Source: Isoetes taiwanensis (taxonomy: Eukaryota; Streptophyta; Lycopodiopsida; Isoetales; Isoetaceae). Taken from it: a stretch of 64,000 nucleotides of DNA. This document shows, piece by piece, positions 1 through 64,000 of the stretch; the first letter of the stretch is position 1, and each line of letters opens with the position of its first letter. Location: assembly GCA_021234155.1 (NCBI GenBank), contig JAJEKV010000035.1, positions 2,728,001-2,792,000 of the forward strand. The letters run 5' to 3'. The notes below the pieces were generated by a model. That model saw only the letters and a program-made list of their open reading frames with translations, was not told the DNA's origin and ran no database searches. The position numbers and the translations under genes were made by a program.

Positions 1-2474
1 CATCTTGAAATCGACGGTCGCGATTCAATCCTACGGCTAAATGCAGAGGCCAAGGACGTTAAGGCATGCTCACAAGTTGCCATTTAACATAGTTTTAAAT
101 ACGATGAATATTACTTTATATGTATTATAATGTGTTTGGACTAGGATGCCACTCCATCGACAATCACTGGCCAAAGTTGGAAAGCCAAATGTGAATAGTC
201 CTAGTATTGAAGGGCTTGGAAAGAGACATATTGAGTATGCAATTTATTCATTAGCATCTCAGAATCATGTCATCAAAGTTAATGCCTTCGGAACTTGGAA
301 TAAAAAAAATAGCTATATTTCATAGTCAATCTATTGGTCAAATAAATACGTACTATTGAAAGCCTAAGGTTAATTCACAATAATTATTTAACCATTATAA
401 TTGTGTAAAAAGTAGATTGCAGCATATGATATCTTTCTTAAATGGATAGATCAAAGTTACATTGTAGTTATCACACTGTAGCCTCTTCAACCATTGGATA
501 GAAAGTGACACATATCATTTCAGTTACTAAAAACGCGTGGTTATTAGAGCGGCATGACGAAATTACTTTTAATAAATGCCAATTAGACATAAGCAACATC
601 ATGATAACATTGATTCCTTGAGGCTCACAATAATGTTGTATTGTCCCCTAGCTTAATTAACATATGAAAATGAGGCCCCACACATAGCATTGGATTGAGA
701 TTATGGGGCGATAAATCTAAGAGATGGTACATGCAAACTTTATAAGGTGGAAAGCGTCTCGTATTGATACAAACATTTTATCTTCTATATCTTATATTAT
801 AAATAGAATCTCCACAAATTGTATGGCAATAATTTTCGTACTTCAATTCTTAGTTGACTAACTATAGTAACCATTGAGGCAAGATTCCCAATGCGTACTT
901 AACAATAATTTAGTGTCCTCGCACTTACGGTATTGCCCGAAATGCACCTCAAACAGTAGAATAGAACACCATTGTGTTTAGGACATACTATGCAGGGTGA
1001 AGAGTTGGATGTGCAACCTTGTCTATTGCTCATTGCAACTTGCAATGAGGTCGATAAGCGAGTTGTACACTTGCAATGAGACTGATCATCTAGATGTAAC
1101 AGGCAGGCAAGTGCAACTTGCAATGAGATTGACGATTCGAGATGTACAGGCGAGGAATTCGTGCTCCGTAGTGGATAATTCCGTTTCCATCAGCATCATG
1201 TGTCATCAGGTGGGTGGGCAATTTAGCCATATGTTAAACAAGTTGTACTGAAGGATAACATGAATAGGGTAGGAGCCGAGGATGACAGGCGTACTTTGAG
1301 AGGAGGTTGCTAATAAACATGAGAACATGCAAGAGAAAGAATAAATTCCAATGCTGAAGGTATACTGACCTACAAAATTTGGTCTGTATGACAAAGTCGT
1401 TGGTGTTAGTAAATAGAAAGAGACATGGACCTTAAATAAATAATCCAGGCATGGACAAGATATTCAACGGATGAGATTAGAGTAAAATATTAGAAGAATT
1501 GCAACCGTGCGATGGCGAGGACGTAAGGGTTTAATCCAACGGCTGGCAAGGGACGAGGGAGACACCTGTCAAGTAGAATCTGAGGGTTGGCCCGTCAACA
1601 TAATAAAAATCGCGGGGAGATCGGACGGCGGAGAGGGGGCCTACGTCGCCTGGTTTTCTTCTTACGTTGGGGCTATGGCAGAAACGGGGAAGCGTACAAA
1701 CGGAGGAGGAGTATCCTAGTAGCAGAAAAAAGGGACTCCAGAGACGAAGCCATCAGAGCATGATCGTCGGATCTCTGGACCAGATTCTTGTTGCTTTTAT
1801 CATTGAATAGGTGACAGTGCTTTGTCTTGCTTATTTGGTTGGCTGATGGACGCATGGTTGGACCTTGTTTGGCTATGGCAGACCCGTGTTTCTTGAGCTT
1901 CCAATGTCGGAACCGGTTTAGAAATTTAGACGCCTTAACTGCAGATTATGCTCCTTTTTAAGTCCTCAAGCGCTTGTTATGAAGAACAACTTGCTGTTCT
2001 TCAAAGATCCGGCTTCCGATTCTAGGATCTGGCATTCTGGTTAGTTTATGTTGTTTCAATCGAAAGATTGACTGATTAGCTCGTCCAGACGCTTGCGTAA
2101 ATGGCCAGACTTCAGAGCAGAAAGATTAAGCAGCAGGTTCTTTGACCCTTTGGCAGCCTCGGGAACCGTGCTCCTCCGGTTCCGGCGCTTCATTTTTCAA
2201 GAATCGTTTGTGTAAGGTCTGGCTATGGCGGCAGGTTAGTTTGTTGAGAAACATCGCCGGAAGAGAACTCGTAATTCTTTATCTTTCTGAAAGATTGAGG
2301 TCTTGATTCTTGTTTAAACCTTCCGCAAGATGGAGTCATCCTTAGTCATGCATCCAAAATCATTTTTAGATTGCAGTTTATGGCAAGTTTCTACCGGGCA
2401 AGCTCAAATTCAACACAATTCTTAGCAATGGAGTTGCAGTAGAGCTTTTTCCATTACTTATTTATAAGCCTGAG
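1..2474. other. Intergenic and upstream region of the AP2-like gene
   Basis: I recognise no gene here. The first ~1.4 kb is AT-rich with only short, unsupported reading frames. From about 1500 the GC content rises and the sequence looks like the promoter and a long 5' leader of the AP2-like gene starting at 2475. Several short upstream ATGs exist in this leader, so upstream ORFs could regulate translation, but I cannot place the transcription start. A degenerate repeat at 1033-1150 is listed separately. Confidence 0.5.
1033..1150. repeat. Three degenerate direct repeats containing ACTTGCAATGAG
   Basis: The 12-mer ACTTGCAATGAG occurs three times (near 1037, 1071 and 1112). Each copy is followed by a similar tail containing GAY.GATC or GAT..TCGAGATGTA, giving a period of roughly 35-40 bp. 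It looks like a short decayed tandem array. No function is evident. Confidence 0.5.
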
Positions 2475-4226
2475 ATGTCGTCTCTCATGCTGGACCTTAA
2501 CACGTATCCAGAAGAGCTATCAGGAATAACAGATATGTCGGTTCTTGGTGAAGATAGCAACGAAAAAGCAGGATCTTTGCATCTCGAAGATACAGACGCT
2601 TCTCAAGGTGAATCTGGAACATCCAGTTTACTAGTAGTTAATCTTCCTGCCTTTGCATATATATCAGATTATGAGGCCAATTCAAAGGGGGCCGAGGAAT
2701 CTGTGCAGTTGATTACAAGGGACTTCTTTCCAACAAGTCCCTCTTCTTCCAAAAATCAACCTGATGTTTCTGTTCTTCCCATTCCTACATCCACTTCTTG
2801 GTTTGGGATTGGCTATTCTCAAGACGTTGGCATTAGAACTAATGCTGAAGGTTGTCAGCCTGCGAAGAAAAGCCGCCGTGGCCCAAGGTCCAGAAGCTCT
2901 CAATACCGCGGCGTAACCTATTACAGAAGGACGGGAAGATGGGAATCTCATATATGGTGATAATTCTTAGCCCTTTGCAAACATTTTTCTCTTTCAATTC
3001 ACTTATCTAGCTTCAATTATGAATGATATATTTTTCATGTAACTACTTCCAGGGACTGTGGCAAACAAGTATATCTTGGTGAGCATATTAACCACAGATT
3101 GTAAATCTTAGTAGCATGTACACAAATCATGTGAGAAACAATCTTGTTTACGGTCATTTTGTTTGTGATTTGCAGGGGGATTTGACACAGCTCATGCAGC
3201 TGCAAGGTTCAGAACTATATACCAAGTTTGAAAACAAACCTAATTTATGTTGCTAAACCATTACCCTCTTCTACGCAGAGCTTATGATAAAGCAGCAATA
3301 AAATTTCGTGGTATGGATGCAGATATAAACTTCAACATCAGTGACTACGTAGATGAAATTTCCCAGGTAGAGTTTAAGGATCTCAAAATTAGACCGTGTT
3401 CCCCCTTCTGATTATCCTTTGTTTCCCTATTACCTAAGATGTCTGCACTCAGTAAGGAAGAATTTGTCCACATTCTTCGTCGTCAAAGTACCGGTTTCTC
3501 TCGTGGGAGCTCCAGATTTAGGGGAGTTACACTGCATAAATGTGGCCGCTGGGAAGCAAGAATGGGACAATTTCTTGGGAAAAAGTCTGTACATTTTTAA
3601 ATGCTTCACTTTTAGGTTAAGACCAACATAGATCAGCTGGATCTGAAGTACCAACATATGCAGATAAGCTTATGGTTGATTTGTTTTCAGGTACATATAT
3701 TTGGGACTATTTGACAACGAGATGGAAGCTGCAAGGTACATTGCTGGACCCCTTCTCTACGGATCTGCTATGTGATATCTGACGTTTCCTATACTGCAGG
3801 GCGTATGACAAAGCAGCTATCCGTTATAATGGGAGAGAAGCAGTAACCAACTTCGATCCCAGTTGTTATGAAGCAGAACTAGCTGAGGCGGAGAAACTTA
3901 ACGGTAAGTAAGTCCTAACGATTGATTCAATTCCAGTTTAAACAGTATACTACCAACTTCACTTCCAGCTACTTGTCTCTAAGAATTTAATCAAGTTGAA
4001 CAAGAGAAAACTGATATGCCAAGCAGATTTATGCCTTTAATCGCATATGTGTTTTATCATGGCTGCAGTATGTAGTAAGTCCAAATGCCTTGAAGCACCC
4101 AAAAGCTGCATACCCAGCACACGGGTGCTGCCTTTGAATATTGGAGCTGATTATTCTACTAATAGGCCGCTCGAAAGTGGCTGGAATGCAGGGCTACAGA
4201 TTATGAAGGGGCTTGGCCAGGTATGA
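2475..4226 (+). CDS. APETALA2-like transcription factor with two AP2 domains (euAP2 type)
   Basis: A DNA-binding regulator of the plant AP2 subfamily. I place eight coding exons: 2475-2956, 3053-3078, 3176-3206, 3279-3366, 3439-3584, 3691-3735, 3800-3903 and 4069-4226. All have GT..AG borders and total 1080 nt (359 aa). The N-terminus contains LDLN close to the start, an EAR-like motif typical of euAP2 proteins. AP2 domain 1 spans about residues 142-205 ([21 protein letters not shown], then [20 protein letters not shown]). The linker has the family-typical [20 protein letters not shown]. Domain 2 covers about 232-292 ([15 protein letters not shown], then [22 protein letters not shown]). The stop directly follows CAG-GTATGA, which could also be a splice donor, so the true C-terminus may lie further on. 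I found no miR172-like site up to 4226 or in the next kilobase. The AP2 identity is secure; the gene end is less certain. Confidence 0.9.
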
Positions 4227-5799
4227 GTCATTAGTACTCATGATCTTTTTGGGACCTCTCATCTTTAAACAACTCTTCATCTTTGCAGCAATAGAGGGTT
4301 TGTATATAGAAGAGGAAAGGACAGAAATAAAGAAAAGTAAGAGAGATCTCAACTTCCGTCCACAAAAAATTTAGCATGTGGGTTTTGAGCCTTCGGTGTA
4401 TTCTTTTCCAACATGTTTGTAACAATATCTATTCCAAAAAAGTAAATATTTTTGCATACTATACAATATCGTGATGGTGTATAGAACGTATACTGCACGT
4501 GGGATATGATATGAAGATTTCTATGAGAGTTACGAAGGCATAAAATATTTCTAGCATGGTGGGAGTACCGTAGCCATTGGGTATTCAAGGAATGGACCCC
4601 AACGGGTGTGATATGCCCACGACACTATATCCATTGGGAACTGGAAAATAAATTAACATATAGCGCAAGGATGCAATATTTCATAGCATATATCTATATA
4701 TTTACATTAGTTCTAGAGTTTTGGTCAAAGTAATAGAAAATTAAAGTGGACTCATATGCCTTGGTTTTCTTTTTCCTCTTGTTTCTTTAAATTTCAAAAA
4801 AATTTTAGAAATTAGTAAAATTATAATTGCAGAAAAAGCAATATTACATCGTAATAATAAGATTATACTTGATAGGTTTCTTTATTTTATTTGAAAAATT
4901 GGCATATTTAAGTTATTTTTCAATGACCCTATCACAACAGAGAGATTTATTTCTAGTATTAAGGTAAGCATTTAGTGTCATGCATTCCTGCAAGACTCTA
5001 CATTGCATGTGTTCATGATCAGAGCAATCATTAAGAGAACAGATGCAATAAGACGGTCAGAAGAGGATGCTGATATTTAATGATGTAGAGGACAGTTGTA
5101 TATACACAAATGATCTTTACACGAGCTTTTGGACCATATGCCAACTGTAATAATTATCAAAGCATGACTAGCTGAATGAACTAAATATAGTGATAATATG
5201 TGACCATTTCAACTGGCGTAGGGATTTAGGAACTTCCGGTTGGGGGTGCTATTTTTTTTTTTTTTTTGGGGGTTTTTCGGACAAAGCAAAAGAGGTGGTG
5301 CTTCTTTTGTGCATGCCAGGGAATAAGTTAAAGAGAAAGGAGAGGGGGAGAGAGAGCGAAATGAAATGAAATGAAATGAAATGAAATGCTTATTATTACG
5401 TTCGTGAGACCACCAGGTCTAGAAAACATTACCATCTAATGCATCCTTAGATAAGAGTGCATTAGGCTCTACAATCTTAGTCTCATATATATTCTCAACA
5501 TCTACTAAGCTCTTTAAACATGATTCTCTATACTGCAAGACCTCTGTTAGATATTTTCTTACCGATGTAATTGGCCATATAAAGAGATGCACCAGAGTGG
5601 ATGAAGAAATCCCGATATCTAGCATTTTATATTTTTATATGCTTTTTAATGTGGTTTTGCTATGATTTAGTGGTGTATCCAAATGGATGTATTAATGTAT
5701 ATATCTAGAGTGTGTATAAGTTTTCATTATTTTTTATGGCACTTGCCAATCATTAACCCCATTTAACAAGGAAAAAAAATAGATTCATCCCATGCAAGG
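4227..5799. other. AT-rich intergenic stretch downstream of the AP2-like gene
   Basis: I see no coding potential. The stretch contains long A/T runs (around 4790-4920), a T16 run near 5252-5268 beside a G-rich segment, and a pentanucleotide microsatellite at 5358-5388. Further AP2 exons could hide here, but none carries the usual euAP2 3' motifs. Confidence 0.5.
5358..5388. repeat. (ATGAA)n microsatellite, about six units
   Basis: Perfect ATGAA pentamers follow an AG-rich run (5341-5357). This is a simple-sequence repeat with no sign of coding use. Confidence 0.9.
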
Positions 5800-6474
5800 C
5801 CCAGGTGCAAACTGTATGTATGTGTCTCAATCTCACATGCATTCCATCTATGGCTTCTATTGATCATCTAACCCAAAACTGTAAGAATCACACGCATCTG
5901 GATGGCATGGTGCATGCTTATTTCCGTCATCAGTCTTTAAATAGACTTTCAAATACCAAATCGGACCCGATCAAGAAAGAGAATCATACATCTATCTCTC
6001 TATATCTCAATGCAGCTTTCTCTATACATAATAGCCGCTATGCAGGTATCCATTTGGAAGAAAGATTTAAAAGAACCTCCATAGATGTAGAAACCTAATC
6101 CAAAACATATTCATATTAAATTGATCGAGACATTTGTGTCTGAATCTCATTACAAGTTTGACATTCAACAGTGCTGGGTCGTGTGTTCATGGTCTATAAA
6201 CCAATACCTGTATACATTCTCCATTATAATGCAATTGAAACTCCAACTTAAGAACCAGCATTGCCATTATTTTTGTGTTATCTTGATTCACCTGCATGTC
6301 AGTGGAATCACAAAATAAGGCCAATGCATCAAGACGCTTTTGTATATGCCTGGCTAGTGTGCGGACAAAAATCACAACATTATCCGCGTATCAATAACCA
6401 AAGTACATAGCCATGTATCCTGGTTCCTTCTCCTTCATTTACCTCAAACCATTCTTCTAGGCTATCAATGAACA

Positions 6475-7075
6475 TGGAATAATATAAGGGCTAAACTTAG
6501 CTATTTGGCGATTTTTTAGCACTTTTTCGAAAAAAATTGGCTAAAGTAAATGGAAAAATTTGGAAAAAAAATAATAATTTTAGCTTAACTTTTTTCGGGA
6601 CTGCACCAACCCTGGAGCTCTTTAGCCAAATGCTAGAAAGTAAGAGAGTGAAATTTTGTATTGTTTAGCTAAACCATAGAAACTTTTAGAATGAATTTCG
6701 GGCTAGTTTAGCTAATATCATTCTAGTTTATAAGAAATATATTATTAGTAGTTTAGTTTCTAGCAGTATAAATTAACTAAAGTCATAGATTTTGCTAGTT
6801 AGCATTATTTTAGAATGTTTTCACAAAGAAATGATCAAAATAAGTGGAAACAATTGGAAAAAAATATAATAATTTGGCTTAATATTTTTCGTTGACCACG
6901 TCATAGAAATTCTTGGGATGATGTTTGGGTTAATTTAGCTAAATGCTAGAAAGTATGAGAGGAAAAATATGTAGAGTTTAGCTAAACAACAGAAAGTTTT
7001 GGGATTAATATAGAGCAAGTTTAGCTAAAGCCATTCTGGCTAATAAGAAATATGCGATTAGTAATTTATTCCCTG
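6475..7075. mobile_element. 601-bp non-coding insertion in LINE-A with a 10-bp target duplication
   Basis: TCAATGAACA flanks the insert at 6465-6474 and 7076-7085, so it is a discrete insertion into the LINE. The ends share GGAATAA in inverted orientation (TGGAATAAT at left; GGGAATAAAT read on the minus strand at right). Inside is a direct repeat of about 130 bp (6630-6760 versus 6940-7070), rich in TTTAGCTAA. It is non-coding and MITE-like. A 9-10 bp duplication would suit a Mutator-like element, but the terminal repeats are too short to assign it. Confidence 0.6.
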
Positions 7076-7728
7076 TCAATGAACAATCCAAGCAGAGCTG
7101 GAGATAGTGCGCACCTTTGTTTGATGCCAATATTGCTTAGAATTCTGTTTGGAATATCAAGAAATAAAGGGAAAGACAATTGTACCAACACTTTTTTATG
7201 AAATCCATACAGGTTCTCTCACTGGTATCTTAAAATGTTCCACTCTTTCTCATAATTTGGCTTGTGGCGCTTTGTTAAAAGCTTTTCCAAAATCAACAAA
7301 AAAGGATTATATACTGGTTTCTTCTTTCCTTTAACACATGGTTGTCTTCTCTTGTTAGATCATTTTGGCAGGAAGCAAAGTGATGGTTCTAGCAAAGTCA
7401 TGACAAAAGTAACCAAGTGATTTAACATAGACATTGCTCTAAACCCAGCCCGCACTTTCGTTTCCTCCGCCCATTGACTGAGTTTTCTCTCTATAAAAGA
7501 GACATAAATAATTCTGAAAAGAGACTACTTACCATCAAGTCCGGTAATTTTTAGCATCCAAAGGGTCGCCTCCTCCGGGCATAGTATGTTCAGTTAGTAT
7601 GTCTGAAGAACCGTTGCATGTGCTGTTGAACATGGCCTCCGTGGGCTTGTTGGAATCATGCCTTTATAAGATTATGAATACACGGACTCAGCTATGTCCT
7701 TCAGTGTAGTATTGAATTGTCCTATACG

Positions 7729-8720
7729 ATTGTATAGTCTACCAGCACAATAATTATTGCTAAGGTTTGTCCCGCAAAAACCCTTCCGGGTGAGGGTTTT
7801 TTAATTCTGAATAATACGTTTGCAACTCTCTTTGTTTTGGTCCCATAGGCCAACTGGTCTCCGTGGATGATAAAAATACATTCTATTCTATTCTATTCTT
7901 ATAAAATAAGCAGTACTCAATTAATTTGCCAATCCTTCAAAAATGCCCATTTTAGAAGCTCAACACCCAAAGTGTGAGCATCTCGAGATTTTCCATTTGC
8001 AAACTTACCTATTCCAGTCATTACCTCCTTCTCGGAAAAGATCAACCTAGATATCCCCTTTCTTTCTTCTGGAATTCCGGGCACATGATAAAATGGTTGT
8101 TGCCATAATGCATGTGCAGGGACATTGAGAGGTTTGGTATTCTTTAATCTACTCCAAATTTTCTTGGGCTCTTGAAGATATTCTTACATTAGTGCTTCTT
8201 GCCTCAACTTAAGGTAGGCATATTTTAGCGTATTGTATAGTCTACCAGCACAATAATTATTGCTAAGGTTTGTCCCGCAAAAACCCTTCCGGGCAAGGGT
8301 TTTTTAATTCTGATAATAATACGTTTGCAACTCTCTTTGTTTTGGTCCCATAGGCCAATTAGTCTCCGTGGATGATAAAAATACATTCTATTATTACAAA
8401 ATAAGCAGTACTCAATTAATTTGCCAATCCTTCAAAAATGCCCATTTTAGAAGCTCAACACCCAAAGTGTGAGCATCTCGAGATTTTCCATTTGCAAACT
8501 TATCTATTCCAGTCATTACCTCCTAAAGATCAACCTAGATATCCCCTTTCTTTCTTCTGGAATTCCGAGCACATGATAAAATGGTTGTTGCCATAATGCA
8601 TGTGCAGGAACATCGAGAGATTTGGTATTCTTTAATCTACTCCAAATTTTCTTGGGCTCTTGAAGATATTCTTACATTAGCGCTTCTTGCCTCAACTTAA
8701 GGTAGGCATATTTTTGCGTT
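7729..8720. repeat. Tandem duplication of ~500 bp within LINE-A, containing a SINE-like tail
   Basis: The segment starting ATTGTATAGTCTACCAGCAC at 7729 is repeated from 8232 (offset 503 bp) and runs to GGCATATTTTxGCGT in both copies. Each copy contains a G/C hairpin (AAAACCC..GGGTTTT) and then GTGGATGATAAAAATACATTC. The first copy ends this part with reiterated ATTCT, like the 3' tail of a SINE or LINE. The remaining part of each unit is LINE-A sequence. A SINE-like insertion was therefore probably present before the duplication. Confidence 0.75.
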
Positions 8721-8816
8721 ATAAATGTCTTTCTATATTTCCTTTTCAAATCATGTGTCTGTATCAATCTGTCAGATTGACTCTTTCTTTCTCATTTGTT
8801 TACATATTGTATCATA

Positions 8817-10398
8817 GGCAAAAGTATGCTGGTGGCTTACAAATAAACGTGGGCCAGCACCCAGCACCAGCACCCTTCAGACTTTTATTTTCCACCCTTC
8901 ACCAATTATAGTCTAACCTATTTGACGCCCGTCACTTCATATAGACAGTACCTGTTCTAATCATAACCTGTTTACCGTCCACCGTAATGAATGTAACCCC
9001 AAGGGAAATGAAGTTTTGAATTTGTAAATTGCAACCGTCTGTTCCCCAACTTTCGCTACTCCGACCAAAAAGCCCGCGGAGAAAGCTCGAGAATTTCCAC
9101 ATTCGACTCTAGCATTCCAAAAATCAAATGCACTATGGTGAAGAAGGTTGTTAATCTGCCAGCCCAGCCAGTAATTCTAATGGATGCCATGCGCAGGGTA
9201 AGCAAAATGCACCGCCAATTTTGATATGGGCTTAGGGTGCCCTGTTAATTTGTTTTTCTTGCTTTTTTTCAGCCCAAAAGGAACATGCCCCTGAGAATGG
9301 ACCTGGCTGATTGCCGAACAGAGGAGGACTTTCATGCTTATACATGTCTACCAAACGATGGTGTACATCCCTCTCAATTTCGAACGGATGTCATTTCTGC
9401 TGCAGAGTATAATGAGGTTTGGGATACCAATAGTGTCATTCCGAACAAAACTTCAATTGACAAGGTAAGGCCAGAGCATGAAGATGCTTTAATTGAACTG
9501 TTGAGCAAGATATACCCAGAAGGAAGGAAAATGGTTTCCTCTTTATTTGCATTCAACAACTGCCAGAGGGCCAAGCAGCAGTGGCAGCAAAAAGTAGGGC
9601 CTATTCGAGCAAGGTTAAATGTGAATCCAGCACCAGCAGCCCTGTGATCATAGCCAAGCCCAGCAAATCTCAGCAGACAATATCACTTGAAAGCATAGCA
9701 GGAAGGCCAGATTCAGCAGGCACTGGTGTAAAATTAGAAGGGAGGTTGTCCTTCAGGAGTACTGCAATGTGCCCATCAACATTCTCGGCTTATGGGGAAA
9801 ACATTGTCTGCCGGGAAAGCATGATCCAAGGTGTGCAGGATGCCTTAAAAATGCAACGGAGTGATCTAGTGTCTAAGAAGGAACTAGATGCACAATCTCA
9901 GGCAAAGGGCACCTTCTTTTCGGCTGCACAACAGAAGCTACAGACCATAAAGAATAATATTGCACGTCTTCAAGCCCTCTCAAATCCTAGTGCAAGTGCC
10001 TCTGCTGAGCTTCAGAATTTGGAGAAGGCGAAAGATATGGCAGAGTATATGTTGAAGTCCCTCCTTGTAATGGAGGGTGGGCCAATAGATGAAACCATGG
10101 TACAACAGGCGGCTGCTCTAACTGCTGAGGTTGCCAATAACGAGACCCTCCTTGCAAAAGCCCAGCGGCACTTACAGAATATCACCAGGCTCTGGAAAAT
10201 GACCAAGAGAAATGATTAGCTGGGCTGGTCAGCATCACTCCAATACCATCCAGATTGCCAATTGGAGATGAGGAAAGATGCCCCACATGTGGTCTTGCAT
10301 TCCAGGATGATTACACCCTCAGCCTGCGGATGAAATGTGGACATCATTATCATGTGAGCTGCCTCAGTTTGCTCATGGAAAAAATATGCTGCCTCAAG
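8817..10398 (+). mobile_element. Left arm of a ~7.1-kb DNA transposon
   Basis: The arm starts with GGCAAAAGTATGCTGG (8817-8832), preceded by TCATA (8812-8816). The same 16-mer occurs at 14265-14280, preceded by TATGA, the reverse complement of TCATA. In the window the two are direct repeats. They become terminal inverted repeats with a 5-bp target duplication if the segment between ~12.1 and ~29.8 kb is re-inverted. The arm carries the first part of gene 1 and ends where the LTR2 retrotransposon inserted (10399). The right arm is 14264-19802. The superfamily is not assigned. Confidence 0.7.
9135..10398 (+). pseudogene. Transposon gene 1, 5' part: novel N-terminus, helical region and start of a RING-H2 finger
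   Basis: ATG at 9135 opens MVKKVVNLPAQP..., with an intron at 9198-9272 (GTAAGC..TTTCAG). Exon 2 continues in frame (PKRNMPLRMDLADCRTE...) to about 9590, where a frameshift moves the reading to VAAKSRAYSSK.... A second frameshift near 10170 restores EYHQALENDQEK, followed by TGA (10214-10216). It then reads on to a RING: CPTC (~10270), KCGHHYHVSC (~10335) and CCLK at 10389-10398. The 9900-10170 stretch is Lys/Glu/Ala-rich and probably helical. LTR2 inserted just before the last zinc-binding Cys. The rest of the gene is at 17740-19802 on the opposite strand. I do not recognise the N-terminal domain. A RING would suggest ubiquitin ligation, but this copy is dead. Confidence 0.6.
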
Positions 10399-10648
10399 TG
10401 TGACACCCCGAATCCATACGATGCTCTTATCGTGTAAATATGGGAAATTCCCCTCCCGTGGCGAATCCATCACCACGGAAAGGCCCTCCATCTGACTCGG
10501 ACCACTTGTGATGCCCAAGTGTCCGGGTGAAGGACAAGGAGGTGTCATTCGTCCCACGCCTTCTATGGGAATCCTATATAGCGGAAGCGTACATATATGT
10601 TAGCACCTAGGGACAATACTAAGGGTGGCCCATCATCATCAACACAAC

Positions 10649-10871
10649 CAGGGATAGGTTCAATACTGTATATGTTTTATACTCAATACATATTATTCGA
10701 ATGATACGACACAAATTTGAAGTATAATACGTCAAAAATACGGCAAAAAAAAATTCCCGGCGTCAGAAATTTTTCGCGGCGAGGGAAAAATACGTATTTT
10801 ACCTAAAAATACATATTTTTGGACTTTATACGTCCAGAAAAATAATTCTGTACCTACAGAACCTATCCCTG
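10649..10871. mobile_element. hAT-type MITE, 223 bp
   Basis: The terminal inverted repeats are CAGGGATAGGTTC at 10649 and GAACCTATCCCTG ending at 10871. The 8-bp direct duplication AACACAAC flanks it at 10641-10648 and 10872-10879. CAGGG..CCCTG ends with an 8-bp TSD are diagnostic of hAT elements. The interior is AT-rich and non-coding, with shorter inverted motifs (ATACGTATTTT, AATACATATTTTT). Comparison with the intact LTR2 copy (rev. comp. of ~21080-21090) shows the empty site. Confidence 0.9.
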
Positions 10872-10902
10872 AACACAACTAATAAATATATAGCAAAATA
10901 AC

Positions 10903-11327
10903 AGGGGGTTCCATGGGGATTTGATATGGATGTAAAAAATAACAATTCCTGAAACCATAGACCATATATCCCTAAAATAATTGAATGGATTTTTATAAAA
11001 AAAAACATAGATTCAAGATAAAAAATAATCACATTAGCTTACAGGATATATTGGTTAAAGTAGTCATATTAAGACGTTGAGTTATTTTGGTTCAGGTTCG
11101 AGCCTCCGTATTTCATATTCTAAAATCTTAGGCAAAGCCGTATAGAGGTTCGATATTCCCCCCAAAATCTTAGGCGAAATTGTATTTCATATTTCAAAAT
11201 CATAGGCGCCTCCAATCATAAATGACTATAAGCGAAACGAGAGGTGCTCACAGGCCCCAACATATAATCTGGGTCGTAGGATCGACAAATCCGACAACTG
11301 TGGTAGTCCTGGGTGCACATCCTTTAG
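10903..11327. mobile_element. 425-bp insertion with an 18-bp target duplication (possibly SINE-related)
   Basis: AATATATAGCAAAATAAC is present at 10885-10902 and again at 11328-11345, and the intervening 425 bp are absent from the LTR2 5' LTR. A TSD of this length points to target-primed reverse transcription (LINE or SINE machinery). Around 11050-11110 there is a weak tRNA-like promoter pair: TGGTTAAAGTAG (box-A-like) and GGTTCGAGCCT (box-B-like). No poly(A) is obvious at either end, so the SINE assignment is tentative. Confidence 0.55.
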
Positions 11328-11382
11328 AATATATAGCAAAATAACAACATAACAAAGGAAATGCACCATAAATAAGGGCTCT

Positions 11383-12088
11383 TGATACAATAACAAGTAA
11401 CTCAGCAATAAAATGAGAGGAAAATACGAAGAATTCATGCTTCAATCTTTAGGAGATTGCAAAGCACCCAACCGGGCTCAGGTTTCCTAGCAAGAAATCG
11501 TTATCCTGCTTTTTCAACTACAAACAAGAACTCAAACTAGAAAGACAAGTTTGGCTAGACCTGACTGTAGACGCACGCGAAAGGCTTCACAAGGACTCAG
11601 ACGAGATTGTATTTTTGAGTAGAAGCGGCGGTTGTATTTATAAGGAGAGATCAGCCTTTTTCCAGAATTCCCTTTTCAGAGCACAAATAGCTATTAGAAA
11701 GGTAGATAAGCATGAATAACTGTGAATTGGCCATTTATAGCATGGATTCTGCCTTTTGCAGGATCAGATCGGCCCTTTTTCTGCTTATTCCGGGAGTTCA
11801 TTGCTCGGATACGATTTCTCCTTCGAAATGTTAGCGACCCATTATCAGCCGCATGTATTAACTTTATTTAAAACACACGGTTCTTTTATATAGGTTACCC
11901 CTTAACCCATAAGTTACTACTTGACACAAGTTCCATAACTTATAAAGTTCATGAAATATAAACTAGCCCTTGACCTTAAGGTTTATAAAATTACGTTCCC
12001 TCTTAAGGAAGTTCTAGAATTCGAAAATATTAAGTCCAAGCGTGTTGAGCCTGAGCCGCTCCCCCAAGCCGGCATTTATGCCGTAACA
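11383..12088 (-). mobile_element. 3' LTR of the chromovirus, inverted relative to its 5' LTR
   Basis: These 706 bp match the reverse complement of the LTR at 24182-24881 almost throughout (TGTTACGGC...TGTATCA). On the minus strand it is preceded by a polypurine tract, marking it as a 3' LTR, and followed by AGAGCCCTTATTTATGG. The 5' LTR at 24182 is preceded by GGTAGAGC. The uninterrupted sequence at 21031-21048 reads GGGTAGAGCCCTTATTTA. The two LTRs are therefore the two ends of one insertion with TSD AGAGC, separated by an inversion. Confidence 0.85.
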
Positions 12089-12102
12089 ATCCTTCCCTTC
12101 CC
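12089..12102 (-). promoter_or_regulatory. Polypurine tract of the chromovirus
   Basis: The minus strand reads GGGAAGGGAAGGAT immediately before the LTR start TGTTACGG. This is the expected plus-strand primer site. About 90 bp of element sequence (12103-12193) follow on the plus strand before LINE-C, with no sign of the chromodomain region, which is at 29.6-29.8 kb. Confidence 0.75.
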
Positions 12103-12193
12103 GAGGTTAAACGTCCGTGTTAATCTCGAGGAAAAATTGTTCATCCTAATTCTCTTTTAAGCACATTTAAGTAAACTTAAAGTGTCCTCTATG

Positions 12194-13499
12194 GAATGAT
12201 CAATTTTCTTTTGCAGAGCAAGATGATGATTTCTAAGTTTATTTGGAGAATTTTGAATAATGTGGATGAGTCCCCGGATTCCCGTCTTGTTTATCAGTCT
12301 TTGCAAATGTGCATTTCTTTTGGATCTCGATCTCTTAGGCCACTTTTCCCCTGGGCTCTGTTTTATCCACTGACCGCATACCCTAATGCGTCCCCATTTC
12401 TTAGAGGATTGTTAGTTGCATGGGAGACTGTACAATCTCTGTTTCATTTTCACCATCTTGCGCACACTAGCACTACTGCAAGTTGTTGGTGGATTCCATT
12501 GGACGGTGGTCCTCTGGTAGCTTCAGTCCACCCATTGACGCAGCGGTGATGGAGAGCAGCAGGTGTGTATATGATATCTAATTGGTATAATAATCAAAGG
12601 CAGTTGCTGACATGGGAAGAGTTTAGAGCTAAGTTCCTTCTTTTAAGGTGGGATCGAGCTATTTAGCAGAAGGTGTCTTCAATTCTTCCTCCAGTAGCAC
12701 AAGTGGATGACCCCCAACCTTGGGTAGTTCATAAGCATGTCAAAGCAGATAAGTTGGTGAATTCCATGTACAAGGTCTTGCTTGCTGCGGACGTCTTGCC
12801 TCCTTCGTCCAAGTGGCCTTTGGTCATTCCTAGGGATCGGCAGAAAGCAGTATGGAAATGGGTATGGGATAAACTACTCCATCCCAAAGTATCTGTTTTA
12901 TAGTGGCAAGTCATTCATCGTTGTCTGCGCGTTAACATTCTGGTGCACATATTTCGTCCAAAGGTATCTGCACTTTGTCCCTTATGTGCACAGAGGGACG
13001 AGACAATTGAGCATTGCTTCTTCCTATGTAGGCATGTCAGACATGCTTGGTTGTGGCTTTAAGGCCTCTTTCATTGCAATTTGAATAGCCAACAGGTGTT
13101 ATTAGCAGTCTATCCAAGTAGTTAGAATAATTTGGCAAAAAGAGCGTTTCATTTGGCTTCTGCATGGATCATTTGGTCCATTTGGAAAAGAAGGAATCTT
13201 CTCATATTCAAAGGTCTTGCTTGTTCAGATGCACAGATCCTTCTTGATGCCCAACAACGAATTATCAAAGCATTCAGGTGCTCATCAATTGCTAATGAGG
13301 TGAATAGCCATATTTGGGAGTACTATCTTCAGATTCATACTTACTTATGAGTTTTTGCTTGCTCTTCATATTGTTTAGATGTTGTATTTGAGTGGGGTGG
13401 TTTTGCTCTGGTGGACATTCTCTCCACTGAGTTATTAGTTCCCCTTGTACTCAGTAACTTTCTCTGGATAATAAAGGCTCAAGTCCTTCAAAAAAAAAA
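12194..13499 (+). mobile_element. LINE-C, 5'-truncated LINE with zf-RVT region and poly(A) tail
   Basis: The element has an 8-bp target duplication (CCTCTATG at 12186-12193 and 13500-13507) and ends in ATAAAGGCTC..AAAAAAAAAA (13490-13499). The reading is broken by stops but recognisable: LPPSSKWPLVIPRDRQKAVWKWVWDKL, then WQVIHRCLRVNILV, CPLC..RDETIEHCFFLC and FHLASAWIIWSIWKRRNLLIF. It parallels the same region of LINE-D (51143-52336). The zinc-ribbon Cys/His set is that of zf-RVT (reverse-transcriptase C-terminal region). It lacks EN and RT, so it is a typical 5'-truncated dead copy. Confidence 0.85.
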
Positions 13500-13507
13500 C
13501 CTCTATG

Positions 13508-14049
13508 AGGTTTAGTGCTAATTTATAATTGATTTAGCTTTTAGTTAATTTTGCTAACTTAACCGAACAAGGTTCGAAGATAAGTTTAGTTAACGGTAAC
13601 TAATTCTTAACTAAATTTCTTAACTATATGCTAACTTAACTAGTGGTACAAATGTAAAATCCGTTAAAACCATAATTTAACTTAACCACGGGTGCGAATG
13701 TATCCTTATTTACTTATTTTGCACGACAGTTTGTCTACAACATGAGAATTGGTTATCCTAGAAAATAGATAAAGAGAGAACTAAGAGGATAGATTTGATT
13801 GAAGAGATAGAAATAGAATAAAAAGAATGAAGATAGAAAGCAAATATAATTAGAATGAAGATATGGCATGACAGTAGAATAAGGAGAAAATATGAAATTA
13901 GCAGTTGAACAAATGCTTGCAAGCTAGTTGAATATACGTAATGCGGGAGTAATAGATGCTTTCAAATTGAAAAGAAAGAGTAAGACATTTGACATATTGT
14001 TGTCTATCTTCAGAGTACACGGTTTTAAACCTTAAAAGACAAAAATAAA
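13508..14049. other. AT-rich stretch without a recognised gene
   Basis: The sequence contains repeated TTAGTTAA and TAACTTAAC motifs (13510-13690), then A/G-rich sequence. One breakpoint of the inferred inversion lies either here or just left of LINE-C (12103-12193). I see no coding signal. Confidence 0.4.
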
Positions 14050-14263
14050 TTGAAAGGCCAGTATATATGGATAAATGAAGACTTGACAATGGAGCTGATG
14101 ACAGTTCAAAGATGCCAAAGCAAATAACCATAAGGTATTCTGGAGAAAAGACAAAGTACTAATTGAGGAATAGAATGAGAGAGACCATTGGGATTTAAGT
14201 TGGAACATGAACATACTAGCAATAGACAAATTATAGAGATGGATAGTATAACTCCTGGTATGA
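14050..14263 (+). mobile_element. LINE-A, endonuclease-side fragment
   Basis: The plus strand reads ..FWRKDKVLIEE.NERDHWDLSWNMNILAIDKL.. in the style of a LINE EN-RT linker, ending ..GGTATGA at 14263 directly before the transposon end. Joined to the minus strand at 8811 (..TACAATATGTAAACAAATG..), the text would run into the LINE-A RT linker, with TATGA/TCATA as the target duplication. The direct evidence for this short piece is modest. The orientation and junction are what make it useful. Confidence 0.5.
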
Positions 14264-14573
14264 GGGCAAAAGTATGCTGGATCAAAAGCATGCTTCGGAC
14301 GTATGCTTATAGCAGGGTTTTAGCCCGCTTAAAGCACAACTTCTTTTGCTTAATTTGGGCTGGTGGGTGTAACCGCCCGTTATTTTTTCTACGCCCTTCA
14401 TATTACTCATATGTCCACCTCAGCAACGGACCGTTAGGAAATGATTAAGGAATTTTGGCTGGATTTTCGCGCGAGTGGTCTACATTGCAAATTCGAGCCC
14501 CGAACTACTTCAAGCTCATGGCCCCCGCAAATTCTCCCTCCGATTCACTTATTCTCCCTCTATCAAGAAATTC

Positions 14574-17500
14574 ATGGCGCTCCCTGATACCAGCCTGGAG
14601 GCAATCACACATTTAATATTGGATTTTTGGCCTGATGAATTCCAATACATTGTTCCAGATTTGTTGGATCTCACTGAAACATGGGATATCGCATGAAGAT
14701 CCAGTTTCCTCCGCAATTTACAAGAAATTGGATGCACAGAGAAAGAGCGATGCCAGATGACGGAATAAGATGAAAAAGCAGCGATTAAACGGGAAGATCT
14801 GAGCATGAGACGCAGACAAGAAACAACCAAGCTTAGGTTGATTACTTCGACAAGCTTGCTAAGATGCATTCACCCAAAATCAAGGCCGATGTGATGAAGA
14901 GGGTGGTTCATCACCACAAAATGGAAATCTCAGAACCTGGAATTTGCCAAATCCAAAGGAGTGCAAGGCAGCGGGGGTGCCGCTCGACAAACAGACAATC
15001 GTAGCCATAAAGAGGCAAAGGAACCATGATATTTGGAGAGCCAGAACCTCGACACTGGTGATGGCTTCGTCCACAAAATTGAGATGCAATTCCACTATGG
15101 CAAGGTTATTAGGTACATCTAATTCTTGATTTCATGTCTGTGCTTCTTTAAGCTTTTAAGTGCTTGTATCTGCTAAGTGCTGCTGGCTGGGAGAGGTTCA
15201 TTGAATAATGTGCAATATTTCTTATGACAACAATAAAGGACAACAATTGCAACTGCTGCATTAAGAAAATCGGAAGCCATCCTTGGATATGGTCTATAGT
15301 CTAGCTTCCAAAGGAGGTTGAGGTGTGATTCTCTCACCCCTGCTTGTAAGCAAAGCATTACAGAATTCAAGAAACAAGATAGCAGAGTCTGTCCTTGCAA
15401 GAAGGATGTTGTGAACACTGTTGGAGATTCAGGTTTCCAAATTTCTTATCCCATGCACCTTATGGAGGTCACACAGGTATAAGTTTCCATACAAAAACTC
15501 CTTGCAATTCTTGCATAAATATTTCTAACCAAAGGCCACCATTCAACTGCACCTTTTTCAACAATATAAAAAGGCACATCCTGAATACCCTGTTTGCTTA
15601 GAGGCTTTCGAGAAGTTGAAGCCTCTTTATGTAAAGAAAGTATCAGAAAGGGAAACCTGCTGTTGCAAATACCATATGAAGTTGAAGCATGCCAGAGTAG
15701 GCTGAATGCTTTAAGGTCAGCGAAAACTAGATTTCATGGTAAAGAGTGCAAGTGCTATTATGAGGTTTGTGGACCTGGTGAGAAGTGTCTGGCCAGCCAA
15801 CATACATATAACTCAAGCAGCGAGCTCTAGAGGGTTGTGGTTTGCAACAAGAGCGAGGGTGAGAATGATATAAACATGACTGCTTGATGCAAAAATGTCA
15901 GAGTTGTGGCATAAAAAGTCTTCCTATATGTCCAAGAGAAAGAGAGAATCATGAGTTCTTGCTTGAATGGAAAATGTTTGAAAAGGTAAAACTCTCTTTA
16001 TTGCTGAGATGTGTTGGCATCTACTGCAGACTGTGTTACCAAGGAAGTATTCCAGGTGGCAGCAGAAAGAAAAGATCCAATGCCACCAACCAAGAAGGGA
16101 AACAAAAGTAAGAAATCTAAGGTAGCTGGTGGAACACATTCTGAAACTGCAGCACAAGACGAGACCTCAACTAGCAAGGAGAAGAAAGAGAAAGAACCAA
16201 AGCCAGTTCTTAGATTTTCTTACAAGAGAACGTCAGTGAAGGATTTCATTTCGTACTTGTGTTCCACATTGAAGATATTTGTGCCACATAATTACAGGTC
16301 TAGATGGCAGGCCCTGCAATTCAGGAGTTCCCTGGACAATATCCAAGATGGCACCATTGTTTCTGTAATTGATTTTGCAGAGAATTATAGCATAAAAGGA
16401 AGGTTCAGAGCCAGCACTGGCACAATGACCAGACAACAATTCTCGTCCACATCACGTATAGGATAGACAAAAGCTCTGGGATCAGAAAGCTATTGAAGGA
16501 AACCCATTTTTACTTAAGTGATGACAAGATTCATGACACTCTTTTTGTGCAGCACCGTCTTAGAAAGCACAATTCATGGCTGGTACCAAATGGAGTAGAA
16601 TTTTCCAGTTATATAGTTTGGTCAGATGGTTGTTCTAGCCAATTCAAATCTGCCCGGCCATTCTATTTCCTGCCAAGATATCACAATGAGCTAGGGAAGG
16701 AAATAGTATAGAATTTCTTTGGGACAACCCATGGTAAGGGATAGCACGATGGACAATGGGCAGTTCTTAAGGCATTCACTAGAGAGCAGTATGATGGATT
16801 GAGATTTAGGGGTGCTGGTGATGCTTGTGAATTTGCAACTCGTTGGAATGAAGGTACTAACAACGGGGACATCAAAAGGTATTATGTTTTCATCTGCTGT
16901 ATTCTGTTGAGTAATGTTGTATTATGCCTCTGGACTATATGTGAACTACAATACTTGTTGTTGCCTCTTTGCAGGTACTTCTGGTTAATTGGAAAGGATG
17001 ATGCCGGCTGGACTGTGCCAAAGTGGAAGGGACCAAGGAAATACACATCATCAGGACATACATGGCCAAATCGATTACAAGATGGCTCATAGAGGTTTAA
17101 GTTGTTTCTGTAATAACTGTTTGAAGGGAAGCTGGTCATGTTGTGTGAATAGGCACATGTTGAAGAATTGGAAGTATGTGACACTGAAGCCTAAGAAATC
17201 TACTGGTGAAACACTTGATGACAAAATTGACGAGGCATTTTTTGAAGGTGATGGAGAATAGCTTAGTGGAAACATAGAGGAAGGTGACAACTTTGCAGTT
17301 GTAGCAGAGGAGGGCAATCAAGAGAATGCAAACTTCTATGCGATGAAATGTGTTAAGCCGAGGCATCTTCTTGACAAAATTGTACATGACAGTTGTGGTC
17401 AGACTTTCAATGTCGATGAACACGTGTTGGCTGGTTTATACTATGCTATCCAACTCGATGGTAGTTGGGAGCTACTTCAAAACAAAGGTCTTACTTATCA

Positions 17501-17621
17501 ATACAGTCATCATGTCTCAGCAATCAAGTTTGAGATGAATCAAATTCCCGACACCAACAGGTTTTCCCTTGAAGAGGGTACCCATGAGATGATCCTTGAC
17601 AGCCTATCATATGAAGGTTGA
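14574..17621 (+). pseudogene. DDE-like transposase gene of an unassigned superfamily (degenerate)
   Basis: A likely start is MALPDTSLEAI at 14574. The body is broken by stops and frameshifts, but ordered motifs are readable. These are EKLKPLYVKKVSERETCCCKYHMKLKHA (15605-15700, a Cys/His cluster), FVPHNYRSRWQALQF (~16270), VIDFAENYS (~16365), LVQHRLRKHNSW.., WSDGCSSQFKSARPFYF (~16625), WNFFGTTHGKG then TAG then HDG (~16710-16755) and GDACEFATRWNEG. An intron is likely at 16878-16976 (GTATTATG..TTTGCAG). The DFAENY, SDGxxxQFKS and HGKGxxDG series is one I associate with eukaryotic transposase-like proteins carrying an RNase-H-like fold. The Asp of DFAENY and of SDG would be catalytic. I will not name a superfamily. 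This copy cannot encode an active enzyme. Confidence 0.6.
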
Positions 17622-17739
17622 AAATGGTTTGACCTAGTTGTTTCATTATTTCAGCATTTATCTTAAATTTTGATGACCTTTATCTTAAGACATTACTTGG
17701 AATCAATACTCAAGATTACAAAAAGTAAGTCATATATAT

Positions 17740-19802
17740 TATAAAAGGTGTACAATGGTATTTTCAGGAGTCATTGGAGTTTTTAGAGTGGTTAGAGTCT
17801 TCAGGAGTGGTGCCCAGCAACTGCCTTTGTACCTCTTGTGGAGCATTGAGGATATAATAGGTCGAGACAAGATAGTTATTGAGACAGTAATCCAGCACAT
17901 CAATTGTCTCCTTCTGCAATTATGCATCAGTGATATCTAGCTATGAGATTGTTTCTTCAACTGTATGGAAAGACAAGTAATCCACAAACTTCTGTAAAAA
18001 ATTGTCCTCTTCCTGCCCCTTGAAAGGTGTGTATGGAGGATTTAGAAACCCTTTATGTAGGCCGTCATCTATCAAGAGAATTATACCATGATATTCAGGA
18101 AAATCATCAAGTACAACCTTCAACCCCTTGAAAAAAAAGTTTCTCTGTTGTATTGGTTGGATGCTCGCATGCGTAGCACTGCTCTTGACCATATACCTTT
18201 AAGAATTTTGTCTGCAATTCTGGGAACAATGCACCCACCATATCCCTCGTATTCTGAAGTAGAGAAGCACTCCATATCACAAACCTCTGCAGTGCCCACT
18301 CCACAAACTCATGGTACCGTGGTCTGCAAATGAGGTATTTATTTGCAGTTTCTTTTACAACATGGTTCGTATGAGGTGGAGGCAAGATTTTTTGGCTGCT
18401 TCTCCTCTGTTGTGTCTGTGCCAGTACACCATTTATGTCCAGCACCATCAACTTCCGTCTGGGTTCCCATCCTCAACGTTTGCACCCACTATCGAGTTGT
18501 GCTGTGTTCTACTAGATTCTGCTATAGCTTTGCTACCCGGTGATGGACTGTGCTGCGATTAACTGGATTCTGCTTTAGATTTGCTACTCGATGATGGAGA
18601 GTGCTGAAAGCCATAGTCAGATATAGTTGTATTAGTATCTCCCTACCTCCAATGTATTGGCGTTTCCTGGCTAACAGTAACCCTTGTAGTGGCCTTCCGT
18701 GCTTCATCATCCCTTTCATCGTTAACAACCTGCCTTGTTCTCCTGCAATAGTAAGGGTGGTGCTCCAGTTATCAACTAAAATTTGTAGAGAATATACAAG
18801 GTGAAATACAATACGAAAACAACCCTAAACCCTAAATCCTGGATGGCACCTTTTGTATGTTAGAGGTGGCACTCCATTAGTGGCATTGTCTTCTTCGTCA
18901 TATTCACTAAGTATAACCATTGGATGTCTTCTTTTTCTACAGACAAGTTTTTACTCAAGCCTAAGTTGAATGAATTAACTAAACAAAATTTACACATTCG
19001 TGGTGGAAGAAAACAGGGATCAAATATATTAATTGTTTAAACAAAAACCTTTTGACTGATGGTTTCGGGTTGTCTTGAGCAATCAAAGTTTGCCTACCTG
19101 AAATACATATGGCAAAACTACATTAGCCTTGTTTTTTTTTCCAAATGATACTTCTACAAGGACGTCTTCATCAAGATCAACTTTTGACTCTCCCTCACTC
19201 TCTTCTTTCATAACCTTCCTGGTCCTTGACGGTGTCAACCTGGAGACCTTGGAAATGACTTTAAGAACCTGCTTGTCGACATCTTGTCCATCGTTTTCCT
19301 TTCCTGCAGCAATCGTGTTAGAGGAGACGTTTGTAGAGGCAGCAGCAGAATTTAGAACTACAACATAAATGTAAGCATCATCAGTACTACTTGAATCTCC
19401 CTTAGATTCTCCATGGGTTGGTGTCTTCAGCACTGTGCTGTCAGTTGCTGCAATGTGCCGCAGATTGCTGATAGCTTGTTGTCCAATGTGTACAGGATCT
19501 TTTACTGTTACCAATTCAAATTGAGACCTTGAAAATAGGCATGTACCTTTTTTACCATGTCTTGGCTGTGGAGTTTGAATCCTTGTAGACTTGTTCTTTA
19601 TTGATCCTGGGGTCCTTTTACTTCTTGGTGTATTAACTTGTTTTCTTTTCCTGTTGCTATCGGGAGTTGTGGCTACATGCTCATCAACATCAATTATCTC
19701 ATTCTCAGTTTTGTGTGATGCTCCACTATATAACACTTCCTGCTTTGATGTTCCCTGCTTCCCCTATTCCTGCACTAACCCTGTAGAAATAGTCTCTGAA
19801 CA
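17740..19802 (-). pseudogene. Transposon gene 1, 3' part: end of RING, basic linker and FCP1/NIF-like phosphatase
   Basis: Immediately past the LTR2 insertion the minus strand reads CSETISTGLVQE. This supplies the final Cys of the CLKC pair begun at 10398. A TAG follows (19764-19766), then a Lys/Ser/Thr-rich linker (RKRKQVNTPRSKRTPGS) to 19094, ending at a GTAGGC donor. The next part (18480-17740) is an FCP1/NIF-type HAD phosphatase: RRKLMVLDINGVLA (motif I), CRPRYHEFVEWALQRFVIWSAS (motif II), an 8-T frameshift near 18140, then GIILLIDDGLHKGFLNPP (motif IV). Motif I is DxN where classical FCP1 has DxD. Plant NIF-like proteins with DxN exist, and activity is uncertain. The copy is inactive. 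Confidence 0.65.
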
Positions 19803-19807
19803 CTCGA

Positions 19808-21359
19808 TGTGATGTTCCACGTATTTATATGCCTTTTTAAGTATAAATACATGACACGCCACTATGAATAATTAATGGCACATTAATTATTCATAAGCTA
19901 AGGTTAGCTATGTTAATCATTAATTATTAAGGTGGAAACCTAATCCTAAACCCTAATTCGAATTTAGGGCTTAACCTAATATTAAAAGGGGTTAAAATAT
20001 TAAATTAGTTAATATTAACCAATCTAGAGTTGCCACCTGGCCCAAATCGATTGGGCAAGGGAGAGTTGCTAACTTGGGACACCCAAAGCCCCAATTCGAA
20101 TTGGGGGAGGTTGGTGAAGGAGCTGTTGTTCAACCCTGTTCCAGCCAGAAGGATGGAGAACTAGAGAGATAGTGGATCTAGCTATGATCCCGGTTAGTAT
20201 GTAGATAGCTTGGATCCCTAGATAGTCATAGGACTAACCCTTATATGCTCAGAAGGTAGATAGGATTAACCATTGTATGAATAGATGTATGGTTCATCTC
20301 TATTTTATGTTCTATTCGAAGCTATGGATAGATGGATGTGTAATGATAGTTCTCTTTCTGTTCCTCTTGTGTTGCATGGGTAAACGGGGGGTAGAGACCT
20401 AAAGGCCATCTAGAAGTAGAGATGTTCCTAGTTAGAACCCTTAAAACCCTGTAAATGCGGCCTGTGCACAAGAGCCAACCTGGCTGTGGATGCTATGATA
20501 TGGTTCAGCATCAAATAACAGACACAATTGGTGAAGTGGCGGTGGAGCCTTGCTGAGCGTGACTAGTGGGGCTCCTACAGTGTGCTAGGCTTATAGTCGG
20601 TCACTGTGTGTGGGCCGGGTATGGGTCTGACGCCTCCTGGATCGCAGGATATGGCCTGTATGGACGTCCTCGGCTTTGCGTAGATTTAGGGGGGTAAGTC
20701 GGGTACGGATACAGGTGCTGCAGGTGTGGCAGGTATCTTCTAGCACACCCATGTAACCGTTGTGATCCGGGAGGGGAAGCTTCTCTGACCTGCCTCATCG
20801 GACCGTTGAGATGTAACCCGGAGTAGTCCCATAGGGTGATTCCTTGGGATTGCGTCTCCGGAGGGCTACAACATAGCATGTTTCAGCCTATCTGCAAAGT
20901 GTGCACAGGAAGGACGGATGGAGTGGACTACCCTAGCCATTGTTCTATGCCAGCCAACGCCATGTTACACCTCTGTCTGATGTTATCTTGAGGCCCTGAT
21001 CGTCAGTCGACCCCATGGAATCTAACCCCAGGGTAGAGCCCTTATTTATGGTGCATTTCCTTTGTTATGTTGGTATTCTATTGTTAGTTGTGTTGATGAT
21101 GATGTGCCACCCTTCGTGGTGGTATATTATTTATTAGTATTGTTGCTAGGTGCTATCATGTATATATGCTTCTGCTATATAGGATTCCCATAGAAGGCGT
21201 GGGACGAATGACACCTCCATGTCCTTCACCCGGACACTTGGCCATCACAAGTGGTCCGAGTCAGACGGAGAGTCTTTCCCTGGTGATGGAGTCGCCATGG
21301 GAGGGGAATTTCCCATATTTATATGATGGGAGCATCGTATAGATTCGGGGAGCGTCACA
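19808..21359 (+). mobile_element. LTR2 retrotransposon, 5' LTR (1552 bp)
   Basis: TGTGATGTTCCACG at 19808 to GGGAGCGTCACA at 21359, with TG..CA ends. It is repeated at 22923-24181 plus 10399-11382. Just after it lies GTGATAGCAGAGCCATG, a slightly altered initiator-Met tRNA primer site. The LTR includes palindromes such as CCCCAATTCGAATTGGGG (20091-20108) and is otherwise non-coding. Parts (GTGCACACTTTGCAGA, TCCATCCG, ATATAGC/GGAAGCG) recur in the LTR at 63530-64000, so the two families are related. Confidence 0.85.
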
Positions 21360-21360
21360 G

Positions 21361-21376
21361 TGATAGCAGAGCCATG
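21361..21376 (+). promoter_or_regulatory. LTR2 primer-binding site
   Basis: TGATAGCAGAGCCATG, starting two bases after the LTR, resembles the complement of the initiator Met-tRNA 3' end (TGGTATCAGAGC..) with two differences. It fixes the element's orientation as plus in the present window. Confidence 0.6.
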
Positions 21377-22922
21377 ATTTTGGTAGACCAGATCATAGCA
21401 CTGGCCATATTCTAACTCGTTAGTTCGATAGTTAGTAGGGAACATTAAGCTAGGATAAACTATTCCAATTCCATAGCTCGTATGTATCTTGACCTAGTTA
21501 TGGAAGGATTAACCTAGTTAGGAATTAATGTGTGAGTCCTTAGAATCGAGTATGTTAAGTTTTTTGAGAAAAAGAGGTCCCTTGTTTCCATGGGCCATAA
21601 CTTTCTTTAGGTAACTCGGATTGAGGCAATTTTTGTGCCAATGCGTCGAGCGCACGGTCCAATTACCTTAGGGGAGTCGACACCTGGCCTCGAAATGGCA
21701 GCAACTGGGTCCAAACCCTAATCGGATGCCGCTATACTTTCAGCGCCTTAGAATTTGAAAATAAAGTCGTATAAATTCAGCGGCGCCCACGTATAAAAAT
21801 GCGTATCTCTGCCATATAAAAAAAAATTCATATTTTTTTCTATAAACATGATTCTTTGTCCCCTCAACCCAAATTGGGCTTATATCGATGTTCGAGCCCT
21901 GTATATTCTAACTTACACCTCCATGTAACCCATGTCATTCACTTCTGCCTGATCCGGGTATGGATCATGTGGGATAGTCTTAGGTGTCTATGCAAGCCAC
22001 ATTCGAACTTCTAGCAGGTAACCTATCCTGGAATTTTACTATTGTACTATTCAACCCCATCACCTTGAGCTTATTCTATGGGCTGTCTACAACATCATAC
22101 CCTAGCATGCAACAGATTGACGGTTGTTTGCATATTTCGAACATATCTCCAGACCCTTCATCGGTAACTTTGGAGTACACTCGTCTTTCTCTCCCCGTGT
22201 CACCACTTAGATTACCTCTCCAAGATGTTTATTGTATGTGTACATAATATGCACATAATAAACATATATCTTCATCCCACAATGCTAGAGCTCTGCTCCA
22301 ACTTAGCTGAACTGTAACTTGGTAGTTTGTTCAAACAAAATCTATTGCCTATGTACTTTACGATGTGGCTCTGCCACCAATGTCCCAAATGGATAGTAGC
22401 CAACTCTATGTTGGAATTGTATATTCTGCCTACATTTTGATAGGCTCACTAGGTCCTTCAACCATTCCTTTAGTGCCTTATGGTACTTCAGTCCCGTACA
22501 TAAACTATGATTCCCCCACGGAATTATGCCATAATTCCGAAGGCTACTACCCCACATGAGGAGCTTTCTAAAGGCTTCTTTTGCTAAAGATCCTTTGTGC
22601 CCTCAATATCAACCATGCTTAGTCACAATTAACCTACTTTTCTTAAGTTATCATGTGGACTTCAGCTATTGATCAGCTTCAAATGTTGTCGTCTTGTCTC
22701 CCTCATAATGAAACAGACGCATTAAAACCTCTTGGTCTCTTAATGTTTCAATCTTCATTAGTAACTGCCATATGGTTATCCGATTCCTTACCATCATAAG
22801 AGTTTCAAAGTCATAATCTCTAAGGGGTCTATGCCTCAAGGCAATGGATCCTCCAGCTTCTACTTCAGTATCTAGAATTGTATAATCTCACCCCTTCTAC
22901 TCTATACACCTCTATTCTAATA
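21377..22922. mobile_element. LTR2 internal region, non-coding
   Basis: About 1.55 kb between the LTRs contain no gag, protease, RT or integrase motif and no long reading frame. This makes LTR2 a non-autonomous element that must use proteins supplied in trans. No clear polypurine tract is visible before 22923 (CTCTATACACCTCTATTCTAA). Confidence 0.7.
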
Positions 22923-24181
22923 TGTGACGTTCCACGTATTTATATGCCTTTTTAAGTATAAATACATGACACGTCACTATGAATAATTAATGGCACATTA
23001 ATTATTCACAAGCTAAGGTTAACTATGTTAATCATTAATTATTAAGGTGGAAAACTAACCCTAAACCCTAATTCGAATTTAGGGCTTAACTTAATATTAA
23101 AAGGGGTTAAAATATTAAATTAGTTAATATTAACCAATCTAGAGTTGCCACATGGCCCAAATCGATTGGGCAAGGGAGAGTCGCTAACTTGGGACACCCA
23201 AATTGGGGTTTTACACCCCCATTTGCCCCAATTCGAATTGGGGGAGGTTGGTGGAGGAGGAGCTGATGTTCAACCCTGTTCCAGCTAGAAGGATGGAGAA
23301 CTAGAGAGATAGTGGATCTAGCTATGATCCTAGTTAGTACGTAGATAGCTTGGATTCCTAGATAGTCATAGGACCTTGTATGCTCAGACGATAGCTAGGA
23401 TTAACCCTTGTATTGAATAGATGTATGGTTAATCTCTATTTTATGTTCTATTCGAAGCTATGAATAGATGGATGTGTAATGATAGTTCTCTTTCAGTTCC
23501 TCCTGTGTTGTATGAGTAAATGGAGGGTAGAGACCTAAAGGCCATCTAGAAGTAAAGATGTTCCTAGTTAGGACCCTTAAAACCCAGTAAATGCGGCCTG
23601 TGCACAAGAGCCAACCTGGCTGTGGATGTTATGATGTGCTTCAGCACCAAATAACAGACACAATTGGTGAAGTGGGGTTGGAGCCTTACTGAGCGTGGCT
23701 ATTGGGGCTCCTACAGTGTGCTAGGCTTATAGTGGGTCACTGTGTGTGGGCCGGATATGGGTCTGACACCTCCTGGGTCGCAGGATATGGCCTTTATGGA
23801 CGTCCTCGGCTTTGCGTAGATTTAGGGGGGTAAGTTGGGTATGGGTACGGGTGCTGCAGGTGTGACAGGTATCCTCTAGCACACCCATGTAACCGTTGTG
23901 ATCCGAGAGGGGAAGCTTCTTTGACCTGCCTCATCGGACCGGGTAGATGTAACCAGGAGTAGTCCCATATGGTGATTCCTTGGGATTGCGTCTCCGGAGG
24001 GTTACAAGCATGTCATAGCATGTTTCATCCTATTTGCAAAGTGTGCACAGGAGGGGCGGATGGAGTGGACTACCCTAGCCATTGTTCTATGCCAGCCAAC
24101 ACCATGTTATACCTCTGTCTGCTATTATCTTGAGTCCCTGACTGTCAGTCAACCCCATGGAGTCTGAGCCCGAGGTAGAGC
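22923..24181 (+). mobile_element. LTR2 3' LTR, first 1259 bp, interrupted by the chromovirus
   Basis: Starts TGTGACGTTCCACG and follows the 5' LTR at about 95% by eye to GGTAGAGC (24181), where the chromovirus LTR begins. The remaining ~310 bp are at 10399-11382 in inverted orientation. The sum (~1.56 kb) matches the intact 5' LTR. Confidence 0.85.
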
Positions 24182-24881
24182 TGTTACGGCTTAAATGCCG
24201 GCTTGGGGGATCGGCTCCTCAACACGCTTGGACTTAATATTTTCGAATGCTAGAACTTCCTTAAGAGGGAACCTAATTTTATAAACCTTAACGTCAAGGG
24301 GTAGTTTATATTTCATGAACTTTATAAGTTATGGAACTTGTGTCAAAAGTAACTTATGGGTTAAGGGGTAATCTATAAAAGAACCGTGTGTTTTAAATAA
24401 AGTTAATGCATGCGGCTGATAACGGGTCGCGAACATTTCGAAGGAGAAATCGTATTCGAGCAATGAACTCCCGGAATAAGCAGAAAAAGGGCCGGTCTGA
24501 CCCTACAAAAGGCCGAATCCATGGTATAAATGGCTGATTCACAGTTATTCATGCTTATCTACCTTTCTAATAGCTATTTGCACTCTGAAAAGGGAATTCT
24601 GGAAAAAGGTTGATCTCTCCTTATAAATACAACTGCCACTTCTACTCAAAAATACAATTCCGTCTGAGTCCTTGTGAAGCCTTCTGCCTCTGTCTACAGT
24701 CAGGTCTAGCCGAACTTGTCTTTCTACTTTGAGTTCTTGTTTGTAGTTGAGAAAGCAAGATAACGATTTCTTGCTAGGAAACCTGAGCTCGGTTGGGTGC
24801 TTTACAATCTCCTAAAGATTGGAGCGTGAATTCTTTGTGTTTTTCTCTCGTTTTATTGCTGGGTTACTTGCTATTGTATCA
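24182..24881 (+). mobile_element. Chromovirus 5' LTR (700 bp)
   Basis: TGTTACGGCTTAAATGCC..CTATTGTATCA with TG..CA ends. A TATA-like CCTTATAAATACAAC is near 24618. Its partner is the inverted LTR at 11383-12088. The left target flank is AGAGC. Confidence 0.9.
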
Positions 24882-24885
24882 ATTT

Positions 24886-24897
24886 TGGTATCAGAGT
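24886..24897 (+). promoter_or_regulatory. Chromovirus primer-binding site
   Basis: TGGTATCAGAGT, a few bases after the LTR, is complementary to the 3' end of initiator Met-tRNA, the usual primer for plant Ty3 elements. Confidence 0.8.
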
Positions 24898-24899
24898 CT

Positions 24900-29793
<4,894 letters not shown>

Positions 29794-32700
29794 AGAATAA
29801 TGAGCAAAGTTTAAAAGCCTTCAAAATTTGTACTAAGAATTCTATAATATTATAATTGCAGATACTTGTTTATGGAAATATCTAAAAATTGATATTCATA
29901 GTATTCATAAACTCTTTACTAACACTTGTAAAGATATCAAGTCCTCTAACTGATTTGAGACCATCTCTAACTGAAATGGGATGAAAGACCTCTAACGGAA
30001 CTGAGGCCATTTCTAACTGAACTGAAATGAAAAGTCTATAAACTCTGTCATGCAACACCATCAGCATATATATCTCAGCATATTCCACTGTGTTTTGATG
30101 TCTAGCCCAGCTCACTCAGCATATATATCAGCATATATATCAGCATATTCCACTATGTTTCCCTGATCTGTCATTCTAGCCCAGCTCAATATTATGCAAG
30201 CCTTTGGCCATCCTAGTATTATGGTCGTACATGAAGTTAAGCTAGCCTTAACTACCCTAGATTCTGCATCATAGCAATTAACCATTTCTGAGTACCAGCA
30301 GCAACATGCGCGACCAGAGCCAGAGTGCATGCAAGAAGTTTATTCTATGCCTTTGTAACGTTATGAAATCCTTAGCTTAGCTGCAGTGATCTTATAGACT
30401 TAGACATGCATCCATAGTTACAGTCACTGCATGCAACATATCAACATTAAATAGAAATTTCAAACCAGCTTCAGTCCTTAGACATAACCATTCTGCCAGC
30501 CTTAAGATATTGCCAAGCAGAAGCAATCCTCTCACATTTGCTAATTCTAACCTTAGGTTTACTCAATTAAAGGACTTAGGCCATTATATATTTCGATTTA
30601 CATTTAACTTCCGCCAGCAGCTAGGTTTCCACTAACAGCACAAGTCTTTTGCATTATGCAGTACAACTACCAATGTGTTTAACTGTATTATGAGGACTGT
30701 GGTATTTTATAAATACTACTGCAGTAAATCATAGAAGCAAATTCTGGGTAGCCAATTCTAGATAGCATGTTCCACTATTTCTTGCAATGCCTAGTTAACA
30801 CAATACAAGCAATCTGCCCAGCTCCATCATTCTTATCTAGAAGATCAGCACCATCAGTATACGCATGTAGCATGTAAAATATGCAAGGGAAGTCTCTATT
30901 AATATACAGGACAGTCCATTTATAAGCCTTAGTCATCAAAAATAATGTAGTCAAGCATCAGGAAAAGGTATCCCAGTGTTGGATCTATTTTTAAATTTCA
31001 CATGTGCTTAATGCAAAACTTCTAACAAACAAAAGCTTATCAACAAGTCTAGTTCCCAACTTTCAGCAATTCCACCTGAATCTACAGAATATCATTTGTT
31101 TAATTATCTTAACCTGTTTGACTTCTTATCTCAAACATTCTTGAGTCATGCAATTACTATGTACTGATCTGCAAATCTAGCACTTACATTTCATACAATT
31201 ATCCAGAACCTACTAAAAAGAAATTTCATATTAGAATTGACCTGATTATCTTGTTTGTGCCCATGCTCCATGTTCGCAGTCTCCAGATCTAATGTTGAGG
31301 TTGCTGCAATGCTTCCTTGATGCCTAATGGAATGTTGCTGCAGAGTCGCCCACAATTGCTGAAATACATTGCTCCTTGTTGGAATTAAAAAAAATACCAT
31401 TACTCTGACCATGAGCAAGAGCTACAAATGAGTTTTGCCCTGTGTGCAACCCCATATAAGTGTTCTTCTCATCGCTAAGAGTATTAGCAAGCTCTCCACT
31501 CATGTTGAACATGCCTACTTCCACATAGCCGTAGCCAAGATCTTCAGCATCTTAGCAAGTTTTAATAACAGGATTTGAAGCTTAATAATAGGATTTGAAG
31601 CTGCCGACTGGTATTTGTAGATCTTCTGTCCCATGAGCAGTGCATGCCTCTGCTCAGAGCAATGGAGGCAAATGCTCTTTTTGTGCTTTCTTCCTTCCCA
31701 TGAGCAGCAGAGGCAAATGCTCGGAGCAATAACTAAACCCTGCATAAGACAATTCTATCCTATCCTTTCTTACAAAGGAAACTTGATAAATATGCGGGGA
31801 TAATATCATCAGTACCAAATAGGTGCAGCAAATATCTTTCCATTAGAGTAATACCAGGTTCTCACGTTGCCTTTAGTACAAGCCAGCCATGCCATCATTT
31901 TGTTGTATAAGCTCTTCGGCCATTTTGCCTAAAATGTTAGATTCCAACGAGCCAGAAAATTGCATAGTCCACCACAATTGGTAAATTGTAAATTGAACTT
32001 TTTAGAGCAAAGTTCAAGACCATTTCATCTCAAATTAATTGAGGTAACAACAATCTGGGTGCTTGCCCAATATTTTCAAACTTACCAAATGTTTTTATTA
32101 CAAGTCCATGACCCGATATTTTTAAAGCAATGTCTAAGCCATATATAATACCATTATAACCAAATTGCTTTAGGGTAATTCTAAGCATCATGCACCTCTC
32201 AAATATTCAGGAGTACCAAATGAACTCATTAAATCTGACTAATAAAAAAACCCTGCCACCTACCATAGGTCGGGGGGGCCAAAGTGAGAACAAATTCATA
32301 GCAACAAGGAGAGTAGGACCTTGTTGCACCAAGGCCCTACCCCACCTATATTGCTCGTATTTTTACTCATGCATCTTGTATTTCTATTATTAATAACATT
32401 GTATATGAAAACTGGAAATACCTCATTCTGCATAATGCTTAGTATAGCTCCTTTGATGTCTGTCAAAACCTTGCCATTTTTTCCAATATATTCAATAAGC
32501 GCCTCAATGTCTAAAACTGCAGCTGCACAGTCAGAATGTAAATACTCATATGAGGCATGACCATAAGGTCTAGCCATGTTATATCCAAATGGAATCGATA
32601 GCCTTTTCAATCAATAGACTTTTCATAGTTTTAGCAAATGCTTATTGTCATGTGAATCAAGACTTTTCTGTCCTCCTCCATTACTTTTAACCATCATATA

Positions 32701-33410
32701 TTATTAATCTCATTCTTCTCATCCGTTGCCTTTTCCTATATTATCAAACAATATGTCACTGTTAGCATGATAGAATTTCACCTGAATTTAATGTAACATA
32801 GTCCAGGTTATTGGTATAACCAATACACTGAGTTAAAGAACAAAAAAACCTTTTAAATCTGTCTCCAGAGATGTCAAGGAACCATTCTTGAAACAGTAGT
32901 GCATATAAGATGTCAAGGAACCATTCTTGAAGCCATAAATAGGGGGGACATGCCGGTATTTCTATAAACTCCTTGTGAAGTGTCAAATTAGACATGTAAA
33001 TCTGTAGATGATATATCCTGATACTTTTAGTGCTTTGTATGTAAGAATAACATAGATATAGTGACAATTAAAGGTATATTTCTAGTTGTGGTACTATTTG
33101 AATGAATAATACATGGATAAGTTGGTATATATAGTCTCTTAATGTTTCATGAAAGTTATACCTTGGCATTTGAAATACATATTCATGATGCTAGTATCAC
33201 TGAGATTAGTATGTGCTTGTATGATTATTGTATGATGATGTTATGAGCTAGCATTGTTAAGATTTAGTGATAATAATATGTAATTGCATGGTTATGGACA
33301 TGGATATCAGGGATATGCTATAGTATGATGGAATTGATGATGACTCTGACATGTGGGACATGTGCTGATAGTGCATGAGTGTATATACAAGCCTGGCCAG
33401 GGTCCATTTG
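29794..33410. other. Intergenic AT-rich sequence with small tandem duplications
   Basis: No gene is recognised. The right breakpoint of the inferred inversion is near 29800. Local repeats are TCAGCATATATATCAGCATATTCCACT with its downstream TCTAGCCCAGCTCA (30058-30190, two copies), GCAGAGGCAAATGCTC-type repeats around 31640-31730, and a 33-bp tandem containing GATGTCAAGGAACCATTCTT (32870-32931). The reading frames here are short and without motifs. Confidence 0.5.
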
Positions 33411-34341
33411 CAGCGGCTTGGACTCGTAGTTGTTCTCGTTCTTCACATCGGTCGTTGTCACCCCAGCGAGGGTGCTTCGTCGTGCTACATGACTTGCAAG
33501 TGGCTACCTAGCTCTAGACACAGGCTAGCAAGTTGTGTACACAGAGGCTTACCCCGCCTGTATTTGTTGCAGAGCCTGATCAGCATGAGTAGCCTGCATA
33601 GAACCGGAGTTGCACTGCATGCTTATGGTTATCTCATGATTTTTAAAGTTATTTCATGGTTGCTTCATTATTATCGCATGGTTCTCAGGATCTGGTTATG
33701 ATATGTAGACGTATCATATTTGGGCGCATTCATAATGCTTTGGTACTATATTCTCAGAATCTCTCTGCTGAGCATATATTTGATGTGGAATACTGATAAC
33801 ATGTGGATTTCGCACAGTGGGACTCTCTTGTAGTAAGTTGTTCTATATATGAGGATGGTTCCCATAGTTGTATTGTTTGATGCATGATGCTTGTATGCGA
33901 TGCCTTGGCCATTTATTAGCGCCCTTGAATCCTCACTTAATCTTTATGACTAACCCCACGTGTTCATGGTGCAAGCAGATTGACATGAGGCTTAAAGGAA
34001 CATCGAGCAGTTTAAAGCCTCAACTGAGTTAGAAGTCCAGAAGATATTTGTGAGCCTTTAGCAAGACCTTGTTATTGTCTTGTGAAACTTAATCTGTGGA
34101 TTCTTAAGGCATAAAGTATTATCAATGTATAAAGCATGATATTACATCTTTGAGAATTGAATTCATAGTTGTTATTGGATATGGCTTGAATTAAAGATCT
34201 CATTCTTTACCTTGAGTTTGGCTTAAGAATGCTTTTGCATTGTATTATCCAATTCATGTCTACGAACTTGTTATTAGTGTTCATGCAAGCCTTGATGGGA
34301 TCTCGGGTTACTTGGAAGGCTAGCCCGGCAGGCCCGTCACA
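33411..34341 (+). mobile_element. Miniature LTR element, 5' LTR (5'-incomplete)
   Basis: From GGACTCGTAGTTGTTCT the sequence repeats at about 85-90% in 34609-36149 and ends ..GGCCCGTCACA at 34341. The homologous start TGTAACGCACCC seen in the 3' LTR is not found upstream, so this LTR has lost or diverged in its first ~100 bp. Confidence 0.7.
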
Positions 34342-34343
34342 TA

Positions 34344-34355
34344 TGGTATCAGAGC
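34344..34355 (+). promoter_or_regulatory. Primer-binding site of the miniature LTR element
   Basis: TGGTATCAGAGC, a perfect initiator-Met tRNA complement, lies two bases after the LTR end. It is followed by ~145 bp of non-coding sequence and a purine-rich tract AGTGGAAGAGAT (34490-34501) before the 3' LTR. Confidence 0.85.
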
Positions 34356-34501
34356 ACGGCTGGAGTTCGAGTCTCCATGGGGGCAAGTATGACCCAGAAT
34401 ACCGTTGGACAGTAGGTCATGGCTTGGTCTTGGACACCATGGGATGGTGTGGTCTATGGTTTTTGATGCCCAAGGACAAGCACAGTTCTAGTGGAAGAGA
34501 T

Positions 34502-36149
34502 TGTAACGCACCCATGGGAGACTGCTCGATTGGATCATGGGCATAAATGTGTAGAAGCAACTACTCATAAAGGTTGATGGTTTTACCCAATTAGTTAAGG
34601 GCATGTCTATTAGGACTCGCAGTTGTTCTTCTTCTTAACATCGGACGTTGTCACCCCAGTGAGGGTGCTTCGTCGTGCTACATAGCTTGCAAGTGGTTCC
34701 CTAGCGCTGGATGCAGGCTAGAAGGGTATGTACACAGAGGCTTACCCTGCCCGTATTTGCTGCAAAGCCTGATCAGCCTGGATGGCCTGCATAGAACTGG
34801 AGTTGCATTGCATGCATATGGTTATCTCATGGTTTTCACAGTTGTTTCATGGTTGCTTCATTATTATCGCATGGTTCTCATGATCTGGTGATGACATGTA
34901 GAGGTATCATATTTGGATGCATTTGTAATGCTTTGATATTATATTCTCATGATGCAATCTTTGTCTCTCTATTGGGCATGTATTTGATGTGGAATACTGA
35001 TAACATATGGGTTTTGCACACCGGGACTCTCTTGTAGTAAGTGTTCTATATGAAGATGGTTCCCATAGTTGTATTGTTTGATGCATGATGCTTGTGTATG
35101 ATGTCTTGGCCATTTATTAGCACCCTTGAACCCCCAATTAGTTTTTATAACTAACCCCACGTGTTCATGGTGTAAAGAGTTAGACATGAGGCTTGAAGGA
35201 ACATCGAGCAGTTTCAAGCCTCAACTGAGTTAGAAGTCTGGAAGCTGCAGAACGCTGGAAATATAGAATTTTAGACGTTCTTAAACTTAAAGGATATGTC
35301 CTTTGCAAATAGAATTTTTGTTGCTTTTGCATGATGCAAAGTGACTATAAAGGATGCCCAAGTTCCAACGGCCTTGGATAACTCTGCATTGCACGCATTT
35401 ACCAAAAAGTTGGAAACCAGTTATAAACTCACTAAAGATAACAATAAACATGAAACATTTGTGTGAATATGTTTTTTAAGAGCAACTCCATTGATTAAGA
35501 TAAAGCAAAGACTAATCAAATTACATTTGATACTGATAAAAGTTGTAAGCAAATATACAATTAAAGCCTTAGAACATTTTACACATTTCCTATTAACAAC
35601 ACATGCCTCATTCAACATACATATTGCAACATATTGGTATCCATAATACAACTAATCTCATGTTGAAATACGTCAGACACATACCGATTTATTCTCAAAT
35701 GCAATGAGAATCAACAAAAGACCACATCAGTTATGTGGTGAGAACTAACAAAAGATCGCATCAGTTATTTTTACAAGATGCATGCTTTTCTCATCGTGGC
35801 CAAAACATTTGCAAGCTCTGGACTTATGCCCAGCAACGCTGGGCACCATTACTAGTTATCTTATAAAATTTCATTTGTGGATTCTTAGAGCGTAAAATAT
35901 TATGTGGATTCTTAGAGCATAAAATATTATCAATGCATAAAGCATGATATTACATCTTTAAGAGTTGAGCTCATAATTGTTATTAAATATGGCTTGAATT
36001 AAAGATTCAATTCTTTACCTTGAGTTTGGCTTAAGAATGCTTTTGCATTATATTATCCAACTCATGTATACCAACTTGTTATTAGTGTTCATGCAAGCCT
36101 TGAATAAGACCTCAAGTTACTTGGAGGGCTAACCGGCAGGCCCTTCACA
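34502..36149 (+). mobile_element. Miniature LTR element, 3' LTR with a ~600-bp insertion
   Basis: TGTAACGCACCC (34502) to CCCTTCACA (36149). The homologous 5' LTR lacks the segment at about 35247-35855, so that part was inserted later. A 33-bp segment (GTGGATTCTTAGAGC.TAAAATATTAT) is duplicated at 35877-35925. The internal region between PBS and PPT is only about 150 bp. The element is TRIM-like and depends on other elements, although its LTRs are long for a TRIM. Confidence 0.7.
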
Positions 36150-36503
36150 ACCTTGTACTCGTGTTTGTGCAAAAGCATTAAAAAAAATTATAGATTCAAG
36201 AGAGAGAATTATGTGTTTGAAGGCTTTTTATTGATTAATGGGATGGCAAAAGTTGGTAACTTCCTTGCCACAGCACCCACTTGGTTCACTTGGAGCTTAA
36301 TTAGCTAACTATCCAACGCAATAGTATGCTAAATACATACAACCCATATTCTAAATGTTTGAAACATCGTTGGAATTCTCATGTTGCATTTGAAAGGCAA
36401 ACGTTGGCTTTCAAATCATAGACAGGTGCAGCAATGAAGCTTGCCCAAAAAGAATTTGGATATCGTACAAATAATATACAAGCTATATGTTTTACACTGG
36501 TAA
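36150..36503. other. 3' flank of PRP16
   Basis: AT-rich and non-coding. It probably holds the PRP16 3' UTR and polyadenylation signals on the minus strand (for example AATAAA-like motifs near 36225-36235). I can define no other feature. Confidence 0.4.
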
Positions 36504-43697
<7,194 letters not shown>

Positions 43698-46600
43698 ATC
43701 CAGGCCAATGCGTCGTCTATCGGAATCGAAATCGCACTACAGCGTCGGAAAACCTCTCGTTCAGTAGGTGCGTCTAGGGCGTACCTTTGCCGCGATTTAA
43801 CAGAACACCTTTGTATATTTCTAATTTAAAGGTGGTTGTATTTTATCCAATTCAAGAATGGAATATATACATGTTTACAGTGTTGCAAAGTTCGGGGAAC
43901 ACTATAGACCAATCGGTTGAATAGAAAGTTAAGTTAGTGTATCATAAGAATTTTTCTGCAATAGAAAGTTTCGGCTCTAAAGATAAGATATCCGACTGTT
44001 TACCACCTATGCTGAAATAATATCATCAATATAGTGTTCAAAACGTAGTAATTTTCTGATTCTAGATTAGGTTTAATTCCATGGTTGAAGCATTGTATCA
44101 AAATTTAGATTACGTTTGCCCTGGGCTTTTTGTTTGCCTCCCCCCCTCAACCTTTTGTTGTGGTATTAGAGTGGGTAAGGAGGGTATTGGAAAGGGAAAA
44201 GACCATTTGAGATTAAGCTCCCATATACTCGAAATAGAAATGCGTCGACATAGGATCCAACGTATATAGAAAGCTCATCTAAACACATGCCCTACATATG
44301 CAAGGTGGTTGTAGTTTATCCAATGCAAAAATACATGTTTACCACCTATGCTGAATAATATTAATATAGTGCTTAAAATATTAATATAGTGCTTAAAACG
44401 TGATACTTTTCTGATAAACGTATTTGCCTCTCACGTCAGGGATGTCAAAGATTATCGAGATCCAACCATTGATGGCCGTAGTATCAAGAGGAGTTAAAAC
44501 AAAGAACAGGGAAGCAGAAGATTATCTTGATAACCCACTGCAAATTATCGCGATAATCACCCTGGCTTAAGGAGATAATCCTGCCATCTCGATGGTTATG
44601 TGCATAACCCACTTGACCTCTTGCCCCATGTGTTATACCACATAACCTTCTCTATGGCAGCATTAATCTCCCCTTAAATTGGGGGTCTTGAAATTTATCA
44701 AGATCCCACTGCTCCTCCTGGCCATCAAATTTGTAGGAGTTGAAGTGTAAAACAATTGGAGAAGGAGATTATCATGATAGTTTGCAGGAATTATCTTGAT
44801 AATATTCTCCATCGCATGCGCACATCGATGCTCAAACCTGATTCTTGATCCTGCAGCTGACTTGCTGCTAAATTCCTCAATCTCTGATTTAAGGGGTTCA
44901 ATCCTTCCCTCCTCCAGGTCTGCCCGCGAGGCCTGCAGGACCTGCTCGAGGGAGGCATGGAGGATTTGGAGGGTGCTTGGAGGGCGCATGTAGTCAGTTT
45001 CCTCAATAGCAACACACTTCTTATCCTAGCTTTTGATACATGACTTTGTTTCATGTGAGATTTATTGTCTTGGAAAGCATCCCTCGAGACCTTTCCGATT
45101 GTGTATGATATGGTTATATTTGACTAAGTTTTTTTGGTCCAATAAGCAACTTTCCAGCCTGGCTTGGTGGGATTTCAAGTCCCACAAGTTGGTTAACACA
45201 GTATTTATACATTAGTTTGATTCAAATTCCCAGTTTAATTTGCTTTAATAGGTCTTTCCTAATCCCGACATTGCCGGGCTAATGCCCTGGTATTTAATAT
45301 CTATATGTGTAACTTCGACGACAGTGCATATTAATATTGGCAAGAATAGACATTATTTGCTTTTGTAGTCATTTTTGTTATTGAAATTGTCTAATGACAG
45401 TATCATCAATTTATGCGTTTATGGGTTTCAGTAAAGAAAACAATGCTTTATAATGAATGTGGAGGGCAGTTAAATCTACCCCTAAAGATGAAAATTTGGA
45501 AAGATAAATCCAAAACTTATGCTCAAAATATCACTCTTAGGAGTAGTTATATATATCACAATAAAAAAGGTGCATAAATGCAAGACACAAAGTCTTGTCC
45601 TGGCTCATTAACGTATTCTAGTTCATGATGGAACTCTAAATATGCATCTCCACATGGCGCACATCACCAAGGGCCTAATGTTGTACTTTGTTGGATGCTC
45701 CCATGATATCTTCACTTCTCCGACAGCCAACATCTTAGCCGGGGTAAAAATGAAATGCATGGGCAAGTCATTGGTTCGAACTTCCCACGATGTCTCTCGA
45801 CTATCAAGTATGTGAGACAACTCATTCCAAAGGTAGGCTCGTATAATGGAATCAAATACCACCTTAAAAAAAAATGATTTGTCGATCCTAAAATGCATCT
45901 CCTCCCAAAACAACAATGAGTCCCCCAAATAATCTATCACATGACATCACGTCATAGAGCGTTCTATCCAGTGCTTCATAAACCATAACAGATAACACAA
46001 ATCATATATTAAATAACTACTACACAATTTCCCCTTAAACCCCTTTTCGTTTAGGTGCTTATTCACATGAGGGGCATCTCTGGCCCTCGAGCTGTCAGAT
46101 AGGCATATTCGCAAGCTATGCCAAGATCCAGACCGCACATAGCGATCCTCGTTTCTGGGAGATGCTCCCACATCTTGAGGTTACCATATAACTAAAATAG
46201 TTGCATACTTTATCCCTCTTTATACTAAAGGGATTTTGAGTGTTTGTCATCAATTTCAATTTTGCACCATTGATGCAAATAGATGGTTGAGATTGAGGAT
46301 TTAGGAAAGGGCACAACACGTTATATATGTATAACTATTATTTGAGCAGAGTCGGGCATTTTGTAGGACCTATTTTTGCTCTGTTCATGGCAAACATCTC
46401 AGCCACCACGGCGAGTTTTGCAGTTTGATTTCTTTGTGGTTGCCTCAAAACCGGCTTGCATCCCCTTTTTTGGCTCGACTTTTCCTGGTAGATGCCCTTA
46501 TTCAGCTATTCCATTTTTCAACATTGGTCTGTGCTTTTCAAGTTTTCATTTTTTGTGGTTTAGATTATTGTAGATCGTTATGCTAAGCAGTTTTTCCATA

Positions 46601-47464
46601 TGAAAGGTTACGCTTCTCTATGCTTCCCTATTCAATTATCGATTGCTTTGGAGATGCATGAGCCTCCTTTGTTTGGAGGTCTATCCTTCGAAACAGTGTT
46701 TAGGGTTGCAATTTTGCAAATCTACATTTTAGAGAGGTTCTGATGCCAGGTTTTACTTTGGTGGATGTTTCGGTGGACCCAAAAATGGGGAACCTCCGTT
46801 TGACAAAAAATATGCATATGTCTACCAGTCGAAGCGATTTTTTTTTGTTGGTCCGGCAAGAAATGTTCGGGAGGTGAAGGATTTGTATTTTAAAGTTGTG
46901 GCCATGCCCAAGAAGATGAGATACGAAAAATCTGTAAATCGGTACAATTTGTGAAGTGCATATTAATCCGAATTATATTTTTGGCCATGGATTTGCAGGT
47001 TCTGCTATGTACAACCTTGACTTGATATTTGTAGCTATGCTAGGGCATAAAAAAAAGAATGCATTTCTATCCTCTTTAAGGATTTGGCATTTTCGTATTG
47101 CAGATGTAGCATCTTGGAGCTCTACCTGAAACGGAAAGGTAGTCACTTCCACTAGAACTTCAATCTGCCAGACCTACATCTCTGAAGACTTTGGAGCATG
47201 GCGAAAGTAAGTGTAGAATGTTCAATTGGAATTTTTAGTGACATTGTTAAATTTGTTGTTAGGTTATAATTGATTTTTCTTTCTTCTTTGTAAGGCTTTG
47301 TTTTTTTATATTTTGTTATTGATTGGGGAGCATAGGCTACATCCATATTTTGCATTAGCATCCCAGAGCTTGCGAAGGAAAGTAGCATCTAGGTACAGCT
47401 TAAGTGCCTTGTGATCTTTCTTTGTCCTTACATGTACGCATCTGTTTGCCTGTACACCCCAGCG
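43698..47464. other. Intergenic region upstream of PRP16
   Basis: 43698-43800 is GC-richer and probably holds the PRP16 5' UTR and core promoter (minus strand). A stretch of ~120 bp is partly duplicated: GGTGGTTGTATTTTATCCAAT (43831) with TTTACCACCTATGCTGAA (44000), and again at 44303-44360. A cluster of GATAATC palindromes is listed separately. The rest (45000-47464) has no recognised gene. Short frames at 44663-45054 and 45623-45940 lack motifs. Confidence 0.5.
44515..44805. repeat. Cluster of ATTATCNNGATAAT palindromes in two pairs
   Basis: GATTATCTTGATAAC (~44520) and AATTATCGCGATAATC (~44546) form one pair. GATTATCATGATAG (~44767) and AATTATCTTGATAATA (~44790) form a second with nearly the same spacing and a shared TGCA between the arms. 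Related half-sites occur at 44448 and 44570. It could be a MITE-like remnant or a binding-site array. GATAA is also the core of plant I-box/GATA-factor sites. Confidence 0.55.
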
Positions 47465-50400
47465 TGAGAATCAGTGAGCTTGCTTGTCCTTCCAGCAGGC
47501 TTTCAGGTGTTGGGGACCCATCGCCATGGCCAAAGCAAGGTTGGGCAAATGTGCATCACCCATAGCGACCACCTTCTGGAAGTAAATGATATGGCGTTCC
47601 AATGCAGCCCGTTGAAGGGGTAGAAAACATGTCTCCTGGAGTAGGATCTGGTATGGAACTGTGGACTTTACCCCAAGGGCTCGTGCCAAGAAGGCTTTTT
47701 GCACCTGCTCGAGGTCATTCCAGGTGTTGAGGGATATCCCCGGACCCCACACTTCTGCCCCATACAACCGGCTCGACCAAGGCCCGAAACAAGTGTGACT
47801 GGTGGCCCCAGGCATACAACTCTGCCTTGTGGCTGTTGTTCTGCATGGCATATAGTGCTTTCCAACCCGCCGTGACCCATAACCTGATGGCAGCATCCCA
47901 ATGGGTGGTAATAGAGAACTCGATCCCCAAGTACTTGTAGGTCGGAGCCACCTCTACATCTTGTCCCTGGTAAGTGAATGAGGGAAGCCTTGGTTGACGG
48001 GATGATGAAACTAGCAGCACCCTAGTTTTGGCCAAGTTAACTCGCATGCCAGTGAATCGGCAAAAAGTGCCAAGAGCATCCAGATGATGTTGCATGTCCT
48101 CTGGAGTATAGGCTAGGAGGTTGACATCGTCAGCATATAAGAGTTGCCGGATTGTGTGATGCATGAGACGGACGCCCGCACCTCCATGCTCAAAGAGCCA
48201 ATCTTCCAGCTGGTCAATGTATAGGCCAAAGAGTGTGGGGGAGAGGGGGCAACCCTAACGCACTCCAATACTACTGATTACCGGCTATCCTGACGATGTG
48301 ATACGGCCTGAGCATGCCTCGTATAGCCTATATATTGCATTCTGCAAGTCAAGGGGGGTCCCCTGCTGCCGCAGTCTGACCCATAACCTGTCCCGGGGCA
48401 CTGTGTCAAAAGCTTTTGCGAAATCCACGAAACAACAGTACAGATTTTGTCGGTGATTCCTGTTATCCTCAATCAATGTGCGCATAGTGAAGATATGATC
48501 AATGGTGGAATGTCTGGGCCAAAAACCTGCATGTGTGAGAGCTCGCACATCTGCCTCCTATGCTCATATTGTCAGCCGCTGCTCAAGGATGCCAGCCAAT
48601 AGTTTTGCAAAGAGAGAGCTGACCATAATAGTTCGATAGTTGGCCGGGCATTGAGGGTCCCCTGCCTTGTCTATGGGCACAACTCTACTAGTGGTCCACT
48701 ACGGAGGGAAGCCTTCTTGCAATGCTTTATTGAATAATGCCGTGAGGACAGGCACCAGTGGAGGCCCAGCCCATTTCAGAAGTTCCGCCTGCATGCCATC
48801 TAAATCTGCTGCCTTCCCATTAGCTAGACGTTGCAGGCACATGATGACATCTCCCTCTGTGATGACCAGAGCCATGCCTATCTGTGGAGGGACTGGTGTT
48901 CGGCCCCCGAGCGGGTCGTAAAGTTGTTGCAAGTACTGTACCCATTGCTCTGAGGTGATGTTCCCTGTGGGTTGTGCAGTCTTGCTCAAGACCCTTCTCC
49001 AGAATGTCTTGGGGTGTCGATCCAGGAGACCAAACATCTGTTGTTGATGCTCTGCGAGGTATCTGGATTTCTTGTTCTTGAGGAAGGAGTGGTATTGACT
49101 GGTGGCCTGTGGGCGGGGGTGGGATCATTGACTTGTCGGAGTGTGCGTTTGAGCTCCCGACACTCATCATCGAACCATCTGTCGGGAGAAGGTGGTAGTG
49201 CCCGAAGTTCGCCGTGAGCGGCCTCTCCCAAAGCATCTCTCAGCAGATGTCAGAAGCAGGTGAGTCAGCTGAGCAGATTGCTGTTGAAGTGTGGGGAGTT
49301 GCAGCAGTCCTGCCAGGTCATGCTCAAGCAGCTGGGCATAGGTCCCTGCACGGTCGTAGTCCAGACGCAGCTGGGGCACCTGGGGTGTTGAGGCAGTAGA
49401 TGCACGGGGAGCTTGCCAATGGAGATGCACGAACAGGGGCTGGTGGTCTGAGTTCACTTCCTCGTCCCAAGTGTCTGTTCCAATGGAAAAATTAGTAACC
49501 AGGGGCAGATATTGTTCCTCAACCAGAAGATAATCCATGACACTGGAGCCGCCCCCTTGGTTCTCCTGTCTACGAGTGCAGCAGCTGGAAGATGGCCATT
49601 GTGCCAACCCATTACAAATAACCAGGTCAAAAATACTACCCAGCAACAACAATTGCCTGCCATACCGCGAAATATGGTTGTCGTCTGATATCCTTGACCA
49701 AGCCACCTCTGCGGGGTTCAACTGCAAGATGTCCTCTGCCAGGGGCTCAAATTTTGGGATCTGCTCGGCTCCTGTGCGTGCATTAAAGTCGCCAAGCAAC
49801 ATAACCTTGCCCAACTGTTTGTGCTGCTGTATGTCATCATATAGATCGACATAGGGCTCCAATCTATCCACATCCGAATGAGTGTTATAAAAGTTTCTCT
49901 CGGCATGTGGAAAGTAGCATGCTGCTATGAAGAGAATGCTGCCACTGTCATGCTGCACGCGCACCCACAAGTAGCGATTGTACCTGTCTGTTTTGTGCAG
50001 CGAGACTGAGTGCCCTAAGGTTGCACGATAGTAGCAGGCAACCCCGCCATGCCCTCGCTTGCCTATGCACTCATTGAATACCGAGAAATGCAGATAGCCT
50101 GGGAGGTTCGGCAGTATGTGCCCTGCATGTTCCCATGTTTCCATAAGGAAAATGAGATCCATATCTGGTGCAATAGAGTTGAGACTCTCCCCTTTCTGCC
50201 AAGGGAAGCCCCGACAGTTCCAAGATACCATCCAGAGGCACAGTGCCTATTTGTTGGCATTCGATGTAGACGCTTGATGATCTGTTCCAGTTACAGGGGG
50301 AGCAGTGTGCGGCGCCTGAGCAGTAGTTGCAGGAGCAGTTGGAGCAGCGGGAGTAGGAGGTGCAATAGGGGTACTGGTGGCAGTAGCAGGAGTGGCAGCA

Positions 50401-50523
50401 GCTTGACGCATTGCATCGGTGACCTCAGCAGGCGCCGGCCTAAAAATGCGAAGCTTGCCTCGGACCAGGCCTGTAGCACCCCCTCGACGACGGACGTCCC
50501 TGACTTGAGTGCTCAAGCCAGAA
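47465..50523 (-). mobile_element. LINE-B, degenerate non-LTR retrotransposon
   Basis: Minus strand, in order: a Pro/Ala-rich N-terminal part (50516-50247); an EEP endonuclease starting MVSWNCRGFPW (50231), with LLGDFNARTG (~49780) and SDHQPLFVHL (~49450); a linker (49236-49040); and RT. RT motifs are LANGKAADLDGMQAELLKW (~48810), VDFAKAFDTVPRDRLW (~48405), LLYADDVNLLAYTPEDM (~48130) and VNLAKTRVLL. A C-terminal YKYLGIEFS with a helical tail ends near 47471. Frameshifts and stops (for example 49167, 48550, 48285) inactivate it. I could not find a poly(A) tail or target duplication, so the ends are approximate. Its RT is closest, within this window, to LINE-A. Confidence 0.85.
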
Positions 50524-50727
50524 GATAAACAGAGGAATGCAAAACTTGCACACTGGATCGCATGCGCTTAGGTTTTGCTGCATGCACGGGTTAGCATTGG
50601 CTATGCGTCCAATAGAAACAGTACGTAGGATTCTACTGTCACAAATTGGTCTGGAGAAGGGGATTATTGAATTGACAAGTTTTATAATATCAAATCGATA
50701 TTTTCTTGGATTCCAAGATGGTGTGTA
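50524..50727. repeat. 204-bp segment, copy 1 of a near-identical pair
   Basis: TAAACAGAGGAATGCAAAAC... to ..GGATTCCAAGATGGT recurs at 57151-57354 with about seven differences, all transitions by eye. Copy 1 abuts the 5' end of LINE-B. It is open on both strands, but I recognise no protein. Confidence 0.85.
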
Positions 50728-50960
50728 GGCCAAAATAATGGAATTGTTCATTGAGGGTCCCCAGAAGGTAAGGATCCAGCATGGGAACGAGATGACACAG
50801 TTGTTGGTCCAGTTTTTGCCGGTGTTGTTTCAAGCAATCCATATTTTTTCGCTCTGCTTCAACTGAATATTAAACATACAATCCATTGCTGATCTAATGT
50901 GAAGGAAAATTCGTAACAAATATATTGAAACCGGCATTATTATTACATGTTGTGAACTAA
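50728..50960. other. Unassigned flank between the 204-bp repeat and LINE-D
   Basis: The flank contains a short open stretch (50738-50868, MELFIEGPQKV.. on plus) without a recognised domain. It could be remnant exon sequence of the locus that LINE-D split. It continues at 56951. Confidence 0.3.
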
Positions 50961-51142
50961 GGTAATCAATCTACAGATTTTTTTTTTTTTTGAAGAACTG
51001 TGTCATCAATATATTAAAAGAATGGTAATGTTACAAAGCAAGTGAGGAGGAAGGAGAACTGCCCCAAAGAGACAGCGATACCTCGACACTCCACAACAAA
51101 CTCACAAAAAAACTGCAACTCTACTGCTGTACAAACCGACCA

Positions 51143-54100
51143 TCACCATCTACAACACCCAAGAAGTCCCGCCAGATGGCAAACTTCCGCTCTACTAATC
51201 CCGGGAACAACAGAAAGCTTTGAAATAGCTTGTACCTGAGTCGAGGAATCAGAGAGGCTGCAGGCTGCTGAATCCCCTGAAAGATCCACAACCGCCGCCG
51301 CTTCCAAATCAACCACACCAACCAAGCCACGCACAGATGCAAGGCTTGCCGGCCAAGCACTAGGATACACATGAAATAGCAACTGCTGGCTAGTCAATCT
51401 CACCTGAAACAGAGCCTTGACCCAATCCCAGGCAGCCTGCAAGTGAGGGCATAAAACCAGACAATGCTCCACAGTCTCACGATGAAGGCCACAACAAGGG
51501 CAAAGAGGGCTCACACCCAGCCTAAACTTACTCACAAGGACATTCACCCTGATACAGCGGTGCACCACCTGCCACAGAAGCATCCTAACCTTTGGTGGGG
51601 GAAGTGAGCTCCATGTCCACGTCCAAACCGAGCGCCATCGAGAACCCGGAAGCTGCAGAGACCACTTGCCTGAAGGGGGCAGAGTGTCATGAATAGCCAA
51701 CACCCGGTAACAAGACCGCACAAAACAAGAAGACACAACATCCGGATGAACCTTCAAAATCTGCACCACCACATCATCCTGAGGGACTATAGGTATGTGT
51801 AGCGGAATACTCAACGCTACTTGTTCCCAGATAACCCGGTCGCTACCCTTCAGGCGAAAGCGAGCTCGAAAGAACACCCACGAAGCTAGCTGGCCACCCC
51901 AATACCAATCCTCCAAGGTGAGCACGACGGCTTCGCCTCCAACGAACAAGGCGTCAGAGCATGCATGGCAGCCAAGGGCAAGTCTTGTGGGGGTAGAGGA
52001 ACCCACAAGAAAGGAGAAGAGTGGTGATAAACTGAGGCATAATCTAGCTGGAAGAGCACACGCACATGATCCCAAGCCCGCAACACCCCCGTGAGAAAAG
52101 GGGATGCATGTGGGAAAGGGGAGACCATATAACGCGATTGCCCGGGCAACTCCACATGCAGGCGGCTTCCCAAACACCACACAATGGCGAAGAGACGCAA
52201 CAACAACAGCCAGTACCAGGAGAAGATGCTCCATCATGCAGCGCTCAAACAAACTTGGAGACCAACACCTTACTATGCGGTGCCAAATCCGGGATGGCCA
52301 AGCCCCCATCCTCCCGGGCGGAGACACTTCCACCAAGCCACTTTAACAACCGCCCCTTCATCATCCCGCCCCACACAAAATTCGAACAATCTTATCCAAA
52401 GCACGTATCTTACCCTCGGGAGCTAACATCGCAGAATCTTTGTATACACATGAGTGCTACAAAATCTTGACTTGGCAACAATGATCCTACCCGCCATGGA
52501 CAACTTGCTACCCTTCCACCAATTGAGGTGTTTTTCGCAAACCCCGCAAAATCTCATCCCACACCCTCCCCATGGAAACATCCCCTCCAAAGGGAATACC
52601 CAACAAATTTTAGTACACACATTACCCGGAAGCACCTTCCAAGGGAATAGAGCCAAACAAGGGGAGGCGGAGTCAACTGGGCCCATAATGCGGAGCATTT
52701 ACCCCAATTCAGAAGAATGCCTGAGGCCAAAGAGAAAGTATCCAGCAAACCCTTCACATTCCGCAAATTCCTATCTGCCACCAAGAAGAGGAAAGTGTCA
52801 TCAGCGAACTGGTTAATAATCTACTGACTACCATCCTGCATCCGAAGCCCATCCACCACCCCCTCCTCCACTTTGCAGCCAAAAAACAAGCAGGGGCGGT
52901 GCCTCGCCACAATCGTAAACAAAAACGGCGCCAAAGGGCACCCCTGACGCACCCCTCTGTCTAAGGAGAAAAAGACGGAGGGTTCACCCTGGCACACCAC
53001 CATAGCCCGTGTTGACCTATGCAGCTTCATGACTGTCTCTGTAAAGCGTGGACCACAGCCCAACGCTAACATCATGGCAGACAAGAACTCCCAACGGACA
53101 CTATCGTAAGCTTTGGCAAAGTCAAGCTTAAGATAGGCAATGCCTTGACCTATTTTCCTGGCCCAATAAAGGCCCTCATAAGCTGCGGCAACATTAGTCA
53201 AAATGTTCCTCCCAGGAACAAACCTAGACTGCACCTTACTAATGGAAGAAGTCAATACCGGCTTCAACTTCTCTGCCAGGGCTTTCGCAATAATCTTGTA
53301 CACAGAGGACAACAAGGATATAGGCCTCCAATCATTAATAGTAGAAGGCTGCTTAACCTTAGGAATCAAGGAAATGCATGCGGTATTCAAGATCCTATCC
53401 ATTTGAGAAGACTGCAGCAACTCAAGATACTGGTAAGCAGACTCACCAGCCCACTCCCAATAAGTCTGAAAGAACTCCACAGGGATGCCATCCAGCCCAG
53501 GACACTTGGCCATGCACATACATGCCTCCGCTAAATCCTCTACGAGAGCTCTCGCTCCAAGCTCTCTCCGGGTGAAGGCAGAATAGATGGCTTAACATCC
53601 CCCAAAATAAGCTCCCTGCATCTCCCGCTCATAGGGAAGAGTCTTGCTTGCTTGAAAAAAAACCCCGAGAAATGAGCATGCACATACCTCTGCAAATCAG
53701 CGGGATCCTCCAAAGTCGGCCATCGAGGCAAAGCAAGGGGCGCCATAGATCTTTGATATCGCCACGCTGCCTAGCTGCTCGAAGAACACCAAACGAACTT
53801 GTGCCCCCCCTCCTTCAACCGAGGTAGGGGCCGCCTTCACAGCGCCTCACGCACTTTAACCTGCTCGAGCAACAATACTGCTGCAACACCTTGCATTCTC
53901 CCCTAATGCCATCGAAGGCTACGCCCGAATCTTCTCCAACTCGATAGAGACTATGCAACTCCTGCTCTTTGCACACGCTGCCTACCAAAGGCGGCAAAAA
54001 CGCTTCAACTGGCCAATGCGGTCACCATACCGGACATACCCGCCGAGGAGATGAAAAGGTATCAAGCCACAGCTCGGCACTGGGCGGGAACACCCGTCCG

Positions 54101-54841
54101 AGAGGGGCGGCGGCAACCGCGACCGGTGGACAAAACACGAGGGTAATGATCGAGAAATGGAGGTAGATAGAATGTTACTCCACGCAAAGAGGGCACACCA
54201 TCCGGTCGCATGGGGAAGCATAGCACCGGTCATGCCTAGCATACACCCACCCGCACCAATCGCCTATTACAATAGGTGAAAGACAAGTCCCCGGGGACCT
54301 CAACCAAGGCCAAATCACGCAACAAAGCGAGACCAGCGATCCCTCTCAAACCCATGCATAACACGGGTTCCGAGAACAGGCGATCTTCTACTGGCTCTAC
54401 CATATTGAAGTCCCCTAACAACAACCAAGCAACCTGCAACCCACCAAGGGCTCGCAACTTATTCCGGATTGTGGCCCATAAAGCACCCTACCGCTGAGAA
54501 GGCTGATTAGGGGCATAAACATTAACAATCCCCCACTCTTGCCCTCCCTCCAACCACTTAATTATTGCCCACCGACCAAACACATGCGAGAGTATGTGAC
54601 CCGCACATCCATCCTCCAAGCAATAAGAGTACCCCACTAGTCCGCCCGGAAGAAGAAGCAATAGAGCCAAACCGCCTATACCAACCATATTTATGAGCAT
54701 GGACATATCACCCTGGACACTTATGCTCTGAATGCAAACAATATCGGCGAACTTGCCGCGAAGTGCCAAAGAAACACGGGCCCTCTTACTACTAGAGGAC
54801 CGCACTCCCCGCACATTCCAACTGAGGATCGACCTATTCAT
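51143..54841 (-). pseudogene. LINE-D ORF2: endonuclease, reverse transcriptase and zf-RVT
   Basis: An EEP endonuclease opens with ILSWNVRGVRSSSSK (54841) and has LLLGDFNMVEP (~54420) and DLSFTYCN. RT motifs are CPGLDGIPVEFF (53510), NTACISLIPKVKQP, DWRPISLLSSVYKIIAK, SRFVPGRNI, LKLDFAKAYDSVRWEFL (53130), GVRQGCPLAPFLF (52960), TAG at 52821-52823 and then QFADDTFLFL. The C-terminal part includes WWSSL-like LDYDY segments and the zinc region CPCCGLHRETVEHCLVLCPHL (51500). There are frameshifts near 54460, 53800 and 52420. It is a typical plant L1-type ORF2, inactive by several lesions. Confidence 0.9.
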
Positions 54842-56600
54842 CCCGGAGGAGAAGTGTCCAGCCCCACATGCCTACCTACCAGGCCATCAGCCCACTCCAC
54901 AGAGTCATCATCTAGAGCCAGAGGATTAATCACAGCAATGTGACCCACAGCCGCTCTACGTGACATTCCACTTTCAACACGTGTTGGAAGTCCCCCAGGC
55001 ACCTCCATAGAGTCATGGGCCACACTAGTCTCTACCTCCAACTGGGCTGCTCCAGCCACCTCATGCTCAGCACATACCGCTACTGGGACATCCCCAGCAA
55101 GATCACCAGCCCCTCCCACAGCCCTGTCCTCAGATCTAGCCACAACCAAATCATCTGAGCCCTCCCCTGAGCCACCACGTTAGCCCCACCATCCAATGGG
55201 CGGCTAGCAGCAAGCCTGCCCCAGTCTCGTCCCACACCACCTCTCCCAACCACACCATCTCTTCCAACTCCACTCACTGCACCACGGAGTCCTCTGCTTG
55301 CTGCCTCAGGAACAGAGGAATCCCGGGCCCCTGCATAAGCACGCGCAACCCCTACCACATCACAAGCACCAGCAGGATCATCAACAGGGTCAGATGGTAG
55401 CACAATAGATGGAAACATCCGCCGGATCTCAGAGCCATTCAAAAGCTTCAATCGGAAAAGAAAGTGCCAGGGACCACTACGCACTGGAAGAGAAGTGGGC
55501 ACAGGCTGCAAAGCAGGCAGAGCAACACAGATCTTGGGGACCTGCACAATAGGATGAGCCAAATATACACCCATGCCATTAGCCATAGAAACCAAGAAAT
55601 CAGGCACCATCAGATCAGGAGGAAGATCCTGAATCTGGAACCAACACGGGATTTTAACCGCTGTCAAAGAACTGGTGGACATTGCCGGAGTATAATACTG
55701 ATACAACACATATGATTCACCCAAAGTATCCACCCTCCGACTAACTAATTGCCGCACAGAAGACTCAGCCTCAAACATGATTATGAAGAAATTATTTGGT
55801 AGGAATTTCAGAGACTGATACCTGGGCAAACCAATCCGCCTCAGATGTCCGGCAAGCCAAGAGCTAAACCTCCTCGTGTCCAATATGTAACCCGTGAAGT
55901 AGCCCAATACCGCAAATGAAACTAGATTCTCAATGGTCTGAACATGCCTGGTATGATCAATATCTATCCATGGAGTCTCTGGAAGAGCTGTCTGCAGGTC
56001 AACATAGTGATGATCCTCCACAAATTTCAGAGCCTCTTGAACACGGGCAGTCCTACACTCCGGAGCCTTGCATTTGATCCAATCTGAAAACCCCGGCCGA
56101 ATGATGCAAGCAACAGTGTCATTGCTCCGCCAGGCCGGGCGCACAGGAGTTGGGGTTGCCGCCCTGGCACCCTGAGAGGTATCCAGGGGCACCCCAGGAG
56201 GCACATCAGCTACATGCACCCTAGAAGAGGGCACATCACTAGCAAGTGATCCCTTCCCAAGCACAGGGGAAGAGGGCATCACAGATCTAGTTTCTAAAGG
56301 GGGCATGCTTGATAGAATCAAGACTGGAGTCTCCAAAACACAATCTATTTAGGTCTCAGAATTATATTGAGAGGAAGAGCAATCCACATACCTCTCAACC
56401 GAAGGGGATTCCAAGAGCTCCCTCATCTCTGCCACCAATTGCATGCCACTTCCTACAGCCCGCGCCTCTTCATGCATGCCGAGACCCGCGCCCTTCCCCT
56501 TTACTGGAGGATTCTTTCTCCTCGCCATCTCCCTTGGCTTCAGCCCCAAGCCATGAGGCTCAATCGATCCCCCATCAGCCTGTCTGGCAGGAGCCATGAC
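54838..56600 (-). pseudogene. LINE-D ORF1, DUF4283-like RNA-binding protein
   Basis: The reading starts around MAPARQADGG or MARRKNPPVKGKG (56520-56600). It meets TAA just upstream of 56336, continues in the same frame to 55080, then shifts frame to end at 54838. The core, ..SWLAGHLRRIGLPRYQSLKFLPNNFFIIMFEAESSVRQ.. and WFQIQDLPPDLMVPDF, resembles the DUF4283 N-terminal domain of plant LINE ORF1 proteins. An Ala/Val/Asp-rich tail follows. It would be an RNA-binding nucleocapsid-like protein. It is inactive here. Confidence 0.65.
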
Positions 56601-56950
56601 ATCCGAACCAGTCCAGAAATCAGCTGTTTGCGGCCATAAGCCACATGCAAAACAGCTGATGCTATACATCTTCGGAAAGAGCTCGGAGCAAGCTTTCCAA
56701 CGAGCCAAGCACGCCGAAATCTGACACCAGATAAGAGAGATATCGCCGATCAAAGTTTTGCCGTCAGAACCCTAGCTCCAGCATCTTTTTCGTCTCTCAT
56801 TTTTTGTTATCATCGGATGACCAACAAGCAATTTTTATGTCATACCACAGTGGTAGCATCTAAGTGGACGTATGATAGGCACACCACACCTCAAAGTGTG
56901 GTGGTTGGGTGTAGCACCGGGACTTCCCGGGAGGTAATCAATCTACAGAT

Positions 56951-57855
56951 ATTGTGAGACTCGAAGTGTAGATATGCAGGATTGAAGGTGCCCTTGGGCT
57001 TTTCAAAGGAAACCTTCTAATTCTAAAAGTTCTTCTACACCACCAACAAAGGTATGATTCATTGCCATGTGTTGATAAGCATTTAAATTCATTTTGTCAT
57101 TCTTCTATGTGCAGGCAATTGAGCTTTTAGTTTAAAATGATTAAGAAGAATTTAAACAGAGGAATGCAAAACTTGCACACTGGATTGCATGTGCTTAGGT
57201 TTTGTTGCATGCACGGGTTAGCATTGGCTATGCGTCCAATAGAAATAGTACGTAGGATTCTACTGTCACAAATTGGTCTGGAGAAGGGGATTGTTGAATT
57301 GACAAGTTTTATAATATCAAATCGATATTTTCTTGGATTCCAAGATGGTTTGCCCCACACTTGGTTTTGTCAACACCTTTTTCTTGCCATGCTATGCAAA
57401 AAGAAAACCATTTTTAATTGCTCCTTCATTTGGACCACTGAATTGTTTGACAGATACGAGTTGCACTTTAGAAGTTCCATGATGATTTTTGAAAGCTTGG
57501 ACCATTGACTCATCACTGATGAGATAGATTCATAGACCAAACTACAAGAAAAAGAAATCAACCAATGGAAACAATTACTCCAAAGATACATATCTCTTAC
57601 ATGTTAGATTACAAATGGATAAAGTGGGCATCACATTCCCTTTGAGCAAGCCCTGACATCAGGCATTTTAAGCTCTTTTTCTGCATGGAACATTTATGCG
57701 CGTCTTCTAATTTGAGAAGTATTATATCGCTACTCATGGAGCATTGTCCTTGCACATGCTTGCACATTTTTCTTGCTGGTGCACATCTAGTGCCATTGCG
57801 CATACAAGGGATGCAAATATTAGGTGTGTAGATGTTTACCTCTGGTCAATGTACC
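56951..57855. other. Locus split by LINE-D; includes copy 2 of the 204-bp repeat
   Basis: 56951-57053 could be exon-like, ending at AG|GTATGATTC. A possible intron ends at TGTGCAG (57116). 57151-57354 is copy 2 of the repeat at 50524. No known domain is visible. From about 57500 to 57855 the sequence is simple and non-coding, and it joins the truncated end of the minus-strand LTR element. Confidence 0.35.
57151..57354. repeat. 204-bp segment, copy 2
   Basis: About 96% identical to 50524-50727, in the same orientation. The flanks differ (..AAGAAGAATT before; TGCCCCACACTTGG after). Confidence 0.85.
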
Positions 57856-59235
57856 TCATTTTTGCTGGTGACACTCACCCTGTACATGTATGTAGTCGCG
57901 GGCTGCCTCGCCGTCGTCGTCAGACAGGGTGTCCCAATCTCCCAACTCCGCTAGCGCTGCACTCATGACGTAGGGGCAGTTGGCTGTCCTATGGCCTGGC
58001 TGGAAGCACCTGAAGCAAAGCTGCTTTTCTATACACTCCTGCCTCTTCTCCTTGGGCATAGCCTGCAAAAAGGATCGTACTGCTTTGGAGTAGTTTGACC
58101 CCTCCTGCTTATCCTTGAAGGACACCTGCTTCTTCTCGTGCTGCTTCCCCTGGTTGCCACCATATGGGGCTCTAGCTGGGCCTGGACTGGCTGCCCTAGG
58201 GCTATAACTCCCTGTTGCCTTGTCTTTGTCCTGATAATACTGTTGCCTCTGTCCGCTATTCTGAGGCCCTGTTCCTTGCAAACTTATTGCCTTGGACTCT
58301 GCTTCTGATATTGTCTTAGGGTTTATTGCCCTTACAAGCTTGCGGATCTCGTCATTCAGCCCCTCAATATAGCTCTCCACTGCATGCTTTTCACCCAACT
58401 TTGGCACATACAGCCTTAGCCTCATGAATTCCTCTGTATATTTCTGGACTGATTTGGTTCCCTGTTGCAATCTATAGAACTGCTGCATCATGCTGGACTT
58501 GTGCTCTCTTGGGACGTAATGGCGCTTGAAGGCTTTAGCAAACTTTCTGAACCTGCAAGCATCCCTGCTCAAGCCATGGGCCTTTGCATACCCTTTCCAC
58601 CAAATGCGTGCTGCTCCTTTCAGGTTAGCTGTTGCCACCCTGCCTTTATCCTTATCCTTCATACCATAAGCGTTGCCATATTCGCTCATCTCATCGAGCC
58701 ACGCCTCTGCCTCCATGCCTGACCTGTTCTCGCCTGAGAATTGCTCGAGCTTTCTGGCCTTCCAAACATTCCCCAAAGCAGAGTCTACCTTCTTCTGGTA
58801 GTCAGAGGCTCTTGTGTCCCTTTGTCGTCCATCTGTGGTGTCCCTCTGTCTTCCATCTGCAGTGTTCCTCTGCCTTCAATCTGTTCGGTCCTGGGCCTGC
58901 TCTTCCTCGGAGTCGGAGTCTGAGTCCGAGCTTGAGTCGGAGGATTCCGAGCTGGAGGACCTCCTTCTCTTGCTCCTCTTCTTGTCCCTTCCCGTTTTCC
59001 GAGCTGATGCTTGAGGCAACTGAGCGTTGCCCACCGAACCCACTCCTGCTTGTGCGGCCAGCAAAGCCTTTATCTGCTCAAGGTCCGTCCTCATCTGTGA
59101 TATTTCCTCTTCTGGGGTAATGGGTCCAAATTCCTCAAACAGGTTCCTTGCCGGGGGTGGCCTGGGCGGACTCTGTTCTTCCATATGGTCTCGGCGTTGT
59201 CGTTCCCCTGAGCCTAGGCCTCTAGCTGCATACAC
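57856..59235 (-). pseudogene. Gag of the histone-fold LTR element
   Basis: On the minus strand the reading begins at 59235 without an ATG, just after TATGCAG, which could be a splice acceptor. It has PPRPPPARNLFEEFGP, a heptad-like EEEISQMRTDLEQIKALLAAQ, and a Lys/Arg- then Ser/Asp/Glu-rich hinge (KKRSKRRRSSSSESSDSSSD). Three 24-bp repeats follow (GRQR-DT-DG, 58800-58880), the first containing TGA (58876). The retrotransposon gag core comes next (FSGENRSGMEAEAWLDEM, ARIWWKGYAK, FRKFAKAFKRHYVPREHKS, YTEEFMRLRLYVP, YIEGLNDEIRKLV), then a zinc knuckle CFRCFQPGHRTANC and a stop at 57856. This is a Ty3-type gag. No protease, RT or integrase follows, so the element is truncated here. Confidence 0.85.
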
Positions 59236-59403
59236 AAGTAATTCATGGTTATATAGTTAGTTTTACTTGTTCTCTTGCATTATTTATGTTTGTTGGTATA
59301 GTTGGGGAACAAAATACATCAACAAAACATTAAAGTGCAAAAGAAATTATATTTATATTATATAAATATTTTAGTACAAAAGCCTCCGGGATCAAGAGTT
59401 TAA

Positions 59404-60930
59404 CTATTCTTGAAATCGCCGGTAGGACGGGTTGTCTTCAAGGAACTTCTTAACTTGGGCCGTTCCTACCGAACGTCCCAAGTTCCTGAGGACGTCTGCT
59501 GATGAGCCGCCCTGCAAGGCTCTCGCCAACTCTTCCACCCTGCTGTCGGATGTGTAGGCTGCGGTCACCGCCAATCTTGCCTGCCGTCGATGGGGTATGG
59601 CGAAGTCGAAGAGGTCGAGTGCCATTGCTCTCTTGACTAAGACAACATAGTCGACATTTGCCGCTATTCGAGCATGCCTGCCGAAGCCTGAGAGTGCAAT
59701 AAGCATGAACACTCCTTCTTCACCCCGGGGGCTGAATTTGCGGTGTATCACCACTATTCTCCCATCTAGCAGCAGCGGCAGGTAGTACCTCAGTGACCTG
59801 TCATTGTGCGTCGCTGAAGATTCTCCACTTGCTTGGCCTCCAGCTCTATGCCGCCCGGCGTATTCGTCGACCTCTACCTCAGTCAGCTCCTGGTAGTCTG
59901 CAATTGTGGAGTCGACCCGCCTGATGTCGATCCCTGCTCCTCTTGCTGGAGGTGGTGTCGAGGGTCTTGGCATTAAGACGCTCGTGGTCTTGCCACGGAT
60001 CCCCATCTGTTCCTGGAGGGCGAGGAACTCCTCCTCCGTTGGCAGCTCTCGCGCTTCCATCATTTGCCTGATGTTGCTGTAGGCCTGGATGTCGGAAGTT
60101 GCTTCCCCTGTGTAGGTGTCGGCTTCCCTGACTTGAAGCGGAAAGTCCGAGGCTCCCCGGACGATGAAGTCGTCCAAGTCGGACTGCCGTAGTTGGTGGA
60201 GCAGTTCATCCAGTCGGAGCTCCCTCTCCCTGCATTCGGGGAGGTTCTGGATGTCGCTGAGGAGTAGATACTCCTCTCCGTCGATGATGATCGGGGCTAG
60301 GCTTGTGATGCCTAACCCAAGTGGGGGAGCAACTCTGATGTTCTGTCGGCTCCGCTCGAAGTTGACCAGCTCCTCTTCTGCTTGTCGCCGTTCTTCCTCT
60401 GAGTCGAGCTCAGTGTACTCTTCGTCGTCCCACTTCTCTTCTTCTTCTTCTCTTCCTTCTTGTTCTTGCTCGTACTGCAAAAGCATCTGTTCTTCCGCTC
60501 GGGCTGCTATGGGGTCCACCTCCATGGGAGGGATAGAGGTTGCCCCCAAGGGGTTTTCGGCACGGTGGGATAGGAAGATAGCTAGGGCGGCGGTGTAGGA
60601 GAAATACTTGGTCCTGTCGACTGTCAGGACCATGTAACCTGACAGCCTCTATGCCTTATTGGTCAAGTACTTGGCGATGTTCGGGACATCACCCAAGGCT
60701 GCTTGAAGGGATGGGCGGGGAACAAAATATCCTATGCAAGGGGGTAGCTGCACTAGGGAGGGTCCTAGCCTAGCTTGGAATTCTGCTAAGACTTGCCTGT
60801 ATGCTGGGGTTGCATTCAAAGTGGCTTGGACATCTATTTCCTTGCGGAAGACTCGGAAGATGTCATTGACATCGGCCTCGGCAGCATGAGCACTGGCGCT
60901 GTACCATCGCCTGAAGTCAGCAGTGGCCAT
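59404..60930 (-). CDS. Extra ORF of the LTR element: unknown protein with acidic stretch
   Basis: ATG at 60930 starts MATADFRRWYSASAHAAEAD. After 93 codons a single TAG (60649-60651) interrupts. The same frame then stays open to 59404 (RLSGYMVLTVDRTKYFSY.. to ..NPSYRRFQE), about 508 residues in all. A highly acidic segment (about residues 135-175: EEEEEKWDDEEYTELDSEEER) is followed by a mostly hydrophilic middle and a C-terminal part with LRYYLPLLLDGRIVVIHRKF and FMLIALSGFGRHARIAANVDYVVL. I recognise no family. It has its own TATA box at 61045-61052 and two hairpins further up. The acidic region would suit a basic partner such as the neighbouring histone-fold protein. That is inference only. 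Confidence 0.6.
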
Positions 60931-61044
60931 TGATCTAGCGAAGAAGAGACTAGCAAACGGATGCAGAAGCGCCTCAAGGAGCTGGAAGATCGCCTAAGCA
61001 GTGGAGAGAAAACTTGTAGGGTGCTAAATGAGAAATGGGGGACC

Positions 61045-61052
61045 TATTTATA
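61045..61052 (-). promoter_or_regulatory. TATA box upstream of the acidic ORF
   Basis: TATAAATA on the minus strand within CTATAAATAGGTCCCCCATTTC, 115 bp before the ATG at 60930. Nearly the same context lies before the histone-fold ORF (62989-62996), so the promoters are duplicates. Confidence 0.65.
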
Positions 61053-61244
61053 GAAAAAGGGGGGAAACCCTAATTTTTGGATGACCTAGAATTTGCTGGG
61101 ATTGGGCAATTCTGATCTATTAAGAGGTGCAATTGAGAGTTTGAAGACTACTTTTTGGGTTTGAGCAGGCTAAGAACAACTAACGACCCTGTTACAACAA
61201 TTTGGAGATCATTTGGATATGGCGTGGTGAAGAAAAGCTGAGAG

Positions 61245-61502
61245 GTCTCACACGTTGCGTCCAGACCGATAATGAAAAGTTCATTTTCTGCCCTGGCGCG
61301 ACGTGTGAGACATGGGCTCTAAATGGGCTAAACTTGATCAATTCAGGTGATCTAAGGGTCTAATCCTACTGGACTGGTCGAGATAGGCAGAATTGACCCC
61401 TTATTTGGAGCTGTTTTGGGCATTTTTGGGGCATGGTCTCACACGTTGCGCCCAGCCCGAAAATGAAAAGTTCATTTTCTGTCCTGGCGCGACGTGTGAG
61501 AC
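61245..61502. repeat. Two ~67-bp imperfect hairpins upstream of the acidic ORF
   Basis: Copies lie at 61245-61311 and 61436-61502. Each runs GTCTCACACGTTGCG.CCAG .. CTGGCGCGACGTGTGAGAC. The outer arms pair with one or two bulges, and the centre (AATGAAAAGTTCATT) is itself palindromic. Two more copies are at 63074-63140 and 63276-63340. They lie upstream (minus-strand sense) of the TATA box at 61045. Confidence 0.9.
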
Positions 61503-61646
61503 ATCGTCTCAATTTTGCTCAAAATGTCCAATTTAACTAAAACAAAAGCCAGAATTCAATATCTTAACCTAATTGAACAAGATTAAGCACATTATTTACT
61601 CAAAAATTCTTTATATTAACAAAAATTTCCATTATTTACAAAAGGT

Positions 61647-62891
61647 TTAAGGGCGTTCTCCCTTTATGTGGCTAGCAAGATACATGTCTTGCCTCATAAG
61701 TGTGACCCTCTTCGCGTGAACTGTGCAGGCCGTCGAATCTTCAAAATACTGCACTATTTTCCGCTCTGTTGCCTCCTGTAAGCACAGCAACATCTCGTCG
61801 GTCACCCTCATGTCTGTGTTGTATTCTTGCATAATTTCTCGGACTAGGCGTTGGAACGGTGCGCGGGGGATCAAACGTCCGTAGCTTCGCTGGAAGTGCC
61901 GGATTTCCCTGAGAGCTCTATTCTCCAACTTCTTCCTGCCGGTCCGCTTCTTTCCTGATGCTCGGGGAGGCTTGGGCTTCGGTGGTGGCGGCTTCAGGGT
62001 CTGGCTCTTTGTCGGGTGTCCGCCTTCAATTGTTCTCACCCTGTGCTCCTAGTAGTAAGCGTTGTATGCCTCCCACTTCGCCATGTAGGCATTATGCTCC
62101 CTGATCTTCTTCTGATAGACCTTGACGGGGTCTATCACGTACGCCTCCCGTTGTGGTCGCGGGGCTTTAACCCTATCCCACGTCGGAAAAGGTGGGGGCT
62201 TCGGCGCTGCCATTTCGCTCTTCCTCGGGTGCCACACCTTTCGGGGTACTTCCTTCTCCACGACCGGGGGTTTCGAAGAGCTTGCCCCCTCAGTCTTGGG
62301 GACGTAATCCTCGTCCGAGTCGTCGGTAGAAGGCGGGGTCTGCTCGCCTGATGGCTCATTGATGACGGGACCCGCCGCTCGCTTACCAACCTTCACAACT
62401 GTTCTCTTGCCCGCCTTAATGCCTTTGGCCCTCTTCCTCTTCGGCTCGCCGGCTATGGTTGGCTCGTCCTCCCGTCTCTTTGTCCTCTTCTCTCGTGGCT
62501 CTTTGGCTTCATGCTTGCGATGAGCGCCGCGAGGTCTTCTTCGCCAGGCTAAGCTTCGCTGCCAGCTTGCTCGTCCCTCTCCTCGGCTTCTGCAGGCAGG
62601 GCCCAAGCTTGAGTTGTTCCTCGGACTTTCGGCTGTCCCCAAGCCCCGATTCCTCCCATCTCCTCCTTTCCTCCTCGGCGATTTCTTGAGGATCGGTGCA
62701 TTACATCCATTTGCTCCTCCCTATGACCTCGTGTCGTAAGCTCTGTTCGAGTGTGCCTCCTCCTTTGGATGAAGATTAGCCTTCTTGCCGGAAAAGGCGT
62801 TCTGGAGTATCCTCCGAATCGTGGGGGTCACCGGCTTATTTGGAAGATTAAACCCTTGAGGGGCTTCCCCGGTCTGCTTGAAGCGGGCCAT
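61647..62891 (-). CDS. Histone H3-fold fusion protein encoded in an LTR retrotransposon
   Basis: ATG at 62891 opens MARFKQTGEAPQG; canonical H3 begins MARTKQTARKS. The frame runs 415 codons to 61647, interrupted only by TAG at 62721-62723 and at 62049-62051. The middle is basic and Pro-rich (KRTKRREDEP, KRKRAKGIKAGKR, then PPPKPKPPRASGKKRTGRKK). The last 91 residues (61650-61922) are an H3 histone fold: ALREIRHFQRS (alpha-N), APFQRLVREIMQEYNTDMR (alpha-1), LLCLQEATERKIVQYFED (alpha-2), CTVHAKRVTLMRQDMYLASHIKGER (alpha-3). Loop 1 has canonical H3 length, not the longer one of CENH3. The H3 Cys110 and His113 equivalents are kept. It lies between the primer-binding site and gag of a minus-strand LTR element, with its own TATA box. 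It would place H3-like material in chromatin if made. A host H3-derived gene captured by the element is the likely origin. Confidence 0.85.
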
Positions 62892-62988
62892 ATTGACCCG
62901 GTTTCTTCGATCGAGCTATCTTGAAGATCGCCTTGGCAAACTAGAGCAGATTTCTAAGGGGGGGACGCGGAAATGGGGGGTCTAGATC

Positions 62989-62996
62989 TATTTATA
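62989..62996 (-). promoter_or_regulatory. TATA box upstream of the histone-fold ORF
   Basis: TATAAATA on the minus strand in CCCCTATAAATAGATCTAG, followed by CCCCCCATTTCCGCG, 98 bp before the ATG at 62891. The spacing and context mirror the TATA box at 61045. Confidence 0.65.
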
Positions 62997-63073
62997 GGGG
63001 TCGATTTTAGGTCAAACTTCAAACTATTTTTTTGGGTCATCTGGAACACCTAGAACACCTAAATTCAAGCATG

Positions 63074-63340
63074 GTCTCACACGTTGCGCCCAGCCCGATA
63101 ATGAAAAGTTCATTTTCTGTCCTGGCGCGACGTGTGAGACATGGTGGGTCCCGCTACTAAATTTTGTACTTTTTAAACATGTAACATGCCAATTCTACTA
63201 CTTCTTAGCTTAATTTTAGAATTATCAAGTTATTTTTCTGTGATTTATAACTTTTTAGTGTGTTTCAAGCTGAATGTCTCACACGTTGCGCCCAGCCCGA
63301 AAATGAGATTCTCATTATCTGTCCTGGCGCGACGTGTGAG
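63074..63340. repeat. Two ~67-bp imperfect hairpins upstream of the histone-fold ORF
   Basis: Copies are at 63074-63140 and 63276-63340, about 200 bp apart, like the pair at 61245-61502. The second copy has a changed centre, AATGAG.ATT.CTCATT in place of AATGAA.AAG.TTCATT. Both arms changed together, so pairing is kept. Confidence 0.9.
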
Positions 63341-63516
63341 GGCTCACCAATTTTAGTCTTTTTATGTTTTCATTCATTTTAACTGTTACTAGCTTAGCAT
63401 AAACTACAAAAATGAGAAAAATTTTTTTTTTCCATTTTTTCGAGGTTTAAGGATCCTATCAAGTTAGTACTACTGGGAGCATGGATAGTGCTTTGCTCTT
63501 GGTCACCAAGAACATT

Positions 63517-63528
63517 GCTCCGATACCA
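63517..63528 (-). promoter_or_regulatory. Primer-binding site of the histone-fold LTR element
   Basis: The minus strand reads TGGTATCGGAGC, one base after the LTR end (..GACGTCACA). This is the initiator-Met tRNA complement with a single change. It shows that the LTR at 63530-64000 is a 5' LTR for a minus-strand element running leftward through the two extra ORFs and gag. Confidence 0.8.
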
Positions 63529-63529
63529 C

Positions 63530-64000
63530 TGTGACGTCCCCTACTCGTATACGGTGCACTCACCGTATACAAACAGGAGTTCATCCCCCATACCAACTCC
63601 ATGCCGATACAGGGCCCTCCACATGACACTGCAACCGTGACGGGTTCCAGTGGGAAGAGTGAAGGGGTCATTTCACCCCGTCTCCCTCAGGGCCTACCTA
63701 GCTGCGGAAGCGTAAACATACATGTCAGTATACAAGAGCATCACATATCCACCTCTAGGGTGGTACATCACATCTGCATAGACAATGATCAGCACAATGC
63801 ATATGGGAAATCCTACCCAAGGCTCAGACTCAAAGGGACGACTGACGGCTTGGGTCTCCAGAGTTCTTTGCAGACAGAATCATGGCAATGGATTGGGCTG
63901 GCATAAGAACATGGCATTGGGTTGTCCACTCCATCCGCCCCTCCTGTGCACACTTTGCAGAGTAGGTTGAAAAGTGTTGGGACCTGACTGCAGCCCGCCG
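63530..64000 (-). mobile_element. 5' LTR (partial, runs off the window) of the histone-fold element
   Basis: On the plus strand it starts TGTGACGTCCCC, the complement of an LTR end ..GGGGACGTCACA. It shares pieces with the LTR2 LTR: a GCGGAAGCG motif, TCCACTCCATCCG, and TGTGCACACTTTGCAGA near 63940-63962. It is cut by the window end, so its length and start are unknown. Confidence 0.75.

Follow-up and report, generated by a model that had tools for sequence, protein, structure and literature searches.

An abundant LTR retrotransposon of Isoetes taiwanensis carries a captured histone H3 that appears to be maintained by selection

An LTR retrotransposon that has captured a histone H3 gene is very abundant in the genome of Isoetes taiwanensis, and the modified H3 copy of this element appears to be kept functional by natural selection. 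The findings suggest that the element may use its own H3 to steer the packaging, marking or targeting of its own DNA. The stretch of DNA analysed, called the window here, comprises 64,000 nt (assembly GCA_021234155.1, contig JAJEKV010000035.1, positions 2,728,001-2,792,000 of the forward strand) and belongs to a 1.658-Gb assembly of 1110 contigs.

A preliminary description had placed an H3 fold in an ORF between a tRNA-Met primer site and a Ty3-type gag on the same strand. The order of these parts is as described, but the ORF contains two TAG codons and is not intact, and a second ORF (ORF2) intervenes before gag. Along the minus strand, the LTR end CGTCACA is followed by a single G, the primer site, two palindromes, a TATAAAT box, the H3 ORF, two further palindromes, another TATAAAT box, ORF2 and gag. 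The features are:

63530-64000, minus strand: 3' part of the 5' LTR, ending in CGTCACA, identified by reading the sequence and from sibling elements with TGTGACG...CGTCACA termini
63517-63528, minus strand: primer binding site TGGTATCGGAGC, with one mismatch; the exact TGGTATCAGAGC lies right behind the LTR in four of six sibling elements
63276-63340, no strand assigned: palindrome copy 1, a hairpin-forming repeat of about 68 nt
63073-63144, no strand assigned: palindrome copy 2, a hairpin-forming repeat of about 68 nt
62990-62996, minus strand: TATAAAT box 5' of the H3 ORF; W1025, a sibling, likewise has TATAAATA ahead of the ORF, as do 9 of 14 N-terminal stretches
61647-62891, minus strand: H3 ORF, 414 codons plus stop, with TAG at 62721-62723 and 62049-62051
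62871-62891, minus strand: decayed N-terminal H3 tail MARFKQT, where siblings mostly have MARTKQT
61650-61916, minus strand: histone H3 fold of 89 aa, from Pfam, solved-structure, residue and AF2/Foldseek comparisons
61435-61504, no strand assigned: palindrome copy 3, a hairpin-forming repeat of about 68 nt
61244-61313, no strand assigned: palindrome copy 4, a hairpin-forming repeat of about 68 nt
61046-61052, minus strand: TATAAAT box 5' of ORF2, with a core promoter and 5' UTR like those of the H3 ORF
59404-60930, minus strand: ORF2, 508 codons plus stop, between the H3 ORF and gag, with TAG at 60649-60651
57857-59184, minus strand: Ty3-type gag with an acidic N-terminal part, Retrotrans_gag, Ty3_capsid and a weak CCHC knuckle; TGA at 58876-58878
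50520-57349, minus strand: LINE-bearing stretch with a 203-bp direct repeat at its bounds, downstream of gag where pol is expected

The 5' LTR extends past the end of the window, with 471 bases inside, and has a counterpart 3' of the H3 ORF in sibling W1025 (89.7% identity over 448 bp). No 3' LTR of the element was found within the 64-kb window, which shows one LTR end of this copy. The primer site is of a type that we take to be tRNA-iMet; for matches with one mismatch, 0.28 are expected per window and three were found. Since the H3 ORF, ORF2 and gag are each broken by in-frame stops, the window copy is dead. Within 62509-62827 other frames are partly open too, so a frameshift in this segment is possible.

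The palindromes occur in the window at the H3 element only and form strong predicted hairpins, with z between -5.1 and -8.5 across five folds. Their arms read ACGTGTG. In the window, the H3 ORF and ORF2 are each preceded by two, and W1025 has three, one before the H3 ORF and two before ORF2, together with TATAAATA ahead of both ORFs. The core motif is mostly missing from the scanned stretch of six other elements. The palindromes could be regulatory sites or hairpins. The core promoter and 5' UTR of the H3 ORF resemble those of ORF2: the local alignment score was 62.5 against 48.5 for the best of 500 shuffles, and with a second, very low-gap setting one of 500 shuffles reached the observed score. 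For the spacers between palindromes and the stretches behind the two ORFs, local alignment gave a likeness no better than chance.

A Ty3 pol was not found for the window copy, which is truncated. On the minus strand between 57899 and 38200, domain scans picked up reverse transcriptase (RT) only next to LINE-type domains (DUF4283, zf-RVT, endonuclease); protease, RNase H and integrase were not detected. The repeats at 50520-50722 and 57147-57349 are 96.6% identical over 203 bp, which is unusually long for a target-site duplication (TSD), and the stretch between them carries DUF4283, RT and zf-RVT domains. A search of plasmids with gag (tblastn) gave nothing useful. Elsewhere in the window, LTR-like sequences lie at 19807-21390 and 22922-24181, the second of which starts with TGTGACGTTCCACGT, as does the LTR of E928, an element that bears H3. 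Near 21350, an LTR-type end has a primer-like site behind it; these sequences probably represent another relative. A plus-strand Ty3 element at 24787-29449 has a gag-like frame, protease, RT, RNase H, integrase and SH3_Tf2-1.

The assignment of the fold to H3 is firm. The stop-free tail of the ORF (62048-61647) matched the Pfam Histone family (PF00125) with 95.2 bits and E 4.4e-27, against a curated cut-off of 26.4, and the best matches among solved chains were H3, with E values down to 1.3e-27. The H3 similarity that had been proposed from the letters alone is thus found at its place on the minus strand and scores far above chance. The window fold is 53% identical (47/89) to a canonical H3 fold, without indels. 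Of 40 sites that show no variation among 39 other H3 proteins, selected from 241 fetched sequences, 32 are retained. When the same canonical sequence was evolved neutrally to equal divergence in 2000 runs, a mean of 21 and a maximum of 29 of the 40 sites were kept, and 11% of the runs were likewise stop-free. Chance similarity to H3 is ruled out by the Pfam and solved-H3 scores together with this simulation.

Structure prediction agreed in part. The AF2 monomer of the H3 part is a weak model (mean pLDDT 58.6 from a 40-row alignment) in which the H3 helix order is present, with helices at what we take to be the positions of alphaN, alpha1, alpha2 and alpha3. Foldseek returned 493 PDB matches; judging by their titles, the 50 listed all concern chromatin, and their TM-scores are modest (about 0.4-0.6) and their rmsd large. 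Centromeric H3 (CENH3) has a longer loop 1. The window fold has no loop 1 insertion relative to the 39 H3 rows, and its position beside an Arabidopsis CENH3 sequence in the tree has a support of 55/0, with two long branches meeting; a CENH3 origin is therefore not favoured for the subfamily of the window copy. Scans of viral contigs with ORF2, the H3 tail and three alignments gave no confirmed relative.

The genome was searched with the PF00125 profile, the window H3 region and a 60-residue N-terminus, giving 8705, 10,351 and 1310 first-look candidates, respectively, numbers that are not copy counts; the best 150 of each were scored, and these lists hold the best-scoring copies, biased to intact ones. 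All 150 profile matches were above the cut-off. They comprise 15 canonical H3 genes and 135 others, which begin at profile positions 4-25 and have open frames of up to 494 aa. The best 150 matches to the window H3 region are the window's own and 149 others at 84-93% identity, and 139 of the 150 are stop-free inside.

The DNA was examined for 10 of the 135 non-canonical matches, namely L016-L020 and six long loci (E101, E908, E928, E1018, E1034 and E1047; E101 is L018), the latter hand-picked for long frames. At all six of these opened loci the H3 ORF is flanked by direct repeats of about 1.5-1.7 kb that are 90-97% identical. The repeats begin with TGTGACG, end with CGTCACA wherever the end was located, and a purine tract lies just ahead of the downstream LTR start in sibling elements. 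Behind the 5' LTR, the primer site is exact in four loci and degenerate in two. Exact 5-bp TSDs bound five of the elements: GCAAC (E101, 11,963 bp), GTGGC (E908, 13,231 bp), AACTC (E928, 13,268 bp), AAAGT (E1034, 13,134 bp) and CCATT (E1047, 16,724 bp). A TSD pattern search at E1018 found none.

The order in five of the six loci is LTR, H3 ORF, ORF2-like frames, gag, pol-like frames and LTR, with pol-like frames judged by eye except in E908, the one locus of the six scanned with Pfam. E101 is rearranged, with an extra LTR copy inside, and gag was matched in the other five loci. The capture of an H3 gene by an LTR retrotransposon, which the preliminary description had proposed, is borne out by these further LTR-flanked copies. 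H3 ORFs standing free of LTR and gag sequence, the pattern that would speak against capture, were not encountered at the opened loci, and a nested or single-copy host gene is ruled out by the many copies, LTR pairs and TSDs. A second H3-like piece lies upstream of the 5' LTR of E928 (locus coordinates 2375-2500; 69% identity over 42 residues) and might be left over from a different H3 element that E928 had entered.

The opened loci fall into two subfamilies, M (E928, E1018 and E1034) and P (E101, E1047 and E908), distinct from subfamily W of the window copy. Pol of E908 contains RVP_2, RVT_1, RNase H, H2C2, rve, SH3_Tf2-1 and Chromo; rve scored 28.3 bits, under its cut-off of 32.6, and Chromo 28.3 bits, over its cut-off of 25.1. 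In subfamily W, we examined the region (L077) downstream of an N-terminus at C907:35852393, which has an open frame of 493. From 3.5 kb downstream of this N-terminus, beyond a 3.3-kb gap in the sequence compared, follow an ORF2 end (95% over 22 residues) and a gag that is 95.6% identical to that of the window over 319 columns. The pol of L077, in broken frames, has protease, RT, RNase H, H2C2, SH3_Tf2-1 and Chromo (36.5 bits, E 4.6e-9), with rve not among the listed matches, and beyond it lie a purine tract and an LTR start.

Because the pol downstream of this W copy ends in Chromo, subfamily W is a chromovirus as well. The Tat/Ogre lineage had been mentioned initially as an example of plant Ty3 elements with extra ORFs. 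The gag, protease, RT, RNase H, integrase parts and chromodomain of the W relative instead identify the H3-bearing elements as chromoviruses, an assignment made by the presence of the chromodomain rather than by an RT tree. Pol with a chromodomain was thus recovered in both E908 and L077. W1025 (L061), the one W copy whose whole H3 ORF was read unbroken (437 residues), still has remnants of ORF2 and, about 5.6 kb past the H3 stop, an LTR end; gag and pol were undetected in it, and no 5' LTR was matched in the stretch examined.

ORF2 would be a second conserved extra protein of the H3 elements. A homologue, P0121, is 46% identical over 97% of the query. ORF2 of the window aligns with that of E908 (24% over 358 columns, E 1e-8) and with E101 (22%, E 8e-6), and had no match in the compared pieces of E1047, E1034 and E928. 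Pfam and NCBIfam gave no known domain for ORF2, and its AF2 model had a pLDDT of 35.

In subfamily W, about 300 aa lie between tail and fold, and the full protein has roughly 440 aa. Among 14 sibling N-termini, hand-picked from the best 150 matches to the window H3 region and mostly from long frames, all begin with MAR, 13 with MARTK and 11 with MARTKQT or its one-letter variant, and 8 have ARTKQTARK; the N-terminal H3 tail is retained in most of these sampled copies. Position 9 is lysine in 12 of the 14, and in every one of these a proline takes the place of S10. An earlier idea that K9 and K27 are lost in all copies was dropped in view of these 12 N-termini. Since siblings read MARTKQTARK, MARFKQT of the window very probably represents the start of an H3 tail in subfamily W. 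Subfamily P begins with MPRFKLT and subfamily M with MET or MEE; neither has an ARTKQTARK start, and both have a shortened tail-like stretch directly before the fold.

Purifying selection on the H3 fold is well supported. Using the Nei-Gojobori method on the 89-codon fold, with pairs of dS outside 0.02-1.5 dropped, we obtained a dN/dS of 0.041 for subfamily W (20 of 21 sequences, 171/190 pairs, median dS 0.73), a value from copies hand-picked from the best 150, mostly with long frames, and such samples of intact, high-scoring copies lower dN. L059 was left out because the fold pattern was not found in it. The 44 codons preceding the W fold gave 0.113, with L058 omitted for its length. Subfamily P gave 0.046 from three sequences, the subfamily M folds showed no protein change at a median dS of 0.03, and host canonical H3 gave 0.006 (32/105 pairs). 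Copies that are far apart at silent sites are still 84-93% identical in protein, which points to a need for constraint.

R52, R69, R72, R83, C110, H113, K115, R116, D123, L126 and I130 are kept in all 20 W folds and T118 in 19; we take these to be pairing and DNA-contact residues, with C110, H113, D123 and L126 presumably at the H3-H3' interface. On the other hand, R63P, K79N, K122Q and a change of S86/S87 to D/E, giving an acidic pair at 86-87, are found in all 20 folds, R49K in 19 and K56R in 14. Identity to the host H3 fold is 88% for M, 84% for P and 57% (54-58%) for W.

In a phylogeny with host H3, with rows chosen from the 241 fetched proteins, M and P form one clade (96/91) that is placed, with weak support (87/49), beside a host H3 and an Arabidopsis lyrata H3, and W is a separate long branch (100/100). 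A single origin of W, M and P was not rejected (AU p 0.11), and kinship of W with a group of multi-copy extended H3 proteins (P0032/P0024) had p 0.54. This group and one more comprise long proteins of 227-654 aa that end in an H3 fold (P0081, P0074, P0082 and P0107; and P0032, P0042, P0024, P0037, P0040 and P0041), one cluster representing 75 member sequences. Repeats may have captured H3 in these cases too, perhaps in the manner of the fungal example considered below.

These data bear on what the H3 might do for the element. A chromovirus, i.e., a Ty3 LTR retrotransposon with an integrase chromodomain, has taken up a plant H3 gene, which became the C-terminal part of a protein of about 440 aa encoded just behind the primer site and before ORF2, gag and pol. 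We infer that the captured H3 could pair with host H4 and join nucleosomes or tetramers on newly made or newly integrated element DNA, and that the resulting chromatin state would favour the element, whether by packing its DNA, by letting it escape silencing or by making it recognisable to the element's integrase. The constraint on the fold, the intact pairing surfaces and the free tail in W make us lean toward this reading, in which the protein still acts as an H3 and serves the element's own chromatin, with H4 pairing, deposition and benefit as its putative steps. H3 modifications largely control retrotransposons, and an own, selected H3 could be a direct counter-move; as the advantage to the element, protection from H3-based silencing would be our first choice and self-recognition through the chromodomain the boldest. 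The roughly 300 aa between tail and fold, and the lack of an ARTKQTARK start in M and P, speak against a nucleosomal role. So do the low confidence of the AF2 monomer, the lowering of dN by hand-picked samples rich in long frames, and the failure to detect gag or pol in W1025. Furthermore, host chaperones may fail to load the W protein, since it is 57% identical to host H3 and carries R63P, K79N, K122Q, the acidic S86/S87 replacements, R49K and K56R.

It is less likely that the H3 domain binds element RNA or cDNA in gag particles, where it would compact or shield it or import it into the nucleus without host-type nucleosomes. The H3 ORF and gag do reside in one element, the long insert of W1025 is by eye rich in charged residues, and giant viruses have DNA-packing histones. 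However, retention of C110, H113, D123 and L126 in all 20 folds goes beyond the needs of a simple basic packing protein, and the TATA box and 5' UTR of the H3 ORF suggest production separate from gag.

The retained tail also allows for a decoy, in which a free ARTKQTARK-like N-terminus poses as an H3 tail. Host K4/K9 writers and readers would be tied up by it or would modify it, the element would thereby evade silencing, and the fold would only hold the N-terminus near chromatin. The frequencies of MARTK and of K9 with its following proline in subfamily W agree with this explanation, which we nevertheless consider unlikely, as the fold is more constrained than the 44 codons ahead of it and subfamilies M and P manage without such an N-terminus.

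Rather improbable is integration targeting, with methylated element H3 being read by the integrase chromodomain so that new copies are steered to element-holding chromatin. Chromo is present at the pol end of both E908 and L077, and Group I chromodomains, which are prevalent in elements of non-seed plants, are reported to bind H3K9me (PMC12786077), but the chromodomain could simply read host H3.

That the gene is an inert passenger or a chance nested insertion can practically be dismissed: the window copy is broken in three ORFs and the copies compared are among the best-scoring, but the low dN/dS at a median dS of 0.73, the recurrence of one gene order across several elements that have LTRs and TSDs, and the 32 of 40 invariant sites against a neutral maximum of 29 all contradict it.

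A bolder extension of the favoured nucleosomal reading is a self-contained chromatin system, in which the element encodes both a histone, an H3 with a tail of its own, and a histone reader, the integrase chromodomain, deposits the histone on its own DNA with host H4, and in this way shields its copies from host silencing and recognises them as landing sites. We regard this as a doubtful proposition; if true, the retrotransposon would carry its own epigenetic identity.

Compared with known systems, the element resembles plant chromoviruses in its TG...CA LTRs, tRNA-iMet-type primer site, polypurine tract, gag, protease, RT, RNase H, integrase, SH3_Tf2-1 and Chromo, and differs in having two more ORFs between primer site and gag, of which the first terminates in an H3 fold. 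Mobile genomes with their own core histones also exist among DNA viruses: the giant viruses Marseilleviridae and Medusavirus encode viral histones and bracovirus encodes H4, whereas here an LTR retrotransposon is concerned and H3 alone was seen. Additional ORFs are known in plant LTR elements (PMC7264820, PMC11963269, PMC12786077). Those of Tat/Ogre and Retand are likewise found in plant Ty3 elements but of another lineage, and the term "histone" does not occur in the main texts of the respective reports (PMC7264820, PMC11963269).

The closest plant precedent in the sources consulted is in Phalaenopsis orchids, where Gypsy elements captured a 2-ODD domain (AlkB-like m6A demethylase) (PMC9289625). 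As in Isoetes, a plant Ty3 element stably holds a host-like domain in an additional ORF, and the domain is proposed to matter for host control, but it is an RNA demethylase and not a histone. The same work reports a screen of 121 angiosperm genomes with 15 uncommon domains, and a histone is absent from those discussed in its section 12 (PMC9289625).

An H3-like gene in a mobile element is already on record. The reference genome of the fungus Pyrenophora tritici-repentis contains 10 long and 16 short, highly similar copies of a hAT DNA transposon with the H3-like gene H3L (PMC3538342). In both systems, a mobile element encodes an H3-like protein in addition to its own genes and an extra ORF of unknown function, and the fungal case was also detected via an excess of PF00125. 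The hAT element is a DNA transposon with terminal inverted repeats, whereas the Isoetes element is a plant LTR retrotransposon that, unlike the fungal one, has diverged subfamilies, measurable selection, a long N-terminal extension and a chromodomain. In a limited literature search, no retrotransposon with a core histone came up, and such an element is apparently unreported. The large family in one genome offers many natural variants of an H3 whose tail and fold are separated by about 300 extra residues. With this element it becomes testable if mobile elements can supply nucleosome parts of their own making, a question that is also raised for the fungal hAT element, whose authors too ask if the captured H3 alters chromatin (PMC3538342).
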